DNA of 64,000 nucleotides from assembly GCA_037576215.1 (NCBI GenBank), contig JBANDB010000003.1, positions 5,332,001 through 5,396,000 on the forward strand. The letters run 5' to 3'. Position 1 is the stretch's first letter. The number at the start of each line of letters is the position of its first letter. The notes beneath the pieces are model-generated. The model saw only the letters and a list, made by a program, of their open reading frames with translations, had not been told where the DNA came from and made no database searches. Both the position numbers and the translations under genes were made by a program. This document shows positions 1-64,000 of this stretch, piece by piece. This stretch comes from Armillaria gallica (lineage: Eukaryota; Basidiomycota; Agaricomycetes; Agaricales; Physalacriaceae).

Positions 1-1164
1 CTGATGAGGCACTTGGCACAAGTGGGGTGGCCATTGTCGGATTCAACTGGCAGGAGACATCAGCGCCCACCATGGCAGCGGCCGCACTTCTTATCCGCTG
101 GCTGTTTCACAGAAGTTTAGTTGCATAAACCTAAAGAAAAGGAAATGCATACTTTGAGGAGGCCTTTCTCCTCCATCTCCACCATGTGAGCACACATGGC
201 AGGCTGGGTTTTACCCTGCCTCAGCCACTGGTTGAGGTGGACTGGCCATCTGGTGCAGGTATAACCTACCCACAGAACCCAATCAGCAGTGAGCGCATGA
301 GTAAAAAGAAAAACCTCACCTTTAGTTTTTAGGGCAGAATCTGACACTTCTCCACTGTTGAGCTGATCTACCTGCTCCTGCTCCTTGTCGGTGTTGCTAG
401 TTTTATCGTCTTCCCCCCTTGGCAGCCATGTTCTTCTTCACCTCGATTTTCTCTTCGCTTGCCTCCACCTTTTTCTCCTCCTCTTCTTCCTCCTCTCCTT
501 CTCCAGATGCAACCTGCCACTCCTCGCCTACCTCCTCTCTGCTATGCTCGCCCTCTGGCGCAGGCGGGTCTATATCCATTGGGGTGGTAGGTGGCTGAGC
601 CACTCCGTAGCCCACATCGTTGTTGTTGTTGCCCTCCTCGTCACTTGGGCCAGTATCTGTATCTGAAGACACAGGGTCACTAGTGGCTAACCAAACTAGA
701 TGAAGACATTTCAGCTCTGTTTTCACAAGGGCCCAGAAAAATAAAAACTTACATTTGCCTACAATATTTGATAAGTCCTGCCAGAAGGTGGGACTGTGGA
801 CTGTGTTCTCTCGAATACTGGGGTGACAGAACCACTGAACGAAAGAGTGGATCCACGTGAAGACGGTTGTCTGTTGTCTTTGCAGAATGGAGGCATCCAT
901 GCCTGTCACCCTGGAAAGCCGAGCTGTTTTATCCTACAGGAGTGTCAGATGTGGAGCGCACGCTGAGCAGTTGGGACTTACACAGAACCAGATGGACTTC
1001 ATCATCCACCAGATATGAGCAGGGGTCCACGCGTCTTTGGTGTGCTGAATAGGGTCAGCAAGAATGGAATTGTACAAAGAGCAGGCATGCGCTTCAGTCC
1101 AGTTGGATGGCACCCCCTGGCCACAGCGGAATGTGAAGTTGGTGAAGTTTGGTGGAGTGGACAT
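1..1164 (-). pseudogene. Five-exon fungal gene remnant with cysteine cluster (5' end at 1164, runs off the window)
   Basis: The start codon is at 1164. Reading with GT-AG introns at 981-934 (48 nt), 752-687 (66 nt), 319-266 (54 nt) and 152-102 (51 nt) keeps phase throughout, which supports a real spliced gene. Exon 1 begins MSTPPNFTNF. Exon 3 is acidic (runs of Glu and Asn). Exon 5 opens a cysteine cluster: CGRC, then a Cys, then CAKC, like the zinc-binding clusters of many Agaricomycete proteins of unknown function. Two lesions are visible: a run of six C on the plus strand at 413-418, where one base too many shifts the frame, and an in-frame TGA at 62-60 inside the Cys cluster. The 3' part lies outside the window. 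I do not recognise a specific function; a DNA-binding or transposon-associated role is only a guess from the cluster. Confidence 0.6.
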
Positions 1165-1212
1165 GTTGAGAAGAGGATGGGTTTAGAAAGCTGAGAGGTG
1201 CAGATGTGCAGC

Positions 1213-3190
1213 CTACGCCACTGAAATTTTATATGGGCATGCTGGCACTATCCCTTTACAGGTGTCACTTGAAAAATTTCTATACTTCCACCTTAAATTT
1301 TCCTCGAAATGTTCTGGGAATGTGCCTACATTGTCATCTGCTACTTCCCTGCTAAGCAGAATTGACTCTTCGCTTCTCGCAACATTCCACCATGCTGATG
1401 TTCCATTCTGCAAGTTGTAATACGCATGCTTCTTGATCTTCTGGAACACCGATGGACCCCAGCCCTGACTGTTCTGGTTTCCCCTGGCCAATCATACTTC
1501 ACCCAGTTAGGTGATTCACACAACATTTTCCCAGGTGCCTCAGGTCCGCCTTGAACACCGAGGCCACCACTATCTTCTCTCTTACTAATCCTGACAGGGT
1601 TTTCTCATTCGGATCTGATGGCTGCGCATGACATATGATCATGTGGTTACAAGCAGACCAGTCCCCGATCCCTAAGCTGCTAGGATCTGCCACATGCAGC
1701 AGCAGATCCGCTGAACGAAGGCTGCCTACCAGCCATTACATGTAAGTCATCACAGTGCCCAACAAATAGGGTCCGCGCTTCAACTCCTCTCGCAACTTGA
1801 GCTTTGCAAAAAGGTTCTTAGCTCACTATTGCATTTCTTTCATTAAAGACCCTATGTGTCTACAATTGGCTATTCCTGGGGATATCCTAACTCCCCTAGC
1901 TCTGGACTATAAAAATCATGCCCCGCTTGCAAATCTGCAGTGGATATGCCTTCTTCCTCTCCTTCATAGTCGCTCTCCCACTCGTCTGCCATTCTGCCAT
2001 TAGGATGCACCTCTCAGTTGGATACGATAGATCCATTGGAGGTGACCTTCAGTACAGGCATAAGCACTGCGCTGTACATGCCCTCTGGCCCAAGCTCACC
2101 CACCTCCACCTCATATGCCTGCTCGAAGGCCCGCGTCTTCCTGTAGTTATTGATGTCATGGATCCTCACATACTCAGCGCACATAAAGGGCATCATCCGC
2201 CCAAACCAGTTGGGGTCCAAGAACAACATGACTTGTTTGATTAAAGCATTGTTAGCAGTATTGACGCTGTATGACTCGTATATCATAATATCCATGTGCC
2301 TCATATGAGAACGGCAGGCTTCATAAACCTGCTAGGACTTCATGAGCAGGTGTGACTCTGTGCGGGGGAAGACGGGTAGAAACCCACATTGTGTGCAAGA
2401 AACTCCTTGATCCAGCGCAGTAAATATTGCCCTACAAGCTTGGTGGGGTAATGAGCTGATAGGATAGGATTGGGGGCAGATCCAATGGAGGTCCACAAGT
2501 TGTTTATTATGGACCGCATAAATGTGTTAGCCTGTCGCCCATCACCAGCATCCGTAATTTTGCATAGGCACACGAGAGCGGCTTGTATGCTGGTCAGGTC
2601 GACTGTCTGAGCTGGAACAGGCTGGGTTGGGTAGTCTATTGCACCTCCCATCTTGACCATCACTGGCTTTTATTTGGGTGCTACCCTTTTCTGGTTTGAT
2701 TATCCAATGACAGTGTGAGCGGGGATGCTCACAATGTTTCTTTCCCCCAGTTGTGCTGCACCACATTTATGTGTGCACAAAATTTTAGCTTTCTCCTTGA
2801 TACAGCGACTAGGTGCTATGCTACAACCACCGTCACTCGCTGCTCCTCCAGTTGCACTTTCCTACCATTCAAAGATGAAATTCCTGCAGAATCTGCCTGA
2901 GCAACTGCCCATCTGCTTTGTGTCTGCCTGGCCATATGCTATCCGCCACAAAACCACCTCATTTCATGAGAATTTGACTAGCCTAGGCTCCAGGAGCTGA
3001 CAGCTATCAACCTGAAGCACCTGTGCCAGCGGATGGTAGAAGGATCATCCTTGAAAGAGTGGACAAATTGGCTGACAGTGGATAGCCATATATGGCTATT
3101 CTCGAACCAGACTGGATGAGGAAGGTGTTGCAGAGTGTGCTCAATGATGCTGGAGTAGCTCGCGCAACTGATTTCAGCATGACAGCTCAT
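1213..3190 (-). pseudogene. Decayed multi-exon fungal gene or genes of unknown function
   Basis: Several minus-strand open stretches look coding rather than random: 3190-2978, 2663-2340, 2304-2014, 1693-1499 and 1491-1213. They contain Trp-, Tyr- and Phe-rich segments such as FLDPNWFGRMMPF followed by CAEYVRI and ELGPEGMYSAVL. The last two segments join only through frameshifts near 1530-1480. This composition resembles the large families of hypothetical proteins seen next to transposons in mushroom genomes, but I cannot name the family. Exon borders were not resolved, and it may be one gene or two. The stretch ends just upstream of the five-exon gene on the same strand. Confidence 0.35.
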
Positions 3191-3612
3191 GTCAAATACC
3201 AGCTTTGAAGGTAAATTCAGGGCTATCAGAGCGGGCAGGTGTGGAAGTGGGGGCTGGATTCGGATCTGCTACTATATAAGCATGCATAATGTACTTAGAA
3301 AGACAGTTAATCTCACTTGCTCATAGCACACTAAAGGAATAAATTCTGCTACTCTCCTAAGTATATCTAGCCACCTCTGAGCCTAGCATTGCAAGCAGAT
3401 TGCAAGGAATTCCCCTTTTCTCTCACTATCTTCACACAACCACTCTCAGTTCAGCATCCTAAGCGGACGCTTGGACTACTTCTTTCTATCAAATCTGCAG
3501 ATGGAGCAGATTCTATCGGATCCCTTCAGAGTGGGTGGTAACTCTCCTTGCATATACAAAAGATCTTGCAGATGCAGACATGACTTTCTCTTACTAGAGA
3601 GTTTGCTAGCCT
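3191..3612. other. No gene seen; possible promoter or LTR-like stretch
   Basis: No credible reading frame. A TATA-like word (CTATATAAG) lies near 3272-3280, followed by pyrimidine-rich sequence, as in a fungal promoter or an old LTR. No matching second LTR was found. Confidence 0.25.
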
Positions 3613-3614
3613 TA

Positions 3615-3765
3615 CAGTGGTCTGAACCTGAACTGAACTCATGAGTTCAGGTCCAGCACAGCCACCTGGGTCCAGGTTCTAGATTCAACCTGTTTGAAAA
3701 TTCTGGACCCAGTTTGGACCTGGTCTGAATCTCATGAACCTCGAAATAATTCATGATTATCTAAG
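3615..3765. repeat. hAT-type subterminal repeat cluster (left)
   Basis: Short words such as GAACCTGAACTGAAC, GAGTTCAGGT, CTGGGTCCAGG and TTTGGACCTGG recur in both orientations here. Similar words recur at 11505-11655, beyond the hAT transposase remnant. Clusters of short inverted subterminal repeats are typical of hAT ends. The two clusters may be the two ends of one hAT element that was later invaded, but I could not match precise terminal inverted repeats or an 8-bp target duplication. Confidence 0.35.
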
Positions 3766-3880
3766 TAAAAGTTTAGATAAAGAAAGTTATATTATTAAAA
3801 AAATTTGATTGCTATTTAACATATAGAGCTGAGAGCAACAGTGGATGTGACTGTATAGTTAAATGAGATAAGGTTTAAGC

Positions 3881-4208
3881 TAGAGATCTTCATGAGTGTC
3901 ACTTGCAGACACTCACATTTTTTTGTTATTTAAAGAACTCATGATTGAAATATGCAAAAAAGACAAAAAACTAACCAATCTCCACTGTTTTTTGAGCTCT
4001 ATTCAATGGTAACTGGGGTTTTATATTTATATGACATTTATAAATCCTTAATGTGCTTGAAATATAAAACCCCAGTTACCATTGAATAGAGCTCAAAAAA
4101 TAATGGAGATTGGTTATTTTTTTTGTCTTTTTTGCATATTTTAATCATGAGTTTTTTAAATAACAAAAAAACATGAGTGTCTGCAAGTGACACTCATGAA
4201 GATCTCTA
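3881..4208. mobile_element. Palindromic hAT-type MITE (foldback), 328 bp, with 8-bp target duplication
   Basis: Two arms of about 148 bp (3881-4028 and 4060-4208) are near-perfect inverted repeats around a 31-bp loop. The terminal inverted repeat begins TAGAGATCTTCATGAGTGTC. It is flanked by a perfect 8-bp direct repeat GTTTAAGC at 3873-3880 and 4209-4216, the duplication length typical of the hAT superfamily. There is no coding capacity. It is a non-autonomous element that must rely on a transposase supplied elsewhere. The arms differ at only a few positions, so the insertion is comparatively recent relative to the decayed surroundings. Confidence 0.9.
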
Positions 4209-4344
4209 GTTTAAGCCACCAGCATATGAAGGTCTGATTATGTCTCACCTAGCAATCTGAGCAAATCAAAATCAAGTACACCTCACACTGTCAGCAAACC
4301 AGCTATGGGTCAAGAGGTTGATGAAAGCCTAATCCTTCCAAACA

Positions 4345-4737
4345 ATGCCAAGCATCATAAGCAAGTTGCATCAAAGCTTACTGACACAAATAATGATGCT
4401 GCTGATGCTTAAAGTATCAAGATATTTTTTGGTCTTGATGCCAAAGCCAATTCCAAAGGTATTTTCTAGAATGAATGGAGAGTTTGTATTTGTAAATGAA
4501 TATTCAACAGTTGAAGATTGCACAGACATACCTAAGGATAGCAACAAGCCAGATGGAGAAGCCATTAACCCTGACAGCACCCTGAAAACTGTTGACCAGA
4601 TTGCATGGGAATACTCCCCAATATCGTCACCAGTCTCTGAAAGGCATAGTGGATTCAAGCAAAATTTCCAAGATGTTGAGTCTGATGAGACCAGTGCTAT
4701 AAAGAAGCCAAAGACAGTTGTGGGTTTTATCTTGTAA
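4345..4737 (+). CDS. Hypothetical 130-codon ORF of doubtful status
   Basis: This is an uninterrupted plus-strand frame from ATG to TAA with a Ser/Pro/Asp-rich C-terminal half (for example SPISSPVSERHSG). It lies between the MITE and the first R1 repeat, in the hAT mosaic. No domain is recognised. It could be a leader or N-terminal exon of a decayed transposon gene, or chance. Confidence 0.2.
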   Translation: MPSIISKLHQSLLTQIMMLLMLKVSRYFLVLMPKPIPKVFSRMNGEFVFVNEYSTVEDCTDIPKDSNKPDGEAINPDSTLKTVDQIAWEYSPISSPVSERHSGFKQNFQDVESDETSAIKKPKTVVGFIL

Positions 4738-4749
4738 TCGAACTCACTA

Positions 4750-6440
4750 GTGTCACACTCGCAGTGTGTCTAAGGATGTAATTTTGCAAATTACCATACC
4801 TTACATGACAGCAATGCGAAAGCATAACAAGCAAGCTGGCAGTGCAAGTGGCACATGAAGAAGCAAGGTCACAGAGGAAGAAAGCTCTATGATAGAAAAA
4901 GAAGCAGTGGAATTAAAATATAAGGACCTCATTGTGCACTGTACCTTATGGGTGGGCATGGCCATAAGGCTGAAAAGCAAGCTCGCTTGTGAAGCAATCC
5001 ATCTTGCAGTAGAGATTTGAGCCTTAGTGGGATGCGCTTGTACATAGGCCAAGACTAATTTAGATAACTACACATCTGTAATCTATGACACATAGTCCCT
5101 GGAGATCTGGAGAAACGATATCACACACGAGGGTAGTCAAGAGAACCCCAGGCATAGTCTAGAAACAGACTTTGGCTGGTAGAAATAGCGAGTGGGCTTG
5201 AAACCCAAAGCATTCCTTGATTACCAAGTCTAGAATATGACACTGTCACCTTTGGAGCAGACCCAAAAGCCAAGTACGAAGCATGATCAGTGATCGAGGA
5301 TTAAGCAGCTATTGAGTACAAGTTCATGAGCTACTCTGCTGCTAAGGTGAGTGATGTCGACATCACTTAGCCTTTTGAGGATACTAAAAGGAGGACCAAG
5401 CGGCATCCTGCTAAGAGTGTCATGCCAGTTTAGACGAAGAATTATCGGCCAACAAAGAATTAACTTACTAAAGCACTGTTTGTAATAATCAACTGCCTGT
5501 AGTATAAGTAGAGCAGATTTTCATGTATTAAGGCAAGCTATCTACCCCCCATGTATAGTAATACAGTCTCAGTTTGGATCTGGACTTGTTGTGATACATA
5601 AGAGTTAGTAACTTTGAGTCTTAGCTATAACACAGGTTTAGTGAGCTCACAGAGAAATAGAACAAGAGAAACATTTTGGATAAAAACTTTGGTTTACTTG
5701 AGATAAGAGAGAGATTTGGAAGCAGTGATGCTGTGCCTGGCTTGAGAGTTTACTGGATATCATCTGAGAGAAAGCTCTGTTCCTTTCTGTGTAGGTCTTG
5801 AGTTGTTTGTAAGGGAATCAGCCAGCTTGGGCTGTTCTAGCAGTTATACAAAGTGTGACAGATGTGTGCAGTTGGACCTCATTGCACCATTGTTAGGGTG
5901 AGCGCACTGTGTGTGAGGACTTGCAGGGATGGTTTTTGAGAGTATTTGTGACTTGATTGAAAGTGCCGAGGGCCTCTAATTGTGACAAGTTTGGGAGTCA
6001 GGTTTAGCCACTAAGAGAAAGGCAGTGTCACATGCAGATCAGATTTAGTGACAAGTTGTACTTAGCGAGCTCACTAACTGAACTTGGTCATTTTGTAGAT
6101 CTGCATATCCATGGGTTTTTGCCATTGAAATATACTTTGCCTTGAGGATTGCATAGTTCACTATACTCTCTTGTAAAAAAACTTTGAGGAAATAGAGAAT
6201 TTGAGAACAGCTTGGGAATTATACGCTGCTATGTGCTTTGTTATAGCGAGCTTGCTGAGATACATTGAAATACTGTTAGTGCACAACTGGAATTAAATTC
6301 CTTGCTCCCCTCCACACTTAAGGAGATTGTGTGTGTGTGTGTTTAGTGGGGTTGAGTATAGGTTTAGTGTGTTTCATGCTAGGCCATGCTTAGTTTCATG
6401 AGTGCCCATTACCAGCCTTGTCACCGGTTATACTAATCAT
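4750..6440 (+). repeat. Dispersed repeat R1, copy A (about 1.7 kb)
   Basis: This copy aligns by eye with 7467-9030 in the same orientation and, for its last 0.8 kb, with the reverse complement of 16272-17099. The first half matches a region that is open for 115 codons in copy B (7532-7879) but is broken by stops here. The second half is non-coding and ends near CCAGCCTTGTCACCGG. A short (GT)n run lies at about 6330-6342. I found no terminal repeats or target duplication, so the class of element is unknown. Confidence 0.65.
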
Positions 6441-6589
6441 GTGTTAATCAGCTCACCCTTATGAATGCAGACTTAAAAGAGACTCCAAGGACTGAGGAAG
6501 ATCGTGGCCTGAAGCCAGGACTCAGTGATGCAGACAACAAATCAGAGATGGAGGAGGGAGAGAAATGACACTGGAAGGTGAAAGCAAAG

Positions 6590-7370
6590 AACAGTGATAA
6601 GATAGCACAGATCTGGATGACCCACAGATATCCAAACAGATATCTGAAAAAAATACCTGTGGATGTGGCTGTGCCCAGATATCTGGATCTGTGGCATCCG
6701 GATCTGCCAGATGCAGATATGGCTTGAGCAACTCAGTATATCTGCGGATGTTTTTTTTACATCTGCAGTTGTATCATTCTCCACTGGTGAAATAGGCATC
6801 CTAGTGTTTTTGAGGTCAAGGAATCCAAATCTGCTGTCTGATCAGTGATCGGAGGTCATCCGGATCTGTGGTAAGCAAACAAAGAATTTCTTGATTTTCT
6901 ATTCAAACTTCCTTTATGATTTATAACTGTTATTTGGATGGCGAAATTAATGTGGTAGAGTTGTCCTAGTGTTTTTGAGGTCAGGGTTTTCGAATCCACC
7001 ATCCGATTTTAAATCGGAGATGATCCTGGCCCATGGGTAGTGATCAAAGACTTGAATGATATTATAAATACTGTATTTCTTCTGTATTTTCTGTCCCCTA
7101 ATTTTAGCACCATCCAGTACTCAAACATAGCATTTAGGTACCTCTCATAGTGTAGAATTAGCCTTCCAAATCCCAGAATAAACGAGCCAATACTGGTCAA
7201 CATATGTGAAAATCGGTTTTTTTAGTTAAAATAGGCAGATATCTACAGTGCAAATGTCCTGGATATGGATATCTGTGCACAGCCACACCTGCAGATGCAG
7301 ATATGACCTCTTAGGTACCCTGATATCTGCAGGACAGATCTGGATCCATCTGCAGATGCATTCATGCTAT
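6590..7370. mobile_element. Non-autonomous hAT-like element with GATATCTG subterminal repeats
   Basis: Both ends carry many short words of the type CAGATATCTG, GGATATGGATATCTG and CTGCAGATGCAGATATG in both orientations (about 6600-6750 and 7230-7365). Inside are two related units at about 6800-6880 and 6965-7045 sharing TTTTTGAGGTC followed by an imperfect GATC-rich hairpin. No reading frame of note exists. Dense inverted subterminal words suggest a hAT or similar DNA transposon. Ends and target duplication were not resolved. Confidence 0.4.
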
Positions 7371-7466
7371 GCCTTAAGCAGTGAGGTACATACTCATTAC
7401 TGCCATAACATTCTACTAATCATGTTCTAGACTGCAACAAAATGCATGTGGAATGCCAAGACTGTG

Positions 7467-9030
7467 GTGTCATGCCTGCAGTGTGTCTAAGGGTGTAATT
7501 TTGCAAAAATGTCATACCTTATACATTAACAATGCAGAGACATTATGAGCAGGCTAACAGTGCAAGTGGCATGCAAAAAAGCAAGGTCACAAAGGTAGAG
7601 AGCTCTATGATAGAAAAAAAAGCAGCAGAATTAAAACATAAAGACTTCATCATTGCACTGTACTTTACAGGCATGCACAACAACAAGGCCGAAGGGCAAG
7701 ATACCTTGCTAAACCATTTGTTTGCAATAGAGAATTCAACTTCAGTGAGATGGGCTTATACACAGGCCAAGGCTAATTTAGATAACAACATGTCTGTAAT
7801 CTATGATGCGTGGTCCCTAGAGATCCAGAAAAACAATAACATGCATGGGGTAATCAAGAGAACCCTGGGCATGGCCTAGAAACTGACTTTGGCCAATGGA
7901 AATAGTGAGCAGGCTTGAAATCTGAAGCATTTCTTGGTTACCAGGTCTAGAATATGACACTGTCACCTTTGGAGGAGACCTGAAAGCCAAATATGAAGTA
8001 TGACCAGTGATCAAAGATTAAATAGCTATTTAGTGCATGCTAGTGAGCTACTCTGCTGCTAGGGCAAGTGACATAGACATCACTTAGCTCTTTGAGAATA
8101 CTAAAAGGAGGAGCAAGTGGCGCTCTGCCAGGAGTGCTGTGCCAGCGTGGACAAGGGATTATTGGCTAACAACAAATAACTAGCTAAAGAACTATTTGTA
8201 ACAATCAATCTCCTATAGTATAAGTAGAGTAGAGTTTCAAGTAATAAGGCAAGCTATTTACCCCCCAAGTATAGTAATAAAGATTCAGTTTGGATCTGGA
8301 CTTGTTGCAACATGTAAGAGTTAGTACCTTCAAGTCTTGGCTAGAATGCAAGTTTAGCAAGCTCACAGAGAAATAGAACAAGAGAAACATTTTGAATAAA
8401 AACTTTGGTTTAACTTGAGATAAGAAAGAGATTTGGAGGCAGTGATGCTGCACCCAACTTGAGAGTTTGCTGGATTACATCTGAGAGAGAGCTCTGTTCC
8501 TTTTCTGGTTCAGTGTAAGAGAGAGATTGTGTTGTGCTGACCTCTGTGTAGGTCTTGAGTTGTTTGCAAGAGAATCAGCCAGATTGAGCTGTTCTAGCAG
8601 TTGCATGAAGTGTGATAGGTGTGTGCAGTTGGACCTCGCAGCACTATTGTTAGGGTGAGTGCACTGTGTGTGAGGACTTGTGGGGATGGTTTCTGAGAAT
8701 ATTGTGGTTAAATTGGGAGTGCTGAGGGCCTCTACCATGATGAGTTTGGAAGTCAGGTTTAGCAACTAAGAGAAAGATGGTATTACATGCAGATTGGATC
8801 TAGCGGCGAGTCGTACTTAGCAAGCTCACTGACCAAACTTGATCATTTTGTGGATCTGTGTATCCATGTGTTTCAGCTATAGAAATATCCTTTGCCTTAA
8901 GGGTTGCATGGTTCACTATGCTCTTTTGTAAAAAGCTTTGAGAAAACTGAGAATTTAAAAACGGCTTGAGAAAAATATGTTATTACATGCATCATTTTAG
9001 TGAGCTCACTGAGATATATTGAGACTGTGC
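7467..9030 (+). repeat. Dispersed repeat R1, copy B
   Basis: This is a second copy of R1 in direct orientation, 2.7 kb downstream of copy A. It keeps a 115-codon open frame at 7532-7879 with no recognisable domain. It loses similarity to copy A near 9030, where sequence related to the hAT gene begins, so its end is missing. Confidence 0.65.
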
Positions 9031-9032
9031 TT

Positions 9033-11403
9033 CCAACCTGATTCACAGAAAGTGGATGGTACAGAGAAAGCTGGCCACTACTGCAAGCTGTGCATGTGAG
9101 TATCAACTATAATATGCTTACCAGTTTCTCTCAAGTTTCATTCTTTAGAAGTGATGGTGTCAGTGAGAAAGCTGCATTCTTTTCCCAGTTATCAACAATC
9201 TAATAATATTACTAGCACTGGTACCTACTACAAAAAGTATATTAAACTCTGTGAAGAGCATGGTATCAAGGCAAAAGTACAAGCACTGGACAGCTGGAGT
9301 CAAAATAAGCCATGGAAAGTCCATCATTTCTTATGAGCTTATGCACAGCCCAACCATTCTATCAGGAAACAATCAAGTATCTTTGATTTCACAGTTGTCA
9401 AGGCTTCACCACAACCACCATTTTTAAAGGCTGGTTTGGTAAAATATCTGATGGAATTTATCATTGATTTCAATCTAGTAAGTCTACTCTCTTTCACAGT
9501 GCTTATTTATTATCTATTTACACAGGCATTTTGAATCACTAAGAGAGTGTCTCTACACTATCTTGTAAAGTATCTGCGACCTAAGGTATTAAAATCTGAT
9601 GTTCCATGTCAGACAATAATAGCAGAGAATGTTGCCTGCAAGACTGAAACTCTGGATTGGATTGATACTGAAACCATCAAGGTACAGTCAATGTCTAATA
9701 AGCTGCATGAGACTGACTATTTGCTGACAGGGCATCTTCTTCCAAATATCCATCACTTATGATGGATGGTTGACATAGTGACATCGTCCTTTCTCTGTGT
9801 TCACCATCTATTATATTTGAGTTGACCCAAACAATCACACAAAGTGGACACTCAAGTCCCAGTTGCTAGAGTTCAAGCAGATGCATAGGCAACACATGGG
9901 CAAGGCTGTTGGAAAGGAATTACTCAGAGTTGTCGACAAATATAACTGGCATGATCATGTACGTTTTCTTTGCCTGCTGTCTTTAGTCCATTTTGATGTT
10001 CTCTTAGATGGGATGGTTCATCGGAGACAATGTCATGGTGAATAATGTGGCAGTTCATTACATTTGTCTCACCGTTGACCCAACTGGTCTTGACTATGAT
10101 CCTGTTGAGCAGCAGGGCAGGTAAGAGTTTTCTTGGTGCCTAGTTATTACTCATTGAATGGACTTTCAGATGCATCAACTATGCGATCCACCTCATGGGC
10201 AGTCATTTTATCATCACCTTGCAAATTCCTGCTTTAATGAAGACCAAGCAACATATACATCAGTCAAGACATGATGAAGACAAGATTGCCTTTAAAGACC
10301 TCCACCCTAACTTCACAAGCTTAGAGGTTGATGTTTCCCTTGCTATCAAAGCTGGCCCTGAGGATGCTGCTGCGAAGACTGCTGCCAAGATGGTTGATTT
10401 CAAACTAGGTGATATTGTTGGCAAGATTCTTGCCTTCATTGCACAGGTCTATAATGGCAGATTAAAGCAGGCTGCAGAGTATCTGTTATGTCTATGCAAG
10501 ACCTGTGACTGCACTAAATTTGAGCTCAAGACCTGGGTGAGAACATGTTGGGGTAGTCTGAGTAATTGCTTTGCACAGGTGCTTGAGGTTTGTCTAGTGT
10601 GTAATTTCTTTATCCATTGTTATCTTGAAGCTCATTCTATTGATGTAAGCCATTGGTATGTTTTGTATAGTTGCTGATAAGAACAAGTCTCTTCCTGCAC
10701 TATCTGATGGCAAGCGATATGCCAATTTTCAGCTGGATGATAAAGAATGGGAGATTATTTCATTAGCTCACCAAGCTTTGATGGCATGTCTTTCTATTTT
10801 TCAAATCTTACTTTGTTTTGATTATACATACAGCTCCCTGCAAATGCTCATGCTGAGAAGATACTGACTTGCCAGTGAGTATATCCTGTCATTGAGCTGC
10901 TCCAGTCTCAGTGGGAGGACCTTACTATAAACCTGAAGTTTAAATTGGTACTACCTGTGCTTAATGTTTTTCATTGTAGCCTCTACAAAGACAGACACCT
11001 GGATTGATGAAATTATTTGTAAGAATACAGTATCAGCACCATCTGAGCCTGAAAGCCCACCAGCAGAACTCAAGGAATTTATTTATGGCAAGCCAGTCAA
11101 CCATGCTCTGTGCAAGGATATCATTGGGTGGTGGGGGGTAAGTTGAGTCATCATTTGGCAGCTTATGTGTGAATGACTTTGTACCTAGATTTATCAAGAT
11201 AAGTACCCAGTTTTATCAGCTATGGTATGAGATTATCTTGCTGTCCCTGGGTCTTCTGTGCTTTCAGAGTGTGTGTTCTCATATGCAGGTCATACTGACT
11301 CTAACCCTTGCCATCACAATCTTGATGTAGAGAAGTTTGGCACTATGCAATGTCTGAAGGAAGCTTATTGTGATGGACATATCAGTGCACAGAGTGAAGC
11401 CTA
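9033..11403 (+). pseudogene. hAT-family transposase remnant (hAT1)
   Basis: A BED-like CxxC (HYCKLC) at about 9070-9095 is followed by a probable intron. The segment YLVKYLRPKVLKSDVP at about 9557-9605 and a GWFIGDN-like stretch near 10013 match the RNase H-fold part of fungal hAT transposases. An uninterrupted segment runs 10195-10677 and includes KTWVRTCWGSL. The C-terminal dimerisation region at about 11230-11403 reads LAVPGSSVLSECVFSYAGHTDS. Several frame changes coincide with plausible GT-AG introns, but others and several stops show decay. The enzyme would act as a nuclear cut-and-paste transposase on hAT termini; this copy is probably inactive. Confidence 0.75.
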
Positions 11404-11504
11404 GATGGAAATCAGGCCATGTTTTGATGATGAAAACTGAGACATAGAATAATCATGTATCAGATGTATGAATATTATGGTCTGCAACATGCAGCTTGTT
11501 TTTG

Positions 11505-11655
11505 CTGAACCCAGTTCAAACCTGGACAGAACCTGGACTGAGCATGAACCTCAGGTTCAGGTTTGAGGTTTGAGGAGAAAGGAGATGAACCTTGAGATTC
11601 AGATTTGAGGTTCAAGCAAATGTGCCCAAACCTGGACTAAACTGGATCCCAGTTA
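11505..11655. repeat. hAT-type subterminal repeat cluster (right)
   Basis: Words such as CAAACCTGGAC, GAACCTCAGGTTC, TTTGAGGTTTGAGG and AAACCTGGACTAAAC recur here, just after the hAT1 coding remnant. They resemble the cluster at 3615-3765 and probably mark the 3' end region of hAT1. Confidence 0.4.
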
Positions 11656-11689
11656 GACTATTATTGAATCTATATTTGGATTATACAGT

Positions 11690-14330
11690 GGATTATCTTA
11701 TCTCTTATTATATCTAGATAAGATAATTGAGCCTAATATTCCAAATTGCCTAATTAGATTCTTACACAATCTCAGATACATGAAGGACATACTAGCTATA
11801 CTTTTTATCAGACCTAACAGGCCTACAAGTAAAGATTTTAAACATGCACCTGTTCTTGTCAAATAAAATAAAGTTATTGTGACATTAGAATGGCTGAAGT
11901 TAAACCATGTCAATTACTATAATATAGACATATCATATGAAAATATGCAGCAGTATTCAGAACATAAACCCTATATTGAAGTTGCATGGAAAGTGCAGTA
12001 TGCAATCAAAACACTGAAAAGGTTAAGCATATATAACAACAAAAAAAATAGAGTGGCAGATGGCAAGTACTCTTTTATTGTGCACGATCTAACTGGAGAG
12101 AAGCTGGAGACAATGACATCTGAGAAAATGAAAGCATATGGACTAATGTATCTAAACAATGATGGGAAGGTTTTAGCAGTAGGCCAGAATGATAAGCCAG
12201 AGAAAGTATGGAAAAATCCTCAACTTTATTCAAAGATGTTTTCTTAGTTATTGCTATACAGCCATGGTGGAATTGAATCATCTGGATGGTTAGATGAGCA
12301 ACACATCAAACATCTCATGATGTACTATAATAAGTTTTTCTAGCAAGATTCCACATTTTCTTTTGTGGTGTTTAGTCATTTGCATGTACCTATTAGCAGA
12401 CAAGAATAAGTTCACTGCAGTGGTTGATTGACTATTGAATGCAGATCAAAATGCCATAGAGGATATGGCTAGAAGAATGGCTGACAGTGAGCATGTGCAA
12501 TCTGAAACAGATAACACTGCATGATGGCTTCAATAAACAAGGCTTAAATATTGAATTTGAAAGATATTTATTTTTATCATATTTGAGCCTAAAATAGGCA
12601 AAAGAAATTGTTCATATCTTTTCTATATTTGTGAAAATTGCCTCAAAACTGCATAAAATCTCAAATATTGAAAAAATATTTTATATATTTCTTTAATATA
12701 TTAAGCACAAAAGTGACTGAAAATAAATATTGTTCAGATTCAATATTTAAGGCTCAATTATTGAGACCACTATACAGTGTAAAGAAAAACAATGCATGCA
12801 AATTATTTGTGATATGGTCTCTTATATCTGCCAAAGATGCTTTCTCCTAGTATATTACACTATCACTAGTAGATACTAGACACCTTTTTTCAATTTACTA
12901 TACATCACAAGATAAAAAGTTAGAACAAATAAATGCCACTCCAAAGAGTGAATGCAGATGAAAAATTATTGACAGCCCTGCAGCAATGGCTAGATTTTTC
13001 AGAGGAAGTGCTTGGATGCAAAGAGAAGAACAAGTAAAGAGGTTTATATAGATCAACAGAAGTGTATTATAGCACTGTAGAACAACAGGAGTGCTTGACT
13101 CTGCATCTACATATGTTAATTTGAATTAGTAAGGTGCTTTATCTTTCAGAGGTAAGGAAGTGGATACTTGACATACAATCTGACTTTCAATGCTGAATAG
13201 TTGAATGGCTTGAAAGATATCATATGAGTGAATTTCTTAATAGCAAACAAGATGTTTTTAAAAAGCTAGACTCTGATAGAAAATAAGACAAATATATTAA
13301 CCCAATGAAGTTTATGCCTACAGCTTCTCCCTGTAAATGTCCAGGCATGACATCTCACATTGGCTGTCATGAGTGCAACTTAGTTAAGAAGTAGGAAGAC
13401 AATAATCATATTGAGACTTTGCATCCCAGATGTCCTTTATGTTCATATCTTCTATTACACAGAGACTGTCTAGTATGTAATAATACTGAAAAATGGCAAA
13501 AAAAGTATAAGAAAACAGCAGATAATCTGGTTGTACATTCAAATATACATGACTGTGACCAATATATCAATAAAGATAGCACTGCACCAAAGAAAAAAAA
13601 ACTACACTGGATACAAAGAAAACAAGTATGGCATGTATCAAGCAAGATTTCTAAGACAGATGTTCAGGGAAACTGTCTTAGACTTAGAAACAGAAGCTCT
13701 GAACTTAAAAAAAGGAGAGCTATAAACAAACATATTTATGGCCACTCTTATGTATTTGGTACAGTGTAATATGGACATCACCAATTTATCATTGGGTACT
13801 GCTGTAAAAGCTGTTGTACTATATATATTCAACTATATAACTAAAACAATGTTGAAGACACATATGATCTTCAACATCATTCAGGATGTTTTTGAGAAAG
13901 ATACTGAAATACTTGTGAGTCCAGTGTCCAGTATCAAGTAAAGAAAAGACAAGATGTCTGATTGCCAAGATTGTCAATCTGCTAGCTGTCAAGCAAGAAA
14001 TGGAGGCTTTCATGTTCACTATGTACCTCATGGATCACCCTGATCATTATACAGACCATCAGTTCAAAATATTATACTGGAAGAACTATATGACAGAAGT
14101 GCAAGACATATGGCATGGCAAGAATGATAAAACTGAAGAGGATATCCATAAATTAACAATGGTGAAAGAAAAAGATAGGAGGATAGTAGGAGTATTACTC
14201 ATTATTAATTACATGTTTTGACCAACTGAGCTAGCCAAAATGTCTATATATCAATAGGCAACACAAGCAAAAAGGAAATATCTATCACTTTCTGTAAAGA
14301 AAAAAGAGAGCTCTGAACTAGACATCAGAT
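11690..14330 (+). pseudogene. Helitron Rep/helicase N-terminal region, decayed
   Basis: The segment at 11879-12247 reads as the region preceding the Helitron helicase-like N-terminal domain of basidiomycetes: DFKHAPVLVK (in another frame), EWLKLNHVNYYNIDISYENM, FIVHDLTGEKLETMTSEK and NPQLYSKMF. A further stretch in the same lineage reads HGGIESSGWLDEQHIKHLMM. From about 12980 to 14220 the Rep-like part follows in pieces: ARFFRGSAWMQREEQVKRF, a Cys-rich segment HPRCPLCSYLL, VVHSNIHDCDQYINKD, QCNMDITNLSLGTAVKAV, FNYITKTMLKTHMIF and MYLMDHPDHYTDHQF. Frames switch repeatedly and stops are common. The 12530-12860 stretch is AT-rich filler. The helicase half and Helitron ends are not seen. The solo LTR at 14396 cuts the 3' side. 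Confidence 0.7.
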
Positions 14331-14395
14331 GAAGACTTTCCTGATGATAACCTTCTCACCATGGAGTTCTAAAAAATGGTAGCAATGTGAAAAGA

Positions 14396-14756
14396 TGTTA
14401 CATACATACCATAGACCTCTGCTTCACACTGACTTCAAGCATATGACTCAAACTACCTACTCATATATATACTGTAAAATTACTTGTAGATACTCAGTTC
14501 AAATATCAACTTGGTTTAGCCAAATCTCTCTCTGACTCTAAGTCTAAACCCTATCACTCTCAAGTTCATAGCCTCTGCTCTGTTGGACTACCTTTGCTCT
14601 CTATTTAAACCTTTGCTCTTCATGGACTCTGTTCTGCAATCCAATCTCAGGGCTTCAGCTCAAGGGTGTCATTGCTAATAACTTCACCAAAGCCCACGCA
14701 CTCTGCAGCCCTCTGCTTGTGCAAGTTACCTTTGTCTCTTTGGCATATCCCTAACA
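14396..14756 (+). mobile_element. Solo LTR of the Gypsy-2 family with 5-bp target duplication
   Basis: The sequence starts TGTTACATAC and ends CCCTAACA, and matches the Gypsy-2 LTRs at 17100-17622 and 25147-25671 over most of its length. It is flanked by AAAGA on both sides (14391-14395 and 14757-14761), the usual gypsy target-site duplication. It is about 160 bp shorter than the full LTRs because a block after the first 55 bp is missing. A solo LTR normally arises by recombination between the two LTRs of an inserted element. Confidence 0.88.
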
Positions 14757-14879
14757 AAAGACAGCAAATAAAGTGATGATGCAAATATTCCTGGTGGAAA
14801 AGTTGAGGTACAACCTTGAATCTATAATGTTGCCACCTTCTGCAGTGAAGTTTTGCTAACCTGTCTATCCCCACAAGGC

Positions 14880-15425
14880 TAATACATTAAGGCTAATCAC
14901 CATGAGTATTAAGAGAAAGCCATTAAATAAATAAGACACTAATGTATTATTGTGGATTTCCATTCTGATATTCAGGAGTTCATGCTTAGTGTTTTCAATG
15001 AATGCTAGAGCAGTGCTATTGTTGTAGAAATGACTGGGACAATTGTTAATGTCAGTGATTCAAACATATGGTGTACTGTCTGTTTGAGGTCCTGGTTTGT
15101 ACATTAGTGCTTGTCCTCCATGTATATGTAGTCCTGTAAAACAGTACATTGTGAGTGAAAGCATTTTCCATGCTAATCCCAGATTTAAGACAAAGAAAAG
15201 CTGTTTCATTATATCAGGATGAAAAGGAGATAGGTTGACTATTGAAAAGAAACCAGCAGGTGTATAGTTGGAGTCTATATGGATGATCTCAAATTCTCCA
15301 AGGTTGTTAATGCCCTGGGATGCTAAAAATGAAATTGTAGCAAATTGATTGCATTCAATAAGAGATTATGTACCATCTTCAAATAATACTGCTGACAAGT
15401 CTAATGATAGGCACCCATAAAAGTA
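14880..15425 (-). pseudogene. Unknown conserved-looking ORF remnant on the reverse strand
   Basis: A minus-strand frame runs for about 180 codons with only two or three stops. Segments read VLFEDGT, FATISFLASQGINNLGEFE, FFSIVNLSPFHPDIMKQLFF, LGLAWKMLSLTMYCFTGLHI and HGGQALMYKPGPQTD, then HFYNNSTALAF. Amino-acid composition and the length of the open frame in AT-rich DNA argue for former coding. I cannot assign a family. It lies between a solo LTR and another LTR and could be part of the transposon that was invaded. Confidence 0.4.
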
Positions 15426-15445
15426 AGAGCAGCCTAGTGTGAACT

Positions 15446-15759
15446 TGTTATGATATTCAGTACTATTTCATGTATCCCTCTCATCTTCCTTTCCAGTATC
15501 TCTCTCTTCTTCTTTCCCATATCACTACCTACCAAGACAATATGCTATTTGACTCATATTTGCTATACTTACTACATTAGTTTACTACACTGCAGCAATG
15601 TGACTCATACTGAGTTGCATGATAACCTGCATAGTTAATCAGCTCAATCAACACTTAGACTTTCTCTCTGAAGTAAAGTTGAATCTGCTTCATTAAGACT
15701 ACTTACACCATAAACAAGTTTCTTACTTTCTTACTCATAGACTAGTCTCATCCCTAACA
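15446..15759 (+). repeat. LTR of a truncated gypsy-like element
   Basis: The sequence starts TGTTATGATATTC and ends CATCCCTAACA, immediately followed by a primer-binding-like TTGGTGGACAC. The same start (TGTTA) and end (CCCTAACA) are found in the Gypsy-2 LTR, but the body differs. No second copy exists in the window because the R1 copy C and Gypsy-2 follow within 600 bp. Confidence 0.5.
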
Positions 15760-15851
15760 TTGGTGGACACATTGCCTTTATCTAGTAAAGAACCTGTAAT
15801 TCTCCAGTTCTTCAACAACTATCATTCTCTTGAATTCAACCTTACACTAGA

Positions 15852-16271
15852 ATGTCAGAGAATAACATATTTATTCAGCAGCAAGCTATCTCGACTCACT
15901 TTGCCTATAAAACTGTCTCAGAGCCTGATGAAGAAGAGCATATGATTCAGGAAGACAAACTGTTATTTAATCTTAAAGCTCTCAGACACTCTGTCTCTCT
16001 AGCCAACATGAACAGTGACCAAGTACATGACTTTGAATTCATTTGGATGACAGCCAGTCCTATTCACAAGATTGTTATGGATCACAGAGGTCATGCTTAT
16101 AATAGAGTACAGGAAGCCTTCAAAATCATCAAATACAGATACAAGTTGGGTTTGCAATCATATTCTTACCTTCAACCAGAACAGTATGACTTCTTCCATC
16201 CAACTATGACTATTATGGAGGAATTACTTTCCAGAGTACATCTGAGCAATACTCATGGGGGAGACTGTATT
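15852..16271 (+). pseudogene. Gag-like N-terminal fragment of the truncated LTR element
   Basis: A frame open from 15852 begins MSENNIFIQQQAISTH, about 90 bp after the putative primer-binding site. It has the soluble, Gln/Asp/His-rich composition of a retrotransposon Gag N-terminus, with no zinc knuckle. The frame continues to 16325, but from about 16272 the DNA is repeat R1, so the real element is truncated there. The assignment rests mainly on position. Confidence 0.35.
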
Positions 16272-17099
16272 CCGTTGACAAGGCTGGTGACAAGCACCCA
16301 TGAAACTAAGCATGGCCTAGTGTAAACACACTAAACCTACACTCAATCCCACTAAACACACACACACATACAATCTCCTTAAGTGCAGAGGGGAGCAAGG
16401 GATTTAATTCCAATTGTGTGCTGACAATATCTCAATATATCTCAGCAAGCTCACTAAAACGATGCATGTAACATATTTTTCTCAAGCCATTCTCAAATTC
16501 TTGGTTTTCTCGAAGCTTTTTACAAGAGAGCATGGTAAACTACACAACCCTCAAGGCAAAGGATATTTCTATAGCCAAAACACATGAATACACAGATCTG
16601 CAAAATGACCAAGTTTGGTCAGTGAGCTTGCCAAGTACGACTCGCCGCTAGATCCAATCTGCATACGACACCACCTTTCTCTTAGTTGCTAAACCTGACT
16701 TCCAAACTCATCATGGTAGAGGCCCTCAGCACTCCCAGTTTAATCACAATACTCTCAGAAACCATCTCCGCAAGTTCTCACACACAGTGCACTCACTTGA
16801 ACAATGGTGCTGTGAGGTCCAACTGCACACATCTATCACACTTCATGCAACTGCTAGAACAGCTCAATCTGGCTGATTCCCTTGCAAACAACTCAAGACC
16901 TACACAGAGGTTGGCACAACACAATCTCTCTCTTACACTGAACCAGAAAAGGAACAGAGCTCTCTCTCAAATGTAATTCAGCAAACTCTTAAGTTGGGTG
17001 CAGCATCACTGCCTCCAAATCTCTTTCTTATCTTAAGTTAAACCGAAGTTTTTATCCAAAATGTTTCTCTTGTTCTATTTCTCTGTGAGCTTGCTAAAC
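16272..17099 (-). repeat. Dispersed repeat R1, copy C (reverse orientation, truncated)
   Basis: This is the reverse complement of the last 0.8 kb of R1 copies A and B. It starts near CCGTTGACAAGGCTGGTGAC and is cut exactly at 17099 by the Gypsy-2 5' LTR. The sequence that should follow (present in copy B at about 8330-8350) is not found after the Gypsy-2 3' LTR. Confidence 0.7.
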
Positions 17100-17622
17100 T
17101 GTTATATGCATGCCACCAGCTCCTGCTTCACACCCAGCCTAACTTCAATTCTAACTCCATCCTTCACTATCGGACTCTGCGGCCTCCGACCACTTACCAT
17201 TACTCTACTTCATTTGATATTTCATTTATCATTTCATTTTACTATTTCATGTATTAATTCTAAAACCTGAATCCGGTAGCAAACAGATCTCTGCTGGAGT
17301 CCATCGGACCCTGACTTGGATTTACCTACTCATATATATATTGTAGAATTACTTGTAGATACTCAGTTTGAATATCAACTTGGTTTAGCCAAATCTCTCT
17401 CTGACTCCAAGTCTAATCTATCGCTCTCCAAGTCTGCGGCCTCTGCTCTGTTGGACTATCTTTACTCTCTATCCAAACCTTCACTCTCCATGGACTCTGC
17501 TCTGCAATCCAATCTTAGGGCTTTGGCTCAAGAGTGACATTGCTAATAGCTTCACCAAAGCCCACACACTCTGCAGACCTCCGCTCATGTGAGTTATCTG
17601 TCTATTTGGCACATCCCTAACA
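17100..17622 (+). repeat. Gypsy-2 5' LTR
   Basis: It starts TGTTATATGCATGCC and ends CATCCCTAACA, and is closely similar to 25147-25671 and to the solo LTR at 14396-14756. A TATA-like CATATATATA lies at about 17331-17339. Confidence 0.9.
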
Positions 17623-17666
17623 GTATATTCAAACTCAACCCCTTGAGTCGAATTTTTCTCTAAATC

Positions 17667-19180
17667 ATGACAACCACATACACATACCTTCCAGAGACAG
17701 ATGAAGGCCCAAAACGAAAAACACCAATCTTTTCCATGGAAGACATAGCAGCATCCGCATCCAAGGAAAATCTGGAACTTTTCAGGTCGGCCTCCATTGG
17801 AGGACAACCATTCCATAGGGAAACCTATAGCCACTCCAGTTTTACTGCTCATCAATCTGACAACTATGGTTCTCCTAACTCTTTCGGGTGGCAGGAAGGA
17901 CAGGCATATTCGATGGATACCAAGAGAATTTGGATCCACACATCCCACCACCTCAACCCACCTCCAATGGGGAACAAACGGACACTGCAGGGTCTGATGA
18001 CTTTGGAGGTGAAACCGATACCCCTACTCATCCTTTGAATCAACACAACCAGGGTGACGACAGATCCGACTCCCAACCAGGTAGCCCAAATGAACCCAGA
18101 GGACCTGGGGGCCCTAATGGACCAGAAGGGCCTGGGGGCCCTGGCGGACCAGGTGGGCCTGGAGGTCCAGGCAGACCTGGCAACAATCCTCCCAATGAGC
18201 AAGACTTCTTGCAGGAATTCATGAATCTGTTGCATGGGGTTTCCACTTCATTAAACAACCCTTGACCTAACAACATCCGCACCAAGGTCAAAGAACCCAA
18301 TACTTTTGACAGCTCTGACCCATGGAAACTCAAGGCTTTCATTGTCTCCCTCCAGTTGAACTTTAATGATAGACCCACTGCATTTGCGGCGGATGCCAAC
18401 AAAGTTAACTATGCTATCTCCTTTCTCTCCAGCACCACCCTCGACTGGTTTGAACCAGACATCCTCTGCCCAAATCCGTGGAATCTGCTGGCTTGACAAT
18501 ACTCCTACACCACCTTCCTTGATGAACTTCAAACCAACTTTGGTCCTTTCAATGCCATCAGAGATGCCGAGGATGCTCTCAAACATCTCTGTTTGCACAA
18601 TGGAGACCAAATCATGAAGTACATGGTTCAATTCAATCAATACACCTTCCAAGTTGGCTATAGCAACAATTCCCTTCGCCATGCTTTCTACCGTGGACTT
18701 TGCACACACATTAAGGATGATATGGCTCACCACAGAAAGCCTAACAATCTCTGTGACATGCATTTCCTAGCCCAAGAACTTGACGCTTGCTATTGGACTT
18801 GGAGGACTGAGATATCCCATGAAAATCGGGAAAACAAGTCCTCTGGTTCATCTTCCAACAACCCTAAATCCAAGGGTTCCAATTTCAACTCCGATTCTTC
18901 AACTTCCAGATTGAGTCCGAAGACTTCCAATTCCAATTCCTTAGGATCCACTTCCAACCCAAAGCCCTATGCTGATAAGCTGGGCAAAGATGGCTGCCTT
19001 ACTCAAGAAGAAAAGGACAGCCGTCAGAAGAACAATCTCTGTATGTTCTGTGGAGGCAAGCACAAGACTGAGGACTGCAACAAATGCAAGGCCGTGGCCT
19101 CTGCTAAAGGCCATGCTGCAGAAGTGGAAGAACCTGCCCCTGCTTCTGAGGATCTGGCTCTGACAGAGTTGGAAAACTAG
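17667..19180 (+). pseudogene. gag: Gypsy-2 Gag with collagen-like linker and zinc knuckle
   Basis: An N-terminal piece starts at 17667 (MTTTYTYLPET). After a frameshift near 17890 the main frame runs to 19180. A Gly-Pro repeat resembling collagen ([19 protein letters not shown]) lies at about 18097-18180. The capsid-like region follows ([32 protein letters not shown]). The C-terminus carries a zinc knuckle CMFCGGKHKTEDC at about 19042-19080, which would bind the element RNA. Stops at about 18263 and 18495 are both TGA. Gag would form the cytoplasmic particle in which reverse transcription occurs. Confidence 0.85.
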
Positions 19181-19236
19181 AGGGCAGCCCTGTATCCTCT
19201 GTGTGAGATCAGGATTGTGTTGACTGTAATTGCACA

Positions 19237-21480
19237 TTGGAGGTTGTCATCCTCAATACTGCTGCTCTTTCCAATCATTCACTCACTGTATCACTCTCCT
19301 CTGAAGTCAGCTCCGGTATGGAAGCCAACAACTCTTCAATCATTACTATTCTTTGTTTTCTTGCTTTAATTGACTCTGGTTCTAGCCACTGTTTTGTTGA
19401 CTCCAAATACGTTGAGGATCATAACCTTCCTACCAAACCTATCCCTCCTCTCCAACTTCAGCTCCTTGATGGCTCCGCTGGATCTCACATTTCACAATCC
19501 ATTACCCTTCCAGTCTGTTTCCCTTCTGGAGACATCATCTCTATCGACTTCTATATCACTCGTCTAGATTCATCCTGTAACATTGTTCTAGGATACAACT
19601 GGCTTTCCTGCTGCAATCTGTTGATTGACTGGGCAAAGCACAGTATCACTTTCCATTCACCATTATCAGGTGTTTCTTCCTCTGCAAGTGCTTCCACAGC
19701 CTCCGATGCAACTGCATCTAACCGTGCGGACATTCCTTGTCCAACTTCTAATCCCATTCCAACCCCAGCTTCCAAGCCAACTCCGAGATCCTGATGGCCT
19801 CCACCGCCATATGAACCCATCTATTCCTACCCTACCATCCCTTCCTTTTCTGCATTGGTTATCCCCAAGATATCTATCATCTCCATGGCCACTTTTCTTT
19901 GAGCATGTGCTGAAGATGGAGCTCAACAATACACCCTCCAACCTTCTGCACCTAGCATTAGTAGTATGGCTAGCTCCGTGGACCCACCAGATATGACAGA
20001 TGTACCAGCAGAATATCATGACTTTGCTGATGTTTTCAGTGACTCACTCTCTGAGAAACTCCCTGAGCATAGATTGTACAACCTCAAGATCAATATTGAG
20101 GAAGAAACATCTCCTCTGCTTGGGCCAATTTACTCCCTCTCAGAGTCCAAGCTCAAAGCTTTACATGAGTTTATTGACAATAATCTTCATAGTGGATTCA
20201 TCACACCCTCATGTTCTCCCCACAGAGCTCTGGTACTCTTTGTCAAGAAAAAGACTGGAGAACTCTGTCTTTGTGTTAATTTTCATGGCTTAAATAAGAT
20301 ATCCAAGAAAGACCATTATCCCCTTCCACTCATTTCTGACCTCCTCGACTCTGCGTGCTCCGCTCACATCTATACCAAACTTGATCTCTGACATGCTTAT
20401 CATCTCGTATGCATAGCCAAAGGTGATGAATGGAAAACAGCCTTCTGGATCTGTTATGGCTCCTTTGAATGGCATGTCATGCCTTTTGGACTCACCAATG
20501 CTCCAGCAGCGTTCCAATGCTTCATGAATGACATTTTTGCTGACATGCTTGATGTTTCCGTAGTCGTATACCTCGACGACATCCTTATCTATTCTAATGA
20601 CCCTGTGGAGCACTGGCAACATGTACACAAGGTTCTACATAGATTAAGAGCAAACGGACTCTACTGCAAAGGATCCAAATACGAGTCTCACCGGGACTCT
20701 GTGGAATATCTAGGCTACATTCTCTCACTAGAGGGCCTCTGCATGTCCGAAGACAAGGTCAAGGCCATTTTAGATTGGCCAGTTCTGCGGAAAGTTAAGG
20801 ATATCCAATCCTTCCTTGGCTTCACCAATTTCTACTACCGTTTCATCCATGAGTACAGCAACATTGTTATTTCTTTAACTTGCCTCACACGCAAAGGAAC
20901 TCCATGGAAATTCGATGACAAGTGCATGGCCGCTTTTAATGAACTAAAGCAAGCCTTCACTCATGCTCCTATCCTTACCTATTGGGTCCCCGACCGGCAA
21001 TTAGTCATGGAGACCGACACCTCCAACTATGCTATTGCCGCTATCCTCTCTATCTACCTTGACGACGGCGAAATCCACTCCATCACTTTCCTATCCTGGA
21101 GCCTACACAATGCTGAACTCAATTATGACATCTAAGATAAAGAGCTTCTAGCTATCTTTGAAGCCTTTAAATACTGGCACCATTACCTTGAGGGCTCCAT
21201 GGACCTGATTGACATTGTTACAGACCACAAGAATCTTGAATATTTTTCTACCACCAAGATTCTTACCCGGCAGCAAGTCCAGTGGTCTGAATACCTATTC
21301 CAATTTAATCTAGTAATCTGCTTCTGACCAGGGAAACTCGGAGGAAAACCAGATGCACTCACTAGATGATGGGACGTCTATCCAAAAGAGGGGGATAGTC
21401 AATACGCAGCAATCAATCCTCACAATTCCTGTCCTGTATTCACTCAAGAACAACTCTCCGTGCTAGTGCTATAATAGATA
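19237..21480 (+). pseudogene. pol: Gypsy-2 Pol: aspartic protease, reverse transcriptase, RNase H
   Basis: The frame differs from gag. Protease at about 19360-19660 has the active-site motif [12 protein letters not shown] and the later LGYNWL. Reverse transcriptase spans about 19990-20860 with PFGLTNAPAAFQ and the catalytic YLDDILIYS. RNase H follows with METDTSNYAIAAILS and [11 protein letters not shown]. Stops interrupt it at about 19792 and 19900 (TGA), 20389 (TGA in KLDL-stop-HAYHL), 21133 (TAA), 21325 and 21366 (TGA). Several fall where the family normally has arginine. A frameshift lies between 21400 and 21490. Confidence 0.88.
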
Positions 21481-21494
21481 TTGACAAGCTCCAT

Positions 21495-22967
21495 TTGGAT
21501 ATCAAGCAAGCACAATCATCTGACTCTGCAGCCACTGATGGTTTCCATCAGGCCAAATTCTCCACTCCCACTTCCCCCTCTCGGTGGTCCATAGATGAAT
21601 CAGACATTCTCCATCTTGATAATCACATCTATGTCCCAGACTCTGAAGATCTCCATCTCTGTGTCCTACAGAATAATCACAATCACATCTTGGCAGGTCA
21701 TTTTGGCCAAAATCAGACCCTGAAATTAGTCTGACGGAGCTATACCTGGCCACAGATGCATGAATATGTTCGCCACTACATCAAATCTTGTACGGTTTGC
21801 AGTCGCAACAAGACACCTAGACATCATCCTTATGGTTTGCTTAAACCCTTGCTAGTTCTGGAGTGCCCATGGGATTCCATTTCAATGGATTTCATTGAAC
21901 AGTTACTGGACTCCAACAGATTCACCGCTATCCTTGTAGTAATTGACCATGCAAGCAAGCAAGCCATCTTTATCCCTACACACGACACTATTAATTCTGA
22001 AGAACTCACCCGGTTATTCATCATTCATGTTTTCTCCAAGCATGGTGTCCCTAACCACATCACCTCTGACCACGGCTCCGAGTTTGTCTCCCAATTCATG
22101 TGCACCCTTGCCAAAGCCCTGGACATGGAACTTCACTTCACTTCTGGTTATCACCTGGAGGCTGATGGACAAATGGAATGTGCAAATCAAACCTTGGAAC
22201 AGTACATCCGCATCTATTGTTCTTATCAACAGGACAACTGGGATTTACTACTACCCATTGCAGAGTTTGCATACAACAATGCTCTGAACGCCTCCACCAG
22301 AATCTCTCCGTTCTTTGCCAACAAAGGTTACCATCCTAATATCACTGTCCATCCTGAATGTGATATCACCTCCACTCGGGCCCGTGACTTTGTAGTCAAT
22401 CTAGATGAACTACACCAATTCCTACACAACGAAATCACCCAGGCACAGTCTCGCTACAAGATCCAAGCAGACAAGCACCAGAATCTGGCTTCTCCATTCA
22501 AAGTAGGTGACAGAGTCTTCCTTAGTTCCAAGCATATCAAGACTACTCGCCCTACTGCGAAATTCACGGAGAAATTCCTTGGCCCATTCAAAATCATAGC
22601 TCAACCAGGCTCCCATTCCTTCACTCTCAAACACCTGTCAGACCTCCATGCCATTCATCCTGTCTTCCATGTACCGCAACTGGAACCTGTAGAAGAAAAC
22701 ACTATTTCCAATCGCACTCAACCTCCGCCACCTCTGGTGGAAGTCAATGGTGAAGAGCAGTATGAAATAGCTCAGATTCTCGACTCCAAGCTTGACCACC
22801 GGTTCCAGTGCCCTCTCCTCTACAGGATTCAATGGTTAGGCTACAAAGGCACTGACGAAGAATTTGCTTGGTTACCAGCCACCAAGTTTTCCACCAATGA
22901 CTTCATTGAGGATTTCCATTGCTGCTATCCAGACAAACCAGGACCATTAGCCAAAGTCACCATCTGA
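21495..22967 (+). pseudogene. pol: Gypsy-2 integrase with C-terminal chromodomain
   Basis: A 403-codon frame is open from 21756 to 22967; the same frame upstream (from 21495) is broken by a TGA at about 21732. The zinc-binding part ends CTVC at about 21790. Catalytic acidic residues lie in SMDFIEQL, ITSDHGSEF and ADGQMECANQTLEQY, so the DDE triad is retained. A chromodomain-like tail at about 22765-22940 includes YRIQWLGYKGTDEEFAWLP. In chromoviruses this tail directs integration to heterochromatin. The start at 21756 is only where the open frame begins; the protein would be part of Pol. Confidence 0.88.
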
Positions 22968-23233
22968 AAATCCACCCTCTAATTATCTTCCTCAGCTGTA
23001 ACATTATTGGCCTCCATTGGCTCTGACCATTTCTATTTCAAATCAAACCCACAAAAACTATTGCAAATTCATTTCCTAATTGGGACTGGAACCTGTTGGC
23101 TCCACTCTCACTTGCTTTCCATTCCCAACTTCAAAAAAAGCCAAAAAAATTCAATGTATACTATGGGACCTAGTGTCCCAGCAATCTACAGGACTATCTA
23201 GAAAATACAAAAAATATATATACATGACAAAGT

Positions 23234-24986
23234 TCAAGACGTCTCAGTGCCGGACGGACCCACCATATTCACATCCACTTCAGTCTCCCTTCCCCTTTCT
23301 CCATTCATCTCCTGTACTAAAACCGGCTCCAAATCCTCATACATATCCTCCTCCTTGACTTCTTCACCCCTTGACCTTTTGAAGGCCCTCATCCTTGTGG
23401 TCGCCTGCCATCGGAACTCCTTCTCCGCCTCTTCCTCCGGATCCTCGTCAGGCATGGGCATGTTAATTAAGGCATCCAACTCAGGAATGCTGACGGACTC
23501 CATGTCTGGTACCATATCCTTCCTAACTTCCTCCTCCAAGTCCAACGGCTCATCAGAATCTTCCACCCTATAACCCTCCTGACTCTTCAACAGCCTTTTC
23601 CAAAGCTGCCACTCCTTTCAGTGTCCATGCATGTTGTAGAATTCCTGGCGGGCTTGCAGGAACTTGTTACGAGCCAACATCTGCTCATGCAGACCAGCGA
23701 CTCCGATGGTTCTGACCTAAAAGGACTTGTTCAAAATTTCATATGGGTCATCCATCCTGAGCGGAGTGTCCTCGACCAGTGACTGCAAACCCTTCACCTT
23801 GATAACTGCCATGTCTCAGTCCAAACAATGTGCAGCCATCTTGCGCAATACCTCACTGTAGATATCTCTGGTTTTTCAGAGCTCCAACCAGGATGCCTCG
23901 AATTCAGCCATCATAGACTTCGAAGGCAGATCGTCTGGGTACTTGACATTGTTATCAGGATGGTAATCATCCATTAAGTCCTTCACCCGCTCCGTGACCA
24001 TATCCACCTTTTCCTTCAAACATGCTAGCCTTGAAGAAATGTCTTGAAGAATCTCCAGCATATTGCCAGAATCCGCAGAGCCACCTTCGTCACCACTTTT
24101 GTTGAAGGAACATCGCGCCTTTTTAACACAGCACTGCTGACAGATTTGGAGACTACTGCAGACAAAACAGGTGGCCTTATTGGTATGACATTTGCCACAG
24201 TGTTCTAACCCAAGTTAGCAAAGACAACAGGATCCAACGGCATCACATACCATTGCCAGTCAAGACCTTATTCTTGGCCTGAGGTGCAGGCTCAGTCTTC
24301 AGATGCTTTGGCAATGAAGGACCTGCCGGTGCACCCCCTGCCTCTCCTTCACTCACTACTACACTGGCAGAACGGAACTTACGCTTTTGGGGCTCCACAA
24401 CATTCACCTTTCCCTTTCCCTTGGCATTCTTTCTCCTCTTCTTTAATTCAGCCATTGCAGCCGTTTTCGGATCTGCTGGATCTGCCTTGGTATCTCTGTC
24501 ACTCACCGACGGAGCACCAGCAGCCTGCAAGGCCAACTCGTTAGCCTCATCCTCTTTCTCCTTCTCCTTTTCCTTCTCCCTATCCTCTTGTTCCTTCAAG
24601 TCAGCCAGTCACTGATGCTCTGCAGCCTCCTGTTTCTCCTTCTCCAAGGCCAACTCTTTTTCTTTTTTGACCTCCAGCCGGAGCCACTCTTCTTCCTGCC
24701 TCCATTCCTCTGCCTTCCTCTCAGCCTCCTCCTTCTCTTTTTTCAAGACTTCAACCTTGAGCAAATGTGCCAGCTTATCCAGCTTTAATCTCTCCACCTG
24801 GGCCTCCTTCACTCTCGCGGTCTTCCAATCCTCATGTTGATTCATGGCATCATCATAGTGCTCTTCTGCGGTGGTCTGCTCAGTCATCCATGCCTTATAA
24901 TCCTCAAAAGAAAGATCTGGGGGAGTCAGGGCTGACGCATAAAGTTTGGGCGTTATGGAGTCATGATACTCGATGGGTGCTGACAT
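23234..24986 (-). pseudogene. Antisense accessory gene of Gypsy-2: coiled-coil protein with cysteine cluster, spliced
   Basis: The gene lies on the opposite strand between integrase and the 3' LTR. ATG at 24986 starts MSAPIEYHDSITPKLY, followed by a long Lys/Glu-rich coiled-coil segment. Exon 1 ends at 24251. A 46-nt intron (24250-24205, GTATGT to TTAG) joins in frame to an exon opening with a cysteine cluster: HCGKCH, CFVC, CQQCC and ARCSFN. A second coiled coil follows (MLEILQDISSRLACLKEKV), then an acidic C-terminus to about 23236. In-frame stops, mostly TGA, lie at about 24609, 23876, 23815, 23718 (TAG) and 23618. No catalytic domain is seen. The cluster suggests nucleic-acid or chromatin binding. 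Because the intron is on the strand opposite to the element's genomic RNA, retrotransposition would not remove it. Confidence 0.75.
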
Positions 24987-25134
24987 GTTTCTCGTTGAGG
25001 AAAAGAGAAGCGAGGAAAAAACAGGGATGATGAGAGTAGGAGGTTAAGTTGCAAAATTCCTACAGTCAAATTTCATGCATGCATACCCATATTGATCGGC
25101 CATCAGGATCAGCACTCTTGAGGGCAAGAACACT

Positions 25135-25146
25135 AAGGGGGGATAC
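25135..25146 (+). promoter_or_regulatory. Gypsy-2 polypurine tract
   Basis: AAGGGGGGATAC lies immediately before the 3' LTR, the expected place for the primer of plus-strand DNA synthesis. Confidence 0.75.
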
Positions 25147-25671
25147 TGTTACGCGCATGCCATGGACCTCTGCTTCACACTGACTTCATGCACAGACTTC
25201 ATCTCAACAAATGACACCATTGGACCTCCGTGGCCTCTGGCCACTTACCATCTACTTACTCCATTTAATATTTCATATCCCCTTCATTTTATTATTTCAC
25301 ATATTAAATCTAGAACCTGAATTCGGTAGTGAACAGACCTCTGTCAGATTCCATCAGACTCCAACTCAGATTACCTACTCATATATATACTGTAGAATTA
25401 CTTGTAGATACTCAGTTCAAATATCAACTTGGTTTAGCCAAATCTCTCTGACTCCAAGTCTAATCTATCGCTCTCCAAGTCCACGGCCTCTGCTCCGTTG
25501 GACTATCCTTACTCTCTATCTAAACTTTCACTCTCTGCAGACTCCGCTCTGCAATCCAATCTTAGGGCTTCGGCTCAAGGGTGACATTGCTAATAGCTTT
25601 GCCAAAGCCCATGCACTCCGCAGACCTCTGCTTGTGTGAGTTATCTTTGTTTATTTGGCACGTCCCTAACA
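25147..25671 (+). repeat. Gypsy-2 3' LTR
   Basis: It starts TGTTACGCGCATGCC and ends CGTCCCTAACA, and aligns over its length with the 5' LTR. Differences are largely transitions, and it retains CpG sites (for example GTTACGCGC) that are changed in the 5' copy (GTTATATGC). Confidence 0.9.
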
Positions 25672-26394
25672 AAATAAAGGTATGCAAATGAGGGTTGAAC
25701 TGCACATTGTATTACATGGTGGTTGAGGGTCCTTGATCAGGTCTCAGGCGCAAACATACCCAAGACGTCATCCATGACTGTGGTGATGATATGCACATTC
25801 AAGGAGCCCTCGATAGAGGCTCAGAGGGTCAGGTGGAGGTATGAAAAATCACTAATCTCATTGTAGGACTATCGAGAGTCACAATTGAGGCCTACTCAAC
25901 CAAGGGTGCCAAACAAACATTGTTCAAGGTATGGGGGGAAAATGAGACGTGTATACTCCTGTCGAGGGTTTTAGACCAGCATGAATGAGGCTAGATTCAT
26001 AAAACACACCTGTTCACCCTTTGCCCACCAATCACCTGTCTCTGACTACCCACCCAATGCTAAGAAAAGAAAAACATTGTATTCAAACCAATCTTGAGAT
26101 GAGGAGCTCAAGCAAGTCAGTGTTGAGGCTGTTGTCGAGAGTTGGAGGCCATAGTTGAGGGAACTGGGTTTGCCACACATCAGAAGCCATGATTGCTATC
26201 CCAGTTAAGGTGAAATCCTGACAAATGAGGGCTCTTGAGGACTCAGAAGAAGTGTTTGCAGAATGTTGGAAGAGCATAATTTATGGTCTATACGACCAGA
26301 GTAACTGCCGGCATAGCGAGAGACAAGAACAATGTGATAAAAGTCACACATGAGGTGTAACCAGTGGTCATTGTGATGACCCCATCACACAGGC
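25672..26394. other. No gene recognised
   Basis: No long frame and no recognised repeat. Words such as TTGAGGC, CGAGAG and CAAGG recur irregularly, and a part may be upstream sequence of the following transposase remnant. Confidence 0.3.
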
Positions 26395-27060
26395 CTGGTC
26401 ACTAACTGGGTTTGGATACATTTTGAGACATCAAAGACTGATCCATTTCATACACTTTCATTTGATCCTCTCTATGCTCATGATAATGGTCTTTTTGGAG
26501 ACCATCTCAGATATGAAGTCATTTCTTGAATTAGGTTAGGAATCTATAGGTCAGACAGATGATCAGTAAGTTCTATATCAAGACTCATACTCACATTCTG
26601 TTTATATTCTGAACTTCTTTGTTACAGAATAAAGCTCTTTTCATGCTGGAGAAAACTATATCACTTTGAAAGTGGTTTCATAGCAGTTCATTTTGCTGAC
26701 AGCAGAAAGTACAAAGATCTGTCTGAAGTAAGTTCAAGGTCTTGCTTTCAATGTATGACAACCAAATAAAGAGTTCACTTTTAGCATATCATCTTTGTCA
26801 CACATAATATCCTTACAAAAAACAATGATGAGTACAGGTATCATTTGCTGAAGTGTGTCTGAAGCTATATAGAGCTTTGTATGTATGCTGGCTTCAACTT
26901 TCATACTAAGTGCAGTATACAAACTATCCAATGATACACTTGGTATCAGGCTATCCATAGATTTTGTAATTTCTATCAAATAGCACAGTCTACAAGTGGT
27001 ACTAAGAGCTATAGTGAAGGCTTTACACTGATAGTTAGAAGACCATATGAGATAGTGAGT
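26395..27060 (+). pseudogene. Plavaka/KDZ-type transposase remnant
   Basis: At about 26410-26510 the plus strand reads TDPFHTFSFDPLYAHDNGLF then GDHLRYE, which matches the region of basidiomycete Plavaka-like transposases with the pattern F-Y/D-x-L-H/Y-A-x-D-x-G-L-F/W. Further pieces in changing frames read HFADSRKYKDLSE (about 26685) and, near 26830-26900, YRYHLLKCV and SYIELCMYAGFNFHTK. Stops and frame changes are frequent. Plavaka elements are cut-and-paste DNA transposons of the CACTA-like group; the family name is from memory of the motif, so the superfamily is less certain than the transposase call. Confidence 0.5.
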
Positions 27061-27600
27061 AAAGCAGTATAAGAATAGACTTAGAAGTGACATCTAGACA
27101 AGTTAACTCTATAAGCCTTCAGTACTGAATGCTATTCCCTGCTTAAAACAAGACTATTTACAGTCAGAACCAAGGGACACATCTCAATGAGTTGCAAACC
27201 TAAAGCAGAACACAAAAGAACTAGATTACTTGACATCTCGATGACTTGAATGAACCTAGAAAAGAATTGCTAAGTCCACAACAATTCACACTGTGAAATA
27301 AATGTAGTCTAGAACACAAATAAACCTGGAATAACTGAATAACTGATGCTTGGCACCAAGATAGCTAACTAAGATCACACAGTGATTGAAGCAATACAAT
27401 CTTGGTCTGACAATTGATCATGATCAGTGGTTACATCCTCAAAATACCATGTGAGGAGTTCCTGCAGACCATTAAGGCACTCCTTGGCAATAGAATAACC
27501 ACTAGTCATTCTGCTCTCTCACCAACTAAAGTAACCTAGATGTGCTAAGTCAACCACAGACCAAAAACATTGCCTAGTTAAAGTGAAATAAGCCCTAGAA
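27061..27600. other. No gene recognised
   Basis: AT-rich sequence without a frame of note. It may be the start of the LTR-like stretch that follows. Confidence 0.3.
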
Positions 27601-28014
27601 TGCTTTAAGTTCAAACAGTTAATGAGTCAGTGTACTCTTTGCAAGTCTTGTACTTGAAGCCAGGACCTGTGAGTTCTTTGTCACAAGTGCAAGTGCTTGT
27701 GTTGTAATTGAGTCCATATACTCCAGAGTAAGTATACTCTTTGTAGACCTCTAGATCTTTGATTGTTCAATTGTTAAAGCTTCCCTAGTTAAAGCCTTAC
27801 CCACTTACCTAGACAAAGTTGTTTCAAGTCTAAACCACTCAACCTATACCTTACAAAACCCCTATGTCCATATACCTTGCTGTTGTGATTAGTGTATCTC
27901 ATGTAAACACTTTTAGACTTGAAATCAAAGTTGTTTTGAAGCAAACCCAATTGATTATTGATATCTAAGTATATCATAAGTGCTTCTACCATATTCACCC
28001 TCAAACTTAACATT
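27601..28014 (+). repeat. Degenerate LTR end of an old Gypsy-A relative
   Basis: The stretch ends GCTTCTACCATATTCACCC...AACA followed by TTGGTGATTGTG at about 28010-28021. The Gypsy-A LTR ends with the same TGCTTCTACCAT word and an ATACA followed by TTGGTGATAAGTG at 34612. A gypsy protease remnant of the same lineage follows at 28191. The upstream limit of the LTR could not be set. Confidence 0.45.
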
Positions 28015-28190
28015 GGTGATTGTGTGTATGTATATGTATATATGTATGTGTGATTTTAGTATTTAGATTGATGATCTAGACACTTGTTGCATTTGTGTGC
28101 TGCCCATTACTGAGCACATCAACATGGGTGCCAATAGAAGGCTCACATGTTGCATGAAAAGTCTATGAGCATGCACTTGACTCCACAGTC

Positions 28191-28986
28191 ATGTTGTCAT
28201 ATCAAGAGTTATATTCCTTATCACCAGCAATTAGGAAAATCATTAAGGAGGATAACATGAAGTGCAAAGTGCTCAATACCATGAAACAGTTTCAAAAGGA
28301 GGTAGCTTTACTGTTTATCAGACCTGAAACTGTAGAAATCACAGTGAAAGTGCTAGAAAACCATGAAAACAGTAAAACTTCCACTCTTTTATACAGCATA
28401 CCAGATAAAAATTCATTCAGACTTTCAAGTAGACTAGTAATGCTCAGAAAGAACCACCAGCAAGATCAACAGTCATCCTAGATCCATATGAAGCTTGCAT
28501 CAAGAAAGGGGAGAAGATCAGACCCTTGAAATACACAGCAGATTCCATTTCATTAAGATCTATCATTCCTGTGGTAGATCATCAGCTCAAAGTTGAGTGC
28601 ATCATTGATTCCAGATCACAAGTGATCTCCATGTCAGAAGCCATATGCTTGCACTTGGGTTAATCTATGATCCTACAGTTATATTGGAAATGCAGTTGGC
28701 TAATGGAACTGTGAATTATTCCTTAGGTCTAGCATGAAATGTTGCATTTTTGTTTGGAGATATCATATTATATCTTCAAGTTCAAGTTATTCAGCGATCA
28801 GCTTATGATATTTTGCTCAGCAGACCTTTCAACACATTAACTCAGAGCATTGTTTGCAATTATGTTGACAAGAACCAGACCATTATCATTTATAATCTGA
28901 ATACCAGCAAGACTGCCACTATTTCAATGATTTCTCATAGTTATTCCTGCATCCTTAACCATGACTCATTCTCTTGGGAAATTTGA
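28191..28986 (+). pseudogene. Gypsy protease-region remnant, relative of Gypsy-A ORF2
   Basis: The pieces parallel Gypsy-A ORF2 in order: LYSLSPAIRKIIKEDN (compare DLSEPLRKEIAKLM), then IIDSRSQVISMSEAICLHLG, ILEMQLANGTVNYSLGLA and VAFLFGDIILYLQVQVIQRS with AYDILLSRPF at 28740-28850. A frameshift separates the first from the later pieces, and a TGA at about 28736 interrupts the last. The aspartic protease would process Gag and Pol. The copy is much older than Gypsy-A and is not rich in ACTAGT. Confidence 0.7.
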
Positions 28987-30229
28987 CTAGAAGAATCTAA
29001 CAATGATATTGAGGAGATCACTCTTGTCATTAAATTAGACATAAATCAAGAATGTAAAATTATTGCCTACATGGCATCCCCTTCCAAATTTGACTCAAAG
29101 AATGCTTCAACCCAATATTTATCAGCCTATGACCCTAATAAATTCCCTATCCAATCTACTACATTTACACAATCACTATAGTCAACTAAAACCATGTACA
29201 GTTCCACCTCATATGCTGAATTCTCTTTACCAACTGATCACAAACAATTTTGAAACACCAGAATACATTTGCACTGGACCCTGACCATATAGTCTTGAAG
29301 TGATATAGTGTGTATAGCTGCTTTCTATGATATCCAATTCTCAGTATATAGCTGTAGATACTCAGACCCTCCTAATCTGAGTTTTTTGACTCTGTCATCT
29401 GTATAGTCCTATATAGCAAGGGTCATTTTTTCTAATGTATATTGACATATTTCTGCAGTAGCATCAGCTCCCTCCTTGGACTGCTTTGAACATTTGACAC
29501 TTTCCTAGATACCAGAGGTGGAGGAGCTGCTCCTTTCAGAGGTAGCTCTCTCCCTTGCTTTCTGATAGGGTCTGTGCATCCTTTCTCTGCATGTGACATG
29601 TTTCCAGTAATCTTATGGAAGGGAGTTGGGTCATCTGTAGTCATCTGTATTCCTGAATGCATTGTTCTCTTGGTGGGGTGTAGTGTGTTGTCATCTTTTT
29701 ATTTGTGATAGCTTTGGTTACTTTTCCGGTTCCCCATGGTGTATTATGGAGAATTTGTAGTTTAGGGAGATGAATATTAAAGGCAGGACTGGAATATAGA
29801 GGATATAATGGATTCTATGCTTAATTCATAATCTACAGAGCCATCGTCCCAACTCACATCTGTGTGCCAGGAGCATGAGAATATTTTTGATGGTGACAGT
29901 CTGAGTTCAAGAAGCATTCAGATTAGAAGAAAAAATGATGCAAAGTCTAAATTCTGGTCAAAATATTTCAAGTCCAATGCTTCTTTTCACATGGCTAAAA
30001 GGTTGGTCTTATCCAGACTGAACACTCAGATGGATTGAACAGAGCTAATGGGATCAAAGACACATTAATTGGTTATGACTATGAAAATGATAGCAAATGG
30101 AATAGCAGAAGATGGGGGAATGGAAGCAAAAAGTAAGTAATCGAAATAGGAACTGTGGGGTTATATCAGTAGGTAATTGCATGTGATAATCTATGTTGTA
30201 AGCAGGCTTACACTCATTCAGCTTTTAAA
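28987..30229. other. No gene recognised; possible further Pol debris
   Basis: Short open pieces are present, for example FDGDSLSSRSIQIRRKNDA at about 29890-29950 on the plus strand, without a recognisable domain. The 29432-29662 minus-strand frame (76 codons) has no support. Confidence 0.25.
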
Positions 30230-31284
30230 AAAGAGAGACAGTGCAAACAAAAAAAACACCAATAGAGCTAAGACCAATATGAAAGGGTAAGAGGAACAAC
30301 ATCAATGAAGTGGCATTAAAAAACCTAGTAGAAAAAAGCTGTGCCCTAACCACTTTCCTAAATAAACTTCTGCAACTTCTCCTAATTATTGAGCATGGCA
30401 TTGTCAGCCATTTCAGTTCTAGAGATCCAATGATCATGACCAGCATTGTAATCCTTGAAGTATACAAGTATACAAGATATTGCTTTCTATGGCCTCGTCT
30501 TCATTCTTCCACAATGTGATCAATGAAATGTTCTTCTAGACCGTCCAGTGTGAGAATAGGTCCAGATTCCAAAAATTCACATAAAGAAAATGGGTCAGGG
30601 TTGTTTGGTACAAACTTGCAGAGGAGAGACACATGGAAGGTTGGAAACATGTTCAACAAAGGAATATTTAATATATAAGTGAAAAAATCAGTATGTGCAT
30701 CAATAATAGTATAGAGACTATCGAAACGTGACATAAACTTAGCAACATGGTTCTTCTGGCTAGCTTGATAATCCCTTCTTCTATGCATCATTGAGAGCAT
30801 GACTTGATCACCAACTGAAAAGGATGGTTCAGTAGAATGATGTTTGTTTGTGTGATAGGCTTGAGAAACCATTGCAGCAAGCATGTTATCAGCAGCTTCA
30901 GCAGTGTCCAATTTAATCTTTTTGATACAATTAATGGCAGCTTAGAAATCAGAGTCTGGGTTCACAAGATGTCCAGGAACCAAAAAGAGAATGATACATG
31001 GGGAATGACCCATGCACAGCTGAAAGCTGGAGAATCCTACAGAGGCATTGACAGTATTCATCATGTTAAAACAAATCATAGGTAATACCTGAATCCAGCC
31101 TTTTTGATTACACTTAACATGGAAATGTACAGCCTGATTAACAGTTTTATTAGTGCATTCCAAAGCACCATCAGTTTCAGGATGAAAAGATGTGGACATT
31201 TTTAACTTAACACCAGTCAATTCATGAAGAGCTTTTCAGAATTTAGATATGAAAAGTTTATCATGATCAGAGATAATTTTGAGT
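30230..31284 (-). pseudogene. Gypsy integrase and chromodomain remnant
   Basis: On the minus strand from about 31284 the sequence reads ISDHDKLFISKF, then TGVKLKMSTSFHPETDGALE (catalytic Glu region), NQKGWIQVLPMICFNMMNTV, GFSSFQLCMGHSP, and VGDQVMLS at about 30810. A chromodomain-like start LDGLEEHFIDHIVEE ends at 30501, with QYLVYL after it. This is the integrase C-terminal half of an Agaricomycete chromovirus. It abuts, without an intervening gag or reverse transcriptase, a leader of the Gypsy-A type at 31285-31370, so it is a rearranged or internally deleted copy. Confidence 0.75.
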
Positions 31285-31616
31285 GGTGATATGCTCAGTA
31301 ACAGTGAGTGGCAAATAGACTAGTGGCTAGCAATGAACACTAACAAAACTAAACCTATCACCAACTCTACACTTGTCACCAATGTATTGAATTTAGGTTT
31401 TTCAAGTACAATAGAAGCACTCTACAGACTTCAATAATCAAAGAAAGTTGTTTCAAAGATGTTTTATTTGTTACTAGTGAGCTATACAAGTATACAAGTG
31501 TACTACTCACACTAGCAAGGTGGGTAAGACACAATTGGGTGAATAGTGATTTGGTTTGAGCTACTGCACTTGCTCTGACTGGGACTGCTTTGAACTAGTG
31601 GCTCTCTTGGCCCTAT
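31285..31616 (-). repeat. Gypsy-A-type LTR 3' part and leader, left half of a split LTR
   Basis: The reverse complement matches Gypsy-A 34380-34700: the LTR end (AATTCAATACA), the primer-binding-like TTGGTGACAAGTG and the leader GTTGGTGATAGG. The LTR is interrupted at 31616 by Gypsy-3 and resumes at 49151-49155 (duplicated CCTAT) and continues to 49568. Confidence 0.8.
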
Positions 31617-32010
31617 TGTTACGATTTATTCATTTCTTTACCTAAGCACCCCTTATCTTATCTTTAGATCCATGACTCCACAGAAGTCTTCATAAATCTC
31701 CACATCGCTACATCGTCACACTTGCTCAATGTGTATTATTCTCGGCTACCATGTATTTGGCTTATTCACTTTCTAACATGGTACCCTCATCTTTAGGACT
31801 TATCAGGACCCTCACTTTAGTATATAAGTAGTGTACTCAAAGCTATATATTCCCTAGCTTTAATCTAACGTTTATTCATACCAAGACACATTCCTTCTCG
31901 CTAAGCGCTATCAGGTTAGTCTTGATCGCCAATCTTCACGGGACTAGTCAGTGACTGTACAAACGTGATACAGCTGACTATTTACCCTTGATTGGAGTTC
32001 GGGTCTTACA
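31617..32010 (+). repeat. Gypsy-3 5' LTR
   Basis: It starts TGTTACGATTTATTC and ends GGGTCTTACA. TATA-like TATATAAG lies at about 31820-31828. It is 29 bp shorter than the 3' LTR, which has an extra TTATCTTATCTTTGGCACTT-type duplication near 48760-48800. Confidence 0.9.
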
Positions 32011-32054
32011 ATTAGCTCAAAGCTTTTTTCTAGCCCCTACCCAAGCAATAACCA

Positions 32055-33383
32055 ATGGAGAACGACGATGCACGTATTATAGCCATCTCACTAGGAATAC
32101 CTAGTGCCACTCTCCTCTCCATCGCTCTCATTCTTGCAATCAGGTTTTGTTAGAGGCCGTGGCAATGAATAGAGGCACACCACGTCACCCCCACAGTCAC
32201 TACTACCCCCACCAACGATTCCAATGGCATCCTGCTTGAGCAGCAGCTGCCCCGAATCTTTGCACCCATACCACAGCGACCGATCCCAATCAACGAGCTC
32301 GCTGGGTCAGGAGTCGACGAAGAGGAGGAGAACATTCCTGAGTCGCCTTCTCCCATCATCCCGGAGAGAAGGCCTCCTACCACTCCCAGAAGGAACATGC
32401 CCATCCTCACCATCGCCACCGCGCCTCCCTCTCCCAACTATGTCGCGTATATCCCTCGAACTCCCTCACCTGGCACATACGCTTGATTCACCGCCAGTGT
32501 CAGGGGATTCGACATGGGCCAAGACATCCGATCCATCGCCCCAGCCACCAATTACAACACTTGGGCTAACAGGGACCCTACTCCACCCCTGCAGCCGGTA
32601 TCGCTTCCGAGGAGTTCTGGGATAACGTCGTCATCCCCTACAGCACCTACTTCAGTTGGGACCAGCCGGTACAGAACCGGGAGCTCACACTCGAGCCTGT
32701 ACCAGCCATCGAGGAACCCGTCACCAGCTCCTCTACCCACCTTTACCCCACAAGACGCTCCGGTTGGCGAAACATCAGGTCCCTGCACAGATCCCCACAC
32801 CATCCCCCTCAAGCAAGTGCTTGGGAGCAGCTCGCCCAGCGATTCCGAGAGCAGCCACAGCCCAAAGGCCCAAGCCAAGGAGCTTGGCCAAGCGACTCAA
32901 GCGACTCAAACACTGCGGTCGAGCCACCAAGACCCCTACACCTTTCCCCTCGACCACACTCAATGGAATCCCCCAGTCGACCACTGAGTCGTCGTGCGAG
33001 AACACGCCCAACAACCCCAATCCTGATGACGCTAACTGACACCATCAATTTTTATAATGACACAGAAGATGACCTCATAGTTCCTATTCCCGCTTTATTA
33101 AGGCAAGCAAACTACTGAGATATCTATAATTATTTTGCCTATGAATTACCTTTTGCTCCGGTTTGAGGGAACTCCCAAGCTGGAAACGATTATTTTATGA
33201 AGAAACAGAGAGGTCTCCCAGCAGATGAGATCTTACAGTATGAGGCAGAGTGAAACACTCGTCTCTTATGGAACGAAATACACTTGGATGCTGTAATCGA
33301 GGAATTTCCCCCTTACAAAGAAGCCGCACAGGAGATTGATGATACGCTGTCTACGCGTTCACACCTAGATTTTGCAATTTTAT
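32055..33383 (+). pseudogene. gag: Gypsy-3 Gag N-terminal part with hydrophobic leader
   Basis: ATG at 32055 opens a 32-codon stretch whose residues 8-29 are strongly hydrophobic (IAISLGIPSATLLSIALILA), ended by TAG at 32151. The same frame continues, with another stop, into a Pro/Glu-rich segment (PRIFAPIPQRPIPINEL, EEEENIPESPSP). From 32514 a Ser/Pro-rich frame is open for 157 codons. A last piece at 33030-33383 reads DTINFYNDTEDDLIVPIPA and DAVIEEFPPYKEAAQEIDD. The zinc knuckle and capsid parts are absent, replaced by the Gypsy-A insertion. Confidence 0.6.
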
Positions 33384-34611
33384 AATAATACTATTGCATA
33401 TCTATCTTACATTAGTGATACTTAAAGGACTATAGCTGAGGCTTCAAGATGATAGTTAGACTAGTATGCGACTAGTAGAGCCAGGACTTAGATGCGATAC
33501 TACTAGTGGGTTAAATCTACCAGCTGGCCATACTAGTGACTTGAATGCTAACAGGGCTAAGTGAATACAGCCACTAGTGGACAAGTAATACAACTAGCGC
33601 ACCAAACAAGAAGCAGAGGACACAAATCTCATAACGTTTGGTCACTAGTGAGTCAATCTGGGCATAAACACCTAAGTCAGGTTAATTAGTCACGTGGCAA
33701 TCTCGAAACAGGACTTAGAAATGAATTAGCAACAGATTAACCTTGCGGCAGATCTGATGAGTGCAATACAGATCCATTGCGATCGGTGCTAGTATAGCCA
33801 GGCTGCGCCTTCGATCACAATCGACAGCTGTTACAGGCACGCTCGCCTGGCTAGTCATTTATCCTTGGCACTAGTGGAGCGTCACTGGGCCCAGGACATG
33901 GAATACAACCGCTAGCAGAGCTCCTAGGCTCACTAGTCAGCAAGCGACCATTTCTAGGCTGACTATTGTGTGATTATTCACCATTATTCGTGACTAGCCA
34001 AGAAATCCTTATCAATAATACCCCTCTAGTCAGTTATTTATATCTTGATTGTACCTTGTTTGTCAGTATATAAGTAGTAGAATAGGTGCACGCGAGGCGG
34101 AGGCAAGCCATCCCCGCAATTGTGACCTACTAGTCAGTATCTAGTGCCCCAATTAAAGGCTTTTGTGCTTAACCTCGATGAAGCGGCTACTAGTCACTAA
34201 GTTACCCATAGCATTGAGTGAATAGAAGTGTCTTAGAGCAATCTTTTGTGTCCTGCAAAGGCCAAGAGTGTTTTGAAGTTAGTTCAAGCGAGTTCTCAAA
34301 GTTTAAAGTATTATTCTTAGGCCAAGAGCACCACTAGTCTGCCTAGAAAGCGACTAGTCAAGTGTTTATTCACTTGTAAGACATTACAGGGCCAAGAGAG
34401 CCACTAGTTCGAAGCAGTCCCAGTCAGAGCGAGCACAGTAGCTCAAGTCAAGTCACTATCCATCCAATTGTGTCTTACCCACCCCGCTAGTGCAAGTAGT
34501 ATGCTTGTATAGCTCACTAGTAACGAAATAAAACATCTTTAAACAACTTTCCTTGATTATTGAAGTCTGCAGAGTGCTTCTACCATACTCGAAACACCCA
34601 AATTCAATACA
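33384..34611 (+). repeat. Gypsy-A 5' LTR (start approximate)
   Basis: It ends AATTCAATACA at 34611, followed by TTGGTGATAAGTG as probable primer-binding site. The part from about 33970 onward matches the split reverse-strand LTR at 31371-31616 and 49151-49568. TATA-like TATATAAGTAG lies at about 34068-34078. It contains about fourteen ACTAGT hexamers. No second LTR of this copy is present to define its 5' edge. Confidence 0.6.
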
Positions 34612-35059
34612 TTGGTGATAAGTGTAGAGTTAGTGATTGGTTTAGTGTTGTTGGTGTTCATTGCCAGCCTCTGGTCCATTTGCCACTTGCCATTGCCAAG
34701 CATATCATCTGGAGCCCACCGCGAGGGAGTTTCAGACTTGATAATCTCATTGAATTAAGACTTTTATTTGACACTAGTCTTGTTAAATAAACTACTATTC
34801 AACCTAGCAGCTTGTATGCAATCTGTCTAACCAAGCCTCGGTGAAAGCAAAGGGCAAAGTTAGAGCAACAGAGCCCACACAAGCATCGTCTTCGAGGCCA
34901 GCACCTAATAGTGCCACCACAAGACCTAAAGGAAGATCAACAGCCAATTAAAAAGCTGCTGGTGTTGGAGTCCTGTCTAACTATGACTTACTAAAGAATA
35001 AACGAAGTGCAACTGCACCGCCCGATAGCCCACAAGCTAGGACAGAGCAGCGAATCAAT

Positions 35060-36682
35060 GTGAATCTTAACGTCCAACAGACAAGACCCCGTGCACCATG
35101 CCCATGGCCAAGACCTTCCCCCTCTAGTGGATCAACAAACCCACTAGCCCCTGGACAATCAAACTCCCAGTCCATTCAAACCGCTAGTAGACCGATCATG
35201 TCCGCTAGCACCCAAAAGATGCCTAGACCGACGTCTAGGGACACGCCCAAGTTTGATAGCGATGAGCCTGAGAACTTGCATCGTTTCCTTGGTCAGATGG
35301 AGGATTTATTCTCCGACTATAGCATCACCAACGACGACGAGAAGAAGAAGAAACTAGTGAGGTACACGGATGCACGTACTGAAGAAGAATGGCAAGCATT
35401 GGAGGAGTATGATGGTGGTACCTTCGCAGAGTTCAAGGATGTGATCTTGAAGAACTATCCAGAGGCAGCAGATGCAGAGACAGGCACTTGGGAGAGGCTC
35501 ACACGTATTTCATGTAAGTTCTTGAACCTTGGGGCTGACGAGCACGAGTTGTACCTGAAATTCAAGCGCAGGTTCTTGACTGAAGCCAAGAAACTACAGA
35601 AGCCTCCAGCGCTAGTCATGAACCGTGAACTAGTGGAAAAATTCACTGAGTTGTTGTCACCCACGTTTAAAGAAAACATTGCATTGCGATTGAGTATCAA
35701 GCGTGGAATCAAAAATGCAACAAGTGCTCCTGCCCCAGCTCCTGCTGCTGTTGCTGCACCTGTAGTCGTGAAACCCATCAAAAGACGGGAAGATATGCAC
35801 ACCCTTGAAGAGGTTGTTGCTGAAGCAGATGATATTGCTCTCAACAGCTCTACTAGTTACCTTCTGTCGGCGACTAGTGGAAGTGTATCATCGACCGGAG
35901 CCACTAGTGGTTCTGGAATCAAGGCAGAATTTAAAGATGTGAAGCAGCAAGTAGCTGCTTTACTTGATCACATTGATGTGAGTGAGAAACAGGCAAAGGA
36001 GCGTCAAGAACAAATATTGAAAGCCTTTCAACAAGGTGGAAATAATAGCTCCTCGTCTAGGCAATCACGACCTCAGAATGAACACTCGGGAGCGGGACCA
36101 AATGACAACTGCTGGTATGACTGGAAGCCTGGACATTATGTGAAGAATTGCCAGAACATCCAGAAGCATGTAGCAGAAGGTTTGTTGAAGCTCGTCAATA
36201 AGAAGTTCATGATGATAGACGGGACAGCTATCCTGCGCGAGCCAGCTCATCTCTGCTCAATGGATCATATGCTTGCATCGTTGAATAAAAGGCAAGAACA
36301 GATGTTCTGGGAAGATGTTAGTGGGCCCGCTGGTATATTCAATATCAACGTACCTGATAACACTTCCTTGTATGCGAACAAGCCTCGAGATGCTAGAGAC
36401 GAAGTAATTGACAAACTTCGCCAAGATCTGCAATATTGGCAGACTAGTACTCATGTTCCAACATCAGTTCAGCCTCAGTTGTTACAAGCACCTGTACCAT
36501 CTACTAGTAGTCAGCCAATGAATCAATCCTTTGACCCTAATGTGTTTTTGAACCAAATGAGGTCACTATTCAATCAGGCCGGTAGTCAGAATGCAACTAG
36601 TGGCCAGAACTTTGAAGGTCAGTATGTTGCCACACGCACTAGTGGTGGTGAGTCTTCCCAACAGGGTTTCGAAAGGGTCTGA
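35060..36682 (+). CDS. gag: Gypsy-A Gag
   Basis: An open frame of 540 codons. The true start is probably upstream, because the same frame continues to about 34850 (KAKGKVRATEPTQ) with one TAA; 35060 is a GTG and not a safe start. The capsid-like region is at residues 50-230 (DEPENLHRFLGQMEDLF, YDGGTFAEFKDVILKNYPEA, WERLTRI). A zinc-knuckle-like segment at about 36108-36150 reads CWYDWKPGHYVKNC: the second Cys of the usual CxxC is missing. The C-terminus is Gln/Ser/Asn-rich. The stop overlaps the next start as TGATG. Confidence 0.8.
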   Translation: MNLNVQQTRPRAPCPWPRPSPSSGSTNPLAPGQSNSQSIQTASRPIMSASTQKMPRPTSRDTPKFDSDEPENLHRFLGQMEDLFSDYSITNDDEKKKKLVRYTDARTEEEWQALEEYDGGTFAEFKDVILKNYPEAADAETGTWERLTRISCKFLNLGADEHELYLKFKRRFLTEAKKLQKPPALVMNRELVEKFTELLSPTFKENIALRLSIKRGIKNATSAPAPAPAAVAAPVVVKPIKRREDMHTLEEVVAEADDIALNSSTSYLLSATSGSVSSTGATSGSGIKAEFKDVKQQVAALLDHIDVSEKQAKERQEQILKAFQQGGNNSSSSRQSRPQNEHSGAGPNDNCWYDWKPGHYVKNCQNIQKHVAEGLLKLVNKKFMMIDGTAILREPAHLCSMDHMLASLNKRQEQMFWEDVSGPAGIFNINVPDNTSLYANKPRDARDEVIDKLRQDLQYWQTSTHVPTSVQPQLLQAPVPSTSSQPMNQSFDPNVFLNQMRSLFNQAGSQNATSGQNFEGQYVATRTSGGESSQQGFERV

Positions 36683-37950
36683 TGAAGGCTATGGGGAAGA
36701 ATAAGTTGATCCCTATGACTATTCCCCATAAACAGCCGGAGGACCATTTTAAAAACCAACCAAAGGGAACTGAACCGAAGAAATACGTAAAGAAAGTGAT
36801 TGAACCAGTGTCTGAAGAATCTGAAGAATCTGAAAACGAAATACCAGTACCGAGAGTACCCACTAGTAAGAAACCGGTTACTGTAGAAGATGCTAGTGAT
36901 GATGAGGATGAGGCCCCACACCGAGAACTACCTTTTAGGAAAGTTCCGAGTGTAAGTTTCACGCCCCTTCCCTCAGATAGTGCAAACAAAAAGAAAACTA
37001 AAGTAAGATTCAATGAATCCAAAGCACCAGCATATAAATATACGGTGCCTATCCATAAGGAAGGTAGAGTGCAGGATGTCGCATCTAAAGTACTGAAAAC
37101 ACCTATTGTGTTGAATGCAGAAGAACTTATGGATCTGTCAGAGCCATTAAGGAAAGAGATCGCTAAGTTGATGGCTAAGAAAAGAATTTTGATGCAGCCA
37201 GTGACTGAACAGATGTATAGTGTGGGGGAGACTCAACCTGAGTCTGACCCGTTGCCATTTAATGAGACTAGTGATGAAGAAGACACGACTAGTGAGGATT
37301 TGTCCTTGAAGTCTGACACGATTGACATCCGTGACTTGCTATCTGGGATGTTTATGGCTGCGCAATTCAATGTTGGCTTGATACCAGCTGGCTCTCTAAT
37401 TATGTCCGACCCGTATCTTCAGTATCTTGACTCACTAGTGCCAGGAGAAAAGCCTAAGCAGGTAATAGTCGCGAAAGACTCGGCTAGTCTGCGAGCTGTG
37501 TATCCAGTAATCAATGGCGCAGGCGAAGAAGAAAGTGTAGTTGACGGAGGCTTGCAGATAGTATTGATGGCTAGTATGATAGCAACCAAGCTCAGAGTAG
37601 CTTGGGATCCTGACATTACCATCCATATGCAGAGTGTGAATGGTCAACTAGAGAAAACCTTAGGGCTAGCGAGGAATGTTCCGTTCCTTTTCAATGATAT
37701 CACTGTGTACTTGCAAATACACATCATTGCTAGTCCAGCATATAAAGTACTACTAGGATGTCCGTTTGATGTCCTCACTGAGAGTGTGATCAGGAATCAC
37801 GCAGACGGTGGCCAAATCATTACTATCACTGATCCAAACACTGGTCGAAGGTGCACTATTCCAACCTTCTTGAGGGGTGCGCCTCCTCGGGTTGCAAAAG
37901 CTGTTCCTAAGGCTACTGAAGAGGGTTTTCATTTGAACTTGATGAATTGA
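36682..37950 (+). CDS. Gypsy-A ORF2 with aspartic-protease-like domain
   Basis: A frame of 422 codons is open from the ATG at 36682, which shares its A with the gag stop. The N-terminal half is charged (KKYVKKVIEPVSEESEESE) with the segment DLSEPLRKEIAKLMAKKRIL. The retropepsin-like domain is at about 37530-37880: LGLARNVPFLFNDITVYLQI then SPAYKVLLGCPFDVLTESV. The active site that should read Asp-Ser/Thr-Gly is VVDGGLQ, so the hydroxyl residue is replaced by Gly and the protease may be inactive. The ORF ends in TGA overlapping the next ATG (TGATG at 37948-37952). Confidence 0.8.
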   Translation: MKAMGKNKLIPMTIPHKQPEDHFKNQPKGTEPKKYVKKVIEPVSEESEESENEIPVPRVPTSKKPVTVEDASDDEDEAPHRELPFRKVPSVSFTPLPSDSANKKKTKVRFNESKAPAYKYTVPIHKEGRVQDVASKVLKTPIVLNAEELMDLSEPLRKEIAKLMAKKRILMQPVTEQMYSVGETQPESDPLPFNETSDEEDTTSEDLSLKSDTIDIRDLLSGMFMAAQFNVGLIPAGSLIMSDPYLQYLDSLVPGEKPKQVIVAKDSASLRAVYPVINGAGEEESVVDGGLQIVLMASMIATKLRVAWDPDITIHMQSVNGQLEKTLGLARNVPFLFNDITVYLQIHIIASPAYKVLLGCPFDVLTESVIRNHADGGQIITITDPNTGRRCTIPTFLRGAPPRVAKAVPKATEEGFHLNLMN

Positions 37951-40442
37951 TGAACAATCAAGGAGAGTTAGCCCTGCAAATCATGCAGACTAGTGATGGT
38001 AAGTTTGAGATTGAAGGCTATATGAAGCCAAAAGAAGGCGCTAGTTTCTCAGAGAAAGAGCTACGTGACAGCTTCCTCATGGCTTCGATGGCTAGCAAAG
38101 AAAACCTTTTGCAAGATGAGCAAGCCAAGGGACTATTGAACTCTTACTTCCAAGGTAAGGTAGTTCCAGAAGGCTATAAAATGCAATATCATGTGTGCGA
38201 GCACACTAGTGATGGCTCTCCATTACTAGATGATACTGAAATCCCAATCTATAATGTACTAGTTGATAACTTGTGTGCAAAATCAAAGACTAGCCAACCT
38301 ACAAAGAAAAAGACGGCACTAGTCCCCGGTTTTGAGCACCTTGGTGTGCGCATGAAGAGCCCCGACTTTAAGCCAGTCACAGTGCTCGCTAGTAAGAAAT
38401 ATAAGCCTGTGGCACTAAAAGTAAAGCCACTATTAGGCAATCTGCCAGACAAGTTTTGAATAGTGAGAGACATTAAGGGTGATCCCCTCAAGGACATCCC
38501 ACTATTGAGCACTAGCCCGCCAGAATATGTGCCTACAGCATGCTATACCCCTGAAAGAAAAGCTAAGATTGACGAAAACCATCCAGAAGGATTTCTATGG
38601 CCAGAAGAGCGCAAGCTAATGCACCATTTTATGACTATCCAAGAGCAAGCTTTTGCTTGGGATGACACGGAACGTGGGCATTTCTGAGAGGACTTCTTCC
38701 TGCCAATAGATATTCCTGTAGTACCGCACACTCCATGGGTTTTGAAGAATATCCCCATCCCATCTGGAATCTATGAGGAAGTCTGTCGGATTATTAAATT
38801 CAAGATCGACGCTGGTGTATATGAGCCATCTAATTCCTCCTACAGATTGAGGTGGTTCTGTGTAATTAAGAAAGATGGTAAAAGTCTTCGACTAGTGCAT
38901 AGTTTGGGGCCTCTGAATGCAGTGGCTATCGCGCATTCTGGGATTCTGCCGGCCACAGATGAACTATCCGAGCATTTTGCAGGAAGAGCGTGTGGAGGGT
39001 GTTTGGACCTGTATGTTGGATATGACAAGCAAGATATCGCTATTGGATCCAGAGACTATACTACGTTCCAAACTCCTTTCGGTTTGATGCGACTAGTGAA
39101 ATTACCAATGGGTTGGACTAATTCAGTACCAATATTCCATGAAGATGTAACGCATATCCTACGAGAAGAAATACCACATGTCACTCATCCCTATATCGAT
39201 GATGTACCTGTACGAGGGCCCAAAACTTGCTATGAAACTGAGGATGGGGGCTTTGAGACTATCCCAGAAAACCCTGGGATTCATCATTTTGTATGGGAAC
39301 ATATGCAGAACATGAATCGAGTGGTTCAACAGATGAAATATTGTGGAGGTACCTTCTCTGGACCTAAGATGTTCTTGTGTGTTGAGGAAATGATGGTGGT
39401 TGGTCATCTATGCATGTATGAAGGAAGAAAAATCGAACCTGATAGAGCTGGAGTCATCAGTCGTTGGGGTCCTTGCCAGCACCTAACGGATGTATGAGCC
39501 TTCCTGGGCACTTGTGGAGTCTGTCAAAAGTTTATAAGGGACTATTCGAAGATAGCGGAACCGCTAGTCAAGTTGACGCGACTCAATGTACCCTTCGAGT
39601 GGGAGACTGAACAGCAGCTAGCCATGGACAAGCTCAAGCATGCAGTCGTGACTAGTCCGGCTATTCAACCAATTGACCTCACTAGTGATGCAGAAGTGGG
39701 TCTATGCGTTGATACTTTGTACAAAGCTGTTGGATTCTACATCTATCAAGTCAATGAGAAGGATCCTACTAAGTGCTATTATGTGCGCTTTGGCTCGATC
39801 ACTATGACCGAAAGGGAAGTGCGGTTTTCACAGCCCAAACGCGAGTTGTATGGACTATTGCGAGCTTTAAAGGCTTGTCAGTATTGGCTTATTGGAATTC
39901 ACAACTTAGTGGTTGAAACTGATGCGCAGTACATTAAGGGTATGCTAAGCAACCCCGGAATGGGACCAAATGCCACTATCAATCATTGGATAGAGGATAT
40001 CTTGATGTTTCATTTCACCCTTCGACATGTGAAAGGTAGTACTTTCCCTGCTGACGGACTATCGAGGCGAGATGCGCAACCTGGTAATGAGATCCATCCT
40101 GACTTGGAGGATTACGAGCTAGAGGACCATGGCCCTTTGCAGTTTGAAGTAGTGGAAGAGACTAGGGAGCTGCCGAAAGAACTAGAGGAATTTAAGAATG
40201 AAATTGATAGTCGAGGTGGCTACCTGCACGCACTAGCCACTGGTATCGATGATTTTTCTGTAGAATTGGACGAAGCATGCTCTCGTGAACTAGAACTCAG
40301 AAATCTTTACTTAGCACAGGAGAAAACCAATGAAACCATATGCCAGTTCTTGAAAGCGACTCCACTCATTCCTGATCTCGAGTATAAGTTCGATCCTAAC
40401 AAAAGAGAGGACTACCCAGAGAAACAACTAGTAGTGGACTAG
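37950..40442 (+). pseudogene. pol: Gypsy-A Pol: reverse transcriptase and RNase H
   Basis: The frame starts at the ATG overlapping the ORF2 stop and is open apart from TGA at 38457, 38685 and 39495 and TAG at 40440. Reverse transcriptase motifs are FCVIKKDGKSLRLVHSLGPL, TTFQTPFGLMRLVKLPMGWT and the catalytic PYIDDVPV at about 39191. RNase H follows with LCVDTLYKAVGFYIYQV, SQPKRELYGLLRALKA and VVETDAQYIKGML. The DGLSRRDAQPG motif ends the domain near 40080. The lineage is the gypsy clade lacking a chromodomain that is widespread in Agaricomycetes. With only a few point stops it is relatively young. Confidence 0.85.
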
Positions 40443-40477
40443 CGCAAGATGGATGGCTGCCACATATCAGGACTTAG

Positions 40478-42004
40478 TTGAGGAACCCTAGACACTGGCC
40501 AGAAGGACTTAACGACAAGCAGTACTTGACTTTCAAGCAGTACTGCCGTAACTTCTTCTTGGACAAAGAAGGCAGACTATATAGATGCAGTACTGAAGGA
40601 GACCACCGGCTAGTAGTGGATAAAGAGCATCGAATGCATATGATGAGATCAGCACACGACTCGTTAGGACATAGAGGCTTTTACATGACTAAGTCACTGT
40701 TGGAGCAACGGTTTTGGTGGCCAGAGTTGGAACGAGACGTCAGTTGGTATGTCAAGTCTTGTCATTTATGTCAAGTCAGACAGAAGACTATGGTCCATAT
40801 TCCACCCTCTGTCACCAAAACACCTTCACTATTCCAGAAAGTACACTGTGATACTATGGTTATGACCCCGGTTTCTAATAAGTGCAGGTATATAGTTCAT
40901 GCACACGATTCGTTATTGTCTTGGCCAGAAGCAAGGGCCTTACAGCAAGAAAATGCTAAAGCAATTGTGGTTTGGTTCTTTGAGGATGTCATATGCAGGT
41001 GGGGCTGTCCCAACAAAATAGTAACTGATAACAGTGGACCTTGGGTTGCAGTTATACAGTGGCTAAGTGACAAGTATGGCATCACCGGCATAAAGATCAC
41101 TCCTTACAACTTGCAAGCGAATGGAAAAATTGAAAGAGGCCATTGGGACATTCGTCAATCACTATTTAAGGCAACTAGTGGCAACCCAAAGAAGTGGTTT
41201 TACTTCCTACCGCATGTGTTGTGGGCAGACCGTATCACTATCAAACGCGGTACCGGTTGCTCACCATATTTCATGGCACTAGGCGCACATCCAATAGTAC
41301 CCCTTGACGTAGTTGAAGCTACTTGGCTAGTCAAGCCCCCAAGTGGAATCTTGAGCACCGAAGACCTTATTTGTATGAGGGTGACAGCACTAGCCAAGCA
41401 CGCTAAACATGTAATGGCCATGCGACAGAAAATTAATAAGAATAAGCTCGATACTGTACTACACTACCAATGCGAGCACAAGGCCACTATCGTCGATTAC
41501 GACTTCAAACCAGGTCGACTAGTGCTTATGCGGAACACATGAGTCGAGGAAAGTCTCGATAGCAAGATGGAGCCGAGGTACTTGGGACCACTAGTCATTA
41601 TCAGAAGGACTAGGGGTGGTTCTTATGTCTTAGCAGAGTTGGATGGATCTCTAGTGGGCAGCACAGTCGCTCAGTTTAGAGTAATTCCATACCATGCGAG
41701 GCATAGTATTGAGTTACCCACGAAAATTCATGATTTGATCGATGTAAGTCCCCAAACTCTTAAGGAGTTGGTGACTAGTGACGAGTCTGTCCCAACAGAA
41801 TATCACTATCGACCCTTAGGCAAGAAACTATATGGTATAGACCGAGTTAGGCTGCAACAGAGCGACACTAGTGAGTCTGACAGCGAAGATTCAGGTTCAG
41901 AGGCCGAAGGATACCTTCAGCTGGACGAATATGATAGCAATAGTGATGAAGACAATGAAGTCCCCATCACTAGTCAACTTAGAAGCTCAAAAACTGCAGG
42001 CTAG
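40478..42004 (+). pseudogene. pol: Gypsy-A integrase
   Basis: The frame is displaced relative to the reverse transcriptase frame, with a break at about 40440-40478. The HHCC zinc domain reads HDSLGHRGFYMTKSLLEQR and CHLCQVRQ. Catalytic residues lie in HCDTMVM, IVTDNSGPW and QANGKIERGHWDIRQ. A TGA at 41540 separates the last part, MEPRYLGPLVIIRRTRGGSY, which continues in the same frame to the acidic tail ending at 42004. No chromodomain is present. Confidence 0.85.
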
Positions 42005-42149
42005 AACGGTCAAACACACTTTATATTGCTAAGTAACGATGGTGTGTGCTAGATACTGTATCTAAGCAGTTGGAAATTATGAGAAACGACAGACTAGTGA
42101 TTGAAAACTTTTATATATGGCAACTAGTGACTGTTCCGAATGACTGGTA

Positions 42150-43223
42150 CTAGTCAATCTTGGAACTAGAAGCAACGGGAGCTGGAGATTTGTCTTCCAT
42201 AGGTACCGGGAGACAACTTTCGAGCTGCTTGACGACTTGGCCATGATGAGTGACCACAAACTCACGGTACTTGAGCAAGTACTCGATCTTGTGGGTCGTA
42301 GCGATCACGTCATTGTGAAGATCAGCCTCTCTAGAGTGCAAAACGCTCTCGGAAGGATTGACATGATCTCCAGCACTGACTAGCGTGGCCGCAGCGTCGA
42401 CAGTGCTCTGACTAGCCTTGTTGTTGATAGCTAAGTCAGCCACTAGTAAAAGAAAGAAGGTCAATAGCGCATCACAAAGCTCACTAGTAAGCACATACCA
42501 GCAATAGTGAAAGGGGAATCCTTGAAAGCATGGTCAGCTGAGGCACGAGGACGCTTCCTGGCTTGGATAGCAGCCTTGTTGGCCTTCCCTTTGGCGATAA
42601 TCACTTCGGCAGCCTGGTAATTGTGTAAAGATGAGTCAAAGTCAGCTACTAGTGATATAAAATCACCTGAATAGCCTCGGCACGACGCTCTGCCTTCTCC
42701 TTTGCCCTCTGAAAGAAAACCTTAGACTAGTTTACCGGAAGTAGGGTCACGATTGACAATGACGTCGACATCTTCGTCGATATTCATCTGTTCAAACTGT
42801 GAAATGACGGTGTCAGCCTTGCGACGAACAGTAGCTAAGATAAACAATACCGAGTCAGTTTCCTGCGGTGCATTGGAAGCATCAGGATTACCCATGACCG
42901 TATCCTCCTCGGTTGCTGCGACAACACTAGCCTCTTCATCGGATGAGTCCTTGACAATAGCCCATGACTTAGCAAGACGATGGCTTCGTTTGGCAGGCTA
43001 ATGGTCGAAACAGTCAGTCAGAAAGCGAAAGAACAATCACTAGTGAGGTACTCACTGCCTTGGAAGTCTTAGCCTTGCCACTAGTGGCCACGGTTTTGGC
43101 GGGAGCAGCAGGAGCAGGATCAGGAGCAGAAGGAGTGGTAACAGTGGCAATAGCATTCGCTAGAGCCGCTGCCCACTTTTTGTGCTCGCTATGAATAGTC
43201 CCAGTAAAGGAATGACAGGCCAT
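42150..43223 (-). pseudogene. Antisense accessory gene of Gypsy-A, spliced, 5' end cut by R3
   Basis: The gene lies on the opposite strand downstream of integrase. The first visible exon (ending at 43056) encodes HSEHKKWAAALANAIATV and an Ala/Pro/Thr-rich linker. GT-AG introns are 43055-42998 (58 nt), 42666-42614 (53 nt) and 42499-42443 (57 nt); the exon at 42708-42667 reads RAKEKAERRAEAIQ, and the next joins in frame. A further junction near 42735-42709 is unresolved (only 27 nt between GT and AG). The last exon (KIEYLLKYREFVVTHHGQVV) ends at a TAG at 42150. Two of the introns contain ACTAGT in full and the first contains it too. The protein is small and charged, with an acidic middle (SSDEEASVVAATEED) and no recognised domain. 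The start lies at the junction with R3, so the N-terminus may be lost. Confidence 0.65.
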
Positions 43224-46130
43224 GCTGTAGATTTTGGTCAAATTTCAATGCTGCTCAGCAGAGGAGCTGATTGCAAAATCAATGCAGATTGCCAAAGCAG
43301 CCATTTTGGGCAATAGGGCAGGCCATTAGCTAATCTAAAAATAGTTGGTTTGGGCACTGGCTCAGCCTGCGCTGAAATTCACACCCTCCTGCTCATTTCT
43401 TGGGTCCCCCCAAAAAATTGCAGATCCTAAAAATAATATTTGATATTCTGATACCACTTGCGTGGCTACCCATGGCTTATTTTGGCTGGATGCGTCCGCA
43501 CACGCTTGGATGTGCTTACCGTGGGAATATCTCATTCCCAAATTGGTTGGCTCACGATTTTTGAAAGCAGGCATAATTTTGGGTATAGCAGACAGTAGAT
43601 TTCTCTTGGCTTTAAAATAGAATGTGTATGACATTTAAATCTGCTTATATTTACCTTCTTATAACCTTGTAACACACTAATAGTCAGTGAAAACAACATT
43701 TCGATGAGTCTGGAGTTTGCTGGAAAACCATGAATTTAGGTGCTCTAGACGATAGCTCATAATTGTACTGTCACAAAGCTCTTCCAGCCCTCGAAATTAC
43801 ACTGCTCAGTGTCTATATGCCGGTTATCATTTGATTAGTTATTTTTCTAGCTATATTTCCCCTCCCATGGATCATTACATGTGAATAATGATGAAAATTC
43901 CATGTTTATAACCTTTTGAAGGCCATATACCATACTACACGTTCAAATTAGAGTGAACTCCAAAGAAAATTATGTTTTACAATGCCTTAGATTATTATGT
44001 GCTTCAAAATGTATGTACCCTGGCACTGACAAGTTTTGGTCAGACGAACGTTCACGAAATGAGGGCACAGCCCAATGGTGCATTGCTTTACTCAAGCAAT
44101 TATGTGGATAACCAGGTCTACGCTACGAGATCGCCATGGATCGGACACTTAGATTATATGGTAAAATACATAATAGTGCTTATGGGACTCATCCGACTTT
44201 GTGTTACGGTACAGGGAACTGCGAATTAAAGGTATATACCAGCAAACATTCAAAAATGAGGTTTTTATACAATAAAATGCATTTTAGTCATGATTTGAAG
44301 CATTTAATATACAGAAGTTAGTCTAAGCATACACACTACTATAATAACAATATATTCTGACAGTTTCTGGGGCCTCAGAGTGGATGTTTCGAGCAGAGGA
44401 TACATTCCAAGGATGCATTTGCTCGCTCGATCACACCGGACCATAAATCTGCGAGCTGATTGAGTGGCTGTGCAGCTTCTTTTTTGCTCATGAACTGTCA
44501 TCACCTCTCATCTCTACGCCCACGCCGCCTGCAAATTGAGTTGTATTTGTGCATTAAAGGTATGTTTTGCTTATTCTATTACTTCTTACTTTATTTCAGG
44601 TCTTTTTTGTGCATCCGGCAGCCCCAAGAGCCCTGGATTGCGTGTATCCTCCCCTCGCACACCCACGTAAGCCCTTGAACGAGGCAGTACCACACGACGA
44701 CATCTCAGATGACAGCCCTGGAGAGCACTGCACTCGCCAACGCTGATTACCCCCACTGACACCCGCCAGGGGCCACGAACCCGGCCTAAATTCGCAATCC
44801 CGCCGCCCCAGCACCTTCTACAACGACATCGGGGCTAATCGCCGCTGCACACGAAATCCACACAGAGCACAACGAGGACGACGACTAGGAGGATGGGTGG
44901 CTTCATACTGCGAGGCATGGCCCTGCCGCTGTCCTATGGAGTGCTCACCCAGAAGGAGGTGAAAGACGGAGGATCCAGGAGGGCGGGAGACGTCAAGCGG
45001 GATGGTGGGATGAAGATCGGGATGCCGACGCCGAATGACAGCGACGACAAGCACGCCCTTTTGAGCATTGAAGGAAGACACGAGGGCTCAAGGAATGCGC
45101 TAGGAATCAAGGTCGTACAATGTTTCACCCACCCACCACTGCCTGCCCCGCCGAACACCAACATCGGCATCCCCTGCTCCACCCACACACCCTAGCAACC
45201 CCAGAGTCATGGATCCCCCCTTATTTAGGCGGAGGAACACGACTCTGCCATGTGCCACTGCCCTCATTGCTCCTGTCGCTGGGAATCACTATCTCATCCC
45301 CATACCTGCCTTTTCCACCCCATACCCGCTCCTACAGCGTAGCCACCACATCCCAGTCCTTGTCACCACCGTTTATAATGTCGGGGAATCCAACGGCAAG
45401 CTCCTTTCTCACCTGGGACCGCGTCATCGCCATGAAAACAGGCACCAGCACCTCCCCGCCTCTCTTTCCCATCCTACTGACGTCCTGTCCCATCCTACCA
45501 CTCAAAAACCGCTCGCTTGGACGTACAGGGACCATGTCCTGCTGTCAACGATGCTCGCGATGCCCGCTGTCGACACCTGCATCCACTGTGCCCAATTTAT
45601 GGGCGGCAATTTTTTTTATTTCTAAATATTGAATAATAGATCCTATGTATAGTACCAGATCGGTTGAATTTATGTGGTCTGTTGGTGCAGCTGTTAAAGT
45701 TCCAGTCAATTATGCTGCTTTGCTTAATGATGTGACTTGTGTTCAATTCTTAATGGGTGCAAATTTTTGCTGTGTACGTACTCAATTGGCAGCCAAAAAA
45801 AAGGTAATCCAAACATTCAATGTCGAATCCATCCAATGTTGGCTGCATGACATTGGGCTACCACCCCATATGGGTTTGAATATATTTTTCATGTTTAGTT
45901 CACCTTTTTTTTGACCCACCCAGTGAGCACAGGTCCCGGAAACTGAGCTGCATCTGCAACCAGGACTCAAAATGAGCCAGTTGGCCAAAATAGGATGTGG
46001 CAGTGTATGACCTAGCTGTGCAAACCAGTCATATATGGCCCAATAGGTGCCTATGCTAATAAGCATTCTGTGTGCAATTCACTCTGATTGCTGATTAGCA
46101 TAGGCAATGGCCTTTCTGTGCAGCATGGGG
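43216..46130. mobile_element. R3 element, copy 1 (about 2.9 kb)
   Basis: The ends resemble each other: CAGGCCATGCTGTAG at 43216 and the reverse complement of GCAGCATGGGG at 46130. It shares ordered blocks with 58514-61973: TTTTGGCTGGATGCG, GTTTCGAGCA...TTGCTCGCTCGATC, the intron-like GTATGTTTTG region, GGCAGCCCCAAGAGC, GGGATGAAGATCGGGATG, and a CACCCA(C/T)...GTGAGCA block near the right end. A GC-rich core spans about 44600-45560 between AT-rich arms. The two flanks belong to different elements (Gypsy-A left, Gypsy-3 right), so no target duplication is seen. Confidence 0.6.
44893..45195 (+). CDS. R3 copy 1 ORF with conserved GGMKIGM peptide
   Basis: This 100-codon frame contains GGMKIGMPTPND, a later SIEG, then FTHPPLPAPP and IGIP. 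The second R3 copy carries GGMKIGMLTAND, TIEG, FQTPPCPPLPTP and IGVP in the same order at 61200-61390. Conservation of order in two diverged copies hints at a former protein-coding exon. No known domain. It may be one exon of a larger gene. Confidence 0.4.
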   Translation: MGGFILRGMALPLSYGVLTQKEVKDGGSRRAGDVKRDGGMKIGMPTPNDSDDKHALLSIEGRHEGSRNALGIKVVQCFTHPPLPAPPNTNIGIPCSTHTP

Positions 46131-48515
46131 TGAGTTCGAAACCTTGGAAACAGAGTACCTCGGAGTAATCATCAGCAAAGGAAGCATTCGTATGGACCCA
46201 GTCAAGATTGCAGGAATAGCAGAGTGGCCTGTGCCAGCCAAGAAACAACAACTCCAGTCGTTCTTAGGCTTTACCAACTTCTACAGATGTTTCATCAAAG
46301 GATACAGCAAGGTCGTCAAGCCTATGACACAGCTGGCAGGAAAGGATCCGTGGAAGTGGGGAAAAGTGCAACAGGACGCATTCAAAGAGTTGAAGAGACT
46401 GCTGGCCAAAGAAGTGGTACTAGCAATACCCACAGAGGAAGGCAAGTTCCATGTAGAGGCGGACACAAGTGAAGGAGTGATAGGCGTGGTACTGTCGCAG
46501 GAACAGGATGGAAAATGGTGCCTAGTCGCGTTTCTATCCAAGTCCCTCACAGTTATGGAGCGCAATTATGAAATTTACGACAAAGAACTGCTGGCAATCA
46601 TGCTAGCCCTGGACGAGTGGAGGCACTACCTAATGGGTGTGGCTCAGGACTTCGAGATATGGACAGATCATCAAAATCTGCAGTATTTCTGAAAGCCCCA
46701 AAAGCTCAACCGACGCCAAGCATGTTGGGTAACTGAGCTTGCCGAATACCATTTCTCGCTGCACCACAAACCAGGACCAGCAAACAAGAAGGCTGACTTA
46801 CTAAGCCGACAAGCAGACCATGAGCAAGGAAAGGAGGACAACGATGAGGTTATAGTCCTCAAACCCGAGCACTTCCGGGCACTAGTCATGCCCACGATCG
46901 AGGAAATCCATACCAAGATCAAGCAAGCCACGCTCGACCACCACCGATGGGACAAGAATGTTGCTGCGTCTCTCAACCATGATCGAGGGATGAAGCTAGA
47001 TAATGGGTTAATCTATTACGATTCCCGTATCTATATTCCCCAAGACCATGCGTTACAAGGAGAAATCATCACGATATTTCACGACCACATCACGGCGGGA
47101 CACCCCGGCATTGAAAGACTAAAGAACTCGTCTTACGAGAATATTGGTGGCCAAGGATGAAGAAGGACATAGAAAGCTACGTCCGCGCTTGCAAAACATG
47201 CCAATGAACCAAGTCAAGCACTCAAGCAAAAGCGGCACCACTTCATCCAAATGCCATACCCTCCCAACCATGGACTCACATCTCCATAGACATGGTCACT
47301 GGTTTACCAAAGTGCAATGGTTATGACGCTATCTTAATGATCATTGACCGTTTCTCTAAGGAAATCATACTGATAGCATGTACCACAGAGCTGTCATCGG
47401 AAGGGTGGGCCAAGATCCTATGCGATGAAGTATATGCCAAGCATGGGATGCCCCAGGTCATCATCTCTGACTGAGGCACCGTATTCGTATCCAAGTTCAT
47501 GAAAGACCTTTATGACTTGCTCCAGATTAAGGCAAACATATCCACCGCCTATCACCCACAGACTGATGGACAGACTGAACGAGTTAATCAGGAGGTTGAA
47601 AAATACCTCCAGATCTTCATCAATCACCTCCAGAACGACTGGGTTGAATGGCTCTCCCTTGCGACTTTCGCTCATAATAACCGCACCCATTCCGCTACAG
47701 GCAAAAGTCCCTTTGAGGTTAACTACAGCTATAATGCTGAAATCCTCCCAGGTGCAAGACCCCGAGCACCCTTCAGAACACTGGCCTCAACCACATTTGT
47801 TTCACAGATGCAGAAAATCCATGCTGAAGCAAAGCAAGCTCTTGAAAAAGCTGCCGACCAGATGAAAACCCAATACAACAAAAAGAAATGACCTGCAGTT
47901 GAATATCAAGTAGGAGACAAGGTTTGGCTCGATACGACCAACCTCAGTCTCCCGTGTCCTAAGAAGAAACTCACAGAGAAATGAACAGGTCCATTCCCTA
48001 TCATCGCAAAGGTCGGAAACTCAGCATATAAATTAAAGCTCCTGACAAACTGGCATATCCATCCAGTATTCAACGAAGTACTCCTTACGCCGTACACACC
48101 ACCTGCATTCCCAAACCAAGAACAACTGCCTCCACCGCTGCCAGATCTCATCGACGGTGAAGAGCACTACAAAGTCAAGAAAGTCTTCGACAGTAGAGAG
48201 TGCAAAGTCAGAGGAAAAGCCAGGGAACCATGGCACTGGGTCACGGACTACTTTGTCAAGTGGAAAGGCTATGGACCAGAATCCAACAGTTGGGTATGGG
48301 AGGATAACATGGATGCAGAAGAACTCGTCGACAAATACCTCGCTGAAAGAGTGAATCATACCAAGCATGAAACAGGAGATTGGCAATCCTATATGGACCC
48401 ATTCACTGGACAAAAAGTGTGGTACGACCAACAGCTAGACTGGGATTGGCTTGGTGGCCATGACGATCCTTCGACAGACACGAAATTGCCGTTCAAACCA
48501 ACTGAAATACTATGA
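46131..48515 (+). pseudogene. pol: Gypsy-3 Pol 3' half: reverse transcriptase end, RNase H, integrase, chromodomain
   Basis: It starts within reverse transcriptase at TEYLGVIISKGSIRMDPVK. RNase H carries HVEADTSEGVIGVVLSQ and NYEIYDKELLAIMLAL. A TGA at 46690 interrupts LQYF-stop-KPQKLNRR and another at 47472 interrupts ISD-stop-GTVF; both positions are normally Arg. A frameshift lies near 47130-47150 in the integrase zinc domain. The catalytic triad region is retained (SIDMVTGL in pieces, IISD, HPQTDGQTERVNQEVEKYL). Stops also occur at 47889 and near 47983. A chromodomain lies at about 48160-48350 (FVKWKGYGPESNSWVWEDN). The 5' part is lost at the R3 junction. Confidence 0.85.
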
Positions 48516-48714
48516 CGACATGAAAAAGTTTACCAGATTACCGCTTCCACATCCACCTGATGATGATATTCCTCCTCTTCGTTCAGACCCTTGTGTATAG
48601 GGAACAAAGAAAAGAGGATCACAGCTGGCCAGGCAGAAGCACTAACGTTGTGTCCAGGCATTGTGAGAAAGTAATGACGGGGTTGAAACTAACAGCAGTT
48701 GGGACACCTGCCTT

Positions 48715-48727
48715 AACAGGGGGGTAA
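48715..48727 (+). promoter_or_regulatory. Gypsy-3 polypurine tract
   Basis: AACAGGGGGGTAA immediately precedes the 3' LTR, the expected site for plus-strand priming. Confidence 0.75.
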
Positions 48728-49150
48728 TGTTATGATTTATTCATTTCTTTACCTAAGCACCCCTTATCTTATCTTATCTTTGGCACTTACCCTTATCTTA
48801 TCTTTAGATCCGCGACTCCACGGAAGTCTTCATAAATCTCCACATCGCTACATCGTCACACTCGCTTGACGTGTATTATTCTCGGCTACCATGTATTTGG
48901 CTTATTCACTTTCTAACACAGTACCCTCATCTTTAGGACTTATCAGGACCCTCACTTTAGTATATAAGTAGTGTACTCAAAGTTGTATATTCCCTAGCTT
49001 TGAGCTAATGTTTATTCATACCAAAACACATTCCTTCTCACTAAGCACTATCAGGTTAGTCTTGATCGCCAATCTTCACAGGACTAGTCGGTGACTGTAC
49101 GAACACGATACAGCCGACTATTTACCCTTGATTGGAGTTTGGGTCTTACA
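48728..49150 (+). repeat. Gypsy-3 3' LTR
   Basis: It starts TGTTATGATTTATTC and ends GGGTCTTACA, followed by the duplicated CCTAT. It differs from the 5' LTR mainly by CpG/TpG/CpA exchanges and one 29-bp length difference. Confidence 0.9.
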
Positions 49151-49568
49151 CCTATGCTGCTTCCTACAAGTGATAAACACTTGACTAGTTGCACTCTAGG
49201 CTGACTAGTGATGCTCTTGGTCTAAGAATAATACTTTAAACTTTGAGAACTTGCTTGAACTAACTTTGAAACACTCTTGGCCTTTGCAGGACACAAAAGA
49301 TTGCTCTAAGACACTTCAATTCACTCAATACTATGAGTAACTTAGTGACTAGTAGCCACTTCATTGAAGTTAAGCACAAAAGCCTTTAATTGGGGCACTA
49401 GATACTGACTAGTAGGTCACAATTGTGGGGGTTGCTTGCCTAAACTGCATGTGCACCTATTCTACTACTTATATACTGACAAACAAGGTACAATCAAGAT
49501 ATAAATAACTGACTAGAGAAGTATTATTGATAAGGATTTCTTGGCTAGTTATGAATAATGGTGAATAA
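49151..49568 (-). repeat. Right half of the Gypsy-A-type LTR split by Gypsy-3
   Basis: The reverse complement matches 33970-34390 of Gypsy-A, including the words ACTAGTCACTAAGTT and TTTGTGTCCTGCAAAGGCC. It begins exactly at the CCTAT duplication and stops near GTGAATAAT at 49568, where hAT-like sequence starts. Divergence from the Gypsy-A LTR is substantial, so it is an older copy. Confidence 0.8.
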
Positions 49569-50572
49569 TAAAGAGTCACACAGTTTCCTACCCAGGTGCA
49601 CCTGGACCCAACCTGCTGGGTCCTAGGTACCAAAATGCCTGACCCAGGACCTATACCCAGACCCGGGTCTTAAAAACCCAGGTCTTGCAGGTGTGGGTTC
49701 CAGGTTTGCCACTGGTGCCTGCAGGTTCTATACACCTAGAATGTCTATTGGGGTTTTCGAGGTCGTTGAATCCGAATATCCTATCAGATCTTTGATCAGA
49801 GATCTCTCTGATCCAAAATAGCCATCAGAAGCTATTTTCATATCAGTTTCAATTGTTCATCAGTTTCTTTCTGAGTGCACTTCATCATATAAAATTCATT
49901 TGCATCAGCGGTAAAGTGTTTTCAAGGTCGTAGAATCTGAATATTATATCAGATCATAAATTGAGAATGATCTCGAGCCATGGTAAGTGTTTGAAGCTTT
50001 TTCTTCATTTTCTTGATCTTTTTCTATTTATTGTGACAAGCTATGCATGAGCCAAATTCAAGATGTCTGTGAGTGTTTATATGTTTTCAATAGTGTAGAA
50101 TTTGATTATAGTCACTGATCAATATATGGAGTCAATCCTGAGGCACAATACATATCTGGAGCTACTTTGTTATGTCTTGCAGTCTTTTACATATTATTCT
50201 CCAGCTCACAGACATGCCCCATAAATTGTTTGAAGGGTCATCTAAGGGTTTTCTGAGTTACAAAATTTGAATATGACCTCCGATCATTGATATGACAACT
50301 CCCTGAATAACTATACCTGTATTAAACCAAATTTACATATTTCTTTGTGGGTTTTTCATTTTTTTTCACCTCTCAGTCCTCTCAGAGCTCACATATTTTA
50401 TCTATGAAGTGTGCATGGGTCCTAGGCAGGTCACCCATGGGTGGAACTGTCTCAGAATGCTTTGACCTGGACCTGTTAACCCACAGGTCTGACTTTTTAA
50501 TAAATTGAAAACCCAGACCCAGGTCTTTCCACGGATCCATCCAGGTCCTAGTAGGAACCATGCAACTCTTTA
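49569..50572. mobile_element. hAT-like end region or MITE with CCCAGGTC subterminal repeats
   Basis: The left edge AAAGAGTCACACAGTTTCCTAC and the reverse complement of 50551-50572 share AAAGAGT...GTTCCTAC, so the stretch has imperfect inverted ends. Near both ends the words ACCCAGGTC, CTGGGTCCTAGG and CCTGGACC recur in both orientations. The interior (49740-50300) carries at least four degenerate units of TTTTC(A/G)AGGTCGT(A/T)GAATC followed by a GATC-rich hairpin. No 8-bp target duplication was confirmed. It is either a 1-kb non-autonomous hAT or the left end of hAT2. Confidence 0.45.
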
Positions 50573-50639
50573 ATACACATGGTTTTGCCATGCCTCTATC
50601 CAAAATGCAGGCAAAGGGTTCGCACCATGGGGAATGCAC

Positions 50640-51365
50640 AAATGTCAATGAGATGATGAAGAGACAACCCTAGCACCACCACCATCAGATAAATGATCCA
50701 AGAAGAAGAGGAACAAGAAGACTAGCAAAAAGGTGATCATGGAACCCCCTCACACTGGTAAGTCTCATACCTGTACTTTGTGATGGATACTGATTGTAGG
50801 TCCTCTATAGAAACCAACACTGAGGTCAATGAGAATGATGAAGAGATCAAATCATCTTGGATATATGAGCTTCATGAATATGGTAACATAAATATGACTG
50901 ATCTCCAAGCATGGATTCATGAAGGTGGGTATCTTATGATCATGATATTTGTCACTCTGATTTCTATTGCAGGAAACCATGTACAGTGGTTCCATGCTGA
51001 AGCAGAAATGCTTTGGTGGCAGAAACACTATGAAATCAAACAGGCTGAGTTTCTGCAAGTTTTGCAAAGCTTCACAGCCCAGAAAAATGCCTGGCTCAAA
51101 GCAGCAGAGATGATTCACTCCAACATTTCATCAAAACCCAGTTACGTTGCATATGCACAGGAACAAGCAGCTATGCTTGATGATATGATTGAGCAGACAT
51201 GAGAGTGCTTTATAAAGGCTGGATATGCTTATGTCCTCAACCAACCTGAAGGAGAGCTTCTTGCAGATCATCTGATGCAGGTCCATAATGAGACTAGGGC
51301 AATGTATGTGCCTATGACCATGCAATCTGATGAGAAGGTCAAGGATGCTGATGAGCAGGAATCAT
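50640..51365 (+). pseudogene. Agaricomycete hypothetical-gene remnant (coiled-coil segment)
   Basis: The coding pieces are interrupted by two probable introns: about 50760-50801 (GTAAGT to TGTAG), and about 50926-50973 (GTGGGT to TTGCAG). The spliced reading gives WIHEG then NHVQWFHAEAEMLWWQKHYE and IKQAEFLQVLQSF, a Trp/Glu-rich helical segment that I associate with hypothetical proteins near KDZ-type transposons in mushroom genomes. A TGA at 51200 and further decay follow. No function assigned; the association is from memory of sequence style. Confidence 0.4.
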
Positions 51366-51429
51366 CACACATGGGGTAATACTTTTGAGCAGCTTAAGAT
51401 GGTGGCTTAAGGGTGACTTGAGATAGCAA

Positions 51430-52562
51430 CTTAAGGTCACAGCACCTCAAGATGATGATAAATCTGACAACAAAGAGGACAACATGTTTCCTGACTCTGT
51501 TTCTGGTGACCTGTGTGATAACGTCTTTGCGTCTGTTGATAAGGTAATCTATAACTACTGTCCTAGTCAATTTTTGAATCTGACTATTCTAAAGTTATGA
51601 AAGATTGTACGAGCCATCCATTCTAGTCCCCAGTGCAAGCAAGGATGGCTTTGTGAAGTCCAAATGGCACTTAAAAACTGAGATGAAGCATCCAACACCT
51701 CAGAGCAAGTCTTGATGCTTATTCTTGACATCACAACACATTGGTCATCTACTCACCAGATGATGCATACATGTTTCAATGGCTTATTATTAGTGACATA
51801 GCATACTCAAGGACTGATAGGCTATGCCATTGATTTTTATGAGGTCATTGACAATTATGTCTCTCAGCTTTGTGAATTATGCCACCTTGAACTCAGTGAC
51901 ACTGACTGGAAAGCTATTGAATTGGTGACAGGCTGGCTCAAGATGTTTCGTTCTGTGACAACCCAGATGTCTACAACAAAGATATCTATGCTGTCATCAA
52001 CACATGCTATCTTTTGAGGGCTCCAAGATCATCTCAAGGATATCCTCTGATCTCTTTCTGATGATATCTCCACTCGCCTTTGCAGTAGTGTAATTGTTCA
52101 TCAGTTTTAGATCCAAGGATCTTGTACAAAGGAATGCGGGATGATTATACTGGTGATCACCTGTTTGCAGACTATGTATGATCATTATAACACTCACTAC
52201 GCTAACTTGATACTGTCAACGTCTCCATCGACAGTTCCAACTCCTACCACTGCCAGCCTTTTCAAACCCTAAGGTTTGCCCCAGAAGCTCAACTTCACTT
52301 CAAGGTATTAGAAGAAAACTGTGGTAGTCAATGAACTAACCACATACTTTTATCTCCCTTGGGAGGATTTTGGTTCTTGTAGCCCAGTGAAGTGGTGGTT
52401 TAACAAGTGTGGTGAACTTTCAAACTTGTTTCACCTTGCATATGATATTCTTTCTATTCCAGGTATGTATCAAGTTTTCGGTATGTCAGTATGCATATCT
52501 GATGTCATGTATATAGGTTCTGCCATTGCTGTTGAGCATATATTTTCTGGTGGCCATGATAC
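51430..52562 (+). pseudogene. hAT-family transposase remnant (hAT2), cut by Gypsy-4
   Basis: Coding pieces read KIVRAIHSSPQCKQGWLCEV (about 51600-51660), LDITTHWSSTHQMM (about 51727), DWKAIELVTGWLKMFRSVTT and LSSTHAIF (about 51906-52016). The C-terminal dimerisation part reads ELTTYFYLPWEDFGSCSPVK then WWFNKCGELSNLFHLAYDIL at about 52330-52455. A phase-keeping intron (about 52463-52516, GTATGT to ATATAG) joins SIPG to SAIAVEHIFSGGHDT, the most conserved hAT motif. The Gypsy-4 LTR starts right after GGHDT. Stops and frame breaks are frequent upstream. Confidence 0.75.
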
Positions 52563-52949
52563 TGTTACAATTTTTCCACTTTTTCCTTATCTTATCATAT
52601 CTCAGCACCTCAGCATACATGTGGTAACCAGCACTAAATCGAATGACTCCAGCATTCCAGCCTTGACACCTGGTTACAGACAGACTTCCTGACAGACATC
52701 ATATGACTTTTGCATTTACCAAACTATCTATAGAACTGAACAACTCGTATATAAAGACCTTCGCTATCAGCCATGTACTCTAGCTTCTAGCTAAGTTAAT
52801 ACATATTGGACTTACCTCACAACCTTCTTGCTACGCGTTAACTGCTTGCACTCATGGTCTGCGAGTATTGCCGCCCCTAATGTCCTGTCCAAAGTGCAAG
52901 ACAATATTGGGTTTGCACTTACTTGTTCCACCCAAGTCTGGGCATAACA
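52563..52949 (+). repeat. Gypsy-4 5' LTR
   Basis: It starts TGTTACAATTTTTCC directly after the hAT2 GGHDT codons and ends GTCTGGGCATAACA. A TATA-like TATATAAAG lies near 52750. The second LTR is outside the window or lost. Confidence 0.65.
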
Positions 52950-53021
52950 ATTAGCTAGAAGCTTTCTACACCCTCCTTGCATGCTAGCTAGCCATCAGGG
53001 AGACCATCTCATACATGAACC

Positions 53022-53658
53022 CCTGAACAATAATCATTGTCATCCTTGCTGCATTCTTTAGCGCAGTAATAATCTACCTGCTCCTTCTCCTTTGCTGTCT
53101 CGTCTACCGAACAGAAGAAGAAGAGCAACAACCACCCCTCCCACGCCACTACATTCCATCACACTTGGTCCAACCAGAACCCTCCCTCACTATCCACAAT
53201 GCCTTCACTCACTCCCCCACCAATGCCAACTGAAGAGGATGTTGTGCTCTTCGACAACCTCGCCCGACTGCTCATAGAACTCCTCATCGTGGTTTACCAA
53301 GAGGACAAATGACTCTTCCCCTGACACTGAAGATAGATTCCCTGAACCACGAATGAAGCCCTCTCCTCGACACAATAACCTTCTTCCTCTTAAAGATACT
53401 CGCATACTCACTTCTCACCCTTTGGGAAGACATTGAAGCAATCCGGCACCAGCGACAACCTGAATGATCACCAACCTCACCCCAACCCAGACCCTCAGCA
53501 TTAGCATCGCAATCGCAATCACCACCCTCATCTTCCTCACCGTTCTCACCACCGTTGCTTATATCAAGGAAGTCAGACACTTCCTCACCAGAATTGGGAT
53601 TCTCCTACCAAGAATCCCCCGAACTGAACCCTTCCCTCAACACTATGTTGAACCCTGA
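53022..53658 (+). pseudogene. Gypsy-4 leader ORFs with membrane-spanning segments
   Basis: From an ATG near 53025 the frame reads MNP, a TGA, then a very hydrophobic run (IIIVILAAFFSAVIIYLLLL) followed by a basic/acidic turn (VYRTEEEEQQPP). A second frame at 53467-53658 starts MITNLTPTQTLS and has its own hydrophobic run (ISIAIAITTLIFLTVLTTVA). Gypsy-3 has a comparable hydrophobic stretch at the same place (32055-32150). This suggests a membrane-anchored N-terminus of Gag or a small separate membrane protein. Confidence 0.5.
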
Positions 53659-53836
53659 CGAGCAATGGGCCAGCCGAGTATGGTACCCGGCCACTCGATG
53701 ACCCACACCTGCACCCGCAGGAGGACGACCACTATTTGGGTCTCCTCCTCAGACAAATACCTCTTGAGTCAGGAGGATATCCCATGAAGCCCAACCCTGG
53801 GCCCCAGCAGGATATGGAGACCCACCGTCTCCACCA

Positions 53837-56113
53837 ATGAGGTCCAACAACCCATTCCAACAAGGCCAAACCTATGGCCTGTGCGACAAGGAGTTGCCTT
53901 CCCCGAAGACAAGAGCGGGATCCCCTATATCAGCAAGCATGACCAGGCCACAATCTCTGGCTGGTTTGAGCAGAACCTGGTACCCTGGCTACGCAAGTGG
54001 GACCAACCAAAACAACCAGAGACCCCCAGCGAGCCAGAACAGGATCCTGAATCTCCCTACTGGGTTCGAATGGCCGAGGAACTTCCTCGGTCGCGCCCAA
54101 GACACCCTGAACTAAGGGGCGCTCTACCATTCACACCCACCGATGAGCCCAACATGATACCCTTCCCCTCCGGCTCCACCACCCAACGATTTGACCCATG
54201 GCCAGAGGAGTCCAATTCCAGCTCCAACAAGTCAGAGCCCTGAAGCCCTGACCCCTTCAGGGATCCAGTCCCTGATCAAAGAAACAGTAACCCCCTCAAC
54301 CCCCATGGAGGGGACTACGAGTGGCCAGTCCTCCAGGATGTTGACTGAGCTATTCTCGGCCCCCATGTCACCGCTGCCTGGGAACTCAGGCAGAACGACT
54401 TCAACGCACAGGCTGGATGGCCCCACAACCAGTACCCCCGAGTCACCATGGAATACTACCTCACGACAGAGCAAGAGGATGAACCCATGGGCCAATAAAG
54501 GAGCGAGGGAACCATCTACAACAGCTGGACTCCTGAAATTGCCAGCCGAATCCATGAGAACCGGGACCAGGCCTTATTCCCTCTGTCAGCAGGGAACCAC
54601 ATTCACAATGGGGTACACCCCAGAACCGACTCAGAGCAGGTCAGACTGGAGGCCAACCTCAATGCTCTTGCCATCCTAGAGCATAGCTGACTGGGAGAAG
54701 AATCGCAATGTGGGGTTTAACCTTGACTGGGAAACGTTCGGAGACTTGGAGCACAAGTTTCCGACACTGCTCCCCGACTTCCTGCCACAACAACCAAATC
54801 CCAGACAGCCCAGCTATACTGGCCCAAGCACCAGTCGGATAATCACAGGAGCAGGAATGGGAGGACCAGAAGATATGAACGAAGGATGGGCAGGACCAGT
54901 GGCACCACTGGAACCCATGGTGGAGAAAAGGCTGGTACAAGTGATGATGCAGATGGCACAAATGCACAATGAGAATGCCCAGCTATGGGATGACCTGACC
55001 GACCTACGGGCACAATAGCAACAGCGAGGAAGGACTGGAGGCCCACCCTATGGACCAGACCCAGACCGGTACAGTGTTCCCTGACCACCAGGCTAGGCAC
55101 CTCCTGGACCAGGCCCAGTAGATGACTGGGATGCAGACAATGAACCCGCCTTCCTGGGAGTCAAGCCCATCCTCATGAAGATGCCCAAACCATTCACTGG
55201 GGACCATGACAACATGAAGAGATTCCTTGGAGACTGCACCACGTACTTCGAGGTATTCTAACACCAGTTCCAAGGAGCGTCGTCCTTAATGATGGTCTTT
55301 GCGACCTCTCACTTCCAAGGCCACACCTGAGACTGGTGGACCCATTGATGCAACCATTATTGGTCCAATGATGCCTGAGACCCTGCCGGCCCATGCTACC
55401 GATACCCCCACTGGGCAGACTTCGTCTGAGAATTCAAGGAGCAGTTCTGAGACCCTGCCATCAAAGAAGTGCACGAGAAGAAGATGAAGGAGTTGAAGAT
55501 GGGAGGAGACATGGCCATGGTCTACTTCCAGAAGCTTGAACGAGAAGCCACACTGGCAGGACAACAAGACGATACGGAACCATGAGGAGTTATGGTCACT
55601 GCCATCCAACAAGGGGTCCCTACAAGCTACACCTCTTTCATTGCCAACATCGGACTCAGAGTCCCCTCGACCTATGACAACTGGAAGGAACGTATCCTCA
55701 TCATGTATGAGGAGCGCCAGCGCAATTACATCTACAACCAGGCCCATGGAATCAAGACGCGCAATGACCGAAAGCCGGGGAACCAAAAGCAACTTACTGC
55801 CCCCAGTAGTAACAAGAACACTACAGGGGGGGCGACGAGTTCCTCAGTGGGCAAGATGACTGGCGATGGCAAGGGCCAGGACTCGACGGGATGGTGGACA
55901 ACATATGGCGGGCAAGGGAAGCCCATGGACATTGACGTGATCACAGAGAAGAAGAAGAAGCAACGAGCAGAAGGAAGGTGCTTCCGGTGCGATAAGAAGG
56001 GGCACCTCAGCAAGGACTGCCCAGACAAGCAACCAAAGCAGGAGGTACATGCATTGGAGGCAGCCGAAGTGCCTCTCTCCAAGGACACTAAGATCGAGGA
56101 GGTAAAAGAGTAG
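53837..56113 (+). pseudogene. gag: Gypsy-4 Gag with CCHC zinc knuckle
   Basis: Pieces in order: EWPVLQDVD and AILGPHVTAAWELRQNDF (about 54320-54400), NRDQALFPLSAGNHIHNG (about 54560), then the capsid region KPILMKMPKPFTGDHDNMKR at about 55165. The last frame, 55592-56113, is open for 173 codons and ends in a Lys-rich tail with the zinc knuckle CFRCDKKGHLSKDC at about 55980-56025. Stops lie at about 54241, 54349, 54496, 55259, 55328 and 55583, nearly all TGA. It would package element RNA in cytoplasmic particles. Confidence 0.8.
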
Positions 56114-56121
56114 GTCATCAG

Positions 56122-58513
56122 GTGCCCAATTCCGCTGTGATGACCAAGGACTTCATGGGTGCGCACCCTCTTCCTGCTGGACGGTCTGACTCCTTTTTAC
56201 ATACAGACATTTTATCTCAAACACATTCGGCTATACCCCAGTCCCCAAGTGTGGGGCCGGTTTTTACTTACATGACTTCTACAGACAATACACGGCCTAT
56301 GCACCATTTACCGACTTCCATCTGTGCACCCCTTTCAGAATCGAACCGATATGATGTCTTTCAGGACATGGACTTGACTAACGAATTTGTAGACACCCCC
56401 TCAAATGCTATGGCTGAACAGAGGGCAGAGAGCCCCCATACACATGCCGAAGTGGGGGAAACCTCAGCAACACGACCAGCTAATTGACCAGCAAGTAGCT
56501 CATCGCGAGTGAACGCATCGATCGAAAAGGTGACCACCACATCACCACCTGTCTTAACAGCGAAGCCCCAGTTGAGGCACCTGACTAAGAGCAGCAGTGG
56601 CACAGGTGACCACTCCGCAGTGCGTAGCTGGCTAGTTGTTCCTGCTGAAAGGAACAATGCTCTTGGAAAGGCTACCGCAGTGACGAAGGCCTGACCAGAT
56701 GGGGCAGAGCAAGTGCCTAGCACGAGCTCTAAGAAAGCCTCTTCACACGACCGTGAACTGCCCACTCCGGTGGGAGATGCAAAGGACTGAGGATTCAAAA
56801 CATCCAAACTGGAAGGTTAGGGCAAGGACAGAGCTGACACTTCCAAGGTGGCCAAGGAGGCCGACACTTCCCAAATCAGAAGACCCAAAGGCCCAGGATT
56901 GCGATCCATCCCGAGCACCACCAGCCAGAGCGAAATGGACCAGGCCAGTAAGACCGTTCATTCAGCACAGGTCGAGTCTGCTGCCTCCACATGTATTAGC
57001 AGCCAAGATCAGGGTGGCTCCTCTAGGGAAATACTGGTGGCCTGCCCTGACAAGCCTTTGGGACACCCTAAGAACCCCGCAGGACCTAGACTCGACAGTG
57101 GCTACAGAATCCCGTCACAGGGACATCCGTCGACCTCAGGCAAGACAGCAGAAAGGAAGGAAGCTGCTAGCACCCAGGCAATAAAGAGGGGGCATCAGGT
57201 GACAATGATCAAAGTACCTGATGATGAGGACGACACATCCTTCCAGAAGTGGCTCACCTCGGGCAGCCCAACAATTTCTCCGAAGTCTCGCTCAGCGACA
57301 CTCCTGACTCCACCAGAATCGCCCACTCGAGCAGCGAAGTCACTCCCTAATGAGGGGATTGAAGTGACCTCACCAACAGTAGCTAAGCCCTCAGCAGCTA
57401 GCGCGAAGGTTCAAGAGGTCCCTCACCGATGGATGAAGCCTTTCGAGGTCGACTGGACACTATGAGCAGTCCAAGAAGCACACACCAACAATGCAGCCCA
57501 CACCACACTTTGCATTTGGATACACAAAGACTGACTCGGGGAGCTCACTGACGAGCTTCTCCAATTCCTCCGGAAGGGGGGCGAACTGGCCCAAGAAAGC
57601 CTTTACGAACTATGGAAGCTGATCCACTACATTTGTGGTGCCTCGGGCAACTTCATGATCCCAATAACTATCAAACCCTGCACGGGATGACAAGTCCTGA
57701 GCATGAAGGCGCTGATTGACAGTGGCTGCACCGGAAGTGCAATCAACAGTGCCTATGTCAAAAAACACAACATTGACACAAAGAAGGCCATAGTACCTAT
57801 CCTGGTCTACAATGCCAATGGAACCTGCAACCAAGGCGGGGACATAACAGAATTCGTTGAGCTCTGCGTCACGATTGGAGAACACCGCGAGCGCATTGAC
57901 CTCGCAGTCACCAATCTCGGAAAGAAGGATATATACCTCGGTCATGACTGGCTCAAGCGCCACAACCCAAGTATTAACTGGAAGACTGGAAATATCATTT
58001 TTGGATGCTGCCAATGCGTCAGGAACCACATCGAACTCCCCGATGCCGACCCTGATGACTGATGGGATGAAGAACTCAAAGACAGTGACACCATTCTCGC
58101 TGTTCGAATAGAAGAAGAGCTCACCATTCGTGCCATGCATCACACCAATGACCTCGTGGCCAAGGCCAACACCGATAAACCGAAGAAGACATTCAAGGAA
58201 ATGGTACCAGAACATTACCATTCCTTCCAGGACCTGTTCTCTAAAGAGAACTTCGATGAACTACCCGAACAGAAGCTGTGGGACCACACCATCAAGCTTG
58301 TTCCAAACACAAAGTCGACCTTGGACTGCAAGGTCTATCCCTTGAACTGAAATGAGCAGGAACAGCTCAACAAGTTTCTTGATGAAAACTTGGAATCCGG
58401 CCAAATCCACCCTTCCAAGTCCCCATTCACATCCCCCTTCTTCTTTGTTAAGAAAAAGGACAGCACACTTCAACCAGTACAGGACTACCACAAACTCAAT
58501 GAGATGACCATCA
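56122..58513 (+). pseudogene. pol: Gypsy-4 Pol 5' part: linker, aspartic protease, start of reverse transcriptase
   Basis: A Ser/Thr/Pro-rich linker (56122-57465) precedes the protease at about 57695-58000, with ALIDSGCTGSAINSAYVKKH, NLGKKDIYLGHDWLKRHNP and SINWKTG. Reverse transcriptase begins HYHSFQDLFSKENFDELPE and [20 protein letters not shown] at about 58440-58490. In-frame stops at about 56485, 56692, 56788, 56818, 57463, 57529, 57688, 58060 and 58348 are TGA except one TAG. The frame is cut at TGACCATCA (58505-58513), which is duplicated on the far side of R3. Confidence 0.82.
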
Positions 58514-61500
58514 CAGCCCAGGCTGTATATCTGAGCCTCAATGTCCTGGATATAACCACAAAGTCTGTAAGGGAGCCTTAGTCTCGCGCAACACAACATA
58601 ACTTAGACCAACGTGTATTGATCAGTTACAAAAGGTGTACAAGATAAAAGCTACTGTTATGTAATGCTATGCTATGGAATATATAGGGTATCGGTGAAGC
58701 TGATGCCAATCAGTACTAAATAGAGGTAGATGCTGGTATTATATGGTACCCGTTACAAAGTCATTTGCCATTTTCATGGATAATAACCACAAGGCCCAAT
58801 ACAGTCTTGGCCTAGAAAAAAATCATGAATGAGTGGAAATTTTTTTTACTATTCAGCATAAATTTTCCCTTTTTTCCATACCAATTTCAGATCCTGCCAA
58901 TTATCTGTTATTTTCTATTTTAGACAGTATGTCAGAACATTAGTAAAAACACAGCCACTCCATAAATGGGTGGGTGGGGCATTGGCTTGGGGCCTTGGGC
59001 GGCACTGAATTTCCCACCCTCCCGCCTATCACCTAGGTCCAAAAAAAAATTCTCAAGCTCAAAAAATAATCATTGCGATACTCGCACCACTTCCGCTCCC
59101 TCCTACAGTGTGTTTTGGCTGGATGCGATCATGCACACTTGGATGTGGCTACTGTGAGAGTATATCATTCCCAATTGGGTAGGGGAAATTTTTTTTCAAA
59201 AGCGGGGCATATTTCAATGTATCACAGCAGTCGATTAGTTTGTTGTAAGCATATAGCATATTTTGAAGCTGCATTATAGCTTTTCCTGTCTCGCATAATT
59301 TCATAAATCATCCGTTGTGCGAGAAAATTAGTATCTCATCAATTTCGGAATTTGCCAGACTAATCTCAGTTGGCTGGCAGCTCACATTACCTCGAATTTT
59401 AGAATACTCAAGCGATGCTAGCCCTCAGTAATATCATACGCAGCTCTTATTCATATAATTATACCTACAGTCAAGCACATTCATCATGCAATGCATCCCA
59501 CGCTCAAGTAATCATTAATTATCATACAAAAATCACCTTGAAAGCACATTTTCACAGGTATTTTGAACACCACACATTCAAATTATGGTATGTACAACGA
59601 GAAGTTGTATTTTGTAAAGATCTTAAGTACTAAAAATCCAAACATGGACCTGCCCTGATAGTTATACAAGTCGGGTAGACATGGTGCAGAAACGAGGTAG
59701 AAAGAGAACAAATTGGATGGTTTCACTTAAGCAACAAAGTGAACGGCGAGTCATCTATGTGTGGATTGGGGTGGATCGGATGTCTTGCGTCAATAGTACA
59801 ATATATATAGTGACCATAGCAAAAGGAATTACATTTATTGACACATTCTGTGGGTTCATAGAACTCATATACACATGAAAAACTAAAAAAAGAGAACATT
59901 TCCTTACAAAATAGGAAATAACAAAAGTCTGAGGATAATTCATACACTAAATATCATATAAATCCATCGTGTACAGCTGGAATATTATATTCCGTTGATT
60001 TCCGGGGCTGAGTAGTGCGTGTTTCGAGCAAGGGATGCATTTTGAGGACATGTGTTGCTCGCTCGATCCCTCCGGACCGAGTAACCACACAGCGATCAAG
60101 TGGCTGTGCGGCATCTTTTCTGTACCTTTCCTCCATCATCCCTTCCTTCCCTACACTCTCCTTCATTGGCATCGCCCATTTTCATTGGTTTATGGTATGT
60201 TTTATTTGTCTTCTATACTAATACTTTGGATTTAGATATTTTTGACGTATCCAGCAGCCCCAAGAGCTCCGGAGGGCGTCCATGAGAGACCCGGCTACCG
60301 TCGCTAAGCCCTCGCGCGAGGCATCCTCATTCCTTCCCCCCAAGTAACGTCTGATGTCATCACCATCCTCAACGACGAGAACAAAGACCCCCGACACCTG
60401 ACAAAGACATGAGGACAAGCCCCATCACCTATCAGTACCCACTGACCCAGAAACCCCACCATTGCCATCGGGGCCAATCGCCCACATACAGTGGATTCGC
60501 ATACGTCAATGCCCACGGACGTCGTGCAGGATCAATAATCGGGGTCCATCTGCAGGTAGGACCTCATCAAATGAATATCGGTGATGACGACGCCAATGAC
60601 CCACAGGGCAATGACGGCGGTGGCGGTGGAAGAAGCGGGAAGAGTCACAGCACCAAGGAGTGGTGCAGGAGAGAGTAGGGCAGGGCTTTGGACAGACGAA
60701 AGAAGAGGATGCTGGAAAGCTTAAGAAGGGTGGAAGGTGTGGGTGAGATGGCGGGATGATGAACAGGCTATGGACGTCCAACGACAGCAACAGGGCCAAC
60801 GCTTCTTCAGGTGGCAACACTACTCCCATGCACACGACAGATGACACCAACACGATGACGATGCGAGCACTGACTGCCCCGCTGCTGCCGCCCCCTGCTG
60901 AAAACCAACATGGGCTTGTGCCGCCCATCCTAGGTTCTCCATTGGCCCCAACTCTCAAGCGTCCCCCATTTTCGATGTGGGGGAACATGATCCTCAAGTT
61001 CGTTTCTCTCCCCAATGCCGCTATCACTGCCTAGGACAATGACGACCCCCAATCCCCATCCCCGCCCCATCCTGTACCCCACAACGACTGTACAATCACC
61101 ATTTGACATCCATCCCCTGTTTTTGACAATGGGAATCCGACAGTGGTTGCTGTTTTCACTGGAGAATGCTGGAATGGGCTGGAGAGTGCTGGCGGAAGGG
61201 CGGGATGAAAATTGGGATGCTGACGGCCAACGACGAGGGCGCCTCATTTGTCCTTACAACCATCGAAGGACAGCTGGACGGCCTGTCGAATGCACCAACA
61301 ATTACAGCTTTTCAAACACCTCCGTGCCCACCGCTGCCAACCCCTTACTCTCCTGACATCGGGGTCCCCCACACCACCCAGCCCTCTTCCCCACCCTGAA
61401 ATCAGGCATCTTTCGTTGCTATGCTATATGGTCTCCATCTTCATTGATTCCCCCCGCCGCCGTGCTGGGCAGCATGGCGGCAGGTATATTTTCTTGATAT

Positions 61501-61973
61501 TCTAGCTCTAAGGATTAGACGTGTAGACTTAATTATACTAATATTATGTGCAAACTTAGTCCAACAGTTTCAGCGCCTGGTGGAGCATGGGGTCTTCAGT
61601 TCGAGGAATGGTTCATGCATTTTTTCATCCACACGTTGTTTTCTGCATGCAATAATGTCATCCTGACCATCATTGTCGCATCCAACAATTGTTTCACCCA
61701 CGGGGTGGGGGTGTCCTTGCGAAACTGTTTGAAAATATATTTTACAATCCAATTACATTTTTATTCACCCATGCAGTGAGCATAGGTACAGAAATTGAGG
61801 AAAATATGGATTCTGGTACTCACAGAGGCCAAAACAGAATTTGGCAGGGTCTGACAAAGCATGCACATCTTAGCAGTATATTGCCTAAAAGGGCCTATGG
61901 TTATTATCCATGAAATAGGCATCTGCCATTGTGGTTATAACCACAATCAGAAGCTAACTACTACAGCCATGGG
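58514..61973. mobile_element. R3 element, copy 2 (about 3.46 kb) with 9-bp target duplication
   Basis: TGACCATCA occurs at 58505-58513 and again at 61974-61982, exactly where the Gypsy-4 reverse transcriptase frame is broken and resumes. The left end (CAGCCCAGGCTGTATATC) and the reverse complement of the right end (CCCATGGCTGTAGTAG) are imperfect inverted repeats, and both are followed within 50 bp by TATAACCACAA. The core at about 60240-61480 is GC-rich and retains CpG. No transposase motif was recognised, so it is probably non-autonomous. An 8-9 bp duplication fits hAT or Mutator-like superfamilies. Confidence 0.75.
61166..61399 (+). CDS. R3 copy 2 ORF with conserved GGMKIGM peptide
   Basis: This 77-codon frame contains GGMKIGMLTAND, TTIEGQLDGLSNA, FQTPPCPPLPTP and DIGVP, collinear with the ORF of R3 copy 1 at 44893-45195. 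Upstream sequence differs between copies. The real extent of the protein is unknown. Confidence 0.4.
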   Translation: MLEWAGECWRKGGMKIGMLTANDEGASFVLTTIEGQLDGLSNAPTITAFQTPPCPPLPTPYSPDIGVPHTTQPSSPP

Positions 61974-62272
61974 TGACCATCAAGAACCAATATCTGTTAC
62001 CACTTATCTTCGAACTCATTGACAAACTCCGCAGTGCTAAATACTTCACGAAGCTCGACGTTCGTTGGGGATATAACAACATCTGGATCAAGGAAGGGGA
62101 TGAGGAGAAGGCCACCTTCCGCACGAACCGAGGACTATTCGAGCCAACAGTCATGTTCTTTGGGCTCACAAACTCGCCCATGACATTCCAATGGATGATG
62201 AACAACATCTTCCGTGACTTGATCAGAGAAGGGAAGGTCACAATCTACCTTGACGACATCCTTGTAGGCCAG
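61974..62272 (+). pseudogene. pol: Gypsy-4 reverse transcriptase, continuation after R3
   Basis: The frame resumes after the duplicated TGACCATCA with [18 protein letters not shown], then [56 protein letters not shown] and the catalytic YLDDILVG. It stops at about 62272, where the copia LTR begins. RNase H and integrase are not in the window. Confidence 0.85.
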
Positions 62273-62492
62273 TGGACCTAAGGTACGCAGACACAATCAG
62301 AAACTACAGAAGCTATTAGTGTCAAGTAAGTTAGGTAGATAATGAGAGATATGGACCTCCTCAGTGCGTCAAGGACGTGGAAAGCAACTGAGGAGAAGGT
62401 GAACTGAAAGCGGCGATAAGTAAGTATGGAAGCTGTAGGTAAACAGATGTATACAGAGTGGAAACTGATGCCAATAGACCTTAAGGTCAACA
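62273..62492 (-). repeat. Copia element 3' LTR
   Basis: On the minus strand it starts TGTTGACCTTAAGG and ends TACCTTAGGTCCA (TG to CA, 220 bp). It follows a G-rich polypurine tract (GATGGGGGTG) downstream of the copia pol stop. The target would be GCCAG at 62268-62272; the other side lies outside the window. Confidence 0.6.
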
Positions 62493-62515
62493 CACCCCCA
62501 TCAGTGACGTGTATC

Positions 62516-64000
62516 TCATCGAGAGACAAGACCAAGGCCTATCGTGTGAGCACGGTGGAGTATTGTGGACAATGGTTTTGTTAGGATGTCCGCTGTCATG
62601 GAGTGTGTAGGGATCCAAGCGGTGGAGAAGAGGCCAGTGCGTAGGTGTTCACAAATGAAGTGGTAGCAGATGTCTACATGCTTGAGATGGGGAGAGCTGG
62701 ATTGTGAATTGGCAATGGTGAGAGAACTTTCATTGTCAGATAGCATGGGGAATGGTGTGGTCATAGGCAGTGAAAGCGCTTGTTGAAATAGACGAATCCA
62801 AAGTAGCTCTTTTAGCAAGTGAGTGAGGGCCATATACTCGGATTCGGTTGAGGATAACACTGTGGATTTCTGCTTGGAACTGAACCATGATACGAGGCCT
62901 CCATAGAGGAAGATCGAGTAGCCCAAGAAACTTTGACGGTCGACTTCATCAGTGCCCCAGTCTGAATCGGAGAATGCGACATCAGTGAGGGGGATATCGA
63001 ATTCGGCAAGGGTGTCAGCTACTTGGGCACCCCCATATTCAAGGGCCAGGCTTTTCGTTCCAGTGAGGTAACGAAGGACACTTTTCACGGCGGCGGCGAC
63101 CTCACGAGTGAGTTTAGCATTGTACTGGCCAAGTGCAGCAGCAGTGAATGCTATGTCAGGGTGTGTGCAAATGGCAGGGTATAGTAGTTGACCAATGAGG
63201 CGCTGGTAAAAGTGGGTTAATTCATTTTCGGCAACTTCAGGGAGCTGGTTCTCGCTAGGTTCCAAGCTGTGAAGTTTATTGCATAGAGGGACAGAGGTGG
63301 GATTGACGTCAGCCATGGCGTAAGACTGTAGTAGTTCCTCAATGTAGTCTGTTTGGGAGATCCAAAGTTTCTTGGTCTGCTGATCTCGTTCGATCTTCAT
63401 GCCAAGGAAGATGTCGACGGGACCTAAGTCATTCATTTTGAATTTCTTGTTGAGTTTGACCATGAGCCAGGTGTAGAGTTGGGGAGAGTTGGTTGCCATT
63501 AGGCCGTCATCGACATGAACAGGGATGATGACGAAGAGATCCACGCCATTGGCAGGCATTGGGATGGATGGGTTGGGAGGTGAGGACCACTTCCCATAGA
63601 ATACGGCAGGGTCGACAATGCAACTCTCGAGGCCTAGTGAGTTCAATGCAGCTGACAAGGTGACAAACCATTCATGTGAAGACTGTTTGAGGCCATACAG
63701 CGCTTTGAGAAGATGGAGGACTTTGGAGGGATCAGACAAAGGGAAGCCAGGGATCTGCCATATGTATATTTCCTGGGTCAGTGGTGCATTAAGGAAGGCG
63801 GCTTTAATGTCGAATGTGTAAAGTTCGAGGTCTTCCTTGGCAGCGTAAGCAAGGAGGATGCAAATACTGACCATCTTTGCAACTGGGGCATACGTGTCTC
63901 CATAGTCATCAGGGCATTGTGAGAAGCCCTGGGCAACCAGTCTAGCCTTTTCGATGACTACAGGGTGGGACTTCCATGTGAAAGTCCAACGGGAACCGAT
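62516..64000 (-). CDS. pol: Copia Pol, reverse transcriptase and RNase H (5' end outside window)
   Basis: The minus-strand frame is open from the window edge at 64000 (IGSRWTFTWKSHP) to the stop at 62516, nearly 500 codons without interruption. Reverse transcriptase motifs are ARLVAQGFSQ, TFDIKAAFLNAPLTQEIYIW, ALYGLKQSSHEWF and the catalytic VHVDDGLM. RNase H includes SDSDWGTDEVDRQSFLGYSI, SSTESEYMAL, LSDNESSLTIAN and HVDICYHFICEHL, ending ADILTKPLS. This is Ty1/copia domain order with integrase expected upstream, beyond the window. The lack of stops, unlike every gypsy copy nearby, marks it as the youngest or only recently silenced element. Confidence 0.9.
   Translation of the reverse strand: MGSRWTFTWKSHPVVIEKARLVAQGFSQCPDDYGDTYAPVAKMVSICILLAYAAKEDLELYTFDIKAAFLNAPLTQEIYIWQIPGFPLSDPSKVLHLLKALYGLKQSSHEWFVTLSAALNSLGLESCIVDPAVFYGKWSSPPNPSIPMPANGVDLFVIIPVHVDDGLMATNSPQLYTWLMVKLNKKFKMNDLGPVDIFLGMKIERDQQTKKLWISQTDYIEELLQSYAMADVNPTSVPLCNKLHSLEPSENQLPEVAENELTHFYQRLIGQLLYPAICTHPDIAFTAAALGQYNAKLTREVAAAVKSVLRYLTGTKSLALEYGGAQVADTLAEFDIPLTDVAFSDSDWGTDEVDRQSFLGYSIFLYGGLVSWFSSKQKSTVLSSTESEYMALTHLLKELLWIRLFQQALSLPMTTPFPMLSDNESSLTIANSQSSSPHLKHVDICYHFICEHLRTGLFSTAWIPTHSMTADILTKPLSTILHRAHTIGLGLVSR

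What the first reader, a model, noticed from the sequence alone, without database searches (positions are those of the whole stretch)
33440..43100. Gypsy-A is saturated with the palindrome ACTAGT
By eye I count roughly fifty ACTAGT words in about 9.7 kb, where chance would give two or three; CTAG-containing variants add more. They occur in the LTR, the leader, the Gag and Pol frames and the introns of the antisense gene. In coding sequence they sit in both permitted frames (Thr-Ser as ACT AGT, and Leu-Val as CTA GTN), the third frame being excluded because it would create TAG. Presence across coding frames, LTR and introns points to selection or mutation acting on DNA or RNA, not protein.
Basis: seen in the sequence. 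Interest (0 to 1): 0.88.

Follow-up and report, generated by a model that had tools for sequence, protein, structure and literature searches.

The report
Transposon written in ACTAGT helix lattice
A jumping gene (a Gypsy retrotransposon) in a fungus that is likely an Armillaria carries 52 copies of the six-letter word ACTAGT, which tend to sit at whole turns of the DNA double helix and so face one side, a pattern that likely lets a protein, predicted to be the element's own, recognise and coat it.

Summary
Confirmed: 33440-43100 holds 52 ACTAGT against 3.2 expected; 2,000 random resamples reached at most 11. No tandem array explains it, and the host flanks are near expectation.

The new result is spacing. 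Sites favour whole multiples of 10.25 bp; the LTR's 14 ACTAGT fit one lattice (R 0.89; 0 of 1,000 nulls). Codons obey the word: 15 of 20 Thr-Ser pairs are ACT AGT (2.7 expected). In a relative (C6 copy) every intron of the antisense gene holds one. Outside the word, TA and AA/TT lie in phase and GC out of phase; such TA periodicity is in neither host flank and in 1 of 18 pieces of other Gypsy elements.

Other Gypsy families use other words (CCWGG, AAAGTTCG). Words above host controls occur in 8 of 11 pieces with an antisense gene and 0 of 5 without; a stricter gene cut-off weakens this (6 of 8, 2 of 8).

Best reading: a private, helically phased address word, likely read by the antisense-encoded protein on wrapped DNA. 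It works like VANC targets in Arabidopsis VANDAL transposons; membership is not shown. Main rival: a pure nucleosome-wrapping code.

The parts
33340..34707 (+). 5' LTR (TG...CA, 1,368 bp) with 14 ACTAGT on one 10.257-bp lattice
   Evidence: homology edges against five LTR copies elsewhere in the genome; lattice R 0.89, 0 of 1,000 nulls
33460..43085 (.). the array of 52 ACTAGT sites (102 with the variants RCTAGY and ACTATT/AATAGT), phased at about 10.25 bp
35060..36682 (+). gag-position ORF (540 aa) with several ACT AGT words; no Pfam match
36682..37950 (+). sense ORF (422 aa), no Pfam match
39573..40442 (+). RT RNase H-like domains (RT_RNaseH_2 E 1.8e-11, RT_RNaseH E 1.4e-10)
40478..41542 (+). 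integrase piece (Integrase_H2C2 E 1.6e-18)
42149..43215 (-). 3' remnant of the antisense gene; first exon, part of exon 2 and about 99 bp inside are missing in this copy. By comparison with the C6 copy, ACTAGT at 42442, 42483, 42648, 42726 and 43039 lie in introns
   Evidence: comparison with the C6 copy; intron assignment of the window sites read by eye

Best explanation
ACTAGT is a DNA address word of this Ty3/Gypsy family: its 52 copies (102 with close variants) favour whole multiples of 10.25 bp, so that they tend to lie on one face of the helix, and they are likely bound by a sequence-specific protein, predicted to be the product of the element's own antisense gene, acting on wrapped (probably nucleosomal) DNA. 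Shown here: enrichment, enrichment of variants on both strands, helical phasing, codon choice obeying the word, retention between diverged copies, in-phase TA/AA and out-of-phase GC outside the word, an antisense multi-exon gene (predicted) with the word in every intron of the C6 copy, and different words in other families.
For: Enrichment 52 against 3.2. Phase: best period 10.2, mean cosine 0.71 over 45 pairs up to 160 bp, 0 of 2,000 for free and for codon-keeping jitter; bootstrap 10.19-10.34; for ACTAGT alone each of seven bins up to 450 bp peaks at 10.10-10.30 in a scan of 9.6-11.15; the LTR fits one lattice, R 0.89. Sequence-specific reading: the enriched variants are in phase (ACTAGC/GCTAGT 0.70, ACTATT/AATAGT 0.73), while ACTAAT/ATTAGT and ACTACT/AGTAGT are neither enriched nor clearly in phase; of 111 CTAG, 52 are A-CTAG-T. 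Codons: 15 of 20 Thr-Ser pairs are ACT AGT (2.7 expected; 4.0 if the words themselves are counted into codon usage) and 12 of 14 Leu-Val pairs begin CTA GT (3.8 expected). Antisense gene of the C6 copy: 7 ACTAGT in 272 bp of intron, each of 5 introns hit, 1 in 1,227 bp of exon. Retention exceeded matched hexamers in 16 of 16 ordered copy comparisons run (of 132 possible among 12 copies), nominal p < 0.05 in 11. Co-occurrence: words above the highest of 7 host controls in 8 of 11 pieces with an antisense gene (score 13 or more) and 0 of 5 without. The antisense protein diverges faster than integrase: 34% against 67% identity in L046.
Against: No binding was measured. The antisense protein matches no Pfam family above cut-off and its predicted fold gives no informative match. 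The co-occurrence depends on a cut-off set after seeing the scores: at 20 it is 6 of 8 with and 2 of 8 without. L058's predicted gene is one 64-aa exon; sense-strand controls reach 18.4, so L046 (19.4), L054 (18.3) and L058 (13.7) are not clear by score, though L046 has protein homology; L052 and L061, counted as without, score slightly above their shuffles; the word score asked for 5 or more copies, and L061 has a 4-copy 8-mer at 6.2 against the control maximum of 6.1. The pieces are not independent. L051's word sits mostly in a repeated stretch near the 3' end of its piece, with weaker phase (32-81 of 1,000 nulls for its forms). CCWGG is not helically phased, so phasing is not general. ACTAGA/TCTAGT is in phase (0.56, z 2.6) though hardly enriched (9 against 7.1). 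The in-phase WW/SS pattern also fits a nucleosome code with no specific reader.
Confidence: 0.45

Rival explanations
1. Nucleosome code alone: ACTAGT is a strong rotational wrapping signal (CTAG with the minor groove inward) and the element is selected to be tightly or precisely nucleosomal; no specific reader is needed.
For: CTAG is one of two major experimentally found core elements for nucleosome affinity, with order CTAG>CTGG>CNNG (PMC2880596, passages). Period 10.25, not 10.5. TA +0.19, AAA/TTT +0.19 and GC -0.10 relative to the lattice after masking all 4-of-6 matches; at four other test periods the largest z of any class was 2.6 in size. TA periodicity z 12.2 in the element, -0.4 and 0.6 in host flanks, under 2.1 in size in 17 of 18 other pieces. 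Besides CTAG, the contexts ATAT, ATAG, ATAA and GTAA are in phase too (z 3.8-4.7).
Against: TTAA, the other core element, is depleted (27 against 41) and hardly phased (z 1.6); CTAA/TTAG, ATAC, GTAC and CTAC are unphased; the outer A and T of ACTAGT are specified (52 of 111 CTAG); CCWGG, the word of another family, is unphased (AAGTTCG has too few close pairs to tell). Within the LTR alone, masked TA was not in phase (z 0.7), though AAA/TTT was (z 3.9); in the C6 stretch upstream of the antisense gene the WW/SS pattern was not seen (14 sites).
Confidence: 0.3
2. A host DNA-binding factor, not an element protein, reads ACTAGT (as enhancer, silencer nucleation or genome-defence mark).
For: All DNA-level evidence above fits any dimeric reader; 14 sites lie in the LTR, where promoters of such elements sit (general knowledge).
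Against: Pieces of 15 other Gypsy loci in the same genome carry 0-3 ACTAGT each (18 pieces) and some have other words, which points to family-specific readers. The saturation extends through codons.
Confidence: 0.15
3. Mutation bias or neutral spread (tandem duplication, gene conversion, nucleosome-dependent mutation) made the words.
For: Nucleosomes can modulate mutation rate (PMC7070026, search listing only).
Confidence: 0.05
4. RNA-level signal (packaging, dimerisation or splicing word ACUAGU).
For: Present in the sense ORFs and in introns of the antisense gene.
Against: 10.25-bp phasing, and variants enriched on both strands, point to double-stranded DNA.
Confidence: 0.05

Closest known systems
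VANDAL transposons with VANC anti-silencing proteins (Arabidopsis; PMC5735166, abstract and Results section read)
   Same: Family-specific short motif at high density, rare in related families; motif lies in introns of the element's accessory gene; accessory protein changes faster than the enzymatic one; related families have different motifs.
   Different: VANDALs are DNA transposons of plants with a transposase; their motif is mainly non-coding, in one orientation and often in tandem repeats. Here a fungal Ty3/Gypsy element carries a palindrome also inside codons, without tandem arrays of it, on a 10.25-bp lattice. Binding and anti-silencing are not shown here.
Retand-lineage plant Gypsy elements with antisense ORFs between pol and the 3' LTR (PMC11963269, passages read)
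   Same: Antisense additional gene between pol and the 3' LTR; the plant proteins are predicted to bind DNA.
   Different: No TRP28 domain was found in the fungal proteins; no word saturation is described in the passages read.
Nucleosome-positioning sequences rich in CTAG/TA steps (PMC2880596, passages read; the Lowary-Widom selected clones are recalled)
   Same: CTAG cores with about 10-bp repeats, WW in phase and SS out of phase.
   Different: One exact hexamer over a whole mobile element, TTAA not used, lattice coherent over the LTR (about 1 kb).

Membership tests
Ty3/Gypsy LTR retrotransposon | LTRs ending TG...CA at both ends of the element | tested here: met
   33340-34707 in the window, five LTR copies 83-93% identical; the truncated window copy has no 3' LTR, the C6 relative has one at C6:4068460-4069828, 95% identical, same orientation
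Ty3/Gypsy LTR retrotransposon | RNase H before integrase in pol | tested here: met
   RNase H-like domains at 39573-40442, Integrase_H2C2 at 40478-41542; no match for the reverse transcriptase core or the rve integrase core at the cut-off in this broken copy
VANDAL/VANC anti-silencing system | dense motif private to the family | tested here: met
   52 here, 0-3 in each of 18 pieces (15 loci) of other Gypsy elements that I fetched, of 115 integrase hits listed
VANDAL/VANC anti-silencing system | motif mainly in non-coding DNA | tested here: not met
   densest in LTR and introns, but 24 sites lie in sense ORFs
VANDAL/VANC anti-silencing system | DNA transposon with a Mutator-type transposase | tested here: not met
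   LTRs, RNase H and integrase domains instead
VANDAL/VANC anti-silencing system | element protein binds the motif and removes DNA methylation | not testable with these tools
   needs EMSA and methylation maps
Retand-type antisense-ORF Gypsy | antisense gene between pol and 3' LTR | tested here: met
   C6 copy: 409 aa, six predicted exons, antisense, 3' of integrase and about 3.3 kb before the 3' LTR; homologues annotated in Armillaria
Retand-type antisense-ORF Gypsy | TRP28 (Transposase 28) domain | tested here: not met
   no Pfam match above cut-off
Nucleosome-positioning sequence | about 10.2-bp WW/SS alternation | tested here: met
Nucleosome-positioning sequence | use of TTAA/YTAR as well as CTAG | tested here: not met
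   TTAA 27 against 41 expected, CTAA/TTAG unphased
Nucleosome-positioning sequence | measured nucleosome occupancy or rotational setting | not testable with these tools
   no MNase data available

The most novel reading that the evidence does not exclude
Gypsy elements of this fungus each carry a private DNA word read by their own fast-evolving antisense-encoded protein; the ACTAGT family has written its word on a nucleosomal helix lattice through LTR, codons and introns, so that the protein coats wrapped element DNA as a whole and marks it as self against silencing.
Probability: 0.35. Interest if true: 0.95.

Novelty: new variant of a known kind. Interest (0 to 1): 0.86.

Why it matters
How a transposon is recognised as one unit, by itself or by its host, is an open question. 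Here a short word overrides synonymous codon choice and even enriches Thr-Ser pairs (20 against 7.4 expected; Leu-Val pairs, 14 against 12.1, are not enriched), and it keeps helical phase over a kilobase of LTR. Either outcome can be settled with simple biochemistry.

Tried and rejected

Faults of my own: the density block had an offset error (zeros) and was redone; five of twelve copies were in the wrong orientation and the call was redone. In one search overlapping words make p values nominal, and parts of the more distant copies align poorly. While checking I found that the 3' LTR had not been seen in the pieces then held (second search empty), so I fetched one more 4-kb piece of the C6 copy and found it.
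Full report
WHAT IS THERE. The region is a Ty3/Gypsy LTR retrotransposon. Its 5' LTR is 33340-34707 (TG...CA), bounded by comparison with five LTR copies elsewhere in the genome. RT RNase H-like domains lie at 39573-40442 and an integrase zinc-binding domain at 40478-41542. The copy is broken: the ORFs are interrupted, homology to the C6 relative stops at 43215 and about 99 bp are missing inside the antisense gene. Relatives with longer open frames exist in the genome; the C6 relative has its 3' LTR at C6:4068460-4069828. The genome has 86 Mb in 28 contigs. All 56 listed homologues of the antisense protein are from Armillaria or Desarmillaria (best 87%, A. gallica; 7,996 candidates scored), so the host is inferred to be an Armillaria.

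THE COUNT. ACTAGT occurs 52 times in 33440-43100; the dinucleotide expectation is 3.2. 2,000 resamples of 33340-43215 reached at most 11. Flanks are near expectation. Genome-wide, three ACTAGT at gaps of 5-35 bp occur at 452 places against 27 for the reversed control. Density per kb: LTR 10.2, leader 2.8, gag-pol 4.0, antisense region 7.4. In the C6 copy the five introns of the antisense gene hold 7 in 272 bp and the exons 1 in 1,227 bp.

DNA, NOT PROTEIN. In the six sense ORFs examined 15 words are in the Thr-Ser frame, 9 in the Leu-Val frame, 0 in the stop frame. Of 20 Thr-Ser pairs 15 are ACT AGT (2.7 expected from codon usage outside the words); of 14 Leu-Val pairs 12 begin CTA GT (3.8 expected). 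Thr-Ser pairs themselves are in excess, 20 against 7.4; Leu-Val pairs are not, 14 against 12.1. The enriched variants are enriched on both strands.

HELICAL PHASE. Pair distances of ACTAGT up to 160 bp have best period 10.2 bp with mean cosine 0.71 (45 pairs). 0 of 2,000 nulls reached this, whether sites were jittered freely or in steps of three bases. The bootstrap range of the period is 10.19-10.34, and for ACTAGT alone the best period is 10.10-10.30 in each of seven bins from 8 to 450 bp; beyond 450 bp the signal is lost or unclear. LTR (33440-34560), coding part and 3' part were each tested at 10.2 bp: cosines for the relaxed word were 0.89, 0.40 and 0.58; for ACTAGT alone 0.89, 0.69 and 0.35, the last from 10 pairs with z 1.6. 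The full LTR's sites fit one lattice of 10.257 bp (14 sites, R 0.89, 0 of 1,000); five other LTR copies give R 0.80-0.95 (0, 0, 0, 0 and 1 of 1,000), though these share ancestry. Elsewhere in the element single long lattices do not exceed their nulls clearly; phase is local there. A stretch upstream of the antisense ATG in the C6 copy, absent from the window copy, is an independent replicate: 22 pairs, cosine 0.50. The enriched variants are in phase; ACTAAT/ATTAGT and ACTACT/AGTAGT are neither enriched nor clearly phased; ACTAGA/TCTAGT is phased (0.56) but hardly enriched.

THE REST OF THE DNA. With the sites masked, and also with every 4-of-6 match masked, TA (+0.19) and AAA/TTT (+0.19) lie in phase with the lattice and GC (-0.10) out of phase; four other test periods show nothing comparable. 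In the LTR alone masked TA is not in phase, AAA/TTT is; in the C6 upstream stretch neither is. The overall pattern is the known nucleosome pattern (PMC6735720, search listing). TA periodicity is z 12.2 in the element, -0.4 and 0.6 in the two host flanks, and under 2.1 in size in 17 of 18 pieces of other Gypsy elements; L053 has 4.2. WW in the right flank reaches 3.3; that flank holds an LTR fragment of this family. So the element as a whole looks tuned to a 10.25-bp wrap. Yet not every TA step takes part: of ten TA contexts outside the sites, CTAG, ATAT, ATAG, ATAA and GTAA are in phase (z 3.8-5.0), while TTAA, ATAC, CTAA, GTAC and CTAC are not (z 1.6 or less), and TTAA is depleted. With the exact hexamer excess I take this to mean a specific reader on wrapped DNA.

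OTHER FAMILIES. I fetched pieces of 15 other Gypsy loci (18 pieces; integrase 32-75% identical), of 115 integrase hits listed. They have 0-3 ACTAGT each. CCWGG occurs 44, 42 and 49 times in L048, L050 and L057, against 10.5 and 10.4 expected in the first two; in L057 43 of 49 are in long sense ORFs, spread over all three frames (17/11/15). AAAGTTCG occurs 12, 6 and 8 times in L054, L056 and L058, against 0.2-0.3. Top-word scores above the highest of seven host controls (6.1; one of the two controls at 6.1 owes it to an LTR fragment of this family) occur in 8 of 11 pieces with an antisense gene by my gene finder (score 13 or more) and in 0 of 5 without; at a cut-off of 20 it is 6 of 8 and 2 of 8. 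Caveats: L048 and L050, and L054 and L058, are related pairs; L051's word is repeat-borne; L046, L054 and L058 have middling gene scores. The antisense protein diverges faster than integrase: 34% against 67% for L046, and 27% over 115 columns in the profile match to the L047 type, whose integrase is 54% identical.

THE PROTEIN. 409 aa, no Pfam match. The model of an orthologue shows a confident N-terminal helical bundle (about residues 11-110), a disordered middle, a helix at 241-285 and a long C-terminal helix, both of low to middling confidence. A second antisense type carries C-x2-C-x4-H-x4-C, which I read as a zinc knuckle; one source names such a protein CCHC-type. No Pfam match confirms this.

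READING. The best account is an address word read by a specific protein, most likely the antisense product, on wrapped DNA, by analogy with VANC (PMC5735166, Results read), where dense private motifs, also in introns, direct an element protein that removes silencing. Binding, wrapping and anti-silencing are inferred. The nucleosome-only rival stays open, because CTAG is a leading nucleosome-positioning core (PMC2880596, passages).

Noticed in passing
31307-31614 and 49162-49569 (both reverse): Two further LTR fragments of the same family flank the element (87% and 92% identical) and hold 7 of the 16 ACTAGT outside it.
   Followed up: partly
L048, L050, L057: A related Gypsy family is saturated with CCWGG (42-49 per 5 kb) in all three codon frames, with an excess of A before and after it on the sense strand, and no helical phase.
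   Followed up: partly
L054, L056, L058: Other Gypsy pieces are enriched in AAAGTTCG (12, 6 and 8 copies against 0.2-0.3 expected).
   Followed up: partly
L051:3601-4500: Near the 3' end of this piece are several near-repeats holding GGGTTTGAACC, which resembles a tRNA T-arm or B-box (resemblance recalled); spaced near 10.3-bp multiples.
   Followed up: partly
A3 alignment (P0071-P0085): A second type of antisense protein carries a C-x2-C-x4-H-x4-C motif (zinc-knuckle spacing); no Pfam match confirms it.
   Followed up: partly
L063 (C6:4066000-4070000): The C6 copy has about 3.3 kb between the antisense gene's start and the 3' LTR, with further ACTAGT sites; what else it encodes was not studied.
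   Followed up: no
L046: The 67%-identical family copy looks decayed and CpG-poor (CpG-containing words are expected at only 0.0-0.3 by its dinucleotides).
   Followed up: no
42149-42154: Read by eye, the antisense reading of the window copy ends in a stop codon that overlaps an ACTAGT word (GAC TAG T).
   Followed up: no
62516-63874 (-) and 21756-22967 (+): Other retroelement genes: an RVT_2 reverse transcriptase and an rve integrase with Tf2-1-like SH3 domain.
   Followed up: no
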